DNA of 64,000 bases from Arthrobacter saudimassiliensis. Its GTDB lineage: Bacteria; Actinomycetota; Actinomycetes; Actinomycetales; Micrococcaceae. Both the position numbers and the translations under genes were made by a program. This document shows, one piece after another, positions 1 to 64,000 of this stretch; position 1 is the stretch's first letter; every line of letters starts with the position of its first letter. The notes under the pieces were generated by a model. The model did no database searches and had not been told where the DNA came from. It saw only the letters and a list, made by a program, of their open reading frames with translations. The stretch is from assembly GCA_900016675.1 (NCBI GenBank), contig LN483071.1:310001-374000 (forward strand), read 5' to 3'.

Positions 1-427
1 CCTCGGTGTCGAACGGGGCCGGTGTGCCGGGTTCCAGGCGCTCGATGCGCCGCGCCGGCGCCATGGCTGCCGACGACGCAGTCGCTGCGGCGGCCGGTGC
101 GGCGGCAGCACCGGCAACGGCGGTCCGGGTGGCCGGGCGCAGCGGAGACGCAGCCGGCCGGATGGCGTCTTCGACGTCGTCCAGCAGGGCTTCCTTGATG
201 ATGCGTCGGGGATCGTACTGCCGCGGGTCGAGCTTGCGCCAGTCGACCTCGTCGATTTCCGGGCCGACCTGTTCGCGCAGCTGCTCGCGCGCGCCTGTGG
301 CCATCCGGCGCAGTTCACGCACCAGGCGCGCCAGCTGGGAGGCGTACTCCGGCAGGCGTTCGGGGCCGAGGATCGCCACCGCCAGCACGGCAAGGATGAG
401 GAACTCCCCGGGGTTGATTCCTAACAC
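1..427 (-). CDS. tatB: Sec-independent protein translocase subunit TatB (3' end beyond window)
   Basis: TatB works with TatC as the receptor for twin-arginine signal peptides in the cytoplasmic membrane. The visible N-terminus begins LGINPGEFLILAVLAVAILG followed by PERLPEYASQLARLVREL. This is the TatB hallmark: a short membrane helix (about residues 6-20), the G-P-E hinge, then an amphipathic helix. After about residue 75 the chain turns into the Ala/Pro-rich tail usual for actinobacterial TatB. GTG at 427 is chosen because the family motif starts right there. The reading frame is open to the left edge, so about 142 residues are visible and the C-terminus is missing. It lies 62 bp downstream of the anti-sigma gene in the same direction, the mycobacterial sigE-rseA-tatB order but without htrA between them. 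Confidence 0.93.
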   Translation of the reverse strand, partial: MLGINPGEFLILAVLAVAILGPERLPEYASQLARLVRELRRMATGAREQLREQVGPEIDEVDWRKLDPRQYDPRRIIKEALLDDVEDAIRPAASPLRPATRTAVAGAAAAPAAAATASSAAMAPARRIERLEPGTPAPFDTE

Positions 428-489
428 TGTTGCAGGTTATCGCTTTCTTCCGCGGCGCTGCCAGTTGCCCGCCGGTGCGGCGCCGGTAC

Positions 490-1380
490 TCACGGAGCGC
501 CCGGTTCGCTGAACAGGCGCAGCCCCCGCAGGATCCGGACCAGGGCGTCCTGGTCCGCCCCGCTCGCCGGGACCAGCCGTGCCGATTCGGTGAGGGACAG
601 TTCCTGCACGGCCTCGGGCAGGCTGCGGACCGGGAGGGACGATTTCAGGGTGTAGGTGACGTTGGATGAGGCCAGGACCACCAGCCCCGGCTGTTCGGGA
701 TGCTCCCAGACCTGGGCCCCGACCGAGTCGGGATCAGGCACGAACCCGTCCTCTCCCACGGCACGTCCGCTGACCGCGTTGACGGCGGCTTCGTCGCCTG
801 CTCCGCGGGCCCCGGGCCGCTGCTCATAGACCGTGATCCGTTCGCCCCGGCCCTCCAGCTCCAGTTCGACGGCGGGCTGGCCGGCCACCTCCACAGCCTT
901 CGCGGAAACGAGTTCCAGGTCCAGTCCCTCCAGCTCCGGGCAGGTCCAGCCGCTGGCCCGCAGCGCCTGCAGCCCCTCCGGGCCCAGTTCGTCCTGGGTG
1001 CTGGCCTGCGCCCAGCCTGCCGTCAGTCCGGCCCGCTGGCCTTCGGCGACGTCGCCCACGTTGTTGCCCACCGCGTAGGCCCCGCCGATCACCGCCGCTC
1101 CGGCGAGCCCCAGGCCCGCTGCGACGACGAGGGCTCCGCGCGCGGTGACCGCAGCCTGGCGGGGCTGGGCCTCGGGGGCGGCGAGGGGAAGTCCTTCCGA
1201 CAATCCCGCGGCCGGGGACGGGACCTTCAGGGCACGCAGCCTGCTGCGCAGCCGTCGTTCCTCGGCGACCTCGGCGCGGCAGGACGGGCACTGCTCCAAG
1301 TGCCGGGAGACGGCTCGCCGGCGTCCGTCCGGAAGCCCGTCGTCCACGAACGCGCGAAGGTCTCGCGTGGGATGGCGCAT
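490..1380 (-). CDS. rseA: Membrane anti-sigma factor with zinc-binding (ZAS) domain, RseA-like
   Basis: Predicted to hold the adjacent ECF sigma factor inactive at the membrane until envelope stress. The N-terminus carries the zinc-associated anti-sigma signature His-x3-Cys-x2-Cys (H27, C31, C34) before an Arg-rich helix. One membrane segment follows at about residues 80-104, then an extracytoplasmic domain of about 190 residues that resembles nothing I can name. The start lies 4 bp after the sigE stop codon, so the two are surely co-transcribed and probably translationally coupled. It is 296 aa, much longer than mycobacterial RseA, because of the outer domain. The function rests on the ZAS motif and the neighbour. 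The symbol follows the M. tuberculosis locus and is an inference. Confidence 0.85.
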   Translation of the reverse strand: MRHPTRDLRAFVDDGLPDGRRRAVSRHLEQCPSCRAEVAEERRLRSRLRALKVPSPAAGLSEGLPLAAPEAQPRQAAVTARGALVVAAGLGLAGAAVIGGAYAVGNNVGDVAEGQRAGLTAGWAQASTQDELGPEGLQALRASGWTCPELEGLDLELVSAKAVEVAGQPAVELELEGRGERITVYEQRPGARGAGDEAAVNAVSGRAVGEDGFVPDPDSVGAQVWEHPEQPGLVVLASSNVTYTLKSSLPVRSLPEAVQELSLTESARLVPASGADQDALVRILRGLRLFSEPGAP

Positions 1381-1384
1381 GGGG

Positions 1385-1993
1385 TCAGTTCGCTCCCGCG
1401 ATCCGGGGCAGGGCCAGCCGGGTCCCCGCGGAGCGCCGCTGCGGGTCCCGGTGTGCCAGCTTGTCCTTGAGCATGCTCCGGCCGCGGTGGATGCGTGAAC
1501 GGACGGTGCCCAGCTTCACGCCGAGGGCGCGGGCCACCTCGTCATAGGACAGGCCTTCAAGGTCGCAGAGCACGACGGCGGCGCGGAAGTCCGGGGGCAG
1601 TTCCTCCAGCGCACGCTGGATGTCGACGTCGAGATTGTTGAATTCGAAGCTGCGCTCCGGGCCGGGGCCCTGGCTGGGCAGCCGCGCTTCGGCATCTTCG
1701 CTCATGCCGTCGAAGCGGATCCGGCTGCGGCGCCGGGCCTGGTCCAGGAAGAGGTTGGTGGTGATGCGGTGCAGCCAGCCGTCGAGGGTCCCGGGCTGGA
1801 ACCGGTCCAGCGAGCGGAACACCCGCACGAAGACCTCCTGGGTCAGGTCCTCCGCGTCCTGGCGATTGCCGGTGAGGCGGTAGGCAAGCCGGTAGACCTT
1901 GGAGCTGTGCCTCTGGACGACTTCCTCCCAGGTAGGGCGCACCCAGTCCGGGTCCGTGCCCGGCACGGCTCCCGCTGAAGGCGTGACAGTCAC
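1385..1993 (-). CDS. sigE: ECF RNA polymerase sigma factor, SigE-like
   Basis: Group 4 (extracytoplasmic function) sigma factor directing RNA polymerase to envelope-stress promoters. Region 2 is clear at about residues 28-95 ([20 protein letters not shown], then the FxRSL and [12 protein letters not shown] segments). Region 4 lies at about 130-180, with the helix-turn-helix [20 protein letters not shown]. At 202 aa it has the usual ECF length. The start is GTG at 1993, preceded by a strong GGGAGGA ribosome-binding site five bases upstream. It heads the operon with its anti-sigma gene. The assignment to SigE rather than another ECF group rests on the rseA-tatB neighbourhood. Confidence 0.93.
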
Positions 1994-2210
1994 AATCGTC
2001 CTCCCTCGAACCCGGCTGCTCTTACGTCAGAATTCCTCCGTCCATGGTGGCCCAACAATCTGGGAGTTGCCTGTTAGCATGCCCGACCTTTCAAGGCAAG
2101 GACTTCCGGGGGCCTCGTGCGTCGGCGCGGCCGGGAGCGTCCGCGCACCGTAAGCTTGGAGCTGTACTTTGTACCGTCCCCGATCCTCCCGAAACCGCCT
2201 GAAAGTGAAG

Positions 2211-2849
2211 ATGATGCGCGCCGATAAGCAGACCAGCTGGTCCTACACGGAGGCCCTGCCTGTCGAGGATGAGGTCCTGCTGCGCGCCCGGGAACGTTCC
2301 CACGAGTTCGGCGTGGCGCCGGTGACCACCGGCACGGGTGCGGCGCTGACCGTCCTGGCCGCAGCCTCCAAGGCGCAGACCGTGGTGGAGGTCGGCACGG
2401 GGGCCGGGGTGTCCGGAGTTTGCCTGCTTCGCGGGCTGGGCCCCCACTCGGTGCTGACCACGATCGACGTCGACGTCGACCACCTGCGGGCGGCACGGGA
2501 GGCCTATGCCGAGGCCGGCGTTCCGGGCAACCGGACCCGGACCATCTCCGGGCGCGCGGCGGACGTGCTGCCCAGGCTGACCGACGGCGCGTACGACATG
2601 GTGTTCATCGATGCCGACAAGCCGAACTTCCCGCGTTACGTGGACCAGGGCGTCCGGCTGCTCAAGCGCGGCGGCCTGCTCGTGGTCAATGACGCGCTGG
2701 ACCACGGCCGGGTCGCCGAGCCCGCGGTGCGGGAGGCCTCGACCACCGTGATGCGCCAGGTGGGGCGGGCCGTGCGTGAGGACGACCGGCTGGTCACCGC
2801 GCTGCTGCCCACCGGTGACGGGCTGCTGCTTGCGGTCAAGACCGCCTGA
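2211..2849 (+). CDS. O-methyltransferase (class I SAM-dependent, family 3)
   Basis: S-adenosylmethionine-dependent O-methyltransferase of the catechol/caffeoyl-CoA type. The SAM-binding motif is VVEVGTGAGVSG. The acidic Asp-Val-Asp end of strand 2 follows, then the FIDADKPNFPRYVDQ segment that binds the metal and substrate in this family, and the LVVNDALDHGRV loop. At 212 aa it is a normal length. The frame can be read back to a TTG at 2169, but the family N-terminus and a GAAAG upstream favour the ATG at 2211 (or the next codon, 2214). It is divergent from sigE, a position seen in related actinobacteria, and its stop is one base from the stop of the convergent aminopeptidase gene. The substrate cannot be told from the sequence. 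Confidence 0.9.
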   Translation: MMRADKQTSWSYTEALPVEDEVLLRARERSHEFGVAPVTTGTGAALTVLAAASKAQTVVEVGTGAGVSGVCLLRGLGPHSVLTTIDVDVDHLRAAREAYAEAGVPGNRTRTISGRAADVLPRLTDGAYDMVFIDADKPNFPRYVDQGVRLLKRGGLLVVNDALDHGRVAEPAVREASTTVMRQVGRAVREDDRLVTALLPTGDGLLLAVKTA

Positions 2850-2850
2850 C

Positions 2851-4533
2851 TCAGTCCGCCCCGCTCCCCTGCCCCTGGCCCTGCAGCAGTCCACCGCTAA
2901 GGGTCTCGAGGTACGACAGCAGCACCCGGGTGCCGAAGCCCGTGGCCCCCTTGGGGTTCTCGGCGTGGTCCGCGCCGGCCCGCGCCGGGCCGGCGATGTC
3001 CAGATGGGCCCACGGCGCCCCGCCGGTGAACTTCTGCAGGAACAGCGCGGCGATGATCGCGCCTCCGCCGACCTTCGCTCCCGGCGGGGCGACGTGGCCG
3101 GTGTCGGCCACGGCGGAGTCGAGCACTGCCGCGTATTCGGGCACCAGCGGCAGCGGCCACAGCGGTTCACCGGAGCGTTCCCCGGCTTCCACGAGGGCGT
3201 CAAGCACATGGCTTTCGCTGCCGAACAGCGCGCCGTACCGGTTCCCCAGGCCCAGCTGCGCGGCCCCGGTCAGCGTGGCGATGTCCACCAGCAGGTCCGG
3301 TTCCAGTTCCTGCGCGGCCCAGGCCAGCGCATCGGCGAGGACGATCCGTCCCTCGGCGTCGGTGTTCCCGATTTCGACCGTGGTCCCGTCGAAGGTGCGG
3401 ACGACGTCGCCGGGCCGGTACGCGTCGGCGCCGGGCAGGTTCTCGGCCAGTGCGAGCACCGAGGTGATCCGGACCGGGAGCCTCAGGGCGGCGGCGGCCT
3501 GCACCACCGCCAGCGCGACGGCGGCGCCGGCCATGTCGGTCTTCATGCTCATCATGGAGTCGCGGGGCTTCAGCGAGAGGCCGCCGGAATCAAAGCTGAT
3601 GCCCTTGCCCACCAGCACCAGGTGGGGCGGTTCGGTGCCCTCGGCGTGCTGCGGGCGGTAGCTCAGGCGCGCGAGCCGGGGCGGATGGACGGAGCCCGAG
3701 CCCACGGCCAGCAGGCCGCCGAAGCCGCGGGCGGCCAGCTCCTCGGGGCACAGGACCTCGGTCTCCAGGCCGGCTGCCCGGCCCACGGCTTCCGCCTGTT
3801 CCGCCAGCCATGCCGGCGTGGCGGTATTCGGCGGGGTGTTCGTCAGGTCGCGGGCCAGCCACACGGCCCGCGCCGTGGCGTGCGCGCGCGTCGCGGCGTC
3901 GGGGTCCAGTCCGGTGACCTCGAGCCGTTCAGCGATCTCCGGGCCGGCCGCCGCAGCGGCCGAGGGAACCCGGTAGCCGCCGAGCTGGAAGCCCTCCAGG
4001 AACGCCCGCTGCCGGTCGGGCTCCAGTCCGTCGACCACGGTGGTGCGGATCCGGCGGGCGCCGAGCGTGGCGCGGGCCAGCGCAGCTCCGGCGCGGCGCA
4101 GCGCCGCGGGGCCTTCGTCCCCCGTCCCGACCAGGAACAGGCGGGCGGGCAGGTCCTCCCTGCCCCGGGGCGGCTCAATCACCAGCAGCTCTCCGGCCCG
4201 GCCCGACATGCCCGCGGCCAGGGCGCGGGCAGCGGCGTCGGCGCCGTAGCGCACCGCCGCCTCCACGGCGCCCAGGCGGGGTTCGGGCACGGGGCGCGCA
4301 GCGGCGCCGTCGCCGTCCTCCTCGTGCTCCGGATCCGGTGAGGGGGCGACGGCGACCGCGAGGACATCCACGTCCTCGGCAGGGAGCGGCTCCAGGCCGC
4401 TGCCGCTCATCGGGCCGCGGCGGGACGGGTGCAGGCTGGGCAGCACCGTCACTTCGGCCAATGCGGCTTCGCCGGCCCGGCGCGCTGATCCTCCCGCGCC
4501 CCGGGCCGGGGTTCCCTTCGTCCTGCGCTGCAT
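2851..4533 (-). CDS. pepA: Leucyl aminopeptidase (peptidase family M17)
   Basis: Cytosolic dinuclear-metal aminopeptidase that removes N-terminal residues from peptides. The M17 signature NTDAEGRIVLADAL is present. So are the catalytic Lys/Asp block GKGISFDSGGLSLKP and the metal/active-site stretch MSMKTDMAGAA. The C-terminal half (about residues 250-550) is the catalytic domain, and the N-terminal half is the divergent macro-like domain. The longest frame gives 560 aa, against about 500 in most relatives. The first 41 residues are low-complexity, and a Met at position 42 (base 4410) is an alternative start, so the 5' end is uncertain. It converges on the O-methyltransferase with one base between the stop codons, leaving no room for a terminator. 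Confidence 0.92.
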   Translation of the reverse strand: MQRRTKGTPARGAGGSARRAGEAALAEVTVLPSLHPSRRGPMSGSGLEPLPAEDVDVLAVAVAPSPDPEHEEDGDGAAARPVPEPRLGAVEAAVRYGADAAARALAAGMSGRAGELLVIEPPRGREDLPARLFLVGTGDEGPAALRRAGAALARATLGARRIRTTVVDGLEPDRQRAFLEGFQLGGYRVPSAAAAAGPEIAERLEVTGLDPDAATRAHATARAVWLARDLTNTPPNTATPAWLAEQAEAVGRAAGLETEVLCPEELAARGFGGLLAVGSGSVHPPRLARLSYRPQHAEGTEPPHLVLVGKGISFDSGGLSLKPRDSMMSMKTDMAGAAVALAVVQAAAALRLPVRITSVLALAENLPGADAYRPGDVVRTFDGTTVEIGNTDAEGRIVLADALAWAAQELEPDLLVDIATLTGAAQLGLGNRYGALFGSESHVLDALVEAGERSGEPLWPLPLVPEYAAVLDSAVADTGHVAPPGAKVGGGAIIAALFLQKFTGGAPWAHLDIAGPARAGADHAENPKGATGFGTRVLLSYLETLSGGLLQGQGQGSGAD

Positions 4534-4546
4534 GTTCCGGGCCTGC

Positions 4547-4714
4547 CTAACCGGTAACCCCCAGCAGGCATTCCTTCAGCTTGCCGGCCTCCTCGGCGTT
4601 CAGCTCGACCACCAGCCGTCCGCCGCCGTCGATGGGCACGCGCAGGATCAGGCTGCGCCCTTCTTTGGTGACCTCCATCGGTCCGTCACCCGTACGCGGT
4701 TTCATCGCGGCCAT
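4547..4714 (-). CDS. DUF3117 family small protein
   Basis: A 55-residue conserved actinobacterial protein of unknown role. It starts MAAMKPRTGDGPMEVTKEGR and continues with ILRVPIDGGGRLVVELNAEE, the nearly invariant core of DUF3117. The frame is open upstream to 4813, but the family start and a good AAGGGG ribosome-binding site point to the ATG at 4714. It ends 13 bp before the longest pepA start, so the two may share a transcript. Identification is by direct recognition of the highly conserved sequence. Confidence 0.93.
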   Translation of the reverse strand: MAAMKPRTGDGPMEVTKEGRSLILRVPIDGGGRLVVELNAEEAGKLKECLLGVTG

Positions 4715-4885
4715 GTTCGAAGTTCCCCTTTCAAGGTGCTCCCCCGAGTCACCCGTTATCTTCTGCCGCCGCGCTCTGAGCACGGCGATTGTCACCATTA
4801 TTCCGTACATCACCGTGCCGGGCGAAATCTGGTGTGTCGCAGGCCACAGCTCACCGGCCTGCCGTACCGCCCTTTCGGTCCCGGA

Positions 4886-6109
4886 TCAGGGCGGATAGTC
4901 GCCGCCTCCGGGGAGCGCGGTGAAGCGCCACAGCCAGGTCACCCACACCACCTGCAGGGCGAGGCAGGCCCCGACCAGGCTCCAGCGGTAGGCCCGGGAG
5001 GAACTGAGCGTGACCGCTGCCAGCGCCAGCGGAAAGAGCGGCAGCAGCAGCCGGAAGGTGCTGGTCTGCGGGTTCAGGAACACGAACAGGTAGAGGGCGT
5101 AGCAGGCGCAGAACAGGGCGAGCTCCGGGCCCAGCCGGCGGACCGGTGCGCTGGTGAACGCCAGCGCACCGAGCACCACCAGCAGCCCCAGCACGGCCGG
5201 CCCGGCGCCGCCGAAGAGCAGCCCCGCCATGTCCAGCCAGGGCCGGAACGGGACGAGGTTCCCGCCCCGCCAGGCGGCCTCGGTGTCGGTGTAGGCCAGC
5301 AGGTCTCCCGTCCCCAGCCAGGCGAGCACCGGCCAGGCCAGCGCCGCGGCGCAGGAGAAGACGGCGAGCAGCCCCAGCCGCCAGGCCTGAGGCCAGGGAA
5401 AAGGCGTACGCCCGCGGCGCAGCCACCGGACCACGAAGAAGATACCGACGGCCGCCGCGAACGGCACGCCGACCGGGCGGGACAGGCACATCAGGGCCAC
5501 GACCGGCACCGCCGCAAGGTACCGTCCGCCGACCAGCAGGTAGAGGGCGGCGGCCAGCAGCAGCAGGTTCAGGGACTCCGCATAGGGCACCTGGAGGATG
5601 GGCGAAACGGGCAGCACCGCCACCAGGGCGGTGCCCCACAGTGCGTCGCCGTGGCCGGCCCGCAGCCGGAAGAGCCGGTAGATCAGCAGCGCCGCTCCGA
5701 AACCGCAGGCCGTCGCCACCAGCGCGCCGGCGGCGGACCACCCCAGCCCCAGGGAGGTGACCAGCCGCACCACCAGCGGGAACAGGGCGTAGAAGGCCCA
5801 TTCGTTCTCCATGGCGGTGCCGTCGGCAGCCCGCGGCACCGTCGAGGGGTACCCGCCGTCGTGGATGCGCCGGTACCACTCGCTGTCCCAGATATCGACG
5901 AACTCCAGGTACCCGGGCGAGGGACCCCACCACGGGTTCTCGCCCTGCCGGGCCGCGACGGCGAGGAAGACCGCAGCGGAGAAGGCACGCGCGCCTGCCC
6001 ACAGGGCCAGGACCTGGACGTACCAGGGCAGGCGGAGGAACGCCGCCGACGCGGCACGGACGCCGCCGCCCAGCAGCCGATGGACCGGGGTCGGTGCCTC
6101 AGCCGGCAT
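4886..6109 (-). CDS. Integral membrane mannosyltransferase, PIG-V-like
   Basis: Multi-pass membrane protein of 407 aa with about ten hydrophobic segments. It has the layout of polyprenyl-phosphate-sugar-dependent glycosyltransferases related to PIG-V. An extracytoplasmic loop after the first membrane helix carries DIWDSEWYRRIHDGGYP, the acidic-plus-aromatic motif (W-D-x-x-W/H-Y) expected at the catalytic loop. A later loop has the VPYAESLNLLLLAAALYLL segment. In actinobacteria such enzymes mannosylate lipids or proteins outside the membrane; the acceptor is unknown here. The start overlaps the end of tag by 11 bp, so the genes are in one transcription unit (DivIVA-domain gene, tag, then this one). 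Confidence 0.78.
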   Translation of the reverse strand: MPAEAPTPVHRLLGGGVRAASAAFLRLPWYVQVLALWAGARAFSAAVFLAVAARQGENPWWGPSPGYLEFVDIWDSEWYRRIHDGGYPSTVPRAADGTAMENEWAFYALFPLVVRLVTSLGLGWSAAGALVATACGFGAALLIYRLFRLRAGHGDALWGTALVAVLPVSPILQVPYAESLNLLLLAAALYLLVGGRYLAAVPVVALMCLSRPVGVPFAAAVGIFFVVRWLRRGRTPFPWPQAWRLGLLAVFSCAAALAWPVLAWLGTGDLLAYTDTEAAWRGGNLVPFRPWLDMAGLLFGGAGPAVLGLLVVLGALAFTSAPVRRLGPELALFCACYALYLFVFLNPQTSTFRLLLPLFPLALAAVTLSSSRAYRWSLVGACLALQVVWVTWLWRFTALPGGGDYPP

Positions 6110-6677
6110 CGCGCACCCAGCATCCGGCGACGTGGTCGTTGACGTAACCGGTGGCCTGCATCATCGCGTAGGCGGTCGTGGGCCCGACGAACCGGAAGCC
6201 GCGCCGGCGCAGGTCCCGCGCCAGGGCGGTGGATTCGGGAGTGCTGGCCGGAATCTCCGCCAGGGCCGGGGCAGCTGCCCGGGCCGGCGGGCGGTGGGCC
6301 TGCAGCAGCCCGGCCAGGGTCTCCCCCGCCGGCAGGGCCAGCAGGGCCCGCGCGTTGCCGATCACCGCTTCGATCTTGGCGCGGTTGCGCACGATCCCGG
6401 GGTCGTTCATCAGCCGTTCGACGTCTGCGGCGGTGAAAGCGGCGACGGCGGCCGGATCGAATCCGGCGAAGGCCGCCCGGAAAGCCCCGCGCTTGCGCAG
6501 GATCGTCAGCCAGCTCAGCCCGGCCTGGAAACCCTCAAGGCTCAGCCGCTCGAACAGCGCCGCCTCGCCGTGCACCTCCCGGCCCCATTCCGTGTCGTGG
6601 TAGGCGGTGTAGTCCTCGGGGCCGGCCGCCCAGGGACAGCGCAGCAGCCCGTCGGGGCCGGGAACGGCGTCGCTCAT
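6099..6677 (-). CDS. tag: DNA-3-methyladenine glycosylase I
   Basis: Base-excision repair enzyme that removes 3-methyladenine from alkylated DNA. The family hallmarks are all present: CPW at residue 14, the YHDTEWG motif, GFQAGLSWLTIL in the helix-hairpin-helix region, and FVGPTTAYAMMQATGYVNDH near the end. The four zinc-snap ligands known from E. coli Tag have clear counterparts: Cys14, His27, and the His and Cys of NDHVAGC. At 192 aa the length is normal. The start codon overlaps the stop of the upstream DivIVA-domain gene (ATGA). Confidence 0.96.
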   Translation of the reverse strand: MSDAVPGPDGLLRCPWAAGPEDYTAYHDTEWGREVHGEAALFERLSLEGFQAGLSWLTILRKRGAFRAAFAGFDPAAVAAFTAADVERLMNDPGIVRNRAKIEAVIGNARALLALPAGETLAGLLQAHRPPARAAAPALAEIPASTPESTALARDLRRRGFRFVGPTTAYAMMQATGYVNDHVAGCWVRDAG

Positions 6678-7066
6678 CCCTGCTCCTGCCCGCCGGGAAG
6701 GGGCCGGCCGGTGCCATGCCTGTCGAAGCGGGTGCCGGGGTTCCCGCCCAGCCGGGTGATCAGCTCGTCACGCTCGGCGAGCGCTGCCGCCAGCCGGGTG
6801 AGCACTTCGTCCACCTGGTCCATCCGGTAGCCGCGGAATGCCACGGAGAACCGGAGGTCGGCGACGTCGGCGGCCTGCGGATGTTCGGGCAGCAGGACGG
6901 CCGGCAGCCGCGGATCCGGTTCGGCGAGCGCCGGCACGGCGTCCCGCCGGAGGGCCCGGGACCGGGACACAGGCCCGGCTTCCCCACCCGCGCGGCGCGG
7001 GCCCGCGGCCAGCACGGCAACCGCGCCGGCAACGATGACTGCGGCAAAGAGCAGGAAGAAGGTCAC
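6674..7066 (-). CDS. Membrane protein with DivIVA-type domain
   Basis: About 130 aa. An N-terminal membrane helix (TFFLLFAAVIVAGAVAVLAAG) is followed by a Pro/Arg-rich linker and the DivIVA-like motif LRFSVAFRGYRMDQVDEVL near the end. That motif recurs in small actinobacterial cell-envelope proteins; the exact role is unknown. GTG at 7066 puts the membrane helix at the very N-terminus. A second GTG at 7090 would add eight residues, and neither has a strong ribosome-binding site. It is the first gene of a tightly overlapping unit with tag and the PIG-V-like gene. Confidence 0.72.
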   Translation of the reverse strand: MTFFLLFAAVIVAGAVAVLAAGPRRAGGEAGPVSRSRALRRDAVPALAEPDPRLPAVLLPEHPQAADVADLRFSVAFRGYRMDQVDEVLTRLAAALAERDELITRLGGNPGTRFDRHGTGRPLPGGQEQG

Positions 7067-7136
7067 CGGACCATCGTGCCAGATCGGCACGGGCGCTCAA
7101 CGAAGCGGGCGCCGGACGGCAGCAGGCCGCGGGAGG

Positions 7137-7904
7137 TCAGGGCGCCTGGTGTCCGGCGCTGTCTTCAAGGATGATCCGCACCGCTTCGGCGGGATCATCC
7201 ACCAGGTGCAGCAGGGACAGGTCGGAGGAAGACACCATTCCCTCGGCTTCCAGGGTGTCGCGCACCCAGTCGAGCAGCGGGCCCCAGAAGGAACTGCCCA
7301 TCAGCACGATCGGGAAGCTGGTGACCTTCTGGGTCTGGACCAGCGTCATGGCCTCAAACAGCTCGTCCAGCGTTCCGAAGCCGCCCGGCAGCACGATGAA
7401 GCCCTGGGCGTACTTGACGAACATCGTCTTCCGGACGAAGAAGTACCGGAAGTTGATGCCCAGGTCCACCCACTCATTCAGGCCGGTCTCGAACGGCAGT
7501 TCGATGCCCAGCCCCACCGACGTGCCGCCGCCGGTGACGGCGCCCTTGTTGGCCGCCTCCATGGATCCGGGCCCGCCCCCGGTGATGACCGCCAGCCCGG
7601 CCTCGGCCAGCAGGCGCCCCACCTCCTCGCCCATGCGGTACCAGCGTGCTCCCGGCTGGGTGCGGGCCGAGCCGAAGACGCTGACGGCCGGGCCGAGTTC
7701 GGAGAGGGTGCCGAAGCCTTCGACGAATTCACTTTGGATCCGAAGGACCCGCCAGGGGTCGGTGTGGGTGAATCCGCCGCCGTCCTGGGAGTCGAGCAGG
7801 AACCGGTCCGACTGCGGGGTCCGCGCTTCGCGGCGCCGCAGCTCCACCGGTCCCCGCCGCCGCGCCTGGTCCCGGGTCGGCCGGTCTTCGTTACTTATAG
7901 CCAT
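7137..7904 (-). CDS. LOG family protein (TIGR00730), nucleotide phosphoribohydrolase-like
   Basis: Rossmann-fold protein of 255 aa of the LOG/lysine-decarboxylase-like family. The family cleaves nucleoside 5'-monophosphates, cytokinin type or AMP, to free base plus ribose 5-phosphate. The diagnostic motif PGGFGTLDELFE is present, along with the GGGPGSMEAANKGA nucleotide-binding loop and VSVFGSARTQPG at the first strand. The first 60 residues are an Arg-rich extension, as in other actinobacterial members. Homologues lie near dapE/dapD in mycobacteria, matching the neighbourhood here. The start ATG is preceded by TAGGGGC. The true substrate is not evident. Confidence 0.88.
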   Translation of the reverse strand: MAISNEDRPTRDQARRRGPVELRRREARTPQSDRFLLDSQDGGGFTHTDPWRVLRIQSEFVEGFGTLSELGPAVSVFGSARTQPGARWYRMGEEVGRLLAEAGLAVITGGGPGSMEAANKGAVTGGGTSVGLGIELPFETGLNEWVDLGINFRYFFVRKTMFVKYAQGFIVLPGGFGTLDELFEAMTLVQTQKVTSFPIVLMGSSFWGPLLDWVRDTLEAEGMVSSSDLSLLHLVDDPAEAVRIILEDSAGHQAP

Positions 7905-8086
7905 GCCCCTAGGCTAACGGCTGCCTGTGGGCCGCCCCACTGCGGGTGGCACCGGCACCCGACCCGGCCCGCCCCAACCCGCCCCAACCCGCCCCGGGGA
8001 CGCTTTTGGTTTCTCTTGCGTCACGATTTCCCCACGCCGAAAGTGATTTACGCCGCACATCGGCCCGCGTCCACTAGATTGCTCGT
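7905..8086. promoter_or_regulatory. Divergent promoter region, LOG gene / gluA
   Basis: Holds start signals for both flanking genes. A TAGATT hexamer ends about six bases before the gluA ATG and no ribosome-binding site intervenes, so gluA may be translated from a leaderless transcript. Around 7970-8000 there is a short C-rich direct repeat (units CGCCCCAACC). No clear -35 element or operator is visible. Confidence 0.4.
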
Positions 8087-8854
8087 ATGAGCAGTGACAC
8101 ACCCACGTCCGCGCCCAATGCGCCCCTTGTCTCGCTGAAGAACGTCAACAAGCACTTCGGCGACCTGCATGTGCTGCGGGACATCAACCTCGAGGTCGCC
8201 CGGGGTGAAGTCGTCGTCGTCATCGGTCCCTCCGGTTCCGGCAAGTCCACCCTGTGCCGCGCGATCAACCGCCTGGAGACCATCGACGACGGCCAGATCC
8301 TCATCGACGGCAAGGAACTTCCCGCCGAGGGCCGCGCGCTGGCCAAGCTCCGCGCCGACGTCGGCATGGTGTTCCAGTCCTTCAACCTGTTCGCGCACAA
8401 GACGATCCTCGAGAACGTCTCGCTCGGCCCGGTCAAGGTGAAGAAGGCCAAGCCGGCCGAGGCGAAGGAGCAGGCGATGGCCCTGCTGAAGCGGGTGGGC
8501 GTCGACAACCAGGCCGGGAAGCTGCCGGCCCAGCTGTCCGGCGGCCAGCAGCAGCGTGTCGCCATTGCCCGCGCCCTGGCCATGAAGCCCAAGGTCATGC
8601 TCTTCGACGAGCCGACCAGCGCCCTGGATCCGGAAATGATCAACGAGGTCCTGGACACCATGGTCGAGCTGGCCAGGGAGGGCATGACCATGATCGTGGT
8701 CACCCACGAGATGGGCTTTGCCCGGAAGGCCGCCGACCGGGTCATCTTCATGGCCGACGGACAGATCGTGGAGCAGGCCGCACCCGAAGAGTTCTTCACG
8801 AACCCGAAGAGCGAGCGGGCGAAGGACTTCCTCGGCAAGATCCTCGCCCACTGA
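8087..8854 (+). CDS. gluA: Glutamate/polar amino-acid ABC transporter, ATP-binding protein
   Basis: Cytoplasmic ATPase of a polar amino-acid importer, 255 aa. Walker A is GPSGSGKST, the signature is LSGGQQQR, Walker B is [14 protein letters not shown], and the switch histidine lies in [10 protein letters not shown]. The C-terminus is the short form without extra domains. It is the first gene of a gluABCD cassette ordered ATPase, binding protein, permease, permease, as in Corynebacterium. The glutamate label rests on this order and on similarity to GluABCD; other polar amino acids are possible. Confidence 0.93.
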
Positions 8855-8953
8855 TCCGCCGCCGTCCCGGCGGAGCTGCAGGTTCACACATTGGGGGGCA
8901 ACCCCTTGAGGCAAGGCCGTCCCGCAGGGGCCGGCCGAAAGCAAGGAGACAAC

Positions 8954-9802
8954 ATGCGCAAGACCCGTTACGCCGCGGCCGCCATGGCTGCCGCAGCCGC
9001 CCTGACCCTTTCCGCCTGCGGCGGCGACTCCGGCAGCAGTGCCGAGGGCTCCGAGGGGGCCGGCGGCGAGAACATCCGCATCGGCATCAAGTTCGACCAG
9101 CCGGGCCTGGGCTTCGACGAGGGCGGCTCCAAGAGCGGCTTCGACGTCGACGTCGCCACCTACGTGGCCAACGAGCTGGGCTACGGCGAGGACCAGATCG
9201 AGTGGATCGAGACCCCGTCGGCACAGCGCGAGAACATGCTCGAGAACGACCAGGTCGACATGATCTTCGCGACCTACTCGATCACCGACTCCCGCAAGGA
9301 GAAGGTCGCCTTCGCCGGCCCGTACTTCGTTGCCGGCCAGGACCTGCTGGTCCGCGCCGACAACGACGACATCAAGGGCCCCGAGGACCTGGGCGGCAAG
9401 AACCTGTGCTCGGTCACCGGTTCCACCTCCGCCCAGAAGATTGCCGACGTCGTCCCCGGCGTGAACCTCATGGAGCAGCCCTCCTACGCCGAGTGCGTGA
9501 CCGCCATGCAGGGCGGCCAGATCGACGCCGTGACCACGGACGACATCATCCTCGCCGGCCTGGCCTCCACCGCCGCGAACAAGGGCCAGTTCAAGGTCGT
9601 GGGCAACACCTTCTCCGAGGAGAAGTACGGCGTCGGCCTGCAGAAGGAAGGCAGCATCGTCACCTGCGAGGACATCAACGCCGCCATCCAGAAGATGGTC
9701 GACGACGGTGCGTGGGAAGAAGCCATCAAGAAGAACACCGAAGGCGCCGACTACACCTACAACGCCGAAATGAACCCGCCGGCAGCTGACGCCTGCGCCT
9801 AA
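8954..9802 (+). CDS. gluB: Glutamate/polar amino-acid-binding lipoprotein
   Basis: Solute-binding protein (family 3) of the importer. It is secreted and lipid-anchored: a signal peptide of about 20 residues ends in the lipobox LSAC. The mature part has the usual two-lobe motifs: GIKFDQPGLGF, then GFDVDVATYVANELGYG, then the FATYSITDSRKEKVAFAGPY block. At 282 aa it is normal in length. ATG at 8954 is preceded by AAGGAG seven bases upstream. An in-frame codon at 8891 would put 21 unrelated residues before the signal peptide and is rejected. A strong hairpin follows the gene (9836-9869). Confidence 0.94.
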   Translation: MRKTRYAAAAMAAAAALTLSACGGDSGSSAEGSEGAGGENIRIGIKFDQPGLGFDEGGSKSGFDVDVATYVANELGYGEDQIEWIETPSAQRENMLENDQVDMIFATYSITDSRKEKVAFAGPYFVAGQDLLVRADNDDIKGPEDLGGKNLCSVTGSTSAQKIADVVPGVNLMEQPSYAECVTAMQGGQIDAVTTDDIILAGLASTAANKGQFKVVGNTFSEEKYGVGLQKEGSIVTCEDINAAIQKMVDDGAWEEAIKKNTEGADYTYNAEMNPPAADACA

Positions 9803-9835
9803 CTGATACGCCTCCGCCGGGGTTCTCGGCGGCAA

Positions 9836-9869
9836 AGCTCGGGGCAGGGCCGCGGCCCTGCCCCGAGCT
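9836..9869. promoter_or_regulatory. Perfect 34-bp palindrome between gluB and gluC
   Basis: Two 17-base arms are exact reverse complements with no spacer, which in RNA gives a very stable GC-rich hairpin. A smaller inverted repeat (CCGCC/GGCGG, about 9813-9832) precedes it. There is no U-run right after it; the sequence continues CCGCACTTTTATCTC. It sits after the binding-protein gene and 32 bases before gluC. That position suits an mRNA stabiliser or partial terminator that lets the binding protein be made in excess over the permeases. Confidence 0.7.
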
Positions 9870-9901
9870 CCGCACTTTTATCTCTACGGAAGAGGTGACA
9901 T

Positions 9902-10576
9902 ATGGAAGGTTTCCTCGCGCTCTTCGAGAACTACGACGTCGTCGGGGCCTTCTGGGTCAACATCCGCCTGACCTTCTGGGCCGCCCTGTGGTCCCTGCTG
10001 CTCGGCACCGTCCTGGCGCTCATGCGCATTTCCCCAATCGCCAGCCTGCAGTGGTTCGGCGCGGCCTACGTGAACATTTTCCGCAACACCCCGCTGACGA
10101 TCATTATGGTCTTCGGCACCCTGGCCCTGTGGTCGCAGCTTCAGTTCAGCCTCGCACAGGACTTCAACGTCAACTTCTTCCGCCTCGCGGTGCTGTCGCT
10201 GACCATCTATCACGCCGCGTTCGTCTGCGAAGCGATCCGCAGCGGCGTCAACACGGTGCCGCTCGGGCAGGCCGAAGCGGCACGGTCCATCGGCCTCGGG
10301 TTCCTGCCCGCGGCACGCCTGATCATCCTGCCCCAGGCCTTCCGCGGCGCGATCGCCCCGCTGGGCAACGTCCTGATCGCCCTGGCGAAGAACACCACGG
10401 TGGCCGCCACGGCCTCCGTCGCTGAAGCGTCCGGGCTGATGAAGACCATGATCGAGTTCCGGCCGGACCTGATGACGCAGATCTTCCTCACCTTCGCGAT
10501 CGGCTTCGTCATCATCGTGATTCCCATCGGCCTGCTCACCACGTGGGCCTCGAAGAAGCTGGCGGTGGCCCGATGA
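9902..10576 (+). CDS. gluC: Amino-acid ABC transporter permease
   Basis: Inner-membrane permease of the polar amino-acid importer, 224 aa with about five hydrophobic helices. The cytoplasmic coupling loop that contacts the ATPase is AEAARSIGLGFLPAARLIILP (EAA motif with its conserved Gly). The N-terminal part carries the NIFRNTPLTI motif of this permease family. The ATG has AGAGGTGA just upstream. The last four bases overlap the start of gluD. Confidence 0.93.
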   Translation: MEGFLALFENYDVVGAFWVNIRLTFWAALWSLLLGTVLALMRISPIASLQWFGAAYVNIFRNTPLTIIMVFGTLALWSQLQFSLAQDFNVNFFRLAVLSLTIYHAAFVCEAIRSGVNTVPLGQAEAARSIGLGFLPAARLIILPQAFRGAIAPLGNVLIALAKNTTVAATASVAEASGLMKTMIEFRPDLMTQIFLTFAIGFVIIVIPIGLLTTWASKKLAVAR

Positions 10577-11445
10577 GCTCACGTGTCCTGTTCGACGCTC
10601 CGGGCCCGAAGGCCCGGCGGCGGATCCTCATCGGAAACATCGCCGGCGCTCTGTTCGTCCTGGCACTGCTGGCCCTGGTCGTCAACGGGCTGGCCGACAA
10701 GGGCCAGTTCGATGCTGCGAAGTGGACGCCGTTCCTTGAGTGGCGTACCTGGCAGTACTTCATGCTGCCGGGCCTGCTGGACACCCTGAAGGCGGCCGCC
10801 CTGGCGATCGTCACCTCCATCATGTTCGGCCTGCTCTTCGGCCTGGGCCGGCTGTCCGCGTTCAAGCCCGTGGCCTGGATCTGCGGGCTGGTGGTCGAGT
10901 TCTTCCGCGCCGTGCCGGTGCTGCTGATGATGATCTTCTTCTACCAGTTCCTCTCCAAGTCCACTTCGCTGGATTCGGAGTACGTGCCCTTCACCGCCGT
11001 CGTGCTGGCCCTGACGCTCTACAACGGCTCGGTGATCGCCGAGCTCGTACGTTCGGGTGTCTTCGGCCTGCCCAAGGGCCAGCGCGAGGCAGGCCTGGCG
11101 ATCGGCATGACCCGCGGCCAGTCGCTGCGCAGCATCGAAGTGCCGCAGGCGCTGGTGGCCATGCTGCCGGCCCTGCTCAGCCAGTTCGTGGTCATCCTGA
11201 AGGACTCCGCGCTGGGCACCTTCATCGGCTACACCGACCTGCTGGCCTACGCGCGCCGCCTGGCCTCGGGAGAAGGCAACATCCTACCCGCGCTGCTGGT
11301 CACCGCGGCAATCTTCATCCTGCTCAATGCGCTGCTCACCTTTGCGGCCCAGCGGCTCTCCGGGCGCCTCGGCGCCCGCGCCGGCAAGGCCCTGGCCACC
11401 GACGCCGCCGTGGATCCGGAAGGCGTTCCGGCCCCGGCCCGGTAG
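10573..11445 (+). CDS. gluD: Amino-acid ABC transporter permease
   Basis: Second permease of the importer, 290 aa. It has a longer N-terminal cytoplasmic and first-helix region than GluC and an Ala/Pro-rich tail. The family motif EFFRAVPVLLMMIFF and the coupling loop REAGLAIGMTRGQSLRSIEVP are clear. The start is the ATG at 10573, which overlaps the gluC stop (ATGA); the frame is open further upstream but inside gluC. A strong symmetrical terminator follows 15 bases after the stop. Confidence 0.93.
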   Translation: MSSRVLFDAPGPKARRRILIGNIAGALFVLALLALVVNGLADKGQFDAAKWTPFLEWRTWQYFMLPGLLDTLKAAALAIVTSIMFGLLFGLGRLSAFKPVAWICGLVVEFFRAVPVLLMMIFFYQFLSKSTSLDSEYVPFTAVVLALTLYNGSVIAELVRSGVFGLPKGQREAGLAIGMTRGQSLRSIEVPQALVAMLPALLSQFVVILKDSALGTFIGYTDLLAYARRLASGEGNILPALLVTAAIFILLNALLTFAAQRLSGRLGARAGKALATDAAVDPEGVPAPAR

Positions 11446-11459
11446 CCGGATCGACACAG

Positions 11460-11496
11460 AAAGCGGGAGGACAGGCTCAGCCTGTCCTCCCGCTTT
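11460..11496. terminator. Bidirectional terminator, gluD / dapE
   Basis: Perfect 18-base inverted repeat beginning AAAGCGGG and ending CCCGCTTT, with a one-base centre. It lies between the convergent gluD and dapE genes. The A-rich 5' foot and T-rich 3' foot let it serve both strands. Confidence 0.85.
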
Positions 11497-11527
11497 GTGG
11501 TTTCCGGGGTTTCTTGAGGTGCGCCGC

Positions 11528-12616
11528 CTAGCCCAGCCAGGTGCGCAGGGCTGCGTGGCAGGCCCGCACGGCGTCGGCATGCACGTGCTCGTTGTCGGTG
11601 TGCGCCAGCAGCGCGTCACCGGGCCCGAAGTTCACCGCCGGGATGCCCATTTCGCTGAAGCGGGCGACGTCGGTCCATCCGTACTTGGGTTTCGGCTCGG
11701 CGCCCACGGCGGCGACGAAGCTGGCGGCGGCCGGGTGCTGCAGCCCCGGGCGGGCTCCGGACGCGGCGTCGGTGCGCACCAGGTCGAAGCCCTCCAGCAG
11801 GCTGCGCACGTAGGCTTCCGCGGCGTCGATGTCCTTGTCGGGGGCGAAGCGGTAGTTGATCTCCACCGTCGCCGAATCCGGGATGACGTTGCCGGCGGTT
11901 CCGCCGATAATCTTCACCGCGTTCAGGGACTCGCGGTACTCGAGCCCGTCGACGGTGACGGTGGCCGGCTCATGGTCGCGCAGGCGGACCAGGATCTCCG
12001 CAGCGGCGTGGATGGCGTTCTCCCCCATCCAGGCGCGGGCGGAGTGCGCCGCGCGGCCGGTGGTGGTGGCGTGGAAGCGCATGGTCCCGTTGCAGCCGCC
12101 CTCGACGGTCCCGTCGGTCGGTTCGAGCAGGATCGCGAAGTCTGCCTGCAGCAGTTCGGGCCAGCGGCGCGCCAGGCGGCCCAGTCCGCTGAGGGAGGCC
12201 TGGACCTCCTCGTGGTCGTAGAAGACGTAGGTGACGTCGCGGCTGGGCGCGGCCAGCTCGGCGGCGAGCGCCAGCTGCACGGCGACGCCGCCCTTCATGT
12301 CCACCGTGCCGCGGCCGTAGAGCACGTCACCGTCCCACTGTGAAGGAACGGTGCCGCGCGAACCGGGAACGGTGGGCAGCGGCACCGTGTCGAGGTGCCC
12401 GGCCAGCACAACCCGTTCGGCCCGTCCCAGCTCGGTGCGGGCGATGATCGAGTCGCCGTCGCGCACCACGCTCAGGTGCGGCAGGGCACGCAGCGCCGCC
12501 TCGACGGCGTCGGCCACGGCTTTCTCATTGCCGGATACGCTTTCAAGGTCCACCAGCGCAGCGGTCAGCTGGGCGGGGTCGGCGGTCAGGTCGAGGACTG
12601 AAGGTAATGTGGGCAC
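11528..12616 (-). CDS. dapE: Succinyl-diaminopimelate desuccinylase
   Basis: Hydrolyses N-succinyl-LL-2,6-diaminopimelate to LL-diaminopimelate plus succinate in lysine and peptidoglycan synthesis. It is an M20-family dinuclear zinc enzyme of 362 aa. Visible metal-site motifs are [26 protein letters not shown] (catalytic Glu pair) and the final HTDNEHV histidine. The dimerisation insert lies around residues 175-280 ([18 protein letters not shown]). GTG at 12616 is chosen by family length; the frame runs far upstream but only through sequence antisense to dapD. A TACTGT hexamer ends six bases before this GTG, so the transcript may be leaderless. It is divergent from dapD with 33 bp between start codons. 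Confidence 0.94.
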
Positions 12617-12649
12617 CGTCCCACAGTACCGCTCGGTAAAGTGGAGCCC

Positions 12650-13618
12650 ATGACTTTTAGCACCTCTACCGCCTCCCCCTCCCGCACCGCGTCCGGGCTT
12701 GGCCTGGCCACCGTGGCGGCCGACGGCACCGTGCTCGACACCTGGTACCCGCGCCCGGCGCTCGGCGCCCTCGACGTCGACGCTGCTTTCCGCGACGAGC
12801 TGGAGGCCGCTGCCGCGTCCCTCGCGGACGGTATCCGCGGCGTGCACTGCACCGTGGTCGACGCCGAGATCGACCTCGACGCCGCCCCGGCCGACACCTC
12901 CGATGCCTACCTGCGCCTGCACCTTCTCTCGGCCCGCCTCGTCCAGCCCAACACCGTGAACCTCGACGGCATCTTCGCCAAGCTGCCGAACATCGTCTGG
13001 ACCAATTACGGCCCCTGCCTGCCGGAGAGCTTCGATTCCGTCCGCCTGCACCTGCGCTCCCGCGGCCCGGTGACCGTCTACGGCGTGGACAAGTTCCCCC
13101 GCATGGTCGATTACGTGCTGCCCACCGGGGTGCGGATTGCCGACGCCGACCGCGTGCGCCTCGGCGCCCACCTGGCCGAGGGCACCACCGTCATGCATGA
13201 GGGTTTCGTCAACTTCAACGCCGGCACCCTGGGCACCTCCATGGTCGAAGGCCGTATCTCCGCCGGCGTGGTCGTCGGTGACGGCAGCGACGTCGGCGGC
13301 GGCGCCTCCATCATGGGCACCCTCTCCGGCGGCGGCAAGGAAAAGATCCGCATTGGCGAGCGGGTGCTCCTGGGCGCCAACTCCGGGGTCGGAATCAGCA
13401 TCGGCGACGACAGCGTCGTCGAGGCCGGGCTCTATGTGACCGCCGGAACCCGGGTCACCGTCCTGGACCCGGAGGGCGAGCCGCGCACCGTGAAGGCCGT
13501 GGAGCTCTCCGGCGTGCCGAACCTGCTCTTCCGCCGCGACTCCTCCACCGGCACGGTCCAGGCCCTGCCGCGCAACGGGCGCACCGTGGAGCTCAACGCC
13601 GACCTGCACGCCAACTAG
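12650..13618 (+). CDS. dapD: 2,3,4,5-tetrahydropyridine-2,6-dicarboxylate N-succinyltransferase
   Basis: Transfers succinyl from succinyl-CoA to tetrahydrodipicolinate in the succinylase diaminopimelate pathway. It is 322 aa and resembles the actinobacterial DapD type. After an N-terminal alpha/beta domain (to about residue 165), a left-handed beta-helix is seen in the hexapeptide-like repeats from [19 protein letters not shown] through [19 protein letters not shown] to [20 protein letters not shown]. The ATG at 12650 has GGAG five bases upstream, and a TAAAGT hexamer lies seven bases upstream. It pairs with dapE on the other strand; dapC lies 4.5 kb away. Confidence 0.94.
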
Positions 13619-13639
13619 GCACGGATCCGGGACCGGGGC

Positions 13640-14521
13640 GTGGCCGGCGGGCAGGCAGCGGTGTATCGGCGCCGCCGCCTGCTCGTCGGTGCCCTGGTAT
13701 TGGCGCTGCTGGGCGCCGGCATCTGGGCCCTGGCCTCGCTGGGCGGCGGCCAGGACCGCGCGGCTCCGATACGCCAGCGGTGCACCGCCACGATCGACGG
13801 CGCCGGCTGGTCCTTCTCCCCCGCCCAGACCGAATACGCCGCGTTGATCGCGGCCGTCTCCGTGCAGCGCGGCCTGCCGCCGCGGGCGGCGTCGATCGCC
13901 ATCGCCACCGCCATCCAGGAATCGTCGCTGCGGAACCTGGACTACGGCGACGAGGCCGGCCCCGATTCCCGCGGGCTGTTCCAGCAGCGCCCTTCCAGCG
14001 GCTGGGGCACCCCGGAGCAGGTCATGGATCCCTACTACGCCGCCAACGCGTTCTACAACGCGCTCGTGAAGGTTCCCGGGTACACCGAGCTGCCCATCAC
14101 GGTCGCCGCGCAGGAGGTCCAGCGTTCCGCCTATCCGGACGCGTACGCGGACCACGAGTCCGAGGGCAGGGCCTTCGCGTCCGCCCTGACCGGCCAGTCC
14201 CCCGCCGCGCTAAGCTGCGTGCTCGGCCCGGCCGCCGCCGTCGGGAATCCCGATGCGGTCCTCGATTCAGTGACGGCGGCCTATGGCCCGGTGACCGCCG
14301 AGGTGTTCGGTTCCGTGCTGCTGGTGGAGGCGGAGGGCGCCTTCGGCTGGTCCGTGGCGCAGTGGGCGGTGGCCAACGCCGCGGCCCTGTCCATCGAATC
14401 CGTCTCCTTTGACGGGCAGCAGTGGCGGCGTGGAACCGGCACCTGGGAAGCTGCGGATGCCTCCGCCGCGGAGGTGGCCATTGCGGTGGCGGGGGTCGCC
14501 GCACCCGAGCCCGGGCAGTAG
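13640..14521 (+). CDS. Membrane-anchored protein with lytic-transglycosylase-like fold
   Basis: 293 aa. Arg-rich N-terminus, then one membrane helix (about residues 15-33), and the rest outside the cell. Residues 65-140 read like a lysozyme/transglycosylase-type domain common in actinobacteria: RGLPPRAASIAIATAIQESS, then GDEAGPDSRGLFQQRPSSGWG and MDPYYAANAFYNALVKVPGY. The Glu of AIQESS is in the place of the catalytic acid of soluble transglycosylases. Substrate and activity are not shown. It starts with GTG 21 bases after dapD in the same direction and may be co-transcribed with it. The ribosome-binding site is weak. Confidence 0.7.
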   Translation: MAGGQAAVYRRRRLLVGALVLALLGAGIWALASLGGGQDRAAPIRQRCTATIDGAGWSFSPAQTEYAALIAAVSVQRGLPPRAASIAIATAIQESSLRNLDYGDEAGPDSRGLFQQRPSSGWGTPEQVMDPYYAANAFYNALVKVPGYTELPITVAAQEVQRSAYPDAYADHESEGRAFASALTGQSPAALSCVLGPAAAVGNPDAVLDSVTAAYGPVTAEVFGSVLLVEAEGAFGWSVAQWAVANAAALSIESVSFDGQQWRRGTGTWEAADASAAEVAIAVAGVAAPEPGQ

Positions 14522-14584
14522 CCCCGGCGGCGGCAGGCCCGGCACGGGAGGCCCGACGGCGGCAGGGTCGGTTACGCTGAAACC

Positions 14585-15601
14585 ATGCGAATTCTAGTCA
14601 CCGGCGGCGCCGGGTACATCGGCTCCCACACGACCCTGGCGCTCCTGGAGGCCGGGCACGACGTGACCGTCCTGGACAACCTGGCCAACTCCAGCGAGGA
14701 GTCCCTGCGGCGGGTCCAGGAGCTCTCCGGGCGGTCCCTGGATTTCATCAAGGCCGACCTTCTGGATGAGCAGGCGCTGGAAGCGGCGTTTGCGCAGTCC
14801 CGGCCCGAGGCGGTCATCCACTTCGCGGGGCTGAAGGCCGTGGGCGAGTCGGTCGCCAAGCCGCTCTACTACTACACCAACAACGTGGTCGGCACGCTGA
14901 ACCTGCTGCAGTGCATGGACCGCCACGATGTCCGCACCATCGTCTTCAGCTCCTCCGCCACCGTGTACGGCGCCTCCGAGCAGGTCCCGCTGACCGAGGA
15001 CATGCCCATGGACGCGGTGAACCCCTACGGGCGCACCAAGGAGCAGATCGAGGACATCCTCTCCGACCTTGGCACCGCCGATCCGCGCTGGCGCGTGGCC
15101 CTGCTGCGCTACTTCAACCCGGTGGGCGCCCACGAGTCCGGCCGGATCGGCGAGGACCCCACGGGCGTGCCCAACAACCTGCTGCCGTTCGTCGCGCAGG
15201 TCGCCGTCGGCCGCCGCGAAAAGGTCATGGTCTTCGGCAACGACTACTCCACCCCCGACGGCACCGGCGTGCGCGACTACATCCACGTGGTGGACCTCGC
15301 GGCAGGGCACCTGGCCGCCCTCGACTACGTGAGCGGCCAGGCCGGGGTGTACCGGTGGAACCTGGGCACCGGCAACGGTTCCTCGGTGCTGGAGGTCCTC
15401 GCCGCGTTCTCCAAGGCCGCCGGGCGCGAGGTGCCCTACGAGTTCACCGATCGCCGGCCGGGCGACGCCGCCGTCAGCTACGCCGACGCGACCGCCGCGC
15501 AGCGCGACCTGGGCTGGAGCGCCAAGCACAGCCTCGACGACATGTGCCGCGACCACTGGCGCTGGCAGGAACAGAACCCGCAGGGCTACGCGGGCGCCTA
15601 G
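14585..15601 (+). CDS. galE: UDP-glucose 4-epimerase
   Basis: Interconverts UDP-glucose and UDP-galactose using bound NAD+ (extended short-chain dehydrogenase family), 338 aa. The NAD-binding motif is TGGAGYIGSHT at the very N-terminus. The catalytic Ser is in FSSSATVYG and the Tyr-x3-Lys pair in NPYGRTKEQIE. The C-terminal part ends with the usual DRRPGDAAVSYADATAAQRD segment. It lies alone between the transglycosylase-like gene and a terminator shared with citrate synthase. Probably supplies UDP-galactose for cell-wall glycans. Confidence 0.95.
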   Translation: MRILVTGGAGYIGSHTTLALLEAGHDVTVLDNLANSSEESLRRVQELSGRSLDFIKADLLDEQALEAAFAQSRPEAVIHFAGLKAVGESVAKPLYYYTNNVVGTLNLLQCMDRHDVRTIVFSSSATVYGASEQVPLTEDMPMDAVNPYGRTKEQIEDILSDLGTADPRWRVALLRYFNPVGAHESGRIGEDPTGVPNNLLPFVAQVAVGRREKVMVFGNDYSTPDGTGVRDYIHVVDLAAGHLAALDYVSGQAGVYRWNLGTGNGSSVLEVLAAFSKAAGREVPYEFTDRRPGDAAVSYADATAAQRDLGWSAKHSLDDMCRDHWRWQEQNPQGYAGA

Positions 15602-15669
15602 CCGCCGCCTGCCTGCGGCCGCGTCGCAGGCGGGCCGCCGGCCGGCGTCGCGCATCACCAGCCATAGAT

Positions 15670-15708
15670 ACGGAAGGACCCCCGGACAGTGTCCGGGGGT
15701 CCTTCCGT
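15670..15708. terminator. Bidirectional terminator, galE / gltA
   Basis: Perfect 19-base inverted repeat around a single G, starting ACGGAAGGACC and ending GGTCCTTCCGT, followed by TT. It lies between the convergent galE and citrate synthase genes. Confidence 0.85.
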
Positions 15709-15741
15709 TTGGCGGGCCGGGAACCGGCCGGTGCCGGGCTC

Positions 15742-17034
<1,293 letters not shown>

Positions 17035-17118
17035 TTATGTCTCCTTCTGGAGTGTACGGACCCCTGCCGCTGTTCCCGCTCGGGCGGGCGGCAGACCGGT
17101 TTCCGCTCCAACTGTTTC

Positions 17119-17144
17119 GATAAAACGCTACCTGCTTAGTAGCG
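17119..17144 (-). terminator. Terminator downstream of dapC
   Basis: On the minus strand, CGCTAC, a seven-base loop and GTAGCG are followed by TTTTATCG, a short rho-independent terminator about 50 bases after the dapC stop. It also lies in the gltA upstream region. Confidence 0.65.
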
Positions 17145-17192
17145 CAGGCCACTAATCAGCGGCCGGGTTGTTGTCCAAGCGCAACATGGCGT

Positions 17193-18350
17193 TCAGCTGC
17201 CCGATGCGTTGGTGAGCCGGCGGGCTGCGGCGGCAACGCCGTCGTCGTCCGCGGTGAGGGCGACACGGACATAACCTGCCCCTGCCTCTCCGTAAAAGAC
17301 GCCGGGCCCGGCGACGATGCCCAGCTCGGCGAGCCGCTTGATGGTGGTCCAGGTGTCCTCACCGGCGGTGGCCCACAGGTACAGGCCCGCCTCGGAGTCG
17401 GAGATCCGCAGCCCGAACGCCTCCAGCGCCGGCACCAGGACCTCACGGCGCGCCCGGTACAGATCCTTCTGCGCCTGGACGTGCGCGTCGTCGTCGAGCG
17501 CGGCCCGCATGGCGGCCTGCACGGGCGCCGGGACGATCATTCCGGCGTGCTTGCGGCTGTTGACCAGGGAGGCGATCAGCGCGCCGTCGCCGGCGGTGAA
17601 GGCGGCCCGGTAGCCGGCCAGGTTGGACTGCTTGCTCAGCGAGTAGACCGACAGCAGCAGGGACAGGTCCCCGCCGCTGACCGCGGGTTCCAGCACGCCG
17701 GGGACACGCTGTCCGCCGCGGGCTTCGTCCCATTCGCCCCAGCCGAGTTCTGCGTAGCACTCATCGGAGGCGACGACGGCGCCCTGGGCGCGCGCCGAGT
17801 CCACCAGGGCGCGCAGGGATTCGGTGCTGCGGACCGCCCCGGTCGGGTTGGCGGGCGAGTTGACCCAGACCAGCCGAACCCGGCGGCGGACCGCGGGGTC
17901 GAGCTCGTCCAGGCTGTCGGCCGCGACGGCTTCGGCGCCGGCAAGCCGGGCGCCGATGTCGTAGGTGGGGTAGGCAACGACCGGGCGGACGACGACGTCG
18001 CCCGGGCCAAGCCCCAGCAGCAGCGGCAGCCAGGCGACCAGTTCCTTGGAGCCGACCGTGGGCAGGATGTCCGCCGGATCCAGGTCGGGCGTGCCGCGGC
18101 GTCGGGCGTACCAGCCGGCGATCGACTCGCGGAGCGCCGGCGTGCCGTGCGTGGTCGGGTAGCCGGGCGCGTCGGCGGCGGCGGCTAGCGCCGCCCGGAT
18201 GTGCTCCGGCGTCGGATCCACGGGGGTGCCGATGGAGAGGTTGACCGCCCCGTCGGGGTGCTCTGCGGCCCGCCGGGCATACGGCGCCATGGCCTCCCAG
18301 GGATACTCCGGCAGGTCCAGGCCGAAGCCCGGGGCCTCAGAGGTGCTCAT
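17193..18350 (-). CDS. dapC: Succinyldiaminopimelate transaminase
   Basis: PLP-dependent class I/II aminotransferase that makes N-succinyl-LL-diaminopimelate from its keto precursor, 385 aa. The PLP lysine lies in [17 protein letters not shown]. Asn and Asp contacts lie in [12 protein letters not shown] and [12 protein letters not shown], and the N-terminal [11 protein letters not shown] is as in other actinobacterial DapC proteins. The specific call rests on overlap with the fdxA gene upstream (ATGA), the fixed fdxA-dapC order in actinobacteria, and dapE/dapD nearby. Confidence 0.93.
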
Positions 18351-18673
18351 GCGTCCTGGTTCTGCGGCGGCAGGACGGCGATGATCGGGTGGTCCTTGTG
18401 CGTGTTGCCGACCTTGGCTGCTCCACCGGGCGAACCCAGGTCATCGAAGAACTCGACGTTGGCCTTGTAGTAGTCGGCCCACTCCTCGGGCACGTCGTCC
18501 TCGTAGTAGATGGCTTCGACGGGGCAGACGGGTTCACAGGCGCCGCAGTCGACGCACTCGTCGGGGTGGATGTAGAGGGAGCGTTCACCCTCGTAGATGC
18601 AGTCGACCGGGCATTCCTCGATACATGCCTTGTCTTTGACATCCACGCATGGCTGCGCAATTACGTACGTCAC
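18347..18673 (-). CDS. fdxA: Seven-iron ferredoxin
   Basis: Small electron carrier, 108 aa, with one 3Fe-4S and one 4Fe-4S cluster. Cluster-binding cysteines are in [12 protein letters not shown] and [16 protein letters not shown]. The N-terminus [15 protein letters not shown] and C-terminal [18 protein letters not shown] are the conserved actinobacterial form. GTG at 18673 is preceded by AAGGCAAGGG and matches the family start; the longer frame to 18718 does not. The stop overlaps the start of dapC. Confidence 0.95.
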
Positions 18674-18782
18674 TGCCCTTGCCTTCCTGATCTGCGATCG
18701 CCCGGACGGGGCGTCCATCTCCCACGTTAGTGGTCAGGACCCATTATCTCCCAGCCCGGGCCTGCGGGCGTACCATGGTCCG

Positions 18783-19139
18783 GTGCCTGAGATCCGCGAG
18801 AACCGCCCTGAGCCGGAGGCCAACGACGGCGGTGCCGCGGGTGCCGGGGTCGCCGCGGGCGCCGCGGGCGCCGGGGCCGGCTTCCGCCCGGCTGGCGGAG
18901 GCGTCGCGAGGGAGATGCTGTCCTCGCTCCCCATCGGCACCCGGGTCGTAGTTCGGTACCGCATTGAAGGCGGGTTTACCGATGCCGTCGGGGAGCTGCG
19001 CGACTCGGACGGCCGCACTGTTTCCCTCACGACCCGACGAGGTGTCGCCACTATCGAGCTGTCATCGGTTGCGGCTGCCCGGCGCGTGCCCCCTCCGCTC
19101 CCCCGACGTCGCCCTCGCGCGGAGCCGGAAGGCCACTGA
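18783..19139 (+). CDS. Conserved actinobacterial protein with SH3-like/beta-barrel domain
   Basis: 118 aa. The first 40 residues are Gly/Ala-rich; the rest is LPIGTRVVVRYRIEGGFTDA followed by GELRDSDGRTVSLTTRRG, VATIELSSVAAARRVPP and a basic tail. I recognise this barrel as the one found in front of the GNAT domain in some actinobacterial acetyltransferases, ending in the typical A-A-R-R-V-P-P-P. Here no acetyltransferase domain follows, so it is a stand-alone version; the function is unknown. The start GTG at 18783 is the best of several. It is divergent from fdxA. Confidence 0.6.
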   Translation: MPEIRENRPEPEANDGGAAGAGVAAGAAGAGAGFRPAGGGVAREMLSSLPIGTRVVVRYRIEGGFTDAVGELRDSDGRTVSLTTRRGVATIELSSVAAARRVPPPLPRRRPRAEPEGH

Positions 19140-19428
19140 TTGCCCTGCGGTAGCCCGGTTCGGAGCCCGGCGGTCGCTTAGCCGGCGCAGCCCTGGCGGT
19201 CGCTCCCTTCCGTGCCTGCCGGTCGCAAACCGCCAGTCCCCGATCACCAATCACCAATCACCGACCAGACGCCGCCACCCGGCCGCTGGTCGGCCTCGGT
19301 GATACCACGGCGCCCTCACCTCCCGAGTTCCGGTACGGGTGCGATACGCGTGTTTCTCTGACGCCTACGCGTCCACAGCCTCATTTCTGCCCTTGTGACG
19401 GCGATGTCAGCACCATAGATTCGAACAC
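19140..19428. other. Intergenic region upstream of the HNH gene
   Basis: 289 bases without a convincing gene. It contains a short tandem repeat of the 7-mer ATCACCA near 19240-19262 and presumably the promoter of the HNH gene. Nothing else is recognised. Confidence 0.5.
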
Positions 19429-21186
19429 ATGTTCGATGAATCCAGCAGTGCACAGGAGAACGCGGCGCCCCTTAGCCCACCGGCTCTCTTGTCCGCGTCA
19501 GGCCCACGTGGCTCTCGGAGCGAGTCGGGCGGGGCCCGGGAGGCGGATGCGGCAGCGGCCGCCCGACTGCTGGGCGCCCGTCAGGGCAGTCCGGGACGCG
19601 GTCAGGGCAGCGCGGGGCTCGGTCAGGGCAGCGCAGATCCGGTTCAGGGCAATGCAGGTCCTGTTGAGCGCCGTGCGGGGCGTGTCCAGGCGCTGATGTC
19701 CGGCGCGGGGCAGGCCGTGGCGGAACTGATCGATGTGCTGGGCCGGGCCTCGGTTCCTGACGCGGAGCTGGTGGATGCGCTGCGCGGGCTGGAGGACTTG
19801 AAGGCCTCAGCCGCTGCCGGGCAGGCGCTGGCTGCGGTGCGGCTGGATGCCTCGCAGCGGCGGGCGCAGGAAGCGGCCGGGGTGCCGCGCGGTCAGCTGG
19901 GCCGGGTCGTCGGCGCGCAGGTCGCCTTGGCGCGCCGCGATTCCCCGGCCCGCGGCGGCCGCCACCTGGGACTGGCCAAGGCCCTGGTCACGGAGCTGCC
20001 CTGCACCCTGGCCGGCCTGGCCGCGGGGCGGATCAGCGAGTGGCGGGCCACGCTGATTGCCCGGGAAACCGCCTGCCTTGACCCCGCTGACCGGGCGGAG
20101 GTGGACCGTCTGATCGCCGGCAATCTCGACGAGGTCGAGCGCCTCGGAGACCGGCGGCTCATCGGGCGGCTGCGCCGCCACACGTACCGGCTGGATCCTC
20201 GGGCCGTGGTGAACCGGGCTCGGAAAGCGGAGGCGGAACGTTACGTCTCCCTCCGTCCCGCGCCGGACACCATGTGCTGGCTCACCGCCCTCCTGCCTGT
20301 CGCCCAAGGCGTGGCCGTCTACGCGGCGCTCTCCCGGGCCGCTGACAGCGCCCGCTCCCACGCTGCGGCCCATCCGGATGCGGGCGGCTCGGCCGGCGCC
20401 GGCGGACAACCCCGCAGCAGAGGCCAGGTCATGGCGGACACACTGATTGAACGCATCACCGGCAGGGACCCAGCACAACCGCCCCGGATGGAGGTCCAGC
20501 TGGTCATCACCGACCGCACCCTGCTCCACGGCGATAACGAACCGGCCCTGCTCCACGGCTACGACACCGTGCCCGCCCCATGGGCCAGGGACTTGGTCGG
20601 GTCCGCCCTCGCGGCGGCCACCGGACCAATGGACCCCGGCGGCACCACCGTGACCACACCGAAAACGACAACTGCAGGGCAGCCGGCAGACGCCCCAACC
20701 GCCCGCGGACGACCCCGTCAGCAGCCTTCCCCGGACCTTACCCTGCGACGGCTTTACACCGCCCCCGGAACCGGGGAACTGATCGCCATGGACTCCCGCG
20801 CCCGCGCCTTTCCCCCTGGCCTGGCCCGCTTCATCATCAGCCGCGACCAGCACTGCCGCACTCCCTGGTGCGGGGCGCCCATTCGGCATATCGACCACGC
20901 CGAGCCCTACGCACAGGGCGGCCGCACGACGGCCTCCAACGGCCAGGGACTCTGCGAGAACTGCAACTACGCCAAGCAGGCACCCGGCTGGAGGAGCAGG
21001 AGCGGCACGGCAATGGACACGCTGCCCGGGGGCACAACGCCTCTCGGCAATCGGTCAAAGGCCGGCCCTTCCGGTGACTCGGCCGGCGTGAAAGGGAAGG
21101 GCGGGGACGGCAAACTGAACCGGACCGAGCTGACGACGCCGACGGGACACCGCTACGTCTCCGCCCTCGTCAGCCTGCCCGAGTAG
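19429..21186 (+). CDS. DUF222 / HNH endonuclease domain protein (13E12 type)
   Basis: 585 aa. Residues about 90-330 match the DUF222 region typical of 13E12-repeat proteins (AGRISEWRATLIARETACLD, MCWLTALLPVAQGVAVYAAL). The C-terminal HNH nuclease motif is CRTPWCGAPIRHIDHAEPYA, then GGRTTASNGQGLCENCNYAK, with the Cys pairs and His-Asn-His residues kept. Such genes occur in many dispersed copies in actinobacterial genomes and are often linked to mobile DNA, but their role is unsettled. Residues 50-80 hold a Gln-Gly repeat (GQGSAGLGQGSADP) caused by a roughly 24-bp tandem repeat in the DNA. Start ATG at 19429. Confidence 0.85.
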   Translation: MFDESSSAQENAAPLSPPALLSASGPRGSRSESGGAREADAAAAARLLGARQGSPGRGQGSAGLGQGSADPVQGNAGPVERRAGRVQALMSGAGQAVAELIDVLGRASVPDAELVDALRGLEDLKASAAAGQALAAVRLDASQRRAQEAAGVPRGQLGRVVGAQVALARRDSPARGGRHLGLAKALVTELPCTLAGLAAGRISEWRATLIARETACLDPADRAEVDRLIAGNLDEVERLGDRRLIGRLRRHTYRLDPRAVVNRARKAEAERYVSLRPAPDTMCWLTALLPVAQGVAVYAALSRAADSARSHAAAHPDAGGSAGAGGQPRSRGQVMADTLIERITGRDPAQPPRMEVQLVITDRTLLHGDNEPALLHGYDTVPAPWARDLVGSALAAATGPMDPGGTTVTTPKTTTAGQPADAPTARGRPRQQPSPDLTLRRLYTAPGTGELIAMDSRARAFPPGLARFIISRDQHCRTPWCGAPIRHIDHAEPYAQGGRTTASNGQGLCENCNYAKQAPGWRSRSGTAMDTLPGGTTPLGNRSKAGPSGDSAGVKGKGGDGKLNRTELTTPTGHRYVSALVSLPE

Positions 21187-21230
21187 CGACGGAGGAGTGA
21201 TCGAAACGCCCCACCTCCGCTTAAACGCAA

Positions 21231-21260
21231 AACCGCCGGCTCCCAAAGGAACCGGCGGTT
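21231..21260. terminator. Terminator between the HNH gene and the 21278 gene
   Basis: Inverted repeat AACCGCCGG...CCGGCGGTT with a CAAA loop and one mismatch in a 13-base stem, lying between convergent genes. The left foot is A-rich, so it works best for the minus-strand gene. Confidence 0.7.
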
Positions 21261-21277
21261 CAACGCACACCACGGAG

Positions 21278-21781
21278 TCAGGGACGCAAGTCCCCGCTGC
21301 CCTGCGCCGAAGGCGACGACCCGCCCTGCCAAGACGGAACGGCCGCGGCACGGGCATCGGCCCGGCGCTGGCGGCCCAGGACCATCGCACTGATCACCAC
21401 GGCAGCGAGCGTGACGACTGCCTGGCCGAAGAGCCAGATCTGCCCTGCCACCGTGATGGGCAGGGTCTGGTCCGACGAGGTGCCGGTGACGATCAGCGGA
21501 CCACCGAAAATGTCCATGGAGAACGCCCCCAGGACGAGGTAGGTCACGGCACCGGCCACGGCGCTCATCACGGGCCGCCGGTACAGCACTCCGGCAAACA
21601 CCGCGGCGGCACCGCTCAGCACCAGGGCGGCGAGAGCGCCGAGCGGCAGCCCGGACATCCCGTCCTCCTGGTAGAGGATCCTGCCGTGCAGCGCGGTGCC
21701 GAGCACCGCAGCCACCAGCCCCAACAGCACGGAGACCGGGAGGGCCCGCCGCAGCGTGCCCTCCCGGCTGTTCTGCTCCAT
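21278..21781 (-). CDS. Small multi-pass membrane protein
   Basis: 167 aa with four hydrophobic helices (about residues 15-33, 46-65, 70-88, 113-134) and a polar, Arg/Ser-rich cytoplasmic tail. No domain is recognised. It starts 8 bp after the typA stop in the same direction and is probably co-transcribed with it. Similar small membrane genes accompany typA in related bacteria, but the function is unknown. Confidence 0.7.
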   Translation of the reverse strand: MEQNSREGTLRRALPVSVLLGLVAAVLGTALHGRILYQEDGMSGLPLGALAALVLSGAAAVFAGVLYRRPVMSAVAGAVTYLVLGAFSMDIFGGPLIVTGTSSDQTLPITVAGQIWLFGQAVVTLAAVVISAMVLGRQRRADARAAAVPSWQGGSSPSAQGSGDLRP

Positions 21782-21789
21782 GGCCGTTG

Positions 21790-23712
21790 TTATGCCTTCG
21801 CCCGGGCCCGAGCTGCCTTCAGGCGCTCGTTGGCGTCAAGCACAACCTTGCGGATGCGGATGGCTTCCGGAGTGACCTCGACGCACTCGTCCTCGCGGGC
21901 GAACTCGAGGGACTCCTCAAGGGTGAGCTTGCGCGGCGGGGTGAGGTTCTCGAAGCTGTCCGAGGAAGCCGCACGCATGTTGGTGAGCTTCTTTTCCTTG
22001 GTGATGTTCACATCCATGTCGTCGGCGCGCGAGTTCTCGCCCACGATCATGCCCTCGTACACCTCGGAGGTCGGCTCCACGAAGAAGGAACCGCGCTCCT
22101 GCAGGTTGATCATGGCGAACGGGGTGACGACGCCGGCGCGGTCCGCGACCATCGAGCCGTTGGTGCGGTACTCGATCGGGCCGGCCCACGGCTCGTAGCC
22201 GCCGGCGTAGGAGGAGGCGATGCCGGAGCCGCGGGTTTCCGTCAGGAACCGGGTCCGGAACCCGATCAGGCCACGCGCCGGAACGGTGAACTCCATGCGC
22301 ACCCAGCCGGTGCCGTGGTTGGACATGTTGGTCATCCGGCCCTTGCGGGCGGCCATCAGCTGGGTGACCGCGCCGAGGTACTCCTCGGGTACGTCGATGG
22401 TCATCTGCTCGATCGGCTCGTGCACCTTGCCGTCGATGGTCTTGGTGACCACCTGCGGCTTGCCGACGGTCAGCTCGAAGCCCTCGCGGCGCATCTGCTC
22501 GACGAGGATGGCCAGCGCCAGCTCGCCGCGGCCCTGCACCTCCCACGCGTCCGGACGCTCGGTGGGCAGCACGCGCAGGGAGACGTTGCCGATCAGTTCC
22601 TTGTCCAGCCGGTCCTTGACCTGCCGGGCCGTGACCTTGGCGCCCTTGACCTTGCCGGCCAGCGGCGAGGTGTTGATGCCGATGGTCATGGAGATCGCGG
22701 GATCGTCCACGGTGATCAGCGGCAGCGGCCGCGGGTCATCGATGTCGGTCAGGGTCTCACCGATGGTGATGTCCTCGATGCCGGCGACGGCGACGATCTC
22801 GCCCGGTCCGGCGGACTCGGCCGGCACGCGCTCGAGGGCCTTGGTGGCCAGCAGCTCGGTGATCTTCACCGGCTTGATGGTGCCGTCGTGGCGGGCCCAG
22901 GCCACCTGCTGGCCCTTGCGCAGGGTGCCGTTGAAGATGCGCAGCAGGGCGAGGCGGCCCAGGAACGGCGAGGCGTCAAGGTTGGTCACGTGCGCCTGCA
23001 GGACCCCGTTCGGGTCGTAGGTCGGCGCCGGGATGTGCTCAATGATGGTCTTGAACAGCGGTTCCAGGTTGTCGTTCGCCGGTGCGGAACCGTCGGCCGG
23101 CTGCTCCAGCGAGGCGGCGCCGACGCGGGCGGCGGCGTAGACGACCGGCACGTTGAGCACCGAATCCAGGTCCAGGTCCGGCACCTCGTCGGCCAGGTCG
23201 CTGGCCAGGCCCAGCAGCAGGTCCATGGCTTCGCCGACGACCTCGTCGATGCGGGCGTCGGGGCGGTCGGTCTTGTTGACCAGCAGCACCACGGGCAGCT
23301 TGGCGGCCAGCGCCTTGCGCAGCACGAAGCGGGTCTGCGGCAGCGGACCCTCGGAGGCGTCCACGAGCAGCACGACGCCGTCGACCATCGACAGGCCGCG
23401 CTCGACCTCACCGCCGAAGTCGGCGTGGCCGGGGGTGTCGATGACGTTGATGGTGATGGTCTCGCCGTTGGAGGCGGGGCCGTTGTAGAACACCGTGGTG
23501 TTCTTCGCGAGGATCGTAATGCCCTTTTCGCGTTCGAGGTCCCCGGAGTCCATCACGCGTTCTTCGACCTCGCCGTGGGCGGCGAACGAGTTGGTCTGTT
23601 TCAGCATCGCGTCGACGAGCGTCGTCTTGCCGTGGTCGACGTGGGCCACGATCGCGACGTTGCGAAGGTCGCTTCGCACCGCGCTGTTAACAGCCGTGTT
23701 GGTTTCTGACAT
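21790..23712 (-). CDS. typA: Ribosome-associated translational GTPase TypA/BipA
   Basis: GTPase of the elongation-factor family that acts on the 50S subunit under stress and in the cold, 640 aa. G1 is AHVDHGKTTLVDAML, the switch I Thr lies in REKGITILAKNT, G3 is IDTPGHADFGGEVER, G4 is NKTDRP. The EF-G-like domains follow, and the TypA-specific C-terminal domain starts near residue 490. ATG at 23712 gives the family N-terminus; the frame runs 50 residues further upstream without similarity. The ribosome-binding site is weak (GGAATTGAG). Confidence 0.96.
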   Translation of the reverse strand: MSETNTAVNSAVRSDLRNVAIVAHVDHGKTTLVDAMLKQTNSFAAHGEVEERVMDSGDLEREKGITILAKNTTVFYNGPASNGETITINVIDTPGHADFGGEVERGLSMVDGVVLLVDASEGPLPQTRFVLRKALAAKLPVVLLVNKTDRPDARIDEVVGEAMDLLLGLASDLADEVPDLDLDSVLNVPVVYAAARVGAASLEQPADGSAPANDNLEPLFKTIIEHIPAPTYDPNGVLQAHVTNLDASPFLGRLALLRIFNGTLRKGQQVAWARHDGTIKPVKITELLATKALERVPAESAGPGEIVAVAGIEDITIGETLTDIDDPRPLPLITVDDPAISMTIGINTSPLAGKVKGAKVTARQVKDRLDKELIGNVSLRVLPTERPDAWEVQGRGELALAILVEQMRREGFELTVGKPQVVTKTIDGKVHEPIEQMTIDVPEEYLGAVTQLMAARKGRMTNMSNHGTGWVRMEFTVPARGLIGFRTRFLTETRGSGIASSYAGGYEPWAGPIEYRTNGSMVADRAGVVTPFAMINLQERGSFFVEPTSEVYEGMIVGENSRADDMDVNITKEKKLTNMRAASSDSFENLTPPRKLTLEESLEFAREDECVEVTPEAIRIRKVVLDANERLKAARARAKA

Positions 23713-24003
23713 GCGTGAGGACTCAATTCCTAGAGGTTCATTCGAAAGGCGCCGGGCGGCCCGGCCGTATGCCGTGACCGCTGCCAGCTGCGGCGCCTGC
23801 GCCATGGTGCCCTGCGCGGCGGCCGGCACAGCTGCCCGCCGGTACCCGCCGTCAGCAGGCACCCTGCCATTGTAGTACCCGCCGTCCAGCGAGCCTAACG
23901 GAGCTGCCCGACGGCGGATATGCCGAGGGCGCGGAGGCTACCGTAGTCGGTCTCCTCCGCGCCCGCAACGGCGCCCGTCGGTGACGGCGTCCCGGTCCGT
24001 GGG
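23713..24003. other. Region between the peptide-transporter operon and typA
   Basis: No gene is supported. An 11-base inverted repeat, GGGCGCGGAGG (23927-23937) and CCTCCGCGCCC (23954-23964), lies 40-77 bases after the transporter operon and is a possible terminator for it, though without a clear U-run. The rest presumably holds the typA promoter. Confidence 0.5.
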
Positions 24004-25686
24004 CTAGGCCACCTCGGGCGGCAGCATCAGGCCGGCGCCGGGAATCGCGGCCAGCAGCGCCTTGGTGTAAGCCTGCTGCGGCGCATCGAACACCTCGTCC
24101 GTGGTGCCGGTCTCGACCACGCGGCCCTTCTGCATGACGCAGACGTTGTCCGCGATCTGCCGGACCACGGCCAGGTCGTGGGTGATGAACAGGTAGCTCA
24201 GTCCCAGCTCGTTCTGCAGCTCGGCGAGCAGGTTCAGGATCTGGGCCTGCACCAGCACGTCGAGGGCGGAGACCGCCTCGTCACAGATGACGACCTCCGG
24301 GTCCAGGGCCAGCGCGCGGGCGATCGCCACGCGCTGGCGCTGGCCGCCGGACAGCTCGTTCGGGAACCGGCGCATGGCCGACGACGGCAGGGCCACCTGG
24401 TCGAGCAGCTCACGGACCTTCTTCTCGCGGCTCTTGGCGTCGCCGATGCCGTGGACGCGCAGCGGCTCCTCGATGGTGCGGAAGATGTTGTACATCGGAT
24501 CCAGCGAGCCGTACGGATCCTGGAAGATCGGCTGGACCCGGCGGCGGAACTCGAACAGCCGCTTCTTGTCCAGCGTCGTCATGTCCGTGCCGTTGAACAG
24601 GATGCTGCCCGAGGTGGGCGTCTCCAGGTTCAGGACCATCCGCGCCACCGTGGACTTGCCGGAACCGGACTCGCCGACCACCGCCGTCGTCGTGCCGCGC
24701 TTGATGCTGAAGGAAACGTCGTCGACCGCGGTGAAGTCCACCGACCGGCCCAGGCCCCTGCGGAGCTTGAAGACCTTGGTCAGGTTGCGGACCTCGATGA
24801 CATCGTCGGCCTTGGCCGCGTCCACCTCGGAGGTCAGCAGCTCCTCGGACTCGATGCCCATCGCCTTGGCCGTGTCGATCCGCTTGGACGCCAGCGACGG
24901 CGCGGATTCCACCAGCTTGCGGGTGTAGGGATGCTGCGGGTTGGTGAGGATCTCCAGCGCCGGGCCGGACTCCACCACCTGGCCCTTGTACATGACCACC
25001 ACCTTCTGGGCGCGCTCGGCGGCCAGGCCCAGGTCGTGGGTGATCAGCAGCACGGCGGTGCCCAGTTCGGTGGTCAGCGTTTCCAGGTGGTCGAGGATCT
25101 GCCGCTGCACGGTCACGTCCAGCGCCGACGTCGGTTCATCGGCGATGAGCAGGCGCGGACGGCAGGACAGGCCGATGGCGATCAGGGCGCGCTGGCGCAT
25201 GCCGCCGGAGAACTCGTGCGGGTACTGGCGGGCACGGGACTCCGCGTCCGGGAGCCCGGCCTGGGACAGGACCTTGGCCACGTCGGCGGGAGCGTGCGGC
25301 AGCCCGTTGGCGCGCAGCGTTTCCTTGACCTGGAAGCCGATCTTCCAGACCGGGTTGAGGTTGGACATCGGGTCCTGGGGCACCATGCCGATAGAGCTGC
25401 CGCGCAGCTCGACGATCCGCTTGGCGCTGGCGTTGGTGATGTCCTCGCCGTCGAACAGGATCTGCCCGCTGCTGACCTTGCCGTTGCCGGGCAGCAGGCC
25501 GATGGCCGCCAGCGCGGTCGTGGACTTGCCCGAGCCGGACTCCCCCACGATCGCCACGGTCTCGCCCGGCATGACGGACAGGTGTGCATTCTTGACGGCT
25601 TTCACGTCGCCGCCGGAGGTGGCGAAGGTGATCGCCAGGTCCCGGATTTCCAGCAGCGGAGCGGCTGCCTGCTTTGCTTCGGTCAT
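24004..25686 (-). CDS. Peptide ABC transporter, double ATPase (DppD-DppF fusion)
   Basis: 560 aa with two complete ABC ATPase halves, joined by a linker at about residues 270-300. Half one has Walker A GESGSGKST, signature FSGGMRQR and Walker [13 protein letters not shown]. Half two has [17 protein letters not shown] and VVICDEAVSALD. Each half ends with the oligopeptide-transporter tail (NPQHPYTRKL; APQQAYTKAL). It powers import of di- or oligopeptides with the two permeases upstream. The second Walker B has Glu-Ala in place of Glu-Pro, keeping the catalytic Glu. The start overlaps the end of dppC (ATGA). Confidence 0.94.
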   Translation of the reverse strand: MTEAKQAAAPLLEIRDLAITFATSGGDVKAVKNAHLSVMPGETVAIVGESGSGKSTTALAAIGLLPGNGKVSSGQILFDGEDITNASAKRIVELRGSSIGMVPQDPMSNLNPVWKIGFQVKETLRANGLPHAPADVAKVLSQAGLPDAESRARQYPHEFSGGMRQRALIAIGLSCRPRLLIADEPTSALDVTVQRQILDHLETLTTELGTAVLLITHDLGLAAERAQKVVVMYKGQVVESGPALEILTNPQHPYTRKLVESAPSLASKRIDTAKAMGIESEELLTSEVDAAKADDVIEVRNLTKVFKLRRGLGRSVDFTAVDDVSFSIKRGTTTAVVGESGSGKSTVARMVLNLETPTSGSILFNGTDMTTLDKKRLFEFRRRVQPIFQDPYGSLDPMYNIFRTIEEPLRVHGIGDAKSREKKVRELLDQVALPSSAMRRFPNELSGGQRQRVAIARALALDPEVVICDEAVSALDVLVQAQILNLLAELQNELGLSYLFITHDLAVVRQIADNVCVMQKGRVVETGTTDEVFDAPQQAYTKALLAAIPGAGLMLPPEVA

Positions 25687-26645
25687 CGTTTCCGCGCTTT
25701 CGGATCGAGGGCGTCACGGACGGCGTCGCCGAGCATGATGAAGCTCAGCACGGTCAGGGACAGGGCCGCGGCGGGCCACAGCAGTGCCGCCGGGTTGACC
25801 CGGAGGTGGGGCTGGGCGGAGGAAATGTCATTGCCCCAGGACATGACGCTCGGCGGCAGGCCGATGCCCAGGAACGACAGGGTGGCCTCGGCCACGATGA
25901 AGGTACCGAGCGAGATCGTGGCGATGACGATCACCGGGGCCATGGCATTCGGGATCACGTGCTTGAGCAGCGCCTTGAAGCGCGAGACGCCCAGTGCCTG
26001 GGAAGCCACCACGAAGTCGGCGTTGCGCACCGAGATGACGGCGCCGCGGGTGATGCGGGCGATCTGCGGCCAGCCGAAGATCACCAGGGTGACCACGACC
26101 GTCCACACGTTGCGGTTCTCCCGGAAGGCCGGCAGCTGCATGATGATGATCGCGCCGAGGATCAGCGGCAGGGCGAAGAAGATGTCGCCCAGGCGGGCGA
26201 TGACCGCGTCCAGCCAGCCTCCGTAGTAGCCGGCGAGGGCGCCGAGGATGCCGCCGAGGATGACCACGCAGATGGTGGTCAGCAGCCCGACGGTAACCGA
26301 GGCGCGGGCGCCGTAGATGATGCGGGCGTACACGTCGCAGCCCTGGTTGGTGAAGCCGAGCGGATGCCCGGAGACCGCGCCGCCGTTGGAGTTGGCGAGC
26401 AGGCACTGCTCGGAGGACGGGTCAATGGACGAGAACAGGCTGGGGAACGCCGCGACGGCAATCACCAGCAGGATCAGGATCGCGGAGATGATGAACAGCG
26501 GCTGCCGGCGCAGGTTCCGCCAGGCCTCGGCCCACAGGCTCAGGGGCTGGGAGTCCTCCTTGACGCTGTCGGTGGCCGAGACGGGAGTCTCGTCCAGCGG
26601 CGCCACGAAGTGTTCGATGTCGGAGCGGACGGTGTCTTTATGCAT
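25683..26645 (-). CDS. dppC: Peptide ABC transporter permease (DppC-like)
   Basis: Membrane permease of the peptide importer, 320 aa, with six predicted helices. The first follows a 45-residue cytoplasmic N-terminus. The coupling loop is VASQALGVSRFKALLKHVIPN, and FVVASQALG precedes it as usual for DppC/OppC. ATG at 26645 lies inside the last codons of dppB (overlap of 8 bases). A longer frame to 26663 is less likely. Confidence 0.93.
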   Translation of the reverse strand: MHKDTVRSDIEHFVAPLDETPVSATDSVKEDSQPLSLWAEAWRNLRRQPLFIISAILILLVIAVAAFPSLFSSIDPSSEQCLLANSNGGAVSGHPLGFTNQGCDVYARIIYGARASVTVGLLTTICVVILGGILGALAGYYGGWLDAVIARLGDIFFALPLILGAIIIMQLPAFRENRNVWTVVVTLVIFGWPQIARITRGAVISVRNADFVVASQALGVSRFKALLKHVIPNAMAPVIVIATISLGTFIVAEATLSFLGIGLPPSVMSWGNDISSAQPHLRVNPAALLWPAAALSLTVLSFIMLGDAVRDALDPKARKR

Positions 26646-27564
26646 AACGGATCCTCGGATCAAGCCAGGCGTACAGGAGGTCCACGAGCAGGTTCGCGAT
26701 CACGTAGACCAGGACCAGCACGCTCACGATGGCAACGATGGTCGGTCCCTCACCGCGGACGACGGCCTGGTACAGCTTCTGGCCGACGCCGGGGACATTG
26801 AAGATGCCTTCGGTGACGATCGCGCCGCCCATCAGGGCGCCGAGGTCGGCGCCGAGGAAGGTGACCACCGGAATCAGCGAGTTGCGGAGGATGTGGACGG
26901 TGACCACGCGCGGGCGGGACAGGCCCTTGGCGGTGGCGGTGCGGACATAGTCCGCGTTCATGTTCTCGATCACGGAGGTGCGCGTCAGGCGCAGCACGTA
27001 GGCGAACGAGGCCAGGCCGAGCACGGAGGCCGGAAGTATCAGGTTGCCCCAGCTCGCGTCTCCGCCGACGGTCGGCGAGGTCCACGCCAGCTGGACGCCG
27101 AAGACGAACTGCAGCAGGAAGCCCAGCACGAACACCGGAATGGCGATGACGATCAGCGAGGCGACCAGGACGGTGGCGTCGAACCACTTGCCCTTGCGCA
27201 GGCCGGCGATCAGGCCGAAGACGATGCCGAAGACGGCTTCGAACAGCAGGGCCAGCACGGCCAGGCGAACGGTGACGGGGAAGATCTGGGCGAGCACGTC
27301 CGCGAGGGGACGGCCGGAGAAGTCGGTGCCGAGGTCGAAGGTGACCAGGTTCTTCAGGAACAGCAGGTACTGCACGATGAACGGCTGGTCCAGGTTGTAC
27401 TGGGCCCGCAGCTGGGCGGCGACCGCTTCGTTGACAGGCTTGTCACCGAACAGCGCCGCGATGGGATCTCCCGGGAGGGAGAACACCAGGAAGTAGACGA
27501 GGAAGGTCGCCCCAAAGAAGACCGGAATCATCTGCAGGAAGCGACGGAGGACATAGCGCGCCAT
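26638..27564 (-). CDS. dppB: Peptide ABC transporter permease (DppB-like)
   Basis: First permease of the importer, 308 aa. It starts ARYVLRRFLQMIPVFFGATF, the canonical DppB N-terminus. It has the GDPIAALFGDKP periplasmic segment and the coupling loop VRTATAKGLSRPRVVTVHIL. The start is preceded by AGGAGG. It follows the binding-protein gene after a strong intercistronic hairpin. Confidence 0.93.
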   Translation of the reverse strand: MARYVLRRFLQMIPVFFGATFLVYFLVFSLPGDPIAALFGDKPVNEAVAAQLRAQYNLDQPFIVQYLLFLKNLVTFDLGTDFSGRPLADVLAQIFPVTVRLAVLALLFEAVFGIVFGLIAGLRKGKWFDATVLVASLIVIAIPVFVLGFLLQFVFGVQLAWTSPTVGGDASWGNLILPASVLGLASFAYVLRLTRTSVIENMNADYVRTATAKGLSRPRVVTVHILRNSLIPVVTFLGADLGALMGGAIVTEGIFNVPGVGQKLYQAVVRGEGPTIVAIVSVLVLVYVIANLLVDLLYAWLDPRIRYA

Positions 27565-27647
27565 TAGGGGTGGCCTCCTGGCTGCTTAGGGGGGTGCGTT
27601 GTTGGCATTTGCAAACCTGTATTTCTCGGGTCAAACCCTGATGCAGG

Positions 27648-27677
27648 CCGGGGCCCGGCCACCTGGCCGGGCCCCGG
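27648..27677. promoter_or_regulatory. Strong hairpin between the peptide-binding gene and dppB
   Basis: Perfect 14-base arms CCGGGGCCCGGCCA and TGGCCGGGCCCCGG with a two-base loop. It lies 21 bases after the binding-protein stop and 84 bases before dppB, with no T-run. It probably protects the upstream message or attenuates read-through into the permease genes. Confidence 0.65.
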
Positions 27678-27698
27678 TCGCGTCGAAATGGAAACTGC

Positions 27699-29336
27699 TT
27701 ACTTGGTGACGTTGTAGTAGATCGGCACGCCGTTCCAGCCGGTCTCCACGTTGTCCACGGCGCTGCTCCAGCCGGACTGCGCCACCTGGTACCACAGCGG
27801 CACCACGGGCAGGTCCTGCAGCAGGATTTCCTGTGCCTGGTTCATGACCTTGGCGCCCTCTTCGGGGGTGCCGGCGGCCAGGCCGTCCTTCAGCAGCTGG
27901 TCGAACTCGGGGTTCTCGTAAACTGCGTCGTTCGAGCCGGCACCGGTGCCGTAGATCGGGCCGAGGAAGTTGTACAGCGACGGGTAGTCCGCCTGCCAGC
28001 CGGTGCGGATGGCGCCGGTCAGGGTCTTGGCGGTGGCGTCGGCGCGCAGCTCCTTGAAGGTGGCGTACGGCTTGCCTTCGGCGTTGATGCCCAGGGTGTT
28101 CTTCAGGCTGTTGGCGACGGCGTCGACCCACTCCTTGTGGTTCGCGTCGGCGTTGTAGCCGATGGTCAGGGCCTGGTCAGCGGGCCACGGGGAGATGGCG
28201 TCGGCCTGCTCCCACAGCTCCTTCGCCTTTTCCGGGTTGTACTCGAGGACCTCGTTGCCGGGGATCTCGTCGCTGAAACCGTCGATCACCGGGGCAGTGA
28301 AGTCAACGGCCGGCTCACGCGAACCCTGGAAGATCACGTCGGTGATCTCCTCCCGGTTGATCGCCATGGAGATGGCCTGGCGGCGCATCTGGCCGGCCTC
28401 GCCGGAGAACTCCTCCATGTAGGTCGGCAGGGTCAGGGTCTGGTTGCCCGCGTACGCCTTCTCGGAGTAGCGGCCCTCGCCCAGGTCGGTCTTGAACGTC
28501 TGGAGCGCGCTGTTCGGCATCGTGTCCAGGATGTCCAGGTTGTCCGCCAGCAGATCCGCGTAGGCGGAGTCGAAGGACGAGTAGAACTTGAAGGTCACGC
28601 CGCCGTTCTGCGGCTCGCGGGTTCCTTCGTAGTCGGGGTTGGCGACCAGGTCGATCTGGACTTCGTGCTGCCAGGCGTCCTCATCGGCGAGCATGTACGG
28701 GCCGTTGCCGACAGGGCTCTCGCCGAAGGCAGCCGGGTCCTCGAGCGCCTCGGAGGGCAGCGGGAAGTAGGCGGTGTAGCCCAGGCGCAGCGGGAAGTCC
28801 GACTCGGGCTGGTTCAGGGTCACCTTGAAGGTGGTGTCGTCGATGACCTCGAGGCCGCTCATGGTCTCGGTGGTGGCTCCCTCGGCGCTGACCTCTTCGT
28901 AGCCCTTGATCGGCTCGAAGAAGTAGGAGTTCAGCTGCGCGTTCTTGGCGGCTGCGCCGAAGTTCCAGGCGTCCACGAAGGACGAGGCGGTGATCGCTTC
29001 GCCGTTGGTGAAGGTCTGGCCTTCCTTGATCTTGATCGTGTAGGTCTGCGAGTCTTCGGTCTCGATGGACTCGGCCAGCTCGTTGACCGTGGCGCCGTTG
29101 GCGTCGTAGCTCACGAGGCCCTCGAAGAGCAGGTCCATGATGCGGCCGCCGCCAACCTCGTTGGTGTTGGCGGGCAGCAGGGGGTTCTGCGGCTCGGTGC
29201 CGTTCGCGGTGATGATCGCACCGGAATCGGCGGTGTTCCCCGCGTTGTTGTCGGCATCGCCGCCGCCGCAGGCGCTCAGAGCCAGTGCAGCAACCGCTGC
29301 AACGCTGAGCAGTTTGGAAGTGCGTGTGAAGCGCAT
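27699..29336 (-). CDS. dppA: Peptide-binding lipoprotein of the ABC importer (family 5)
   Basis: Secreted solute-binding protein, 545 aa. The signal peptide MRFTRTSKLLSVAAVAALAL ends in the lipobox LSAC. The mature part has the family 5 features: GTEPQNPLLPANTNEVGGGR near the start, then the DLLFEGLVSYD segment and the long ligand-binding lobes. ATG at 29336 is preceded by AGGAGG. The frame extends upstream, but a signal peptide must be N-terminal. It heads the operon with dppB, dppC and the double ATPase. Peptide type (di- or oligo-) is not evident. Confidence 0.93.
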   Translation of the reverse strand: MRFTRTSKLLSVAAVAALALSACGGGDADNNAGNTADSGAIITANGTEPQNPLLPANTNEVGGGRIMDLLFEGLVSYDANGATVNELAESIETEDSQTYTIKIKEGQTFTNGEAITASSFVDAWNFGAAAKNAQLNSYFFEPIKGYEEVSAEGATTETMSGLEVIDDTTFKVTLNQPESDFPLRLGYTAYFPLPSEALEDPAAFGESPVGNGPYMLADEDAWQHEVQIDLVANPDYEGTREPQNGGVTFKFYSSFDSAYADLLADNLDILDTMPNSALQTFKTDLGEGRYSEKAYAGNQTLTLPTYMEEFSGEAGQMRRQAISMAINREEITDVIFQGSREPAVDFTAPVIDGFSDEIPGNEVLEYNPEKAKELWEQADAISPWPADQALTIGYNADANHKEWVDAVANSLKNTLGINAEGKPYATFKELRADATAKTLTGAIRTGWQADYPSLYNFLGPIYGTGAGSNDAVYENPEFDQLLKDGLAAGTPEEGAKVMNQAQEILLQDLPVVPLWYQVAQSGWSSAVDNVETGWNGVPIYYNVTK

Positions 29337-29664
29337 TCCGCCTCCTAGATTCTGTAGGTGCCGGCGTCTGAAAACCGGCCAATTCGGCTGCCCTTCTGGG
29401 GTGAGCCGACTCACAAGCACACAAGCATAAGCCTCGGGACTGACCCGTGCGACCCGGGGAGGTGCATGTTTTGGCATGGGCTCTTCCCGGGAACCCGCCC
29501 AACCCGTAAACTATGCGCCCCCTTGCTAGGAATTATAGCCACCGGGGCATGCTCATAACGATTCGGCCTACTCCCTCGACAAAGCGCCAAGTGACGCCCT
29601 GTTACGGCACTCTTGACGAACGCATCGCCCTCTGGACGGGGTTCCCCGAGCGCCCGAAATGAGA
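29337..29664 (-). promoter_or_regulatory. Promoter region of the peptide-transporter operon
   Basis: 328 bases without a gene. On the minus strand a consensus TATAAT lies at 29532-29537, about 195 bases upstream of the binding-protein start. No matching -35 element is obvious. If used, it gives a long 5' leader. The right end must also hold the end of the upstream transcript; only a short GGGGAACCCC repeat is seen there. Confidence 0.45.
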
Positions 29665-31422
29665 TCAGGACGACACGTTCCATTCCCAGAGGTTCCACCA
29701 CGGACCCAGCTCGTTGGGCATGTACTCCACGTTCCGCACGGTGTCGGCGAAGGCGTCCACGCCCGGCATCTGGAACAGCGGGAGCCCGTAGCGCGCCTCC
29801 CAGATCAGCGCGTCGATCTCGATCTGCAGCGCTTCCTGCTCCTCCGCGTCGCCGGCCAGGCGCAGCTTGTCCATCAGCCCGTCCGCGGCGGCGCTGGAGA
29901 AACCGTTGTAGTTCGACGGCGACCCGCTGCCGAAGACCTGCGCCACCGCGGCGGTGCCGACGCCGGTGGAGGTCCAGCCGAAGAGCGCGGCGTCGTAGTT
30001 CCCCTCCTCCAGCGCCTGGGCCCAGCGGTCCCCCGGCAGCCCGCCGTCGACCACCTGGAAGCCGGCCTCGGCCGCGGAGTCGGCGATCAGCCGGAAGGCC
30101 TCGGCCCGGTTCGGGTTGTCGGCGTTGTACAGGATGCGAACCTCGGGGGTGTCACCATCGAGCAGTCCGCGGGCCCGGTCCAGGTCCGGTTCGGCGAAGT
30201 CGTCGGAGCCGTTCTCGGCGGCGGCGGCCTCGTAGCCGGGCTGGTCGGGCAGGAACACCTGTGAGTCCAGGGGGCGGGCGGCGGGATCGACCCCGCCGAG
30301 CACGGCCTCGACGATCTCGGCGCGCGGCACGGTCAGCAGGAACGCCTCCCGCACGCTGCGGTCGGCGAAGACGCCGTTGAACTTCAGGTCCAGGTGGTCG
30401 TAGCTGAGCTGGTTTCCCTGCTGCACGGTCACGTTGTCCAGCGCCTGCAGGGCGGTCACCGTCCCGCTGTCCGGCAGCGGGGAGACGATGTCCACCTCGC
30501 CGCTGCGCAGCGCCTCGACCTGGGCGGCCGGATCGGCGATGAAGTGGACGGTGATCTCGTCCAGCGCCGGTTCCGGCCCCCAGTCGTAGTCGTCGTTGCG
30601 CACCAGGGTGAGCGTGCCGTCGTCGGCCATGGAATGGACGATGAACGGGCCGTTGGACAGGTACAGCGACGGATCCGCCGGCAGCGTGTCCATGCTGAAG
30701 CCGGTGTTCCAGAAATCGGCGACGGCGCGCAGCTCCTCGTCCTCCCCGCTCCCCCGCGGCGTTTCGCGGATCAGTCGGGTCAGGGCCTCGTCGTCGGCAA
30801 GCCCGGCCTTGCGTGCCACGATGTGGGCGGGCATGCCGATGCCGCCCCAGTCGGTGAGCGAACCGAACGCGGTCTCCCAGTCGGCGTAGGGCTCGGACCA
30901 GGTCAGGGTGATGCTGCGGTTGTCGTCGCCGATCTCCGGCAGGTCCGTGGAGGCCAGGGCCTCCGTGGAGCCGGCGAAGTCGAAGTACCGGGTGTCGCCG
31001 TCGTCGAACCAGCCGGAGAAGGCCGCCCAGGCGAGCATCATGTCGTCGGCGTCGACCGGCTCGCCGTCGGACCACTGCACGCCCTCGTTGACGGTGTACT
31101 TGACGGTCAGCGGGTCGTCTGAGGTCTTTTCGTAGCGGCCGAAGTCCTCCAGCTTCACGATGTCCAGGTTGTTGTCCACGTAGTTGAAGCCGGAGTGCGT
31201 GGCGTAGGCGATCCGGGCGTTGGCCACGTTGTTGCCGGAGACCGACTGCGGGTTGAAGGAGGTGAAGTCGTTGGCCTCGGCGACGGCGACGGATCCGCCG
31301 AGCGTGCGCGAAGGCTCAGGCGCCGGACCGGCGTCGGGCTCCGGATCGCTGCACCCGGCCAGCAGGAGGACGGCGGCCGTGGCTGCGGCGGCGAGCGTGG
31401 TGGACAAACGGGCCCGGATCAT
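29665..31422 (-). CDS. Second peptide/solute-binding lipoprotein (family 5), without its own permeases
   Basis: 585 aa. The signal peptide ends in the lipobox LAGC. The mature chain follows the family 5 plan (VSGNNVANARIAYATHSGFN near the N-terminus, the NEGVQWSDGEPVDADDMMLAW block, long C-terminal lobe). It differs clearly from the 27699 gene. No permease or ATPase gene accompanies it, so it may feed the nearby Dpp importer or work as a receptor. Its start overlaps the stop of the uridine-kinase-like gene upstream (ATGA), so the two are translated together. Confidence 0.88.
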   Translation of the reverse strand: MIRARLSTTLAAAATAAVLLLAGCSDPEPDAGPAPEPSRTLGGSVAVAEANDFTSFNPQSVSGNNVANARIAYATHSGFNYVDNNLDIVKLEDFGRYEKTSDDPLTVKYTVNEGVQWSDGEPVDADDMMLAWAAFSGWFDDGDTRYFDFAGSTEALASTDLPEIGDDNRSITLTWSEPYADWETAFGSLTDWGGIGMPAHIVARKAGLADDEALTRLIRETPRGSGEDEELRAVADFWNTGFSMDTLPADPSLYLSNGPFIVHSMADDGTLTLVRNDDYDWGPEPALDEITVHFIADPAAQVEALRSGEVDIVSPLPDSGTVTALQALDNVTVQQGNQLSYDHLDLKFNGVFADRSVREAFLLTVPRAEIVEAVLGGVDPAARPLDSQVFLPDQPGYEAAAAENGSDDFAEPDLDRARGLLDGDTPEVRILYNADNPNRAEAFRLIADSAAEAGFQVVDGGLPGDRWAQALEEGNYDAALFGWTSTGVGTAAVAQVFGSGSPSNYNGFSSAAADGLMDKLRLAGDAEEQEALQIEIDALIWEARYGLPLFQMPGVDAFADTVRNVEYMPNELGPWWNLWEWNVSS

Positions 31423-32171
31423 CGGTCTCCTTGCGTTGGACTTCCAGCATTAGACAACGGGGCGGCGCCGGGTGGAAAGCTGCGGCTCCGGTCCCTGAGG
31501 ATGCGCGCCGCGCCGGTGTCGGTGCCGGTGTCGGTGACGACGACGTCGGCCCGGCTCCGCGGATCCGCAGCCTGCAGGTAGAGGCGCTGCCCCTGGACGT
31601 AGCGGCGCATGGTGGGGTGCTCCGGATCCGGGTGCGTGCCGTCGCGCAGTGCCATTCGGCGCGCCGTCTCGGTGAAGGGCACGTCCAGGAAGACCGAGAA
31701 GTTCCAGCGGCCGTGCAGGCCGTCGCGGTGCAGGAACATCCCCTCCACCATGACGACGGCGTCCTCCGGCGCCTGCCGCTGCTCCGCCGGGCGTACGGCG
31801 TCGGCTGCGGGATCGTACGACGCCGCCCGGTAGCCGCCGTCGCCGCCGGGTCCCAGCGGGGCCAGGATGAACTCGTGGAACGCCGCGTGGTCGTAGGTGT
31901 CCAGCCAGAAACCCTCCGGTGAACGGCGGCCGCGGCGGTGCCGGACGGCCGATGGATTGAGGAAGCCGTCGAGGTGGACCAGGAGGACCGGGCGGCCGGC
32001 CGCAGCGGCGAGCGCCGGGGCCAGGGCAGCGGAGAAGGTGGTCTTGCCGCTGCCGTCGACGCCGTCAACGCCCACCAGCGCCCTGCGCCCTCGGGGCAGG
32101 TCGACGGCAAGGCGGGCGGCGAGCGTCGTGATGACCGGGTTCAGGGGCAGGCCTCCTATCCTGTCTGGCAT
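31419..32171 (-). CDS. Uridine-kinase-like P-loop protein
   Basis: 250 aa. The P-loop is VGVDGVDGSGKTTFSAALAP, followed by LLVHLDGFLNP at the second strand and the VVMVEGMFLHRDGL segment. This is the plan of uridine kinase/phosphoribulokinase-like enzymes; the true substrate is not known. It is coupled by a 4-base overlap to a solute-binding lipoprotein gene. The ATG at 32171 shares two bases with the ATG of the divergent 32170 gene, and neither has a clear ribosome-binding site, so one start may be wrong. A GTG about 12 codons downstream is an alternative. Confidence 0.75.
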   Translation of the reverse strand: MPDRIGGLPLNPVITTLAARLAVDLPRGRRALVGVDGVDGSGKTTFSAALAPALAAAAGRPVLLVHLDGFLNPSAVRHRRGRRSPEGFWLDTYDHAAFHEFILAPLGPGGDGGYRAASYDPAADAVRPAEQRQAPEDAVVMVEGMFLHRDGLHGRWNFSVFLDVPFTETARRMALRDGTHPDPEHPTMRRYVQGQRLYLQAADPRSRADVVVTDTGTDTGAARILRDRSRSFPPGAAPLSNAGSPTQGDR

Positions 32172-32610
32172 GGGACTTTTTCGGCGGGACGATCGGCGCC
32201 AGGCTGCGGCTCCAGGGCTCCCGGGCGGCTCACCTGCCGTTCCGGCCCCCAGCGGCGACGGGGTGGACCGCGCGGCCGCGCTGCGGGAGGCCGGGGAGGC
32301 CTTCCACGCGGCCGAGCACGGGATGTGGGAAGCCTATCTGCAGCACCGGGAAGCCGCAGCGGCGGCACGGTCCCTGATCCGGGAGGTACGGGCGGTGGCG
32401 CCGGAGCTGCCCGAGGACGTGCGCGCCGCCGTGCTGCGCCGGGCGGAGGAGCTCGAGGCGCACACGTCCCGGACCTTCGATGAACTGGTGGCCGAGCGGG
32501 AGATGAAGCTGATGGAGGCCGGGCGCCGAGGCCCAGGGTGGACGGTCGAGTTCTCTCCGCGGCGCTTCGGTGACCGGTATGTCCGGGAGGACGGGCAGGA
32601 CGACAGCTAG
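32170..32610 (+). CDS. Small conserved protein, helical, unknown function
   Basis: 146 aa. The N-terminus is MGLFRRDDRR, then a Pro/Gly linker, then long predicted helices from residue 40 to 125 (AAALREAGEAFHAAEHGMWE, VRAAVLRRAEELEAH). The C-terminal WTVEFSPRRFGDRYVREDGQ is basic and acidic. I do not recognise a family. Codon use is like its neighbours, so I take it as real. The start codon overlaps that of the divergent kinase gene. Confidence 0.6.
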   Translation: MGLFRRDDRRQAAAPGLPGGSPAVPAPSGDGVDRAAALREAGEAFHAAEHGMWEAYLQHREAAAAARSLIREVRAVAPELPEDVRAAVLRRAEELEAHTSRTFDELVAEREMKLMEAGRRGPGWTVEFSPRRFGDRYVREDGQDDS

Positions 32611-32708
32611 GCCCCGGCCGGCGTCGACCCCCTACGGAACCCGCCGTCCCGGGCCGGCCGTCGATAGAATGGACGCGCATCCGGCCCCTGCCAGAAAACG
32701 AGGCTCCC

Positions 32709-33320
32709 GTGAAGATCACCATTGTCGGCGGCTCCCAGGGCACCGGCGCACAGCTCGCGTCGCTGGCGGCGGCCGCCGGGCATGAAGTCACCGTCCTGTC
32801 CCGCAGCGGACGCGCTCCGGAAGGCGTTCAGGCGGCCGCCGGCGACGCAACCGACCCCGCCGCGGCCGCGCGCGCCGTCGCCGGAGCCGACGCCGTCGTC
32901 GTCACCGTGGGCGGGGCCAAGGGTGTGGCCCATCAGCGGGCCGCCGTCACGCGGGCGGTGATCACGACGATGCAGGAGCAGGGCGTCCGCAGGCTCCTGG
33001 TGCAGTCCTCGCTCGGCGCCGGAGATTCCGGTTCCCAGCTGCCCGGTCCGCTGGGGTTCATCACCAAGGCCGTGCTGGCGAAGCCGCTGGCCGACCACAA
33101 CGAGCAGGAGGCCGCGGTGACCGGCTCCGGCCTGGACTGGACCATCGTCCGGCCCTCCGGCCTCAACGACAAGGAGCCGACCGGCTCCGTGCGGACCCAT
33201 GTGGTGGGCGACGGCGGGAAGCTGGGCGGTTCGATTCCGCGGCGTGGCCTCGCCGCGTTCATGCTGCGGGCGCTGACCGACGACGCGGCCATCGGCCAGG
33301 CCGTCGGCATCAGCAGCTAG
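32709..33320 (+). CDS. NAD(P)H-binding oxidoreductase-like protein (NmrA/atypical SDR)
   Basis: 203 aa. The dinucleotide-binding loop is TIVGGSQGTGAQLASLAAAAG at the N-terminus, followed by ADAVVVTVGG and VRRLLVQSSLGAGDSG. LDWTIVRPSGLNDKEPTG matches the substrate side of atypical short-chain dehydrogenases that lack the Tyr-x3-Lys pair. The role is unknown. GTG at 32709; a TAGAAT about 40 bases upstream could be the -10 element. Confidence 0.8.
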   Translation: MKITIVGGSQGTGAQLASLAAAAGHEVTVLSRSGRAPEGVQAAAGDATDPAAAARAVAGADAVVVTVGGAKGVAHQRAAVTRAVITTMQEQGVRRLLVQSSLGAGDSGSQLPGPLGFITKAVLAKPLADHNEQEAAVTGSGLDWTIVRPSGLNDKEPTGSVRTHVVGDGGKLGGSIPRRGLAAFMLRALTDDAAIGQAVGISS

Positions 33321-33348
33321 CCGTTCCGGCGGCCCGGGCTGGTGCCGG

Positions 33349-34374
33349 TTACTGTGCCGCACCCTTGAGGCGGGGCGCGATGAACCACAGCAGCAGGCCC
33401 AGGAGCGCCCATCCGCCGAGGGTGATTCCGGCCGCCAGGCCGCCGGCGCCGTCGAAGTAGGCCACCGCGCGGACGAGCGTGCCCGCCGCGCCCGGCGGGA
33501 GCAGCTGGCCGATGACCGCCACGCCCGCGGGCAGCCACTGGGCGCCGGCGGCGATCCCGGCGAACGGGTTGCCGACGAACATCATCGACATGGCGGCCAC
33601 GGTGAAGCCCTTGGTGCCGAAGACCTCTTTGAGCCCGGCGAGCGGCAGGGCCAGCGCGGCGATGCCAAGTCCGACGCTTGCCGCCACCGGCAGAACCGGC
33701 CCGTCGATGCTGCCGAAGACGAACTTCAGGACGGCCGCGACGACGAGCCCGCCGGCGGCCGAGAATCCGAACAGCCCGCCGAGGATCCAGCCGCGCCGGC
33801 CGGCCAGCATTGAACTGAACGCAACGGCCGGCACGATGCCGCCGAAGACCAGCGGGAAGGCCAGGCCGCCGATGCCGACGCCGGTGGGATCATCCGCCGG
33901 CAGCGGCACGACGTCGATGACCCGGGCCGGGGCGCCGCTGCTGCCGGCCAGCACGGCACCGGCGTTGCTGACGGCCCCGGAAATGGCGGTGGAGCCGGCG
34001 CTGGCCACATAGACGGACACGTCCGCCCCGGACAGATCGAACCCGCCGACGACGTCGCGCACTTCGATGCCCTGCTGCAGCTCCGCGGCGTCCGCATAGG
34101 TCCTCGCCTCGAACGCTCCCGGGGCCTGATCGTCGAGCAGCTGGGCCGCCCGCTCCGCCTGTTCGGTTCCTCCCACCATGCCGACCTGCAGGTCCCGGGG
34201 GCCGGAGAGCAGGGAGGGCGAGATGAACAGCATCAACAGGGCGAGGAGGATCGCGGAGAGCCCGACGGTGAGGCCGGCCCAGATGACCACCGGCTTTCCG
34301 CGGGAGGGCTTGGCCGGGCCGGACGGCGCGGGGGTTGTCGATGGGGTGCCGGGGGTGATGCTGGGAGCAGACAT
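33349..34374 (-). CDS. Membrane protein (ABC-2/YhgE-like layout) under a divergent TetR regulator
   Basis: 341 aa. A Pro/Thr-rich cytoplasmic N-terminus is followed by one membrane helix (about residues 30-52), then an outer domain of about 110 residues, then five or six helices. This is the layout of YhgE/Pip-like and ABC-2-type permease proteins. No ATPase gene is nearby. It diverges from the TetR gene at 34465 across two palindromes, so it is probably the repressor's target, perhaps an efflux or envelope-stress function. Confidence 0.7.
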   Translation of the reverse strand: MSAPSITPGTPSTTPAPSGPAKPSRGKPVVIWAGLTVGLSAILLALLMLFISPSLLSGPRDLQVGMVGGTEQAERAAQLLDDQAPGAFEARTYADAAELQQGIEVRDVVGGFDLSGADVSVYVASAGSTAISGAVSNAGAVLAGSSGAPARVIDVVPLPADDPTGVGIGGLAFPLVFGGIVPAVAFSSMLAGRRGWILGGLFGFSAAGGLVVAAVLKFVFGSIDGPVLPVAASVGLGIAALALPLAGLKEVFGTKGFTVAAMSMMFVGNPFAGIAAGAQWLPAGVAVIGQLLPPGAAGTLVRAVAYFDGAGGLAAGITLGGWALLGLLLWFIAPRLKGAAQ

Positions 34375-34390
34375 GCGGGCTTTCAGGTTA

Positions 34391-34432
34391 GTGGAGGAAA
34401 TTCCTCCACATCCTACCGGATGAATTCTCTCC
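34391..34432. promoter_or_regulatory. Paired operator-like palindromes between membrane-protein gene and TetR gene
   Basis: GTGGAGGAAATTCCTCCAC at 34391-34409 is a perfect 9-1-9 palindrome. A degenerate second copy, GGATGAATTCTCTCC, lies at 34418-34432, with 25 bases between the starts of the equivalent 15-base cores. Both are in the 90-base gap between the divergent starts, the expected place for a TetR operator. Confidence 0.7.
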
Positions 34433-34464
34433 GGTTAGACTTGGGAAAACCGAAGGGAGCCGAC

Positions 34465-35052
34465 ATGAGGGCGGACGCCGCACGACGCCGGGAGGCGATC
34501 ATCACCCAGGCCCGGCACATTTTCGCCGAGCGCGGCGGTGACGTCGCCCTGGAGGCGATCGCCGCCGCGAGCGGTGTCGGCATCGCGACCCTGTACCGGA
34601 ACTTCCCGAGCCGTGAGGACCTGATCGCTGCGGTAGTGGACGACATGGTGCAGCAGATCCTCGACGCCGTCGAGGAGGCGAAGACGGAGGCCGTCGAGGA
34701 TGCGGCTGCGGCCTGGGAAACACTGCTCACCCGGCTGCTGGACCTGGAGCTGGGGGCGCTGACGGACGGACTCGGCGTGCAGGCACGGCCCGCTTCGAAC
34801 GTGGCCCGGGGTGGCGGATCGGATGCAGCCTCGCCGCTTGCCCGGATTCAGCAGCCGGCCCTGGACGCCCTCGATGAGCTGGTGGCGGTGCTTCAGGACG
34901 CCAAGGCAGTGCGGGGCGGCCTGCGCGGCCTGGACGTGATCGTGGCTCTGGCCACCATCACCCGACCTCAGGCGGCGCCCATCCGTGAGGCGGCCCCGGA
35001 GGTGCGGGCCCAGCTGGCGGAGGCATACCTTGCCTGGACCCGCACCGGATAA
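34465..35052 (+). CDS. TetR family transcriptional regulator
   Basis: 195 aa. The N-terminal helix-turn-helix is RREAIITQARHIFAERGGDV then LEAIAAASGVGIATLYRNFP followed by SREDLIAAV, the TetR signature. The C-terminal ligand and dimer domain is unlike any I recognise. ATG at 34465 has AAGGGAG six bases upstream; the longer frame from 34420 would run over the operator region and is rejected. It likely represses itself and the divergent membrane-protein gene. Confidence 0.88.
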   Translation: MRADAARRREAIITQARHIFAERGGDVALEAIAAASGVGIATLYRNFPSREDLIAAVVDDMVQQILDAVEEAKTEAVEDAAAAWETLLTRLLDLELGALTDGLGVQARPASNVARGGGSDAASPLARIQQPALDALDELVAVLQDAKAVRGGLRGLDVIVALATITRPQAAPIREAAPEVRAQLAEAYLAWTRTG

Positions 35053-35072
35053 CGGAGGCCCCCCTGGATCGT

Positions 35073-35939
35073 TCAGGCGCGCTCGATCGGAAACCGGAGC
35101 TCACAGGTCGCCCTCGTGAAGTCCGGGGCATGGTCGAGCACCGAGACGATCGACGGCCCGGGGCGGAGCCGGAACGGGTTCGACGGGAACCACTCCGTGG
35201 CGGACCGCGCGTAGGCCTCCTGCAGTGCGGCCGGGTGCGGACCGGCGGTACGGAAGACCACCCACTCCCCCGCGTCCACGGCGATGACATCCAGGTCGGG
35301 CGGCACCTGAGTGTCGGCGTCGACCGCCACGCCGTGCAGGTACGTCAGCTCGCTGCCTTCGGCATAGTCGGGGTCGACGTCGGCGCTGACCTGGAGCAGG
35401 CCCGACGGCTCGGTGTTGCCAAGCTGCTTGAGGCGGTCGTGCTCGGAGGCGGGCAGAGAGGCGATGAGCTGCTGGATGTGCGGGTTGATTCCCTCGTGGA
35501 GAAGGGGCACGCGGGCGGCGTGGCCGATCAGGCGGAAGGCGGGGCGGTTGATGATGCGGGCATCCATGGGGGTGCTCCCTTCGACGGCCAGGCGGAACCT
35601 GAGCAGCGGCTGGCTGTGAAGGGGGCCGCCGGTCCGGCGGACGTCGCCGTGGCTCGCTCCGTGCACGGCACGGAACGCGCGCCCGAAGGCTTCGGTGGAG
35701 CCGTATCCGTAGCGCACGGCGATGGTGAGCAGGTCCTCATCGCCGATGATGTCGGCTACGGCAAGGGTCATGCGCCGCCGCCGTATATAGGCGGAGATCG
35801 GCATGCCGGCCAGGGACGTGAACATCCGACGCAGGTGGTAGCCGGTGGTGCCCGCCGCTGCGGCGAAGGCATCGATGTCGACGTCGTCGCCCGGGCGCTG
35901 TTCGATCTCGTCGACCAGACGGTTGAGGATCCCGATCAC
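35073..35939 (-). CDS. AraC family regulator with GyrI-like effector domain
   Basis: 288 aa. Two helix-turn-helix motifs at about residues 20-110 (AFAAAAGTTGYHLRRMFTSL; ISAYIRRRRMTLAVADII; LLTIAVRYGYGSTEAFGRAF) make the AraC DNA-binding domain, here at the N-terminus. Residues about 125-288 form a GyrI-like small-molecule-binding domain (RIINRPAFRLIGHAARVPLL; the WVVFRTAGPHPAALQEAY motif). This order is that of Rob/SoxS-relative multidrug regulators. GTG at 35939 is preceded by AAGGAGAAGGGAG. Its target is not evident. Confidence 0.88.
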   Translation of the reverse strand: MIGILNRLVDEIEQRPGDDVDIDAFAAAAGTTGYHLRRMFTSLAGMPISAYIRRRRMTLAVADIIGDEDLLTIAVRYGYGSTEAFGRAFRAVHGASHGDVRRTGGPLHSQPLLRFRLAVEGSTPMDARIINRPAFRLIGHAARVPLLHEGINPHIQQLIASLPASEHDRLKQLGNTEPSGLLQVSADVDPDYAEGSELTYLHGVAVDADTQVPPDLDVIAVDAGEWVVFRTAGPHPAALQEAYARSATEWFPSNPFRLRPGPSIVSVLDHAPDFTRATCELRFPIERA

Positions 35940-36100
35940 GGCTGCTCCCTTCTCCTTCCACTCTCCTCGCCGGCGGGCTGACGCCGCCCGACTTTTCAGG
36001 TCCGGTGCTGTCGGATTCCACCGGTCCGGCAGCTTTGCGAAGGGCTCCAAGCCGGTGCGGTCGGCGCCCTGGCGCCGCACTCTCCTACGGCTGCCGGGTT

Positions 36101-36598
36101 TCATGCACCTGTGCGTGCCTCACCGGCTTCCATCCGCTGCCGTGCGGTGTTCAGTCCCGCCGCTACCGGTACGTGGCCCGTGGCGGCTGCCAGGCCGAAG
36201 ATCGGCATGTCGCTGTACACCGCTTCCCGACCGCCCGGCGTGGTTTCGTACGTCTCGTGCCACACGCCGACGTCGCCGGTGCCCGCGGACGTGCGCATGA
36301 ACCGACGCCAGGGCTCAAGGTGCGGGGCGGCGCCGTCGGCTGCGAACCGCTGGAGGTGTTCCGGACTCTTCCAGTAACTGACGATGATGGTCGTCCGACC
36401 CAGCCACTGCTGGTAGCCCAACATCCCGGCGTCCGGCGTCTTGGCGAGGTGGGTGAGCATCTTGGGCATAGCTGCGGCCACCCGCGCCACCTGCCCGAGC
36501 TTCCACCACCGGTTTGCCCGCATTCCGATCAGGAAAACGGTGACCGGTCCGGCCTTGGGGTCTGCGGTGAAACGTCCTGGCTGCACTGGTATGGCCAT
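36101..36598 (-). CDS. DUF4188 family protein
   Basis: 165 aa. The PGRFTADPKAGPVTVFLIGM start, MRANRWWKLGQVARVAAAMP and the GMLGYQQWLGRTTIIVSYWK core are typical of DUF4188, an antibiotic-biosynthesis-monooxygenase-like alpha/beta fold. The catalytic role is unproven. The ATG at 36598 has GGAGAG just upstream; the frame to 36610 is less likely. It diverges from a TetR gene across a perfect palindrome and is the likely regulated partner. Confidence 0.85.
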   Translation of the reverse strand: MAIPVQPGRFTADPKAGPVTVFLIGMRANRWWKLGQVARVAAAMPKMLTHLAKTPDAGMLGYQQWLGRTTIIVSYWKSPEHLQRFAADGAAPHLEPWRRFMRTSAGTGDVGVWHETYETTPGGREAVYSDMPIFGLAAATGHVPVAAGLNTARQRMEAGEARTGA

Positions 36599-36609
36599 CT
36601 GTCTCTCCA

Positions 36610-36628
36610 TTCGTAACGATGTTACGAA
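36610..36628. promoter_or_regulatory. TetR-type operator palindrome
   Basis: TTCGTAAC, a GAT spacer, GTTACGAA: a perfect 8-3-8 palindrome only 12 bases upstream of the DUF4188 start and 25 bases before the TetR start. The GTAAC-N3-GTTAC form is a common TetR/AcrR operator. It must overlap both promoters. Confidence 0.75.
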
Positions 36629-36652
36629 ACAGTGTTATGCAATACTGGATCC

Positions 36653-37249
36653 ATGGCAAGACCTGTTGTCCACGATGAGGCCCTGCGCCGCCGGCTCCTC
36701 GACACCGCCGTCTCCCTGATCGCGCGTGACGGCGCCGCCGCTGTATCGCTGCGCGCCATTGCCGCTGCCGCCGGGACCTCGACGACGGCCGTATATTCGC
36801 TCTTCGGCGGCAAGGCGGAGCTGCTGACAGCCGTCCTTGATGACGGCTTTGCCTCCTTTGCCGCGTCCCAGCAGGCTGCGGCGGGCGATGTTGAAGCACT
36901 CGGCCGGGCCTACCGGGCCTGGGCCCTGGACCACCCGGCCCTGTACGGGCTGATGTTCGGCGGTTCACTGAACAGCCAGGTGCCCTGCCAGCCGACGCCG
37001 GGAGCTTCCGAGCCGTCGATCGCGCCGCTGTTCGCGGCGGTGGGTGAGGCGATGTCGGGAGCCGGGCAGGACGAGGTCGCCCGGATGGTCGGCATTGTCT
37101 GGGGCCAGGTCCATGGGCTGGTGTCCCTGGAGCTCGCCGGGGCGCCGGCGTTCGGCGGGAGCTGGCCCGAGACCTTCGATGCTGCGGTCCGGGACGTCAG
37201 ACACAGGCTGACATGTCAGCCTGCAGCCGATCCGTCGGCCAGCGACTGA
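36653..37249 (+). CDS. TetR family transcriptional regulator
   Basis: 198 aa. The helix-turn-helix is LLDTAVSLIARDGAAAVSLR then AIAAAAGTSTTAVYSLFGGK, a clear TetR/AcrR signature. A TetR C-terminal WHG-type domain follows (ALGRAYRAWALDHPALYGLM). ATG at 36653 gives the conserved N-terminus. It is divergent from the DUF4188 gene with the operator between them, so autorepression plus control of that gene is likely. The inducer is unknown. Confidence 0.88.
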   Translation: MARPVVHDEALRRRLLDTAVSLIARDGAAAVSLRAIAAAAGTSTTAVYSLFGGKAELLTAVLDDGFASFAASQQAAAGDVEALGRAYRAWALDHPALYGLMFGGSLNSQVPCQPTPGASEPSIAPLFAAVGEAMSGAGQDEVARMVGIVWGQVHGLVSLELAGAPAFGGSWPETFDAAVRDVRHRLTCQPAADPSASD

Positions 37250-37491
37250 CCACCAACCGTTTCATTGCTGTCTTCGATGAACTCGGTGCTCCCCCGGAGG
37301 ACGTCGGAACGCGCAACGACCCAGCGGAACAGGGCCCCGTCGTCGGTGGTCTCCCATGGATTAGTCCACATGACGGCGCCCAGATGGTACGGCGCCGTCC
37401 GCATCGCCTCGGTAGGCGTTCGCCGGACGGGTCGGGGCTCGGGACGGCGGAGGGAACGGGCGCCGTCGTCCGCCTTATGGATGGAGCTCAT
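37216..37491 (-). CDS. Possible small protein, unknown
   Basis: 91 aa, Met-Ser-Ser-Ile-His start, with RTPTEAMRTAPYHLGAVMWT and TDDGALFRWVVARSDVLRGS in the middle. Third codon positions are strongly G/C, as in real genes here, and it fills the otherwise empty 37250-37634 gap, overlapping the end of the TetR gene by 34 bases on the other strand. No family is recognised, and AAGG touches the ATG directly, which is too close for a good ribosome-binding site. It may be a chance frame. Confidence 0.3.
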   Translation of the reverse strand: MSSIHKADDGARSLRRPEPRPVRRTPTEAMRTAPYHLGAVMWTNPWETTDDGALFRWVVARSDVLRGSTEFIEDSNETVGGQSLADGSAAG

Positions 37492-37634
37492 CCTTACACC
37501 TTGGCGGTCACCTCCGACATTCCCGCCCCGCCGGGACGGGACGCCTCGCGTCGGGGAAGGGAATGGATCGGCTCGGTCGGGAGTTGTGTCATCGCCGGTG
37601 ATGGCCGGCATCGCAGCGCAAGGAGGGATCAGAC

Positions 37635-38279
37635 ATGGCACGGATAGTGATTTTCGGTGGAACCGGCTATGCCGGAAGCAGCATCGCCCGTGAGGCGGCC
37701 TCCCGCGGGCACGAGGTCATCTCCTACTCCCGCAATGCCCCGGCCCAGCCGCTGGACGCGATGGAGTACCGTATCGGTTCCCTCGCTTCCCCGGCGGTGG
37801 TCACGGCTGCGGCCGCCGCTGCCGACCAGCTCGTGGTGGCCGTGCACGGAGCCGACGTCGACGGCGCTCCTCTGGTCACCTACCTGCCCCAACTGATCGA
37901 GGCCGCGCGCAGCAACGGTGTGCGGCTTTCCTTCGTCGGCGGGGCCGGTTCCTCCCTGGTGGCGGAGGGAGGCCCCCGGCTGGTGGACACCCCGGACTTC
38001 CACCCCGATTGGAAGCCCGAGGCCCTTGCCCACGCCGAAGTCCTCGAGGCGCTGCGGCAGGCTCCCGAAGACCTTGACTGGTTCTACGTGAGCCCGGCGG
38101 CCCTTTTCGGTTCCTTCGCCCCGGGCGAGACCACCGGCGCCTACCGCACCGACGGTGACGCCCTCGTAACCAAGGAGGACGGCTCCTCGGAGATCTCGGG
38201 CACCGACTTTGCGCTGGCCTTCGTCGACGAAATCGAGAACCACGCGCACCCTCGCGAGCGGTTCACCGTCGGCCACTGA
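37635..38279 (+). CDS. NAD(P)H-binding protein (atypical short-chain dehydrogenase)
   Basis: 214 aa. The N-terminal loop is IVIFGGTGYAGSSIAREAAS. QLVVAVHGADVD follows, then RLSFVGGAGSSLVAEGGPRL, the YwnB/YwnA-like plan for NAD(P)-binding proteins that lack a known enzyme role. The ATG has a near-perfect AAGGAGGG seven bases upstream. It stands alone downstream of the TetR/DUF4188 pair. The substrate is unknown. Confidence 0.82.
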   Translation: MARIVIFGGTGYAGSSIAREAASRGHEVISYSRNAPAQPLDAMEYRIGSLASPAVVTAAAAAADQLVVAVHGADVDGAPLVTYLPQLIEAARSNGVRLSFVGGAGSSLVAEGGPRLVDTPDFHPDWKPEALAHAEVLEALRQAPEDLDWFYVSPAALFGSFAPGETTGAYRTDGDALVTKEDGSSEISGTDFALAFVDEIENHAHPRERFTVGH

Positions 38280-38288
38280 CGATGGGCT

Positions 38289-38675
38289 TTACCGGCCGTA
38301 GCGTCCGAACCGGTCGGGCCACCACCAGCGCTTCCCAGGCCGCTGTTTCTCCGTGCGGTCGGATCTGTGCCGGGCTGCGTCAAAGTAGTCCTCGCGCGCC
38401 GGATCGAAGACCGCCGACGGCAGGTCCAGCGGTGCACGTCTCAAGGGGCGTGCCGCGAGCAGCTCGCTGATGGCGCCCGGGATGAGCCGCATGCCCTGGC
38501 TGCCTTTCGACGCAGACCGCTTGAGCCGCTGGCCTTCATCTGTGAGCTTCACGCCCCAGGACGAATCCGCCTCAGCAAGTCCGGAACCGACCAGGATCGC
38601 GATCGCCGTCCCCATCCGGTCCTTGCCCAAGGGAAGCCGTCGTCGCCGCAGCGCCGCCTTGCAGGGCAGGGGCAT
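38289..38675 (-). pseudogene. 5'-truncated or frameshifted remnant with winged-helix-like segment
   Basis: The frame encodes about 128 residues, including GLAEADSSWGVKLTDEGQRL (typical of a winged-helix end) and a Trp/Arg-rich tail. There is no ribosome-binding site at the first Met. In the next frame upstream the string LNLEDVLTVNARR looks coding and joins directly after the immunity gene, as if a longer gene had been cut and shifted. I do not recognise the family. It marks the left edge of the disturbed region. Confidence 0.4.
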
Positions 38676-38719
38676 AACCGTCGCGCGTTCACCGTGAGGA
38701 CATCTTCGAGGTTGAGCTT

Positions 38720-39241
38720 TCAGTCGTCGAAAATTTCCGCACTCTTCACCATTTGCCCCAGACGAACTCCTTCGAAAATATCGAGCCAAGGTTCCATGCC
38801 TAGATGAGCCTTCATGGCGCGTTCCAGAATGATCGGGGAGATTGTCGTTCGAAAGGGAACAATCGCCTCTTCCACGTCGGTAGCGACCCGCCGCCGCTCT
38901 CCCTTGAAATCCTCTATGACACAGTTTCCATTTTCGCTTGCCCCGATTTTGTATGCCGGAAGGAACTTGCTGCCGTCCACGACACTGTTGCCAAAAAGCT
39001 GCCACCGCCCTGGGCGAAATAGCCCGTCGAACGTTAAACCGCCAAAGAGTGGCTGAGCCTGGAGGGCATCCGTGACGTCCAGATCGACCTCAGCATCCGG
39101 TGCGACGAAATCGAAAACCACCATGTAATGCGCCGATAAATAGGTCGATATAACTTGTCCGACTGCCGCTCTTCCGTCCCCCAAGGGAACCTTGAAGACA
39201 TCGCCATCCCTGAGAGTCGGGAACTTGATTCGTTGTACCAG
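38720..39241 (-). CDS. Imm26-like immunity protein
   Basis: 173 aa if started at 39241. It opens with DGDVFKVPLGDGRAAVGQVI, then HYMVVFDFVAPDAEVDL, LFGGLTFDGLFRPGRWQLFG and the final ILERAMKAHLGMEPW segment. This is the plan of the Imm26 family, which protects cells from cognate polymorphic toxins. No ATG, GTG or TTG precedes the domain: the only in-frame candidate with a ribosome-binding site (GGAGGGAG, six bases) is CTG at 39241, and a later TTG (39184) would remove the first strand. So the gene either uses CTG or is broken. No toxin gene is visible nearby. Confidence 0.65.
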   Translation of the reverse strand: MVQRIKFPTLRDGDVFKVPLGDGRAAVGQVISTYLSAHYMVVFDFVAPDAEVDLDVTDALQAQPLFGGLTFDGLFRPGRWQLFGNSVVDGSKFLPAYKIGASENGNCVIEDFKGERRRVATDVEEAIVPFRTTISPIILERAMKAHLGMEPWLDIFEGVRLGQMVKSAEIFDD

Positions 39242-39362
39242 GGTGGTCTCCCTCCGACCTCTTGATATCTAGCAGGGCAACGTTTGAGCTAACCGTGGCG
39301 TGCCGGCCTCGCTGTCGAGGAGTCCTTCGGTCAGCACCTGCCTGTCGAAGCCCGATGTCTGG

Positions 39363-39449
39363 TTACCGCGGCGGTTCCTCTTGAAGGACGAGGCCTTCGT
39401 CGCCGGGGAGCACTTTGCCTTGATCCCGCTCCGCTCCGTCCTCCTCGTT
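39363..39449 (-). pseudogene. 3' remnant of the array lipoprotein gene (copy 1)
   Basis: Encodes only the last 28 residues of the lipoprotein family, from Asn-Glu-Glu-Asp through RDQGKVLPGDEGLVLQEEPP, then a stop. Upstream the frame is unrelated. It is a broken outer copy of the tandem array that continues at 39674. Confidence 0.8.
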
Positions 39450-39582
39450 CACATACGTATCCGCAAAGGGGCGCAGCAGTAGCCGCTCGGCATGCTGCGT
39501 TGGCGTGGGCAGGCTCTTGCGTGCCACCCTGCCATATGATCCGGATGGTCCGGTGCTCTTTACTGCAGCAGACAGGGCTCGA

Positions 39583-39609
39583 CTAGAGGTTAAACCGGAA
39601 CTCCACCAC
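39583..39609 (-). repeat. Displaced copy of the ychF 3' end (att-like repeat)
   Basis: On the minus strand it reads Val-Val-Glu-Phe-Arg-Phe-Asn-Leu-stop, the same as the last codons of ychF (Val-Val-Glu-Phe-Arg-Phe-Asn-Val-stop at 43131-43157). 23 of 27 bases match and three of the four changes are synonymous. This copy uses the GC-rich codons GTG, TTC and CGG, as expected of the native gene. Similarity ends abruptly upstream of the Val-Val. Confidence 0.7.
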
Positions 39610-39673
39610 CTTGCGCCGCCGAAAACCTCTCTTCCCCGCTGATCGACCGGGATTGTTTCGCGGAGTTGCGGAG

Positions 39674-40288
39674 TTACTGCGGGGGCTCTTCCTGAAGGAC
39701 GAGGCCTTCGTCTCCGGGGAGTACTTTGCCCTGGTCCCGCGCCGCTTCGTCCTCCTCATTCAAGGTAAACGCGTCACCCGGCGAGCAGGGCGCAGTAGCG
39801 CCAATACTGTACGACTTCTCAGGTGCATCAGTATCGAATACAGCCCGGAGGACGGGGCCGCCCTCTGCGAAGACGGTCGGGTGGGTTGTCGGATTTACGG
39901 TGCGTACGTTCATGCCCAGGGACTCCCAATAGTCGGCGACGCGTTTGGCGTCCCCAACATGGTCAGTCCCCTGGGGAGCCCAGCGGTCATAGCTGTAACT
40001 GGCAGTGGCATCCCCCCGCCCAAGGCTGCTTTCGGGGGCGCACTCCTGCGCCCCCGCAACGCCGTTGCGGGGCCACCACCCGGTGACATCGAGGTGTTCG
40101 GCTGTATTGAAGACCAGCTCAACCACCCGATCCCGACCTTCGCGGGCACTGATTGTCTCTTCGGGGGTGTTCTTCCCCGACATTGAAGTGTCCGGCCCCT
40201 GCTCACCGCAGCCGGCCAGCACCATTCCCGTCGTGAGCACGGCCGAAGCGGCCAGGAGAATCCTCAGACGTGTCCTAAAACCGGTCAC
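39674..40288 (-). CDS. Secreted lipoprotein of the tandem array (copy 2, intact)
   Basis: 204 aa. The signal peptide ends in the lipobox LAGC at about residue 26. The mature part has EETISAREGRDRVVELVFNT, then TGWWPRNGVAGAQEC, SYSYDRWAPQGTDHVGDAKR, VADYWESLGMNVRTVNPTTH and the C-terminal GKVLPGDEGLVLQEEPPQ. Two mature Cys (in AQEC and TAPCSPGD) are kept in copy 3 and could pair. GTG at 40288 has GGAGGGA six bases upstream and matches the copy 3 start; an ATG two codons earlier sits too close to it. I recognise no named family; lipoprotein paralogue arrays often encode immunity or adhesion functions, but that is inference. Confidence 0.78.
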   Translation of the reverse strand: MTGFRTRLRILLAASAVLTTGMVLAGCGEQGPDTSMSGKNTPEETISAREGRDRVVELVFNTAEHLDVTGWWPRNGVAGAQECAPESSLGRGDATASYSYDRWAPQGTDHVGDAKRVADYWESLGMNVRTVNPTTHPTVFAEGGPVLRAVFDTDAPEKSYSIGATAPCSPGDAFTLNEEDEAARDQGKVLPGDEGLVLQEEPPQ

Positions 40289-40539
40289 TGTCATTCCCTC
40301 CAGCAAGGCCTTCTGCAGCTCAGACGACTCCAAAAGGGAGCATACTCATAGATGTTCTCCACTTCTCCATTGATTGCCCAGGCCGCGTTTTATGAGGACC
40401 GTCGCAATAGTGCTGGCGCGCTGGCCCGCGCATGAGGCAGAATCCGCTCCGCACGTAACCACTGCTCCACACCGAATGAGAACTGTTCAGCGGTCGGCCA
40501 GCGCTCAGCGCTGGGGCAGGCTGGGATTGCTTCGCGGCG

Positions 40540-41154
40540 TTACTGCGGGGGCTCTTCCTGAAGGACTAGGCCTTCGTCTCCGGGGAGTACTTTGCCCTGG
40601 TCCCGCTCCGCTTCATCCTCCTCATTCAAGGTAAACGCGTCGCCCGGCGAGCAGGGCGCAGTAGCGCCAACCATGTACGACTGGTCTGCTGCGTAAGTAT
40701 CGAATTCCGCCCGGGCGACGGGACCACCCTCTCCAAAGACGGTCGGGTGCGTCGTCGGGTTTATGATCCGCACGCTCATGCCGAGTGATTCCCAGTACTC
40801 GGCTACGCGTTTGGCGTCCCCGATATGGTCAGTTCCCCGGGGAGCCCAGCGGTCGTAGCTATAACTAGCAGTGGCATGCTCCAGACCACGGCTGCTCTTG
40901 GGGGTGCACTCCTGCGCCCACGCAACGCCGTTGCGGGGCCACCACCCGGTGACATCAAGTTGTTCGGCAGTATTGAAAACAAGCTCGACGGCCCGGTCCC
41001 GCCCCTCTCTGGCACTGATTGTCTCTTCAGGGGCGTCCTTCTCCGATGTTGACATGTTCGACTCCTTCTCAGCGCACGCGCTCAGCGTCATTCCTGTCAT
41101 GAGCACGGCAGCGGCGGCCGTGAGGATCCTCGGACGTGTCCTAAAACCGGGCAC
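40540..41154 (-). CDS. Secreted lipoprotein of the tandem array (copy 3, intact)
   Basis: 204 aa, exactly the length of copy 2. The lipobox is LSAC. The mature chain is, by eye, about 85% identical to copy 2, while the signal peptide and the first 20 mature residues differ much more. The last 30 residues are identical except one. GTG at 41154 is preceded by GGAAGGA seven bases away. It starts 867 bp from copy 2, and the intergenic DNA between copies is also repeated, so duplication was of the whole unit. Confidence 0.78.
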   Translation of the reverse strand: MPGFRTRPRILTAAAAVLMTGMTLSACAEKESNMSTSEKDAPEETISAREGRDRAVELVFNTAEQLDVTGWWPRNGVAWAQECTPKSSRGLEHATASYSYDRWAPRGTDHIGDAKRVAEYWESLGMSVRIINPTTHPTVFGEGGPVARAEFDTYAADQSYMVGATAPCSPGDAFTLNEEDEAERDQGKVLPGDEGLVLQEEPPQ

Positions 41155-41406
41155 TATTCATTCCTTCCAGCAATGCCTTCTGCAGCTCAGCCGATTCCAA
41201 AAGGGAGCATACTCGTAGATCTTCTCCGCTTCTCCATTGATTGCCTAGGCCGCGTTTTATGAGGACCGTCGCAATAGTGCGGACGCGCCGACCCTCTCAT
41301 GAGGCAGAATCAGCGGCGCACGTAACCGCTGCTCCACACCGAATGAGAACTGTTAAGCGGACGGACAGCGCTCAGCGCCGAGGCCGCCGGGGATTGCTTC
41401 GTGGAG

Positions 41407-41672
41407 TTACTGCGGCGGCTCTTCCTGAAGGACTAGGCCTTCGTCTCCGGGGAGTACTTTGCCCTGGTCCCGCTCCGCTTCGTCCTCCTCATTCAAGGTA
41501 AACGAGGACGGGGCCGCCCTCTGCGAAGACAGTCGGGTGCGTTGTCGAGTCAACTGTGCGGACGCTCATGCCCAAGGATTGATTCCCAGCACTCGCCAGC
41601 GCGTTTGGCGTCCCCAGTATGGTCAGTTCCCCGGGGTGCCCAGCGGTCGTAGCTATAACTGGCAGTGGCACT
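41407..41672 (-). pseudogene. Decayed lipoprotein gene of the array (copy 4)
   Basis: Keeps the C-terminal NEEDEAERDQGKVLPGDEGL part. It has lost about 90 bases before it (the segment with the second Cys is missing), carries a small insertion that shifts the frame after SLGMSVRT, and ends at ATASYSYDRWAPRGTD with no signal peptide. It cannot make the full protein. Confidence 0.8.
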
Positions 41673-42188
41673 CGGCCTGATGCTCATCGAAAACCGAGAT
41701 TTCTGTGCCGAAAACGGCCGGTAGAGAATTCGGGTCACAATATAGTGACGTTGACCGGCCAGTACCCACTGTTCCGTTTGCCCTACCGACATATACCTGT
41801 GTGGACGGATCATCGAAGCGAAGGAAGCGGTTCAGTTGAGCCTGGACAGCCTCAGCCCGCCAAAGCTGCGAGTCTCATGTGCGCGATCGCTGCAGGTATC
41901 GAGCGCGACCTGGGCACGAGGGTTCACAGTAACGAACACGCACTCGATTTCTTGCATAAGACAAGGAGTAACCCTGGTCGCCAAGCAGGCTGTCACGTTG
42001 GCGGCCTCGACGTCCGACCTACTCCCTGCCGCTTCGCCCTCGACGATGTTTTCGCGGGATTTTGGGCCAGAAGCGGCAAAACGTTCACCTCATGGCTTTT
42101 TATGAAAGCAAACATCGGCAAGCGAAAACGGACCGGGCTGCTTAAACGGAAAACAGCGCCCTGAGACCAGCGCCAGGAAGGGACTCCC
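41673..42188. other. Non-coding or decayed stretch of lower GC
   Basis: No convincing gene. The frame open on the plus strand to 42164 has no family resemblance and no ribosome-binding site. GTCAC/GTGAC with a six-base AATATA spacer lies around 41735-41750. The stretch abuts the array and presumably contains the promoter of the 42189 gene. It looks like residue of earlier insertions. Confidence 0.5.
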
Positions 42189-43001
42189 ATGGAAAACACT
42201 CAACAAAGCGGTGACGCCAGAGCCCAGCTCGAAGGCACACTTACGTACCTCCAAAACCTGCTGCGATTCATCGACGCGCGGTGGCAGGAGAAGATAGCGA
42301 TTGCACAGCGCTACAGGCCACTAAAGCCACTCCACAAGAAGTGGGGGTTGCTGCCGTTCGCGCTCTTGACCGTTGGCGTGGTGGTCCTTTCCACCGCAAT
42401 CGGAACGCCCATCATTCAGGCGTGGGCGAAAGCTGAAGCATACGCGCAAGGGCAGTTCCACTACCCGAATATCCAGCCGCTCAGCGTGGGCATCCTCGCG
42501 ATCCCGGTGGCCCTTATCCTTGCATTGGCCATCGTGTTTGCCCGAAACAAGGTGGTTCTCCCCCACCTGAACGCCCGGATCCAACGAGCGAATCAGCAGC
42601 GTGAGACCCATAACCAGGCCGTTTCAGTTGAAGAGCAGCACGTGGACGCCCAATTGGGCCAAGCCAGCCGTGATTTTGCCACGAATATTGGCGATAGGTT
42701 TCCCCAGGCCTACCTCTATGACGAAGCAGTCAGCTTCTGCCTCCAGGTGGTGCGTAACCACCGGGCCATCGCCTTGCACGAGGCGATCAACCTCTACGAG
42801 ACTGAACGGCACCGCCAGCGAATGGAAAACATGCAAGCCTGGCAACTGGCTGAGGCACAACGAACGCGAAAGCTCATGGCCGTCGGCACCGTGGTCAACG
42901 CTACGATGCAGGGAGCGGTAATCGGGACGATACGACGCGAAGGCGCGCAAACACGTGCAGCCCTAAGCAAGCCCGTCGACGTGAACGTCAGGATCCGCTG
43001 A
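42189..43001 (+). CDS. Two-helix membrane protein, unknown function
   Basis: 270 aa. A soluble N-terminal helix region (QLEGTLTYLQNLLRFIDARW, to about residue 50) is followed by two membrane helices at about 55-77 and 97-120, then a long cytoplasmic helical domain (VSVEEQHVDAQLGQASRDFA; EAINLYETERHRQRMENMQA). GGAAGGGA lies just upstream of the ATG. GC content and third-base G/C are lower than in flanking core genes, suggesting transfer. It belongs to no family I know. It is the only intact plus-strand gene of the accessory region. Confidence 0.7.
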   Translation: MENTQQSGDARAQLEGTLTYLQNLLRFIDARWQEKIAIAQRYRPLKPLHKKWGLLPFALLTVGVVVLSTAIGTPIIQAWAKAEAYAQGQFHYPNIQPLSVGILAIPVALILALAIVFARNKVVLPHLNARIQRANQQRETHNQAVSVEEQHVDAQLGQASRDFATNIGDRFPQAYLYDEAVSFCLQVVRNHRAIALHEAINLYETERHRQRMENMQAWQLAEAQRTRKLMAVGTVVNATMQGAVIGTIRREGAQTRAALSKPVDVNVRIR

Positions 43002-43069
43002 TATCACTCTCGCCGCAAGCGGGTCGTTCGCGCAGCCTGGAACTCACTCCTGGACGAGTAGGTTCTCGA

Positions 43070-43116
43070 CAAGAAAAGGGCTGATTCGGCAGTGTGCAAT
43101 CTGCCGAACCAACCCT
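43070..43116 (-). terminator. ychF terminator
   Basis: On the minus strand a 16-base-pair stem (14 paired; core GGTTCGGCAG/CTGCCGAA) with an 8-base loop is followed by TTTTCTT: a standard rho-independent terminator 15-60 bases after the ychF stop. Confidence 0.85.
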
Positions 43117-43130
43117 ATATCTCCGAGCAA

Positions 43131-43157
43131 CTAGACGTTAAACCTAAACTCCACTAC
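43131..43157 (-). repeat. ychF 3' end, partner of the repeat at 39583-39609
   Basis: The final eight sense codons plus stop of ychF. Here they are GTA, GTG, GAG, TTT, AGG, TTT, AAC, GTC; GTA, TTT and AGG are poor codons for this genome, unlike the copy at 39583. That is what one expects if this end was brought in by integrated DNA. Confidence 0.6.
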
Positions 43158-44216
43158 GTCGCCGTCGGCCATGACGTAGTCCTTGCCTTCGATACGCACC
43201 TTGCCACGGGACTTGGCCTCGGCCATCGATCCGGCGTCGACCAGGTCCTCGAAGGACACCACTTCAGCCTTGATGAAGCCGCGCTGGAAGTCGGAGTGGA
43301 TGACGCCGGCAGCCTCCGGAGCGGTATCGCCCTGCCGGATGGTCCAGGCACGGGCCTCCTTCGGGCCGGCGGTGAGGTAGGTCTGCAGGCCCAGCGTGTG
43401 GAAGCCGACGCGGGCCAGCTGGTCCAGGCCGGACTCGGTCTGCCCGTTCATCTCCAGCATCTCGCGGGCCTCCTCCTCGTCCAGCTCCACGAGGTCGGCC
43501 TCGAGCTTGGCGTCCAGGAAGATGCAGTCGGCCGGAGCCACCAGTTCGCGCAGCTCGGCCTGCCGGTCCGGGTTGCCCAGCACCGCGTCGTCGACGTTGA
43601 ATACGTAGATGAACGGCTTGGCGGTGAGCAGGCCCAGCTCCTTGAGCGCGGCCATGTCCAGCTTGTCGGACTCAATGGCGGAGAAGATCGTGTCGCCGCG
43701 CTCCAGCACCGCCTGGGCGGCCTGCATGGCAGCCAGCTCGGCGGCGTCGCGCTTCTTGATCTTCACTTCCTTCTCGACGCGCGGAATCGCCTTCTCCAGC
43801 GTCTGCAGGTCCGAGAGGATCAGCTCGGTGTTGATGGTCTCCATGTCGGAGCGCGGATCGACCTTGCCGTCCACGTGCACCACGTCGGGATCATCAAACA
43901 CGCGGATCACCTGGGCGATCGCCTGCGCTTCGCGGATGTTCGCGAGGAACTGGTTGCCCAGGCCTTCGCCCTCGGAGGCGCCCTTCACGATGCCGGCGAT
44001 GTCCACAAAGGACACCGTGGCGGGCAGGATGCGTGCGGAGCCAAAGAGCTCGGCAAGCTTCTCCAGCCGCGGATCCGGCAGCGGCACGACGCCGACGTTC
44101 GGTTCGATCGTCGCGAACGGATAGTTCGCCGCCAGCACGTTGTTGCGGGTCAGCGCGTTGAACAGAGTTGATTTGCCGACGTTGGGCAGGCCGACGATGC
44201 CGATTGTAAGAGCCAC
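43131..44216 (-). CDS. ychF: Redox/ribosome-associated ATPase YchF (Obg family)
   Basis: P-loop ATPase/GTPase of the Obg family that binds ribosomes and takes part in stress responses, 361 aa. The P-loop is GIVGLPNVGKSTLFNALT, G3 is VDIAGIVKGASEGEGLGNQF, the G4 place reads NVDD, and the TGS-like C-terminal domain contains FHTLGLQTYLTAGPKEARAW and GFIKAEVVSFEDLV. GTG at 44216 matches the family start. A TATCAT hexamer lies 8 bases upstream and there is no ribosome-binding site, so the message may be leaderless. Its last codons are duplicated at 39583. Confidence 0.96.
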   Translation of the reverse strand: MALTIGIVGLPNVGKSTLFNALTRNNVLAANYPFATIEPNVGVVPLPDPRLEKLAELFGSARILPATVSFVDIAGIVKGASEGEGLGNQFLANIREAQAIAQVIRVFDDPDVVHVDGKVDPRSDMETINTELILSDLQTLEKAIPRVEKEVKIKKRDAAELAAMQAAQAVLERGDTIFSAIESDKLDMAALKELGLLTAKPFIYVFNVDDAVLGNPDRQAELRELVAPADCIFLDAKLEADLVELDEEEAREMLEMNGQTESGLDQLARVGFHTLGLQTYLTAGPKEARAWTIRQGDTAPEAAGVIHSDFQRGFIKAEVVSFEDLVDAGSMAEAKSRGKVRIEGKDYVMADGDVVEFRFNV

Positions 44217-44251
44217 GTTAGCCAATGATACCGGGGGTGGCTCCACAGCCT

Positions 44252-44312
44252 AAAAGCACGACGGCGGCCCGCCGGCCCGGGTGCCGGAGAGCCGCCGTCG
44301 GGCGCGCGCTTT
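44252..44312 (-). terminator. ispH terminator
   Basis: GACGGCGGC (44260-44268) and GCCGCCGTC (44291-44299) pair around a GC-rich loop, flanked by AAAGC and GCTTT. On the minus strand the sequence ends GTGCTTTTAGG, a U-rich tail just after the ispH stop. Confidence 0.75.
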
Positions 44313-44318
44313 AGAGGC

Positions 44319-45401
44319 TTAGCTGACGTTGCTGCGCCGGCCGCCGAGGCCGCGGGAGTCGTCCCCCATCGCCTTCAGCGTGGCGCGCAGTTCCTTGGGC
44401 AGCGAGAACATGATGTCCTCCTGCGCGGTGACCACTTCCTCGACGTCGCCGTAACCGTACTCGGCGAGCAGGCGCATCACGTCCTGGACCAGGTTCTCTG
44501 GCACGGACGCACCCGAGGTGACGCCAACGGTGGCCACCCCCTCGAACCAGGACTCATCCACCTGGTTGGCGAAGTCCACCCGGTACGCCGCCTTCGCGCC
44601 GTATTCCAGCGCGACCTCGACCAGGCGCACCGAGTTGGAGGAATTGGAGGAGCCGACCACGATCACCAGGTCCGCCTGCGGGGCGATCTTCTTGACCGCG
44701 GTCTGCCGGTTGGAGGTGGCGTAGCAGATGTCATCGCTGGGCGGGTCCTGCAGCGACGGGAAGCGCTCGCGCAGCTTGTTGACCGTCAGCATGGTCTCGT
44801 CCACGCTCAGGGTGGTCTGCGACAGCCAGATGACCTTCTCCGGATCCCGCACGGAGACCTTCTCCACGTCTTCGGGCCCGTTGACGATCTGCATGTGCTC
44901 GGGGGCCTCGCCGTAGGTGCCCTCGACCTCCTCGTGGCCTTCGTGGCCGATCAGCAGGATGTCGAAGTCGTCGCGGGCAAAGCGCACGGCCTCGCGGTGC
45001 ACCTTGGTCACCAGCGGGCAGGTGGCGTCGATGGTGCGCAGGCCGCGGTCCTCGGCGGACTGCACGACGGCGGGCGAGACACCGTGGGCGGAAAAGACGA
45101 CCAGGGCGCCCTCGGGCACCTCTTCGGTCTCCTCCACGAAGATCGCGCCCTTCTCCTCCAGGGTCTGCACCACGTGGAGGTTGTGCACGATCTGCTTGCG
45201 CACGTAGACCGGCGGGCCGTAGGCCTCCAGCGCCTTCTCCACGGCGATCACGGCCCGGTCCACGCCCGCGCAGTATCCGCGCGGGGCGGCCAGCAGGACC
45301 CGGCGGGGGCCGGCCACGGGGGCAGCCGCAGCCACATCCTCGGGGCTGCGCCGGCGCCTCGGGACGGTGGGCATGGGCACGGAGACTGCTGTGCTGGTCA
45401 T
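44319..45401 (-). CDS. ispH: 4-hydroxy-3-methylbut-2-enyl diphosphate reductase
   Basis: Last step of the MEP isoprenoid pathway, an iron-sulfur reductase yielding IPP and DMAPP, 360 aa. The three cluster Cys lie in [26 protein letters not shown] and [13 protein letters not shown]. Conserved His pairs lie in HNLHVVQTL and [11 protein letters not shown], and the active-site Ser-Asn block is [20 protein letters not shown] at 45401 with TAGGGA upstream gives the usual length plus a short tail; the frame to 45470 is not supported. It lies between ychF and the 45483 gene. Confidence 0.95.
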
Positions 45402-45482
45402 GGTCCCTATGCTATCGGCTGGGTGCGGGGGCAGGTCGAACGGGGATGTGTTCTTCCGCTCAGAGCGCACCGCCTTCCGCGT

Positions 45483-46313
45483 TCAGCGGCGCCGCGGGGC
45501 CAGGGCCATGCCCAGCAGCCCGAGCACCAGCAGGATGCCGCCGCCGAGCAGGGCCGGAATCAGCCAGCCGTGCAGCGACGCCGCGGCCTGCTCGGCCAGC
45601 CCCGCCGCGAAGGCGGACGCCACCGGGCTGGCCCCGGCCTGGTCGGCGGCCAGTGACGGCACCGCACCGGCGGCAAACCAAAGCACCGCGCCAACCACCA
45701 CGACGCCGGCCCCAAGCCAGGCCAGCGCCGCCCCACGGCGTCGGGCCACCGCCAAGGCCAACAGCGCGCCCAGGCCGGCGCCGACGGCGAGCGCGGGCCA
45801 GGTGCCGGCGAGCGAGGCGATGCGGGCCGGCCAGTCCGTGGCGGGACCGACGTCGGCCACCACGTCCCCGGGCGCCGGCAGCGGAACGCCGAGGTCCTCG
45901 CCGATCCGCTCCGTCGCCAGCCGGGCCAGCGGGGACAGGTCCAGCACCGCGGGGGCAGGGCCGGCGTCGTCCGCGGAGAAGGTCCGCTGATGGGAGGCTT
46001 CAAGGGATTCGGTCCAGGCCTCGCCGTAGCCGGGCGCCTCCTGCAGCCCCTGCAGCACCCGCTCCACGGCCGGCGCCACCAGCCCGGCCAGCGGTCCCGG
46101 CACGTTCGCGGAGTCCGCCGCCTGCTGGGCCAGCGCCTCGCGGAGCTCGGCCTGGAAGCCGGGGTCACGGCCCAGCGGCTCACCCAGCGCGGCGAACCCC
46201 TCGGCCGCCACGACGTTCCGCTCCAGCCATGCGGCGGAGAACGCCGCGGTCCCCAGCACCAGCGAGGCCAGCACCAGCAGCCCCGAAAGCAGCGCGCGCA
46301 TCCACACTCCCAT
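45483..46313 (-). CDS. Membrane protein, unknown function
   Basis: 276 aa. An N-terminal membrane helix (about residues 6-28) is followed by an outer domain of about 140 residues, then two or three helices (about 170-190, 200-222, 245-270) and a short Arg tail. No family is named. ATG at 46313 has GGAGGAG eight bases upstream; the very long frame to 47825 is only the antisense of xseA. It diverges from xseA. Confidence 0.65.
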   Translation of the reverse strand: MGVWMRALLSGLLVLASLVLGTAAFSAAWLERNVVAAEGFAALGEPLGRDPGFQAELREALAQQAADSANVPGPLAGLVAPAVERVLQGLQEAPGYGEAWTESLEASHQRTFSADDAGPAPAVLDLSPLARLATERIGEDLGVPLPAPGDVVADVGPATDWPARIASLAGTWPALAVGAGLGALLALAVARRRGAALAWLGAGVVVVGAVLWFAAGAVPSLAADQAGASPVASAFAAGLAEQAAASLHGWLIPALLGGGILLVLGLLGMALAPRRR

Positions 46314-46541
46314 CTGTGTCGCTCCTCCGCCGGGTCCGGCGGCACCTTCCCCAGTCTGCCGCACGCCGGCGCCGGCCCGTGTGCGCCCCTCCACAACCGG
46401 CGCGGAGGATGCCGCCGGCGGGGGTGGCAGCTGGTAGACATTAACGAGGTCCACCCGGGGCAGCCGGGCCCGAACCGGCGCATCGGGCCGGAGCGGGAGA
46501 CGCAGGCCGGAACTGCAGGCCGAAATCAAGGGAGCAGACGC

Positions 46542-47810
46542 ATGTACGACGAGGAGATCGGTGTCGACGCCGCGGCAGCACCGCAGCGGACCACCCTTCC
46601 CGCGACGGCGGCGGAAACGTCGCCGGACAACCCCTGGCCGCTGGCCCTGCTCTCCCGCAACCTCAAGTCCTACCTGGACCGGGCCCCCGCGGCCTGGGTG
46701 GAAGGGCAGGTCATTGAGCTGAACCGGCGGGCCAACGCCAGCTACATCACGCTGCGCGACGTCGACGCCGAGGTATCGCTGTCGCTGACCGTGTGGAGCA
46801 CGGTGATGAACCGGCTGGAGCTGCCCCTGGAACGCGGCGCGCGCGTGGTGGCCTGCATCAAGCCGGACTTCTGGATGAAGACGGGCCGCCTGTCCATGCA
46901 GACCCGCGACATCCGCCCCGTGGGCCTGGGCGACCTGCTCGCCCGGATCGAACGGCTCCGCCAGGCCCTGGCGGCCGAGGGCCTGTTCGACGACTCCCGG
47001 AAGCTGCCGCTGCCGCTGCTGCCGGGCCGGATCGGGCTGATCACCGGCCGGAACTCCGATGCCATGAAGGACGTGATGCGCAACGCCGCGCTGCGCTGGC
47101 CGGCGGTTGCCTTCGAGGTCCGCGAGGTGGCGGTGCAGGGCGTCAGCGCCGTCGCCGAGGTGAGCCGGGCGCTGGCCGAGCTGGACGCCATGGCCGAGGT
47201 CGACGTCATCGTCATCGCCCGCGGCGGCGGCTCGCTGGAGGACCTGCTGCCGTTCAGCAACGAGGACCTGATTCGCGCCGTCTCGGCGGCCTCCACCCCG
47301 GTGGTCAGCGCCATCGGACATGAGGCGGACCGGCCGCTGCTGGACTACGTGGCGGACCTGCGCGCCTCTACCCCCACCGACGCCGCCAAGCGCGTGGTGC
47401 CCGACGTCGGCGAGGAGCTGCAGCGGATCGGCCATGCCCGGGCGCAGATGCGGCGCATACTCGACGTCATGGTCGGCCGCGAACGGGAACGGCTGCAGCA
47501 CATCCGTTCCCGCCCGGTGCTGGCCTCTCCGCACGTCACCATCCAGGCCCGGGCCGATGACATCGAGCGGCTGCGCGGGCGGGCCACCACGGCCATGACG
47601 GCGGAGATCCGGCGCGACGCCGACCGGATCAACCATCTGCGCGCCCAGGTGCGGGCCCTCTCTCCGCAGAAAACCCTCGACCGCGGCTACGCCGTCGTCC
47701 AGCTGGCCGACGGCAGCGTCGTCCGGCAGGCGGACGCCGTGCCCGGCGAGGCCGAGCTTCGCATCCGCGTGGCCGAGGGCGAGTTCGGCGCCGTCGCCCG
47801 CGGCAACTGA
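46542..47810 (+). CDS. xseA: Exodeoxyribonuclease VII large subunit
   Basis: Large subunit of the single-strand-specific exonuclease ExoVII, 422 aa. An N-terminal OB-fold ([38 protein letters not shown]) is followed by the catalytic region with [40 protein letters not shown] and [20 protein letters not shown]. The coiled-coil end contains [19 protein letters not shown] at 46542 has AAGGGAG upstream. xseB follows 29 bases later. Confidence 0.96.
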
Positions 47811-47839
47811 TATTCCACCCGTCACGACAGGATCCCGCC

Positions 47840-48064
47840 ATGAATGAAACCCCCGCCCTGCCCGCCGACATCGAAGCCATGAGCTACGAGCAGGCCCGCG
47901 ACGAGCTCGTCACCGTGGTCACCCGCCTGGAAACCGGCGGAGCCAGCCTCGAGGAGTCCCTGGCCCTCTGGGAGCGCGGCGAGCAGCTCGCCAATCGCTG
48001 CGAGGCCTGGCTGGAGGGTGCGCGGCGCCGGCTCGACGCCGCCCGCGAGCGCACCGCCGAGTAG
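47840..48064 (+). CDS. xseB: Exodeoxyribonuclease VII small subunit
   Basis: 74 aa, normal for XseB. The conserved core is [20 protein letters not shown] then [20 protein letters not shown], followed by the [15 protein letters not shown] helix. It binds several copies per XseA to form ExoVII. It is co-transcribed with xseA. Confidence 0.95.
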
Positions 48065-48120
48065 CCGCACCCCGCGCGGTTCCCCCGCGGCGCCGGCTCG
48101 CCCGCAGCCTGCACACACCC

Positions 48121-48158
48121 AGACGGCGGCGGCCCCCCGAAGGGTGCCGCCGCCGTCT
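48121..48158. terminator. Bidirectional terminator, xseB / aminotransferase
   Basis: Perfect 13-base arms AGACGGCGGCGGC and GCCGCCGCCGTCT with a 12-base loop, between convergent genes. No long T-run on either side. Confidence 0.75.
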
Positions 48159-48177
48159 GCGTGCAGAATTCCCGGCG

Positions 48178-49395
48178 TCAGGGCTTGTAGGTGGAGAGGA
48201 ACTCGGCCAGGCGGCCGATCGCCTCTTCGATGTCCTCCACGTTCGGCAGGGTCACCATGCGGAAGTGGTCCGGACGGATCCAGTTGAACGCCGTGCCCAC
48301 CGAGACGAGGATCTTCTGCTGGCGGAGCAGCTCGAGTGCGAACTGCTCGTCGTCCTTGATCGGATAGACCTCCGGATCCAGCTTCGGGAACAGGTAGAGC
48401 GCGCCCTGGGCCAGCTCGCAGCTGACGCCGGGAATGTCGTTGAGCAGCTTGTGCGCCATGTCCCGCTGCGCCCGCAGCCGCCCGCCGGGCAGGATCAGGT
48501 CGTTGATGCTCTGGTAGCCGCCAAGCGCGGTCTGGATGGCGTGCTGCGCCGGCACGTTCGCGCACAGGCGCATGTTCGCCAGCAGGTTGATGCCTTCGAT
48601 GTAGTTCGCGGCCTGCCGCTTGGGCCCGGAAATGGCCATCCAGCCGGAGCGGTAGCCGGCGATCCGGTAGGCCTTGGACAGGCCGCTGAAGGTCAGGCAG
48701 AGCACGTCGTCGCCGGTGATGGCGGCGGCGTTCACATGCACGGCTTCGTCGTAGAGGATCTTTTCGTAGATCTCGTCGGCGAAGATGATCAGGTCCCGTT
48801 CCCGGGCCAGGTCCACGATCCGGCGCAGCACGCTCTCCGGATACACCGCACCGGTGGGGTTGTTCGGATTGATCAGGACGATGCCCTTGGTGCGGTCGGT
48901 GATCTTCGAGGCCATGTCCTCGAGGTCCGGCCACCAGTGGTTGTCCTCGTCGCAGAGGTAGTGCACGGCGGTGCCGCCGGCCAGGGAGACGGACGCGGTC
49001 CACAGCGGGTAGTCCGGGGCGGGCACGAGGATCTCGTCGCCGTTGTCCAGCAGGGCCTGCATGGACATGGTGATCAGTTCGCTGACGCCGTTGCCGAGGT
49101 AGACGTCGTCGACGTCGATGTTCTGGATGCCCCGGCTTTGGTAGTACTGCACGACGGCGGTGCGGGCGGAGAAGATGCCCCTGGAATCGCTGTAGCCCTG
49201 GGCCTTGGGCAGGTGGCGCATCATGTCCACGAGGATCGCCTCGGGCGCTTCGAAGCCGAACGGCGCCGGGTTGCCGATGTTCAGCTTCAGGATGCGGTGA
49301 CCGGCAGCCTCCATCTGCTGGGCCGCGTCCAGCAGCGGTCCACGGATGTCGTACAGCACGTTGTGGAGCTTCTGGGACTGCTTGAATTCTGCCAT
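48178..49395 (-). CDS. alaA: PLP-dependent aminotransferase, AlaA-like (alanine/valine type)
   Basis: 405 aa class I aminotransferase. The PLP Lys lies in FSGLSKAYRIAGYRSGWMAI, the Asn/Asp pair in LINPNNPTGAVY and IIFADEIYEKILYDEA. The N-terminus SQKLHNVLYDIRGPLLDAAQ and NIGNPAPFGFEAPE are typical of the glutamate-pyruvate aminotransferase AlaA group, which makes alanine from pyruvate. Substrate preference is by family resemblance only. It converges on xseB. Confidence 0.88.
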   Translation of the reverse strand: MAEFKQSQKLHNVLYDIRGPLLDAAQQMEAAGHRILKLNIGNPAPFGFEAPEAILVDMMRHLPKAQGYSDSRGIFSARTAVVQYYQSRGIQNIDVDDVYLGNGVSELITMSMQALLDNGDEILVPAPDYPLWTASVSLAGGTAVHYLCDEDNHWWPDLEDMASKITDRTKGIVLINPNNPTGAVYPESVLRRIVDLARERDLIIFADEIYEKILYDEAVHVNAAAITGDDVLCLTFSGLSKAYRIAGYRSGWMAISGPKRQAANYIEGINLLANMRLCANVPAQHAIQTALGGYQSINDLILPGGRLRAQRDMAHKLLNDIPGVSCELAQGALYLFPKLDPEVYPIKDDEQFALELLRQQKILVSVGTAFNWIRPDHFRMVTLPNVEDIEEAIGRLAEFLSTYKP

Positions 49396-49431
49396 TTTCT
49401 TAGGATGCCACAGCGCTTTCCCAAAGCCCCA

Positions 49432-49464
49432 GCCCGGAGGACGCAGTTACGGCGTCCTCCGGGC
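49432..49464. terminator. Hairpin downstream of the osmoprotectant operon
   Basis: Perfect 13-base arms GCCCGGAGGACGC and GCGTCCTCCGGGC around a 7-base loop, about 65 bases after the binding-protein stop. A second inverted repeat (GCCGGGCC/GGCCCGGC) lies at about 49478-49501. U-poor. Confidence 0.6.
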
Positions 49465-49527
49465 CGGACGGCCGGGTGGCCGGGCCGCACGGTGGCCCGG
49501 CGCCCGGAAGCGATGGAAGGGGCGCCC

Positions 49528-50508
49528 CTACTCCATCAGCCCCTTTTCCTTCAGCCAGCGCTCGGCGGCGGTCTTCGGGTCTTCCTTGCGGTCGCCGCTG
49601 ACGGCCTGGTTCAGCTCAATCAGGTCCTCGGTGGTGAGCATGGAGGACACGTTGTTGAGCACCTCGCGGGCCTGGTCGTTCACCGCGTCGAGGTTCACCA
49701 GCGGCAGCACCTGCTGGGCGATGAAGTTGTTCTCCGGGTCTTCCAGGACCACCAGTCCGTTCTCCTCGATCGACGGGGTGGTGGTGTAGATGTCGGCCAC
49801 CTGAATCCGGTCGGTCAGCAGCGCCTGCAGCGTCGCCTCTCCACCGCCGTCGTTGATGGCCTCGAACCCTCCGGGCTCGCACCCGTACTTCTCCAGCAGC
49901 CCGGGCAGCCCGTAGGCACGTTCCTGGAAGGTGGTGGGCGCGCCGATGGTCAGCTGGTCGCAGACCTTGGCCATGTCCTCGATGCTCTCCAGCCCGTACT
50001 TCTCGGCCGTCGCCTGGGTGACGACCATGGCGTCCTTGCTCTCGGCCTCGGCCGGTTCCAGGACGGCGATGTTCGCATCCGGGGACTCCTGCTCCAGGGC
50101 CTCCGGCAGGGCGTCCATGATCTCGCCGGCGGATTCAGCCGTGGCTTCCGGATCCGCGAACAGCAGCAGGTTGCCGCTGTATTCGGGCAGGATCTGCACC
50201 GAGCCGTCCTCGAGCGCCCGGTAGTAGATCTCGCGGGAGCCGATGTTGGGCCGGGTGGTGGCGGTGATCCCGGCGCTGTTCAGGGCTCCGGCGTAGATCT
50301 CCGCGATGACCTGGCTTTCCGGGAAGTCAGCGGAGCCGACCACCAGCTCGCCGGAGGCGGGAGCGGAGCTGGCGGTCTCCTCGGCCTGGGGGTCGTCGTT
50401 GGCGCCGCAGCCGGACAGGACCAGCGCGGCGGCGGTAAGCACGCCGGTGGCGCCGAGGCCGGCACGCAGGCGGGTGCGGCTGCTGCGCCGGTGGAAGGGG
50501 TTGTTCAT
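49528..50508 (-). CDS. Osmoprotectant (glycine betaine/choline-type) binding lipoprotein
   Basis: 326 aa. The signal peptide ends in LSGC. The mature part carries the OpuAC/ProX-like features VVGSADFPESQVIAEIYAGA, GSREIYYRALEDGSVQILPE and YGLPGLLEKYGCEPGGFEAI. It binds a quaternary-amine compatible solute outside the membrane and hands it to the permeases upstream. ATG at 50508 has AGGAGGA; the frame to 51201 is spurious. Its start overlaps the stop of the upstream permease gene (ATGA). The ligand is not told by the sequence. Confidence 0.9.
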   Translation of the reverse strand: MNNPFHRRSSRTRLRAGLGATGVLTAAALVLSGCGANDDPQAEETASSAPASGELVVGSADFPESQVIAEIYAGALNSAGITATTRPNIGSREIYYRALEDGSVQILPEYSGNLLLFADPEATAESAGEIMDALPEALEQESPDANIAVLEPAEAESKDAMVVTQATAEKYGLESIEDMAKVCDQLTIGAPTTFQERAYGLPGLLEKYGCEPGGFEAINDGGGEATLQALLTDRIQVADIYTTTPSIEENGLVVLEDPENNFIAQQVLPLVNLDAVNDQAREVLNNVSSMLTTEDLIELNQAVSGDRKEDPKTAAERWLKEKGLME

Positions 50509-51242
50509 GGGTTTCCTCCTTGGAAGCCGGCCGCGGGGGTAGCGGACGGGGTCGGGGTGCGGTGTGGAGTCCGCAGGCCGGGTGAAATGGTCAGGCGCTG
50601 GCCCAGGGCCAGCACGGCGTCGACGGCGACGGCGGTCACCGCGATCAGCAGGGCGCCGCCGAAGAGGCGGCCGTTGTCGCGCAGCTGGGTTCCTTCGACC
50701 AGGAAGACGCCCAGGCCGCCGAGGCTGATGAAGGCCACCACTGCCACCGTGGCGGTGACCTGCAGGGTCGCCGCCCGCACTCCGCCCATGATGACGCGCA
50801 GCCCGTTGGGCAGTTCGACCCGGAACAGGATCTGCAGCTCCGTCATGCCCATGGCCCGGGCGGCGTCGACCAGCCGGGGGTCCACCGAGGAGATCCCGGC
50901 ATAGACACCGGTCAGCAGCGGCGGGACGGCAAGCAGCACCAGCGCCCAGACGGGCGGCATCAGGCCCAGTCCCCACAGCAGCACGAACAGGAAAACCAGG
51001 CCGAGCGTGGGCAGGGCGCGCAGCAGCCCGGCTCCGGAAATGATCAGCACCCGCCCGCGCCCGGTGTGTCCGACGTACAGTCCCAGCGGCACGGCGACGA
51101 CGGCGGCGAGCAGGACGGCGAGCGCGGAATAGCCCAGGTGCTCGGCGACCCGGGCCGGGATGCCGCGGTCTCCGCTCCAGTTCTCGGCGGCGGTGAGCCA
51201 CTCGGCCATCTGCACGAGGACGTTGTTGCTTGAGTAGTCCAT
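50505..51242 (-). CDS. Osmoprotectant ABC transporter permease
   Basis: 245 aa with about six helices and a Pro/Thr-rich tail. The coupling loop is VDAARAMGMTELQILFRVEL and the motif ISGAGLLRALPTLGLVFLFV is seen in OpuCB/OpuCD-type permeases. ATG at 51242 shares one base with the stop of the upstream permease gene. Confidence 0.9.
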   Translation of the reverse strand: MDYSSNNVLVQMAEWLTAAENWSGDRGIPARVAEHLGYSALAVLLAAVVAVPLGLYVGHTGRGRVLIISGAGLLRALPTLGLVFLFVLLWGLGLMPPVWALVLLAVPPLLTGVYAGISSVDPRLVDAARAMGMTELQILFRVELPNGLRVIMGGVRAATLQVTATVAVVAFISLGGLGVFLVEGTQLRDNGRLFGGALLIAVTAVAVDAVLALGQRLTISPGLRTPHRTPTPSATPAAGFQGGNP

Positions 51243-51925
51243 CAGGCCGCTCCCGCCCGCACCCGCGCCGCCAGGGTCGCGGTGCCGGCCCGGCCCAGCC
51301 GCGTCCACGGGGTGAGCAGCCGCTGCAGGCCGACCAGCAGCAGGTCCAGGAGCAGGGCCAGCGCCAGGATCAGCACGATGCCGACGGCGATCTCGGTCGG
51401 GAAGCTGCGGAACAACCCGTCCATGAACAGCCGGCCCAGGCTTTCAATGCCCAGCAGCGAACCGACGCTGACCAGCGACATGTTGCTGACCGAGATCACC
51501 CGCAGGCCCGCGATCAGCACCGGCAGCGACAGCGGCAGGTCCACGGCCAGGAAGCGCCGCAGCGGCCGGTAGCCCATGGCGGCGGCGGCCTGCCGGACGT
51601 CGTTGTCCACGGAGTTCAGCGCGTCGACCGTGGAGCGGACCAGCAGCGCCACCGCGTACAGGGTCAGCGCGACGATCACGTTGGTGATGTCCAGGATCTT
51701 GGTGCCCAGCAGCACCGGCAGGAGCACGAACAGCGCCAGCGAGGGCACCGTGTACATGATCGCCGAGCCGGCCATGAGCGCCCCGCCCACGCTGCGGCGG
51801 CTGCGCGCGAGCCAGGCCAGGGGCACCGCGATCAGCACGCCCAGGACCAGCGGCACCACGGCCTGGAACAGGTGCAGCCCGGTCAGCCGCAGCAGCATGT
51901 CGGAGTTCTCCAGCGCCCACTGCAT
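51242..51925 (-). CDS. Osmoprotectant ABC transporter permease
   Basis: 227 aa with about five helices. The coupling loop is VRQAAAAMGYRPLRRFLAVD, and GSAIMYTVPSLALFVLLPVL is typical of this permease type. It starts 1 base after the ATPase gene stop and ends within the start of the next permease gene, so the four genes are tightly coupled. Confidence 0.9.
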   Translation of the reverse strand: MQWALENSDMLLRLTGLHLFQAVVPLVLGVLIAVPLAWLARSRRSVGGALMAGSAIMYTVPSLALFVLLPVLLGTKILDITNVIVALTLYAVALLVRSTVDALNSVDNDVRQAAAAMGYRPLRRFLAVDLPLSLPVLIAGLRVISVSNMSLVSVGSLLGIESLGRLFMDGLFRSFPTEIAVGIVLILALALLLDLLLVGLQRLLTPWTRLGRAGTATLAARVRAGAA

Positions 51926-51926
51926 C

Positions 51927-53084
51927 TCAGACCGCCGTCCCGTGCCGGGCCCGGCCGCGGCGCATCCGCGCCCGTTCGATCAGCTCCAGCACCTCGGCGG
52001 GCCGGATGCAGCCGACGACGGCGCCCGCGCGGTCCACGGCCACGCCCAGGCCCGACGGCGAGGACAGCGCCGAGTCCAGGGCCCGGCGCAGGCTCTCCCC
52101 CACCGGGTAGATGGATCCGCCCGGCACCAGCTGCTCCGGAGCGGTGACCTGCCCGCGCGCCGCGGCCGGTACCCAGCCCAGCGGACGCCGGTCGGCATCG
52201 ACCGCCAGTGCCCAGCCGTCACGCACCGGCACCCGCGGGTCGGCGAGCTGGGCCGGGTCGAGGATCTGGACCCCGTGCAGCCGGACGGCGCCGCCGTCCT
52301 GGAAGGACAGGTGACGGAACCCGCGGTCCCGGCCCACGAAGGCCGCCACGAACTCGTCGCGCGGGGCCCGCAGCAGCTCCTCCGGCGGGGCGTACTGGGC
52401 CAGCCGGCCGCCCTCGGCGAACACCGCCACCCGATCACCGAGCAGGGTGGCCTCGTCGATGTCGTGGGTGACGAACACGATGGTCTTGGCCAGTTCCCGC
52501 TGCAGGCGCAGCAGCTCGTCCTGCAGTTCGGCGCGGACCACCGGGTCCACGGCGCTGAACGGTTCGTCCATGAGCAGCACCGGCGGGTCGGCGGCGAGCG
52601 CCCGTGCCACGCCCACCCGCTGCTGCTGGCCGCCGGACAGCTGAGCGGGATAGCGGCGGCCCAGGTCGGCGTCGAGCCCCACGGTGGCGAGCAGCTCCGC
52701 AGCCCGCTGCCGGGCCGCGGCACGGGAGGCGCCGTTGAGGCGGGGCACGGTGCCGATGTTGTCCAGGACCGTGCGGTGCGGCAGCAGGCCGGAGGACTGC
52801 ATGACATAGCCCATGGAACGGCGCAGGGTGGCCGCCGGCACGGCGGTGACGTCCTGCCCGTCCACCGTGATGGTCCCGCTGCTGGGCTCGACCATCCGGT
52901 TGATCATGCGCAGCGAGGTGGTCTTGCCGCAGCCCGACGGACCGACGAAGACGGTGATGCTGCCGCGGGGCACGTCCAGGGTGAGGTTCTCGACGGCGGG
53001 GGCGGCGGAGCCGGAATAGGTCTTGGTGACGCCGCGGAACCGGATCATCGGCTCCGGGGTCCCGGCGGGGCTCGGGGCGGTCAT
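51927..53084 (-). CDS. Osmoprotectant ABC transporter ATPase with CBS domains
   Basis: 385 aa, first gene of the importer operon. Walker A is GPSGCGKTTSLRMINRM, the signature [16 protein letters not shown], Walker B VLLMDEPFSAVDP, as in ProV/OpuA ATPases. Residues about 255-375 hold tandem CBS-like repeats (VRDGWALAVDADRRPLGWVP; LGVAVDRAGAVVGCIRP) that in OpuA-type systems sense ionic strength or c-di-AMP. ATG with GAGAGG upstream. Confidence 0.92.
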   Translation of the reverse strand: MTAPSPAGTPEPMIRFRGVTKTYSGSAAPAVENLTLDVPRGSITVFVGPSGCGKTTSLRMINRMVEPSSGTITVDGQDVTAVPAATLRRSMGYVMQSSGLLPHRTVLDNIGTVPRLNGASRAAARQRAAELLATVGLDADLGRRYPAQLSGGQQQRVGVARALAADPPVLLMDEPFSAVDPVVRAELQDELLRLQRELAKTIVFVTHDIDEATLLGDRVAVFAEGGRLAQYAPPEELLRAPRDEFVAAFVGRDRGFRHLSFQDGGAVRLHGVQILDPAQLADPRVPVRDGWALAVDADRRPLGWVPAAARGQVTAPEQLVPGGSIYPVGESLRRALDSALSSPSGLGVAVDRAGAVVGCIRPAEVLELIERARMRRGRARHGTAV

Positions 53085-53115
53085 GGCAGGGCCCTCTCAG
53101 TGGCGGGACGTGCGG

Positions 53116-53136
53116 GCAGGCCGGTGCCCGGCCTGC
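53116..53136. promoter_or_regulatory. Inverted repeat upstream of the osmoprotectant operon
   Basis: GCAGGCCGG, TGC loop, CCGGCCTGC: a perfect 9-base stem 32 bases before the ATPase start. It could end the Nudix transcript or be an operator in the importer promoter. No T-run on the minus side. Confidence 0.45.
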
Positions 53137-53199
53137 GTTTAACGTATTTCACGGGCAAAACCGCGTCCAGCGCATGCCCTGGATCACCGGTCCGCCCGG

Positions 53200-53640
53200 T
53201 CAACGGTCGACCGGGCCGGCGGCATGCAGCCGCAGCCCGACGTCGACCAGGCTCACGGTGTCCAGCGCGGGCACATCGGCCAGGTCGAACCAGGCGGCCC
53301 CGTCGGTCGTGCCGTCCACCTCCGTCGTGAGGCTGCCGCCCACGATCTCGGCCCGGTAGAGGACCCGCAGCCCGTGCAGCGTGCGGGTACCGTGCATCCG
53401 GCGCTCGGGCGGGATGAAGTGGCTGTCCACGCCCAGCAGGCCGTCCAGCCGGACGTGGTAGCCGGTCTCCTCAAAGACCTCCCGTACGGCGGCGGTGGGA
53501 GCGTCCTCCAGCAGCTCCAGGCCGCCGCCGGGCAGGGTCCAGCCGCTGTGCCCGCCCTGGTTCCAGTGCGCGAGCAGGATGCGGCCGTCGCGCACGATGA
53601 CGGCATAGGCGCCCACCCGGACATCGAAATCGCCGCTCAT
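53200..53640 (-). CDS. Nudix hydrolase
   Basis: 146 aa. The Nudix box is GGGLELLEDAPTAAVREVFE followed by ETGY (G-x5-E-x7-R-E-V-x-E-E-x-G), with RDGRILLAHWNQGGHSGWTL before it. It hydrolyses a nucleoside-diphosphate-linked compound; the substrate is unknown. The start overlaps the stop of the BadF-type kinase gene upstream (ATGA). Confidence 0.92.
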   Translation of the reverse strand: MSGDFDVRVGAYAVIVRDGRILLAHWNQGGHSGWTLPGGGLELLEDAPTAAVREVFEETGYHVRLDGLLGVDSHFIPPERRMHGTRTLHGLRVLYRAEIVGGSLTTEVDGTTDGAAWFDLADVPALDTVSLVDVGLRLHAAGPVDR

Positions 53641-54554
53641 GCCGCCGCCTCCGGTTCCAGGCCCAGGAGGAACAGCACCCCGTGCACCGGGTCCCGGTCC
53701 AGGAAACGCACCTGCTCCAGGCCCCGGCGGGCCATCCGGCTGCGCAGCTGCTCCTGCAGCAGCGGCTGGTGGACCCCCAGCCCGCCGCCGACGACCACGG
53801 GGCCGGGCAGCCCGAGCCTGCCGGCGACGTCGGCCGCCAGCTCGGTGAGGTCATCGGCCGCGCGTTCGACAATGCGGGCGGCGGCTGTGCTGCCTGCCGC
53901 AGCGGCGTCGAACACCAGGGGCGCACGGGCCGCCCACCAGCGCCGGCCCGCCGCCGAATGGAAGAGCGCAATCAGCTGCTCGGGCCGCTGCGCCCCGCAG
54001 CCGTGGAGGATTGCTTCGCCCAGGCTGTCGGCGGGCAGGCCCCGGTCGTGCCGGTGCAGGGTGTGCCGGACCGCCTCGCGGGCCGTCCAGTAGGCGCTTC
54101 CCTCATCTCCGAGCAGGTACCCCCAGCCGCCGCTGCGCGCCTGAGCGCCGTCGGCGTTAACGCCCCATGCCGCGGAACCGGTGCCGGCGATGACGGCGAT
54201 GCCCGCGGAGGCCCGGCCCGCGGCGAGGATGAGCCGGGTGTCGTGGACGGCGTCGACCCGGGCGTCGGGCGCGGCGCGCCGGATCAGCGCGGTCAGCGCG
54301 GCGGCGTCCTCCTCGGTGTCGATGCCGCCGGCCCCGGCCACCACCCGTGACACGTCGCGTGCTTCCAGCTGTCCGAACACGTCCGCGAGGGCGTCTTCGG
54401 CGTCGGTGACGGTGACGTTCTGGACGTTGGCGCTGCCGGCGACGGCCTCGGCGACCACCCGGCCGCCGCGGATGAGGACGGCGTGGGTCTTGCTCCCGCC
54501 GATGTCCAGGCCGACGGCGTCTTCGGCCGCGGCGTCAAAGCGAGGTTCGTGCAT
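53637..54554 (-). CDS. BadF/BadG-type sugar kinase, N-acetylglucosamine kinase-like
   Basis: 305 aa. The N-terminal ATP-binding motif is VGLDIGGSKTHAVLIRGG; VAGAGGIDTEEDA and GIAVIAGTGSAAWGVNADGA form the second phosphate block; LGLPGPVVVGGGLGVHQPL closes the fold. This is the ASKHA plan of N-acetylglucosamine/glucosamine kinases. Substrate by resemblance only. ATG at 54554 is preferred to GTG at 54563. Co-transcribed with the Nudix gene. Confidence 0.85.
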   Translation of the reverse strand: MHEPRFDAAAEDAVGLDIGGSKTHAVLIRGGRVVAEAVAGSANVQNVTVTDAEDALADVFGQLEARDVSRVVAGAGGIDTEEDAAALTALIRRAAPDARVDAVHDTRLILAAGRASAGIAVIAGTGSAAWGVNADGAQARSGGWGYLLGDEGSAYWTAREAVRHTLHRHDRGLPADSLGEAILHGCGAQRPEQLIALFHSAAGRRWWAARAPLVFDAAAAGSTAAARIVERAADDLTELAADVAGRLGLPGPVVVGGGLGVHQPLLQEQLRSRMARRGLEQVRFLDRDPVHGVLFLLGLEPEAAA

Positions 54555-54581
54555 GGGTTCCACCCTACGTGGGGCCGCGGC

Positions 54582-55784
54582 TCAGGGCTCCCCCGGCAGC
54601 CGCCGGTGCAACAGCGCCTCAGCGGCGGCCAGCCGCAGTTCCGCTTCGTGCGCACGCGGCCGGAAGGCGCGCCCGCGGGCTCCGGCCACCAGGGTGAGCG
54701 CGACGGCGTCGGCGCGGGCCGCGAGCGCCCCGGGATCGACGACGCCTTCAAACGCGGACCGGATCCGGGCAGCTTCGGCGGCTGCCTCGGGGCGGTGCGG
54801 GTTCACCGCAGCCAGGACAGCGGCGTGTCCCAGGAAGCAGGCAAGGTCGTCCACCCGGTGTCCGGGACCGACGGCGTCCAGATCGAGCAGGCCGGTGACC
54901 TGCCCCTGCCGGATCAGGAGGTTCCCGGGATGGAAGTCTCCGTGGACCGGGACCACGGGCCCGGCGTCGGAGGCAGCGGCCCGCCGCGCGGCGGCCTCCG
55001 CCAGGTTGCGGATGCGTGCCTGCGCCTCGGGCAGGGCCACCGACGCGGCGCGGGCATAGTCGAGCACACGTTCGCTCCAGGCCGGCCGCGCCCGCAGCGC
55101 CAGCACTCCGGCGGGCAGCCGGTCGAGCAGGGCCGGCAGCTGCAGCGGGTCCAGGCCGGCCGATGATCCCGTGATCAGCGGGCGGACCAGCGGGGTCCCG
55201 GGCGCCTGCTCCGTGGCGACGGTGGCCGGCGGGGCTCCTTCGGCCAGCACCGGCACGGGCAGTCCGGCTTCCTGCAGCAGCACATGCCTGGTCGCCAGCG
55301 CCGCCGCGGCCCGCGGCGGGAGCACCTTGAGGTAGCGGACCCTCTCGGCGTCGGCGGCCCGGATCACGGCCCGGCGCAGGGGCCGGTAGGCCAGGGTTTC
55401 CAGGGCCGGCAGGGCACCGTCGAACAGGTCCCGGCCCACCGCAGCCGCGCTGGTGGCCCAGGGCAGGTCCGGCAGCTGCGGGTCGCGGGGATGCAGCCAC
55501 AGCCGCAGCTGCGTGCCGGCCACCCGCGCTGTGACGGTTCCCGGAGCCGCAGCGGTGGTGGCAACGGCGTGGAGGGTCAGCAGCTGCCCGTCGCGGGCCT
55601 GGGCCTGCAGGCGGTAGACGGCGCTTGCACCGGCACGGGGCCGATGATGGGTGCGCAGGTGCCGCCAGTCCGTGAGCCGCAGCCGCAGCGGGCGCAGCAG
55701 CTGCGCCAGCGCGGGCTCCATTGCCGGCGCCTGCAGCAGCCCGACCAGGGCGGCCTCGCCGCCGGAGGCGGATGCTTCCTCCAC
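54582..55784 (-). CDS. Aminoglycoside phosphotransferase (APH)-like protein
   Basis: 400 aa. The C-terminal half carries the kinase core VPVHGDFHPGNLLIRQGQ (catalytic Asp and metal Asn) and LLDLDAVGPGHRVDDLACFL. The N-terminal 150 residues are a divergent lobe with RYLKVLPPRAAAALATRHVL. Such proteins phosphorylate small hydroxyl compounds; there is no reason to infer drug resistance. It lies 27 bases upstream of the BadF-type kinase gene in the same direction. Confidence 0.85.
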   Translation of the reverse strand: MEEASASGGEAALVGLLQAPAMEPALAQLLRPLRLRLTDWRHLRTHHRPRAGASAVYRLQAQARDGQLLTLHAVATTAAAPGTVTARVAGTQLRLWLHPRDPQLPDLPWATSAAAVGRDLFDGALPALETLAYRPLRRAVIRAADAERVRYLKVLPPRAAAALATRHVLLQEAGLPVPVLAEGAPPATVATEQAPGTPLVRPLITGSSAGLDPLQLPALLDRLPAGVLALRARPAWSERVLDYARAASVALPEAQARIRNLAEAAARRAAASDAGPVVPVHGDFHPGNLLIRQGQVTGLLDLDAVGPGHRVDDLACFLGHAAVLAAVNPHRPEAAAEAARIRSAFEGVVDPGALAARADAVALTLVAGARGRAFRPRAHEAELRLAAAEALLHRRLPGEP

Positions 55785-55803
55785 GGGCCGTGCGGAGCCC
55801 GGC

Positions 55804-56742
55804 TTAGGCGCGGCGGCGCTGGAGGACGTCGTCGAGGTTCAGGATGCCCGTCATCGGGGACGGCTCCTGCCGGTTTCCGGAACCGGGCAGGTCGGCGGAC
55901 GCGGTCTCTGCTGCGCCGGCTGCCGCGGGAGCGCGCAGGCTGGTGCGGGCGGTGGGGCGGGGTTCCTCGGGAAGGTCCAACGGCGCCGGCTCCGGCCGTT
56001 CCGCCCGAGGGGCGTCGACGTAGGTGGGACGGGGCAGCTCGACCGGCTGCCATGGTGTTTCGGCGGGCCGCGGAGCCAGGGCACCGGAACGGACCGCTTC
56101 GGCGAGGGCGGCCGCCCTCAGCTCCTCGGCCGACAGATTGGGTGCCGGCGGCTCCTCATGCAGCTCGGCGTCGAACGGCTCTTCAGGTTCAGGCGCCGGC
56201 ATCGGTGCCGGCTCCGGCGCCGCGGCGGGTGCGGCTGCCGGCTGGGCGGCCATGGCATCGCGGAATGCGCGCTGCACGCGACGTCGGCGGTCCCGGATGG
56301 CGAGCAGGCGCAGGGCCGCGACGTCGGCGGCCAGGAGCCCCGCTGCGGACACGGGAGCCCACCAGGGCGCCGCGCCGGCCACGAGGAGGACGACGGTGAC
56401 CGGCACCGCCACGAGTGCCGCCAGGCCGGCAAGCGCCAGGGCGAGGCGGCCGTAGCGGATGCGCAGCGCGGGTGCGGCGTTGGAGGGGCGGGGGGTCTGT
56501 CCGCTGCGTTCGGAGGCGTGGTTCATGGTGTTCCCCTGGGAGGACCGTGGCGGTGCGGGTTGAGTAGGCGGGACGGTGCGACGGTGAACCTCCGGGCGCC
56601 GAGGCGCCGTCGGCCTGCGGGCACCGTCGACGGAACTCCCGGAGGCAGAGGACCGGCCGCCGAGCAGGTAGGGAGCCACCCAGAGCAGCCACAGGCCCAC
56701 GGCAAGTGCCAGGACCAGGGAGCTGTTCAGGGAAAAATCCAC
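55804..56742 (-). CDS. sepX: Divisome-linked membrane protein SepX/GlpR
   Basis: 312 aa. It begins DFSLNSSLVLALAVGLWLLW, followed by VAPYLLGGR: an N-terminal out-in membrane helix and basic stretch as in SepX (Streptomyces) and GlpR (Corynebacterium). Two more helices lie at about 105-150 and a long Pro/Ala-rich cytoplasmic tail ends LNLDDVLQRRRA. Position confirms it: Rv0996-like genes follow rimJ and galU in actinobacteria. The partner Glp (gephyrin-like MoeA) is absent between galU and rimJ here. GTG at 56742 lacks a ribosome-binding site, so translation may be leaderless. Confidence 0.78.
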   Translation of the reverse strand: MDFSLNSSLVLALAVGLWLLWVAPYLLGGRSSASGSSVDGARRPTAPRRPEVHRRTVPPTQPAPPRSSQGNTMNHASERSGQTPRPSNAAPALRIRYGRLALALAGLAALVAVPVTVVLLVAGAAPWWAPVSAAGLLAADVAALRLLAIRDRRRRVQRAFRDAMAAQPAAAPAAAPEPAPMPAPEPEEPFDAELHEEPPAPNLSAEELRAAALAEAVRSGALAPRPAETPWQPVELPRPTYVDAPRAERPEPAPLDLPEEPRPTARTSLRAPAAAGAAETASADLPGSGNRQEPSPMTGILNLDDVLQRRRA

Positions 56743-56800
56743 ACTATGACCGTATGAGCTAAGCCGGGGCCGGGTCCGCATTCGCTGCGGTGTGTCGCGA

Positions 56801-57427
56801 TCAGCCCGCTCCGGATCCGGCCTGCAGGCGGGAAAGCAGGCCGCCGGGGACTTCCTCGGCGGTGAGCGCGAAGGAGCGGTGGTCGCACCAGCGGCCGTCG
56901 ATGTGCAGGAACCGCTGCCGCAGGCCCTCGTCGCGGAAGCCCAGCTTCTCCACCACCCGCAGGCTGGGCGCGTTCTCCGGCCGGATGTTGATTTCCATCC
57001 GGTGCAGTCCCAGCTCGCCGAAACAGTAGTCCGTGGCGAGGGCGACGGCGGTGGGCACGATGCCGCGGCCGGCGCGGTCCCGGTCCACCCAGTAGCCCAG
57101 GGTGGCCGTGCGGGCCGCGCCCCAGACGATCGACGAGACGTTCAGCTGGCCGATGAGCGCCGGACGGGCGCCGGGCCCGCCCTGCCGCTCGGTGATGACC
57201 AGGGGCAGGCCCGTATGGTCCCGGGCCTGCGCGCGCAGCGCCTGGACCATCTGCCCGTAACTGGGCGCAACACCGCCGGGCCGGGGGTCCGTTGCATCCC
57301 ACGGCCCCAGCCAGGCGGCGTTGCGTGCCCGCAGCTGTGTCCACTCGGAGCGGTCGCGGTAGCGGATCGGGCGCAGCAGCACGTCACCGTGCTCCAGCGT
57401 CAGCGACCGCAGGCCGGGCCACCCCAC
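56801..57427 (-). CDS. rimJ: GNAT N-acetyltransferase, RimJ/RimL type
   Basis: 208 aa. The acetyl-CoA site is YWVDRDRAGRGIVPTAVALA (R/Q-x-x-G-x-G/A). ENAPSLRVVEKLGFRDEGLR is the RimJ/RimL C-terminal block. It acetylates protein N-termini or related amines; the target is unknown. It starts 4 bases after the galU stop, so the two are coupled. Confidence 0.88.
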   Translation of the reverse strand: MGWPGLRSLTLEHGDVLLRPIRYRDRSEWTQLRARNAAWLGPWDATDPRPGGVAPSYGQMVQALRAQARDHTGLPLVITERQGGPGARPALIGQLNVSSIVWGAARTATLGYWVDRDRAGRGIVPTAVALATDYCFGELGLHRMEINIRPENAPSLRVVEKLGFRDEGLRQRFLHIDGRWCDHRSFALTAEEVPGGLLSRLQAGSGAG

Positions 57428-57431
57428 GGCG

Positions 57432-58331
57432 CTAGGCTTCGGCGTCGGCGGTGAAGTCCTTCAGCCACTCGCGCAGCTCGGGGCCCAGGTCCTCACGCTC
57501 GGAGGCCAGGGTGACCACGGCCTTGAGGTAGCTGAGCTTGTCACCGGTGTCGTAGCGTCGGCCGCGGAAGACGACGCCGTACACGCCGGCGCCCTCCCCT
57601 TCGGCGGCGGCCAGCGTCTGCAGCGCATCGGTGAGCTGGATTTCGCCGCCGCGGCCCGGGCCGGTCTCCTCCAGCACGTCGAACACCGCGGGGTGCAGGA
57701 CGTAGCGGCCGATGACGGCGAGGTTCGACGGCGCCTCGTCGGCGGCCGGCTTTTCCACCAGCTTGTTGACGCGGACGTAGTCCTCGCCTTCGACCACGGA
57801 GATGTCCGCGCAGCCGTAGGAGCTGATCTGTTCCGGATCGACCTCGATCAGGGCGATGACGGACCCGCCGGTGCGGGCCTGCACCTCGACCATGCGCTCG
57901 AGCAGGTCCTCGCGGGCGTCGATCAGGTCATCACCGAGCAGCACCGCGAACGGTTCGTTGCCGACGTGCTGGCGGGCACGCAGCACCGCGTGGCCCAGGC
58001 CCTTGGGATCGCCCTGGCGAAGGTAGTGGATTTCGCCCAGGTCGGAGGAGGCACGGACCATGGCCAGCTTGTCCAGGTCGCCCTTGTTCTCCAGCGTCTG
58101 CTCAATGAAGGGGACCCGGTCGAAGTGGTCCTCAAGGGAGCGCTTGTTGCGGCCGGTGATCATCAGGATGTCCGGCATGCCGGAGTTGACGGCCTCCTCG
58201 ACCACGTACTGGATGGCCGGCTTGTCGACCACCGGCAGCATCTCCTTGGGCATGGCCTTCGTGGCGGGCAGGAACCGGGTGCCAAGACCGGCTACCGGAA
58301 TAACGGCTTTGTTCACAGGTCGGGAAGTCAT
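57432..58331 (-). CDS. galU: UTP-glucose-1-phosphate uridylyltransferase
   Basis: Makes UDP-glucose from glucose-1-phosphate, 299 aa. The nucleotide-binding motif is AVIPVAGLGTRFLPATKAMP, followed by KEMLPVVDKPAIQYVVEEAV, AVLLGDDLID and the C-terminal GRRYDTGDKLSYLKAVVTLA. ATG at 58331 gives the family start; the frame to 58406 is not supported. It is divergent from the folate cyclo-ligase gene. Together with galE it supplies UDP-hexoses for glycan synthesis. Confidence 0.95.
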   Translation of the reverse strand: MTSRPVNKAVIPVAGLGTRFLPATKAMPKEMLPVVDKPAIQYVVEEAVNSGMPDILMITGRNKRSLEDHFDRVPFIEQTLENKGDLDKLAMVRASSDLGEIHYLRQGDPKGLGHAVLRARQHVGNEPFAVLLGDDLIDAREDLLERMVEVQARTGGSVIALIEVDPEQISSYGCADISVVEGEDYVRVNKLVEKPAADEAPSNLAVIGRYVLHPAVFDVLEETGPGRGGEIQLTDALQTLAAAEGEGAGVYGVVFRGRRYDTGDKLSYLKAVVTLASEREDLGPELREWLKDFTADAEA

Positions 58332-58398
58332 GAGCGTAAGCGTACATAGAATCCGTTTGATTCGACCAAATGCTCCGCCCTCCGGGCAGAATAGGCCC

Positions 58399-58998
58399 AT
58401 GCTCACGAAGGATCAGGTCCGTGCCGAACTGCTGCTGCGGCGTCGCGCCCTCACCGCCGACGAAAAGGCCGCCGCCGGCCGGGCGCTGGCCGACGGCGGG
58501 GCGGCCGCCATCGCTGCGCTCGTCCCGGAAGGAGGCACGGTAGCCGCGTACCTGTCCGTGGGATCGGAGCCGCCCACGCTGCCGCTGCTGCAGGCCCTGG
58601 ATGCCGGCGGACGCCGCGTCGTCGTGCCCATCTGCGAGCCCGGCTACCGGCTGAGCTGGGCCCCGTGGCGGCCCGGAACGCCCATCGGGCGCAGCCGGTA
58701 CGCCGCTGTTGCGGAACCGCAGGTCCCCGGCGTGCCCGCAGACCAGCTGCCGCTGGCGGCGGTGCTCACCCCGGGCCTGGCCGTGGACACCGCCGGCGGG
58801 CGGCTCGGAAAGGGCGGCGGCTACTACGACAGGTTCCTGGCTTCCCTGCCGCCGGCTGTTCCGGTGGCCACAGTCCTCTACGACCACGAAGTCCTGGCTT
58901 CCGGAAGCTTCCCGGTCACGGACCTGGATGCCCCCGTGGCTGCGGCCCTGACGCCGGCCGGCTGGCGGGAACTGGGCGTGCGCCGGGTGTATAGTTAG
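58399..58998 (+). CDS. 5-formyltetrahydrofolate cyclo-ligase
   Basis: Converts 5-formyl-tetrahydrofolate to 5,10-methenyl-tetrahydrofolate with ATP, 199 aa. The motif LGKGGGYYDRFLASLP (phosphate and folate binding) is plain, with RRRALTADEKAAAGRALADG at the N-terminus and PGLAVDTAGGRLG before the glycine loop. It is divergent from galU with 67 bp between start codons and is followed by fmdB, as in mycobacteria. Confidence 0.93.
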   Translation: MLTKDQVRAELLLRRRALTADEKAAAGRALADGGAAAIAALVPEGGTVAAYLSVGSEPPTLPLLQALDAGGRRVVVPICEPGYRLSWAPWRPGTPIGRSRYAAVAEPQVPGVPADQLPLAAVLTPGLAVDTAGGRLGKGGGYYDRFLASLPPAVPVATVLYDHEVLASGSFPVTDLDAPVAAALTPAGWRELGVRRVYS

Positions 58999-59080
58999 CA
59001 CTCGAAGCCCACGAGTGCCAGCGGGTGCCGCAGGGCGGCGGCCCCGAGGGACATCCTGATTCGCATCCAGGAGGAAAACA

Positions 59081-59404
59081 GTGCCTACCTACGCATACGC
59101 CTGCAAGGACTGCGGCCACGCCTTTGACATCCAGCAGTCGTTCTCCGACAGCTCCCTGACCGAGTGCCCCGAATGCGGGGGCACCCTGCGCAAGAAGTTC
59201 AACAGCGTGGGCGTGGTCTTCAAGGGGTCCGGCTTCTACCGGACGGATTCCCGCGAGGGCAAGAGCTCGCTTCCCGCCGCCAAGTCGGACAGCTCCGCTT
59301 CATCCGCCGGCGCGTCCTCCGGATCCGACACCTCTTCAGGATCCGGTGCAGCCGAGGCCAAGTCCTCCCCTGCCCCCGCCGCGGCCTCCGCATCCGGCAG
59401 CTGA
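59081..59404 (+). CDS. FmdB family zinc-ribbon regulatory protein
   Basis: 107 aa. It starts PTYAYACKDCGHAFDIQQSF. Two Cys pairs (C-x2-C in CKDC and CPEC) form a zinc ribbon, then KKFNSVGVVFKGSGFYRTDS. The tail is Ser/Ala-rich. Widespread and small; the role (perhaps regulation) is not settled. GTG at 59081 has AGGAGG. Confidence 0.93.
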   Translation: MPTYAYACKDCGHAFDIQQSFSDSSLTECPECGGTLRKKFNSVGVVFKGSGFYRTDSREGKSSLPAAKSDSSASSAGASSGSDTSSGSGAAEAKSSPAPAAASASGS

Positions 59405-59471
59405 TTCCTCCGCTCCTCCACAAGCAGGTTCGCCCGGGGCACCGTCCCCGGCCGTTCACCAACCGCTTCCT

Positions 59472-59505
59472 CCATGCCGCGGGCCCCGACAGGCTCGCGG
59501 CATGG
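59472..59505 (+). terminator. Terminator after fmdB
   Basis: Perfect 10-base arms CCATGCCGCG and CGCGGCATGG with a 14-base loop, followed by TTGTTCTC. The right arm contains the ATG assigned to the SAF-domain gene. Confidence 0.65.
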
Positions 59506-60230
59506 TTGTTCTCGGCTCCTCCCGCACCGCATCCGGTCCGGCCTCCGGCGCTGCCTCCCGCACCGTCGCCGGCCTGCCGGCGCGGGGACGCCTGCACCGG
59601 TTCCTGCTGCGGAACCGCCGCCGCGCCGCCGCGGTGTTTTTCTGCCTCGCTGCCGGCGTGGCCGTCCAGTCCCTGGTTCCTGCGGCCAGCGAGTACAGCA
59701 CCGTCGTGACCGCCCGCCAGGACCTCGCGGCCGGCAGCCTGCTCGAACCCGCCCACCTGGCTTCGCTGCGGCTCCCGGCCGACGCCGTCCCGCCCGGAGC
59801 CGTCACCGATCCCGCCTCCGTTACCGGACGGCGGCTCGCCCATCCCCTTCCGGCCGGAATGCCCCTGTCCGAAACGGTGCTCCTGGGTCCCGGCCTGCTC
59901 CGGGGCTCGCCGCCGGGCACGGCAGCCGTCGCAGTTCGGCCCGACGACCCGGCCGCCGTTAGGCTCCTGCACCCCGGAGAGCTGGTGGACGTGGTGGTCA
60001 GCGGGGAACCGGGCTTCGCCGCCGAGCCCGGGACACGGACGATCGGCCGGGGGCTGCCCGTGCTGTGGACCGGCGGGGCGGAGGGGTCCTCTACGGGGCT
60101 GACCGGCGGCCCCTGGGGCGAAGCGGACGACGGCCTCGTGGTGCTCGCCGTGCCCGGATCGCAGGCGGCCGAGCTGTCCTCGGCCTCCCGCGGCGGCGGC
60201 TTGTCGCTGGTGCTTACGGGTGGCGGGTGA
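59502..60230 (+). CDS. SAF-domain membrane protein, CpaB-like
   Basis: 242 aa. Basic N-terminus, a membrane helix at about residues 42-62 (AAAVFFCLAAGVAVQSLVPA), then an outer SAF domain: STVVTARQDLAAGSLLEPAH, LASLRLPADAVPPGAV and VTGRRLAHPLPAGMPLSETV. This is the plan of CpaB/RcpC, needed for Flp/Tad pilus assembly, but no other tad gene is seen here. The ATG at 59502 lies inside the fmdB terminator and has no good ribosome-binding site, so the true start may lie elsewhere. Confidence 0.75.
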   Translation: MVVLGSSRTASGPASGAASRTVAGLPARGRLHRFLLRNRRRAAAVFFCLAAGVAVQSLVPAASEYSTVVTARQDLAAGSLLEPAHLASLRLPADAVPPGAVTDPASVTGRRLAHPLPAGMPLSETVLLGPGLLRGSPPGTAAVAVRPDDPAAVRLLHPGELVDVVVSGEPGFAAEPGTRTIGRGLPVLWTGGAEGSSTGLTGGPWGEADDGLVVLAVPGSQAAELSSASRGGGLSLVLTGGG

Positions 60231-60278
60231 GCCACGACGCCGCCGCCGCCGGCCACGCCCGGCTCCCGGTACGCCGGC

Positions 60279-60584
60279 TCAGCCCCAGTGCGGCGGGCGC
60301 TGGGCCTTGAGCCAGGATTCGCGGTCCTCGCCCTTGTCCCCCCAGGCGGCGGGCTCGTCTTCGGCGGCCTTGAGGTTGAACGCGGCACCGGGCGACGCCG
60401 CCGCACCGCCGGTGCTGACGCGTCGATGCCCCCGACGCCGCCGGGGCGCGGCGGGACCGGCACCCTGGTCGGGCAGGGTCTGCGCCGTGGTCGGCGCCTT
60501 GCTCTCGGGCGCGGCCTCCCCGGCCGGCTGCTGCCGGGCCGGGGAACCCGTGCTACTTGGAGCCTGCTGCCTGCTGTCCGTCAT
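60279..60584 (-). CDS. Small conserved actinobacterial protein
   Basis: 101 aa. A disordered, Pro/Ala/Gln-rich N-terminal part is followed by the conserved end WGDKGEDRESWLKAQRPPHW. This end recurs in small proteins of Micrococcales of unknown function. GAGGAGC lies just before the ATG at 60584. It overlaps the end of the helicase-like gene by 32 bases. Confidence 0.7.
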   Translation of the reverse strand: MTDSRQQAPSSTGSPARQQPAGEAAPESKAPTTAQTLPDQGAGPAAPRRRRGHRRVSTGGAAASPGAAFNLKAAEDEPAAWGDKGEDRESWLKAQRPPHWG

Positions 60585-63500
60585 GCTCCTCTTCCTGCCG
60601 GGCGGGGGCGTCCGCCCCCGTGTCCCGGATCCCCCGGGCCCGGAACCGTGTACTGCCGTGTGGGGTAACCGAGACGAAACTGCCCGTGGCCTCCGCAGCC
60701 GGCGCCGCGCCGTCGGGAACTGCGGCCGTGCCGCCGGTTCCCCCGCCGCCGGTTCCTGCGCCGTCGGACGGTGCCGCGGCCTGCTCGGCTGCGGGGTGTC
60801 CTCCCGTGGACGGTGCGGCCTGGCGGCCGGTGCCGTCCGGAGCCGGACCGAGGCCGAGGTAGCTGCCCACGAGGTCCGCGCAGGCCGCGGGATCGGAAAA
60901 GACTTCAATGGTCCACAGCGGCAGGTAGCGCCAGCCCTGGCGCTCCAGCATCTGCGGCCGCAGCCGGCTGCGCTCGCGCACGGTCATCCGGCGGTAGCGG
61001 TCGGTGCCGTCGGACTCGATGGCGAGCGGAACGGCGTCCTCCCCCGCCTGGTCCGTCGTGGCCACGATGTCGATTTCACCGTAGTGGTCCCAGACGCTCG
61101 CGCCCCGGGCCCGGAGCCGCTCCACCAGGTCGGCCACCAGCGGGTCGTCCTCGGTGATGCGGCTGCGTCCGGTGGGGGGCTCCGGCCGGATCCCTTCGGG
61201 GCGGTCGAGCTCCCGGCTGATCAGCTCGTAGAAGTCGAGGGCGCCGAAGCCGAGCCGGCTGCGGTCCAGGTCCTCCGGGCGGAAGCAGGTGAGCACGTGC
61301 AGCCGGTTCCTCGCCCGGCTCATTGCGGTGACGAACAGGCCGCGGCCGCCGGGAGCGGACAGCGGACCGAAGCTGTGCAGCGCCCGCCCGTGCGGGGTGC
61401 GTCCGAATCCCAGCGAGAAGATGACGCAGTCCCGGACCATTCCCGCCGCGCGCTCCACGGGCACCACCCGGAACGACTCCGGGCCCGGGCAGAAGAACGA
61501 GGAGGACCAGGGGAAGTTCGCCATCTGCAGCCGGATCGCTTCGGCAACCCTGGCCGCATGGCGCGGGGTGGCGGTGATGACGGCCAGCGACTGGTGCGGG
61601 CGGCGCCGGACGTGGTCGAAGACCAGGTCGACCACGCGGTTCACCTCGGCGGCAACGGATTCGACGCCCTCATGGTCGGCGCTGGGCATGCCCGTGCCGT
61701 CGGGCAGGTACTCCACGACGACGCCGCGGTCGCCTGCGGTGACTTCGCTGCCGCGCGGAATCATGCTCAGCCGGCCGCCGTAGAATTCGCCGCCGATCAT
61801 TTCCACCAGGGCCCGGTCCACGGCCCGGTAGACGGTGGTGAGCCGGCGCACCGGCAGCACCCCGGCGAGGGCCTCGAAGACACTGGTGTCGTCGCTGCCG
61901 GGGCCGGGCTGGGGGCTGTCCACGCCGATGGTGAAGGGAACCGGGGCGCCGAGCTCGCCGTCGCCGAAGGCGACCACCTGTTCCGCCCTGGCCAGGGCAG
62001 GGACCGCGGCCGGCAGGCTGGTGGACTCGGCGTCGAGCACGATGACGGCATCAAAGGTCCGGTCGGCGGGAACCACGCGCGTCACCAGGTGCGGGCTGAT
62101 GGCCCAGACCGGAATGAGCGAGGACACCAGCGCATCCGGCAGGGCCGCCAGCCCGGAGAGCGTCAGCGGACCATCCTTGAGCATCCGGCGGAGCTCGCCG
62201 GCGGCCGCCTTGTCGGCTTCCAGCGCGGCCTGCCAGCGGCGGGCCAGGTCCCAGCGCAGGCGGCCGGCGCCGGAGGCGATATGCGCGTTGTCCGCCAGCC
62301 GGTACTCGGCCTCCAGGCGGCGCAGGCTGTCGCCGTCGGACATGGCAAGGTAGTCGTCGCCGCTGATCATGGCCTCGAGCGCGGACTGCCACCAGGCCAG
62401 TTCCAGCTCGTAGCCGACCTGCCGGGCCGGCACTTCCCGGGCTTCCAGGTCGTCGAGCAGTTCTCCGAGCCCCTGGGCCCGCATCTCGTCGAGCAGCAGG
62501 GTCCGCTCCGGAAGGGTTTCGAGCGTCTGCCGGTCGTCCGAGAGCGCGGTCAGGCGCTTCTCCAGGTCATCCAGCGGCAGGCCGGCGAGGTCGGGCCGGT
62601 CCGGGGTGCCGGAGAGGATTCCGGTCAGCTGGTCCAGCTCCGCCTTGATGCGGCGGTAGTCCGCGTTGAGGTCCGCCAGCCCGGTGGGCACCGACGGGTG
62701 CCGCTGGGTGGTCGCGTAGCGCGCCCAGGTGGCGCGCTGCTGCTGGACCTGGACCAGGGAGGCGTGCAGGTCGGAGATGTGGACGCCGGGGCGGATGTAC
62801 TCCTTGGCCACGCGGCGCAGCCGCGAGCGGGTCATCGAGGTCATGTCGACGCCGTGTTCCCGGCGCCACGATGAGGAGGCCGTCGCCGAGATGAGGTCGG
62901 TGACCGGGCGGTCGAAGATGTCGGCGGTGAACTTGTCCAGGCTTTCGCGCACGGCGACCAGCAGTTCCAGCTGCTCGCCCCACTGCGCGAAGGTCTCGCC
63001 GAGACGGATCTGCGAATGTCCGGCGACCTCCTGCACCTTGGCACGCAGCTGCGGCAGCTCCTCGGCGAGGGAAAGCGCCAGGCGGTGCGCCTCCTCGGTC
63101 TCCTTGCGGTTGAGCAGCTTGGCGCCGAACCAGGGGCTGGTGGTGGCCGCCCGGCTGAAACTGCCCAGCTCGGCGGCCCGGCGCAGCCGTCCGGTGAGCT
63201 CGGTGCGGTCGGTGATGCTGTCCAGGACGCTGCGCTTCAGGCGCACGGTGGTCGCCGGGGCAGGGTTCATTCCGGTCAGCTCGGCCAGGGACTGCATGGC
63301 CTGGTACGGGGAGCAGCCCCACCGGCGGCGCACGTTGTGCAGCGACTTGACGTGGTCGCGCAGCTGGTGCCGGTTTTCGGTGAGCACCTTGTGCAGGCTG
63401 GCCAGGTTCGGTTCCGTGGCCTTTTCGTTCCGGACGACGGCGCGCACCAGCTGGTCCTTCAGCTGCTCCTCGCTGAGCCCGCCGCCGAGCTGCAGCACCA

Positions 63501-64000
63501 GGGAGCCCAGCTGCAGGGAGTCCAGCTGCTGGACGAACTGGTTCAGCGTGCCGCGGCGTTCGGCGACGAGGAGCACGGATTTGCCGTCGGCCACCAGCTG
63601 GGCGACGGCGTTCAGCGCGGTCTGGGTCTGTCCGGTGCCGGGCGGGGCGGAGACCACGAGCGACTGCCCGTCGGCCACCAGGTCCAGCACCTCCTGCTGG
63701 GCCGGGTCGGCGTCGAGGATCAGCAGCTCGTCGGCCGGATCGCGTTCATCCAGCGGCGGCAGGTCCGGCACGCGGGCCTGGGCGGGCTCACCGGCGGACC
63801 CGGTGGCGCTGTCGATCAGGGCCCGGAGCACGGGATGCGCCGGGTCCAGGGCGGGGTCGTCGGCCGGGTCGGCGAGGTCGGCGAAGGTGGAGACCAGCAG
63901 CTTGTGTTCGATGTTGATGCTGCGCACGCCCTCGGTCAGCGTGCGCAGCCGCTCGAGCACCGGATGCGGATCGAACCGTGCGGTGCTGTAGGCCAGGCGG
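60553..64000 (-). CDS. SF1 helicase-like protein with C-terminal nuclease-like domain (5' end beyond window)
   Basis: At least 1148 residues visible, and the frame is open to the right edge. Helicase-type blocks are recognisable in order: VVSAPPGTGQTQTALNAVAQ (Walker A place, but Gln replaces Lys), VLLVAERRGTLNQF (motif Ia), VIVLDAESTSLPAAVP and VVAFGDGELGAP (motifs II and III, altered), FSLGFGRTPHGRALHSFGPL and FVTAMSRARNRLHVLTCF (motifs V and VI). The end has a Vsr/MTES_1575-like domain: YGEIDIVATTDQAGEDAVPL, then AIESDGTDRYRRMTVRERSR and QGWRYLPLWTIEVF. Large proteins of this plan are linked to DNA repair or defence. Confidence 0.82.
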   Translation of the reverse strand, partial: RLAYSTARFDPHPVLERLRTLTEGVRSINIEHKLLVSTFADLADPADDPALDPAHPVLRALIDSATGSAGEPAQARVPDLPPLDERDPADELLILDADPAQQEVLDLVADGQSLVVSAPPGTGQTQTALNAVAQLVADGKSVLLVAERRGTLNQFVQQLDSLQLGSLVLQLGGGLSEEQLKDQLVRAVVRNEKATEPNLASLHKVLTENRHQLRDHVKSLHNVRRRWGCSPYQAMQSLAELTGMNPAPATTVRLKRSVLDSITDRTELTGRLRRAAELGSFSRAATTSPWFGAKLLNRKETEEAHRLALSLAEELPQLRAKVQEVAGHSQIRLGETFAQWGEQLELLVAVRESLDKFTADIFDRPVTDLISATASSSWRREHGVDMTSMTRSRLRRVAKEYIRPGVHISDLHASLVQVQQQRATWARYATTQRHPSVPTGLADLNADYRRIKAELDQLTGILSGTPDRPDLAGLPLDDLEKRLTALSDDRQTLETLPERTLLLDEMRAQGLGELLDDLEAREVPARQVGYELELAWWQSALEAMISGDDYLAMSDGDSLRRLEAEYRLADNAHIASGAGRLRWDLARRWQAALEADKAAAGELRRMLKDGPLTLSGLAALPDALVSSLIPVWAISPHLVTRVVPADRTFDAVIVLDAESTSLPAAVPALARAEQVVAFGDGELGAPVPFTIGVDSPQPGPGSDDTSVFEALAGVLPVRRLTTVYRAVDRALVEMIGGEFYGGRLSMIPRGSEVTAGDRGVVVEYLPDGTGMPSADHEGVESVAAEVNRVVDLVFDHVRRRPHQSLAVITATPRHAARVAEAIRLQMANFPWSSSFFCPGPESFRVVPVERAAGMVRDCVIFSLGFGRTPHGRALHSFGPLSAPGGRGLFVTAMSRARNRLHVLTCFRPEDLDRSRLGFGALDFYELISRELDRPEGIRPEPPTGRSRITEDDPLVADLVERLRARGASVWDHYGEIDIVATTDQAGEDAVPLAIESDGTDRYRRMTVRERSRLRPQMLERQGWRYLPLWTIEVFSDPAACADLVGSYLGLGPAPDGTGRQAAPSTGGHPAAEQAAAPSDGAGTGGGGTGGTAAVPDGAAPAAEATGSFVSVTPHGSTRFRARGIRDTGADAPARQEEEHDGQQAAGSK

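Follow-up and report, generated by a model that had tools for sequence, protein, structure and literature searches.

Cassette arrays downstream of ychF in Arthrobacter and a candidate attachment site for large serine integrases at the end of this gene

The window examined here, which is the whole 64,000-nucleotide stretch of Arthrobacter saudimassiliensis DNA, carries the GTPase gene ychF and, beyond its stop codon, a run of accessory DNA in which the end of this gene occurs a second time. The relevant features are as follows.

37635..38279, plus strand: NAD(P)-binding protein gene (Pfam), the neighbour of ychF in the near-empty-site relatives G001 and G005
38312..38622, minus strand: remnant of another gene (flank BLAST, 71-75%) that lies 3′ of ychF in L032, L045, L049, L059 and L061
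39362..39451, minus strand: lipoprotein gene fragment past the second ychF-end copy (flank BLAST; 82-90% to most relatives' lipoprotein copies)
39583..39609, minus strand: array junction, the second ychF 3′-end copy, with native-type codons TTC CGG
39610..39630, minus strand: degenerate cassette right-end arm, AGAGGTTTTCGGCGGCGCAAG, which precedes the second copy in the ychF sense
39674..40333, minus strand: lipoprotein-like gene, copy 2, 219 aa (BLAST and alignment)
40540..41154, minus strand: lipoprotein-like gene, copy 1, 204 aa (BLAST and alignment)
41322..41669, minus strand: third lipoprotein gene copy, truncated (BLAST against itself and across cassettes; borders approximate)
42189..43001, plus strand: gene for a 270-aa protein, cassette cargo, probably membrane (hydrophobic stretches seen by eye), without a family match
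43082..43111, minus strand: terminator-like cassette head, a strong hairpin with a T-rich tail just past the ychF stop
43131..43157, minus strand: left junction, attL-like, comprising the last eight codons and stop of ychF, with element-type codons TTT AGG
43131..44246, minus strand: ychF, the target gene (Pfam YchF-GTPase_C and MMR_HSR1), whose last codons form the putative attachment site

On the minus strand, positions 43131-43157 read GTA GTG GAG TTT AGG TTT AAC GTC TAG (VVEFRFNV and stop), and positions 39583-39609 read GTG GTG GAG TTC CGG TTT AAC CTC TAG (VVEFRFNL and stop). As the earlier note had reported, the copies share 23 of 27 bases in the same orientation, and a comparison of codons confirms that three of the four differences are synonymous. 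The copy at 39583 is the best other match to the ychF end on either strand of the window, with the runner-up at 16/27, and across 200 simulated 64-kb sequences (first-order Markov model) chance matches reached no more than 19/27, and did so in three of them. The 23/27 figure alone is no proof, because six of 300 random 27-mers of the window, which itself contains repeats, have a partner that matches at least as well. We consider the ychF-end repeat to be real because the same repeat recurs 3′ of ychF in relatives.

Strong ychF orthologues are present in 56 of 59 genomes, and the remaining three, which are fragmented, yield only weak paralogue-like matches. The TTT AGG codon pattern at the current gene end is common to the first-position cassettes of relatives. 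At least 136 named junctions define a consensus for the right-end arm, AGAGGTTATTCGGCTACGGAAC, and the arm in the window equals it at 10 of 15 arm bases without gaps, compared with at most eight for random nearby stretches of the named loci. The copy at 39583 falls outside the strict junction pattern, which has no matches in the genome of the window (G000).

Both types of cargo that the earlier note placed between the copies are present, namely a lipoprotein array, recognized by BLAST, and the probable membrane protein. Lipoprotein copy 1 is 78-84% identical to 10 other aligned members, including genes of L037, L046, L053, L059 and L061. Outside its own genome, the 270-aa protein has matches in two of the 295 family genomes searched, and its one close match (G012) is likewise encoded just 3′ of ychF. 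Family scans returned no match for either type of cargo, and the predicted lipoprotein structure (mean pLDDT 59) was too poor to serve as a search query. The 90 nucleotides that follow the ychF stop fold at -42.8 kcal/mol.

Near-empty sites are found in G001 and G005 (L051 and L058), where ychF adjoins a homologue of the 37635-38279 gene at 88 and 193 bp from its stop, respectively; this homologue is present in five of 40 downstream stretches. G005 retains a native-type ychF end, and L043 has a rebuilt one. Therefore, the accessory DNA of the window persists to the left of 39583 and reaches about 38280, and the expectation that an empty site would join ychF directly to the DNA left of 39583 was not borne out. 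Given that remnants also lie in 38280-39582, position 39583 marks a junction within an array. Thus, the copy at this position may not be the displaced native gene end that the earlier note had proposed. The gap after ychF in L058 starts like a cassette head, so this site may not be pristine. The outer border varies between strains, because in L033, L036, L037 and L039 a gap of about 70 bp separates the last junction from a homologue of the gene at 34420-35052. Taken as a whole, the region looks like a decayed array of about 4.85 kb (38280-43130) that holds the gene of the 270-aa protein, a lipoprotein cassette duplicated in tandem, and other remnants.

Among relatives, 15 of 29 whole Arthrobacter genomes contain the strict junction pattern, with 27 occurrences in all, and every one of these lies on the ychF strand, downstream of the gene and within 24 kb of it; the reversed pattern never occurs. 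Across the order, the strict pattern is found in 40 of 396 genomes, again with no reversed occurrence. All 53 named junctions that share a locus with ychF (within 8 kb) lie on its strand and downstream of it, at 324-6242 bp among the matches listed, and at least 85 further named junctions come from loci from which ychF is absent. Looser matching delimits 44 cassettes in 21 of the 29 Arthrobacter genomes, with a median length of 1.36 kb and with 32 of them no longer than 2.5 kb. Array-bearing strains include A. citreus DSM 20133 and zg-Y238. Simple ORF picking often gives one or two ORFs per cassette. A hairpin followed by a T tract is present in 34 of the 44 cassette heads (eight of which are copies of one cassette) versus seven of 132 control windows. 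Each cassette has an att-like site at either end and, as far as scanned, no integrase inside, which is the arrangement that marks CIMEs and tandem accretion, and no recombinase family was detected in the 36 proteins scanned with Pfam out of 52 representative Arthrobacter cassette proteins. Cassette cargo includes candidate anti-phage genes as well as proteins of no assigned function; PADLOC covered nine cassette proteins. What had been described as a single inserted segment is the remnant of a hotspot of many cassettes rather than one island.

Searches for integrases beside ychF 3′ ends, as the earlier note had advised, did reveal large serine integrases with a ychF-end-like site in related loci. 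All three integrases scanned (L054, from A. gandavensis, L073 and L079) carry the Resolvase (PF00239) and Recombinase (PF07508) domains. In each of six L079-type loci, a ychF-end-like site lies about 60 bp or less from the integrase start; two of these (L073 and L079, on viral contigs) were found through the site and four (L286-L289, in genomes) through the integrase. Specifically, a search of class genomes with the L079-type integrase matched four of 394 at E 1e-90 or better, and all four loci carry the site, although the arm sequence differs among these integrase lineages. Ten viral contigs have the pattern, and among the four whose ORFs were listed, a serine integrase adjoins the site only in L073 and L079; the other pattern-bearing viral contigs hold genuine ychF ends or pieces thereof. 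When viral contigs were searched with the L079 integrase, only its own contig matched. A cassette junction used as query had no match in the plasmid and phage collections.

The L054-type integrase occurs in 12 genomes of the order, among which only G010 also has a strict junction. Ten of these were fetched with wide flanks (G085 and G102 were left out), and in six of the ten ychF lies at a distance of 0.05-16 kb and ends in a new tail that the element supplies at the C terminus. In G360, the right end was not found within the 39.8 kb read. Because these elements swap FNV for another tail, unlike the cassettes, this type may not be the enzyme of the cassettes themselves. Nine of 29 Arthrobacter genomes encode an L079-related serine recombinase, and in just two of these (G010 and G025) it lies near ychF. 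For most arrays, therefore, the responsible enzyme was not seen within the same genome. The L073 and L079 integrases matched only L054 and L055 among the 40 downstream stretches. No integrase remains in the window, as had been noted, and its whole genome did not yield a large serine integrase either.

The array junctions in relatives and the sites beside serine integrases support the central claim of DNA integration at the ychF 3′ end, and also the claim that incoming DNA rebuilt the reading frame with its own codons, since the same repeat forms the cassette junctions of relatives. Judging from comparisons of sequence, we are confident that a group of large serine integrases has the ychF 3′ end as its attB and that cassette arrays grow there, with a decayed case in the window. 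Large serine integrases would use this gene end as their chromosomal attachment site, and strand exchange would take place inside GAGTT, the Glu-Phe codons of ychF, a claim that is limited to this interval and does not extend to the overlap dinucleotide. In the cassette type of insertion, incoming DNA would supply synonymous last codons (FRFNV and stop) and usually also a terminator-like hairpin directly past the stop. Therefore, ychF would stay intact, and the rebuilt end would presumably be reusable as a target. Repeated insertion would yield an array in which the ychF end is followed by a cassette, then by a copy of that end, then by a further cassette, and so forth. As far as they were scanned, the cassettes lack a recombinase, and the enzyme would probably be provided by prophages or by other elements that share this site. 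The sequences themselves show the repeats and their restriction to ychF, the borders of the cassettes, the near-empty sites, the closeness of integrases to the site and the interval of exchange. We infer that these integrases move the cassettes, that they do so in trans, and that the point of entry for new cassettes is beside ychF.

A serious competing view, to which we give only slightly less than an even chance, overlaps with this explanation and departs from it on whether cassettes move. It holds that cassettes are the decayed remnants of complete integrase-bearing elements, so that arrays are graveyards and cassettes are immobile as such. Six cassette-type loci (three in Brevibacterium, one in Brachybacterium and two others) terminate in the 5′ part of an integrase gene, truncated and kept beside the site, and the arm next to these pieces is the arm of the Arthrobacter cassettes, a finding that counts in favour of the attachment-site explanation as well. 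Coding drift at some distal junctions (L041 and L057), the decayed state of the window array and the precedent for CIME formation and accretion in the portion of PMC5704250 available to us point the same way. However, many short cassettes keep both ends conserved, and one cassette of 1166 bp is found in eight genomes, at the first position in seven and the second in one, with copies that are 94.8-100% identical. This distribution suggests that the cassette moved as a unit, or else that the genomes share the entire surrounding region.

The repeats at ychF might also have spread without a site-specific enzyme, by segmental duplication or homologous recombination. Replacement of the ychF region could share near-identical first cassettes, and the lipoprotein copies in the window are tandem duplicates with no recognizable att copies between them. 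Among 28 genome pairs, the 1166-bp cassette is more similar than ychF in 26, which speaks for the attachment-site explanation, and ychF is the more similar in the other two, which speaks against it. We regard this route as very improbable, because the repeat is limited to the last 27 bp or so of ychF, the junctions have a conserved arm that is not ychF sequence and lie only on the ychF strand, and integrase genes adjoin the site. Furthermore, ychF to the left of GAG retains host-specific wobble bases in relatives despite the near-identical first cassettes that follow. Least credible of all is a classical integron, with a tyrosine IntI and folded attC sites and with ychF as a chance neighbour, which would fit short cassettes in an array whose att copies all share one orientation, but the integrases adjacent to the site are serine recombinases, the target lies within the coding end of ychF, and the genome of the window encodes just two PF00589 proteins, both on another contig. 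This last finding led us to reject a tyrosine integrase from the same genome, and a tRNA or tmRNA attachment site was rejected because the window has no such gene.

Returning to the ychF end as a serine-integrase attachment site, a bolder form of this reading, tentative and on balance doubtful, is that it constitutes a serine-integrase counterpart of the integron across Actinomycetota. The ychF end would dock non-autonomous, often single-gene cassettes in trans, each of which would rebuild both site and terminator, whereas integrase-bearing elements would rewrite the tail and might close the site. If cassettes do enter and leave in trans, actinobacteria possess an integron-like platform for gene capture that is run by serine integrases and detectable by one short DNA pattern. 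Such a platform would offer a ready list of cargo, in which proteins without an assigned function stand beside candidate defence genes. It would also supply naturally occurring attB/attP pairs for use as integrase tools, and an example for studying how a conserved housekeeping gene copes with a target in the last part of its reading frame.

Among the open-licence PMC papers listed, we found no account of ychF 3′-end arrays. The nearest cases there, in the parts of the sources available to us, are prophages of pneumococci that lie near ychF or upstream of it (PMC8637289, PMC10383233), and the word ychF is absent from the main text of PMC10083194. The principle of integration at gene 3′ ends with tandem accretion is known, and the ychF arrays are a variant that we did not find described in that literature.

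Integrons array short gene cassettes at repeated sites in one orientation, and the ychF arrays resemble them in all of these respects. They differ in that the recombinase is of the serine rather than the tyrosine type, no IntI was seen in the genome of the window, and a housekeeping gene provides the site with the end of its reading frame. SCC elements, including SCCmec, and the Enterococcus cassette chromosome (ECC) are, in the portion of PMC6222049 available, likewise inserted by large serine recombinases that target the 3′ region of one conserved gene; att sites in direct repeat flank the insert on either side, and remnants occur downstream. Their target is rlmH rather than ychF, and the two integrases scanned here score 78 and 59.7 bits against a curated CcrB cut-off of 900. 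ECC spans tens of kilobases with ccrAB (PMC6222049), whereas the ychF cassettes are mostly 0.5-2.5 kb and recombinase-free as far as scanned. The ssrA islands of Dehalococcoides, which use the serine recombinase DsiB, form tandem arrays bounded by repeats of the target 3′ end, and all of them lie downstream of a single gene, no more than 100 kb away. They are similar in that the repeat, unlike the gene itself, has a conserved motif next to it, and in that some members lack integration genes (PMC3146451, as far as available). However, their target is a tmRNA gene rather than a protein reading frame, and 16 of them carry a six-gene integration module, compared with the one or two ORFs typical of many Arthrobacter cassettes. 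PAISt of Streptomyces is another actinobacterial island at a gene 3′ end, that of bacA, and excises in modules, but its target is an 8-bp palindrome, TTCATGAA, in a gene other than ychF (available part of PMC4057263). CIMEs are described in part in PMC5704250 as having attL and attR without integration genes and stacked at one site with ICEs and IMEs. The ychF cassettes are likewise stacked, att-bounded units that lack integration genes as far as scanned, although very short units dominate at ychF and the same junction is seen in many different genera.

The end of ychF at 43131-43157 (-) is repeated at 39583-39609 in the same orientation, with 23 of 27 bases equal and three of the four changes synonymous, as an earlier note had described. 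No other match to the ychF end in the window comes close (runner-up, 16/27), and in 200 Markov simulations the best chance match reached at most 19/27. Because 6 of 300 random window 27-mers likewise have a partner of at least 23/27, relatives are needed to decide on the repeat.

Features of the window
43131-44246 (-), ychF, a housekeeping GTPase gene
43082-43111, hairpin followed by T, after the ychF stop
39674-41669, tandem lipoprotein copies with no recognisable att copies between them
39610-39630, degenerate arm
39583-39609, second copy of the ychF end, ychF orientation
37635-38279, gene found near ychF in some relatives
34420-35052 and 33349-34374, gene pair

A search for ychF in 59 genomes, including the window's own, gave a strong match in 56 and a weak, paralogue-like match in three fragmented genomes. 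We read about 20 kb downstream of ychF in 40 relatives (12.5 kb, to the contig end, at locus L068). Many carry extra ychF-end copies (junctions), all in ychF orientation, and none was found on the opposite strand in the 41 stretches that include the window. A strict pattern, RAAYGTNGTNGARTTYMGNTTYAAYGTNT, built to leave out the usual ychF end, has 27 matches in 15 of 29 whole Arthrobacter genomes, every one downstream of ychF, on its strand and within 24 kb; the reversed pattern has none in these 29. The window's genome has no strict match, as its own copy is degenerate. When up to 6/27 mismatches are allowed, 44 cassettes, meaning the DNA between successive copies, are found in 21 of the 29 genomes, a count that includes the weak sites of L042, L049, L053 and L057. 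Cassettes measure 524-11632 bp (median 1356), and 32 of the 44 are 2.5 kb or shorter.

The strict pattern extends to 40 of the 396 genomes of the order, from 14 of 109 genera (reversed pattern, 0 in 396). Among named genomes at least 119 stretches carry it; the 80 with titles, which we take to be all actinobacterial and to cover at least about 31 named genera, range from Arthrobacter, Kocuria, Brevibacterium and Microbacterium to Streptomyces and Nocardia. Among the matches listed, 53 of 138 named junctions share a locus (up to 8 kb) with ychF, and each of these is downstream of it on the same strand, 324-6242 bp away; the loci of the other 85 include no ychF.

Ahead of the ychF-like repeat lies a conserved arm, absent from ychF itself, whose consensus is AGAGGTTATTCGGCTACGGAAC (136 named junctions, among the matches listed). 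The degenerate arm of the window matches 10 of 15 arm bases ungapped, compared with at most 8 in 137 control stretches. A hairpin and then T directly follow the ychF-like stop in 34 of 44 cassettes, eight of the 44 being copies of one cassette, versus 7 of 132 control windows. A hairpin after the stop is present at single-copy ychF ends too, for example in L051 and L058 (loci of genomes G005 and G001), so it is not special to cassettes; a cassette brings a new hairpin along with its own last ychF codons. Separately, 17 of the 136 listed junctions begin a recurrent cassette class, CGTTATTGACG...CGTTATA, directly after the junction (L116, L135, L137, L151, L177, L184, L197, L209 and others), which by eye leads into a candidate HigB/RelE-type toxin-antitoxin pair.

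One 1166-bp cassette, with a gene for 203 amino acids, occurs in eight genomes, at position 1 in seven and position 2 in L035, and the cassette that follows it differs between genomes. Compared pairwise, its copies are closer to each other than the ychF genes are in 26 of 28 genome pairs and further apart in two. Others also recur at changed positions, for example first in L032 and third in L037 and L043. This recurrence fits movement as a unit, with an entry site that is probably next to ychF. Sharing of whole ychF regions may instead account for it. The point of exchange can be narrowed. The first cassettes of L037, L039, L043, L044 and L046 are 98.4-100% identical, and their ychF genes differ in the second of the Val codons, at its wobble base, placing exchange to the right of that base. 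From the third Phe base onwards the codons are of element type. Together with the stretches common to both ends of integrase-type elements, GAGTTCCG (genome G031) and GGTGGAGTTCCG (G167), these limits leave GAGTT as the exchange interval.

Ten IMG/VR contigs have the ychF-end pattern. Of the four whose ORFs were listed, L073 and L079 have it close to the start of a large serine integrase, at 31 and 40 bp respectively, and L077 and L078 hold genuine ychF ends. The L079 integrase has matches in 4 of 394 genomes class-wide (E 1e-90 or better), all four with a ychF-end site within about 60 bp upstream. A second type, from the A. gandavensis locus L054, occurs in 12 of 396 order genomes (E 1e-40 or better); in six of the ten read with wide flanks, ychF is 0.05-16 kb away. 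Candidate right ends were found in G010, G025, G167, G175 and G248, and none was found in G360; G031 shows an altered ychF tail and a right end, and no integrase. Resolvase and Recombinase domains were present in all three integrases scanned. By eye, L077 (10597-11724) and L079 (1386-2552) also carry candidate tyrosine integrase ORFs, and both contigs have a ychF end or a ychF-end-like site; ychF of L077 itself terminates VVEFRFNVSAKGG.

A truncated 5' piece of an integrase, beside the arm of the Arthrobacter cassettes, marks the end of six cassette-type loci: three with Brevibacterium titles, one with a Brachybacterium title and two outside the titled set. Only roughly the first 56 serine integrase codons are kept beside the site in L106, L130, L151, L177, L196 and L197; the alignment reaches residue 56 in five of them and residue 72 in L130. 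The shortened end looks as if it had spread as a unit. These pieces tie the arrays to such integrases, one of which would be the mover. Against this reading we count the scarcity of relatives of the L079 integrase (found in 9 of the 29 Arthrobacter genomes, and close to ychF in just two of them, G010 and G025), the finding of no large serine integrase anywhere in the window's genome, which agrees with the earlier note that none is left at the segment, and the presence of a strict junction in only one of the 12 L054-type genomes, G010.

At six ychF genes near an L054-type integrase, element-supplied tails replace the native protein end FNV: HGGTSGSGAKK, TGLTSKK, HGGQSGSGKK, SGSASKR, HGITSAAQGKK and HGITSASQGKK. 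The recurrence of similar tails suggests selection on the element-supplied C-terminus. Tails ending in lysine or arginine (e.g. ...EFRHGGTSGSGAKK) accompany integrase-type elements in several families, and ychF ends with a different tail are seen in L264, L266, L267, L268, L274, L275 and L063.

Returning to the window, homologues of gene 37635-38279 are found in 5 of 40 downstream stretches, following the ychF stop by 88 bp in L051 and 193 bp in L058; the latter site is called near-empty, as its gap starts like a cassette head. Measured against G001 and G005, 38280-43130 is accessory. The near-empty sites thus bear out the proposed accessory DNA, but ychF there joins gene 37635-38279 and not, as had been predicted, the DNA just left of 39583. 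In L033, L036, L037 and L039 the last junction is about 70 bp from a homologue of 34420-35052, so the outer border varies, and gene 37635-38279 may itself be variable. Across 33349-38279 gene order past the array depends on the strain, with gene 37635-38279 next in some and the pair 34420-35052 and 33349-34374 in others; the variable stretch may therefore extend past the array.

Within the segment, a 270-amino-acid gene has, among 295 family genomes, a sole close homologue in G012, likewise just after ychF, and one weaker match in G961. Two intact lipoprotein-like genes and one truncated copy are present, and beyond 39583 lie a lipoprotein fragment and then part of another gene. Lipoprotein homologues occur within cassettes in L037, L044, L053, L059 and L061 (L059 and L061 have multiple copies) and further downstream in L040, L041 and L046. 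Of 52 representative Arthrobacter cassette proteins, 36 were scanned against Pfam; 20 of these had no family (E 0.001) and none had a recombinase family.

Examples of cassette cargo with a family, by locus
L035, PIN-like protein
L039, DrmD-like helicase with a TmtA-like partner
L041, GmrSD-type restriction enzyme
L041, NACHT NTPase
L044, KAP NTPase, PifA-like in PADLOC
L048, AAA ATPase
L049, KptA-like protein

GmrSD also follows ychF in other genera (L064, L066). In L042, a gene of the serine-hydrolase/beta-lactamase family (PF00144) lies 0.5-4.5 kb after ychF, between it and a half-changed site copy (5/27 mismatches).

The window's own genome shows no integron integrase. The ychF array works like SCC at rlmH but differs from it in what defines SCC, the target and Ccr; the two integrases scanned score far below the Ccr cut-offs. 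It also works like the ssrA islands of Dehalococcoides and stacks like CIMEs. We place the ychF array with tandem accretion by serine integrases, of which it would be a new variant.
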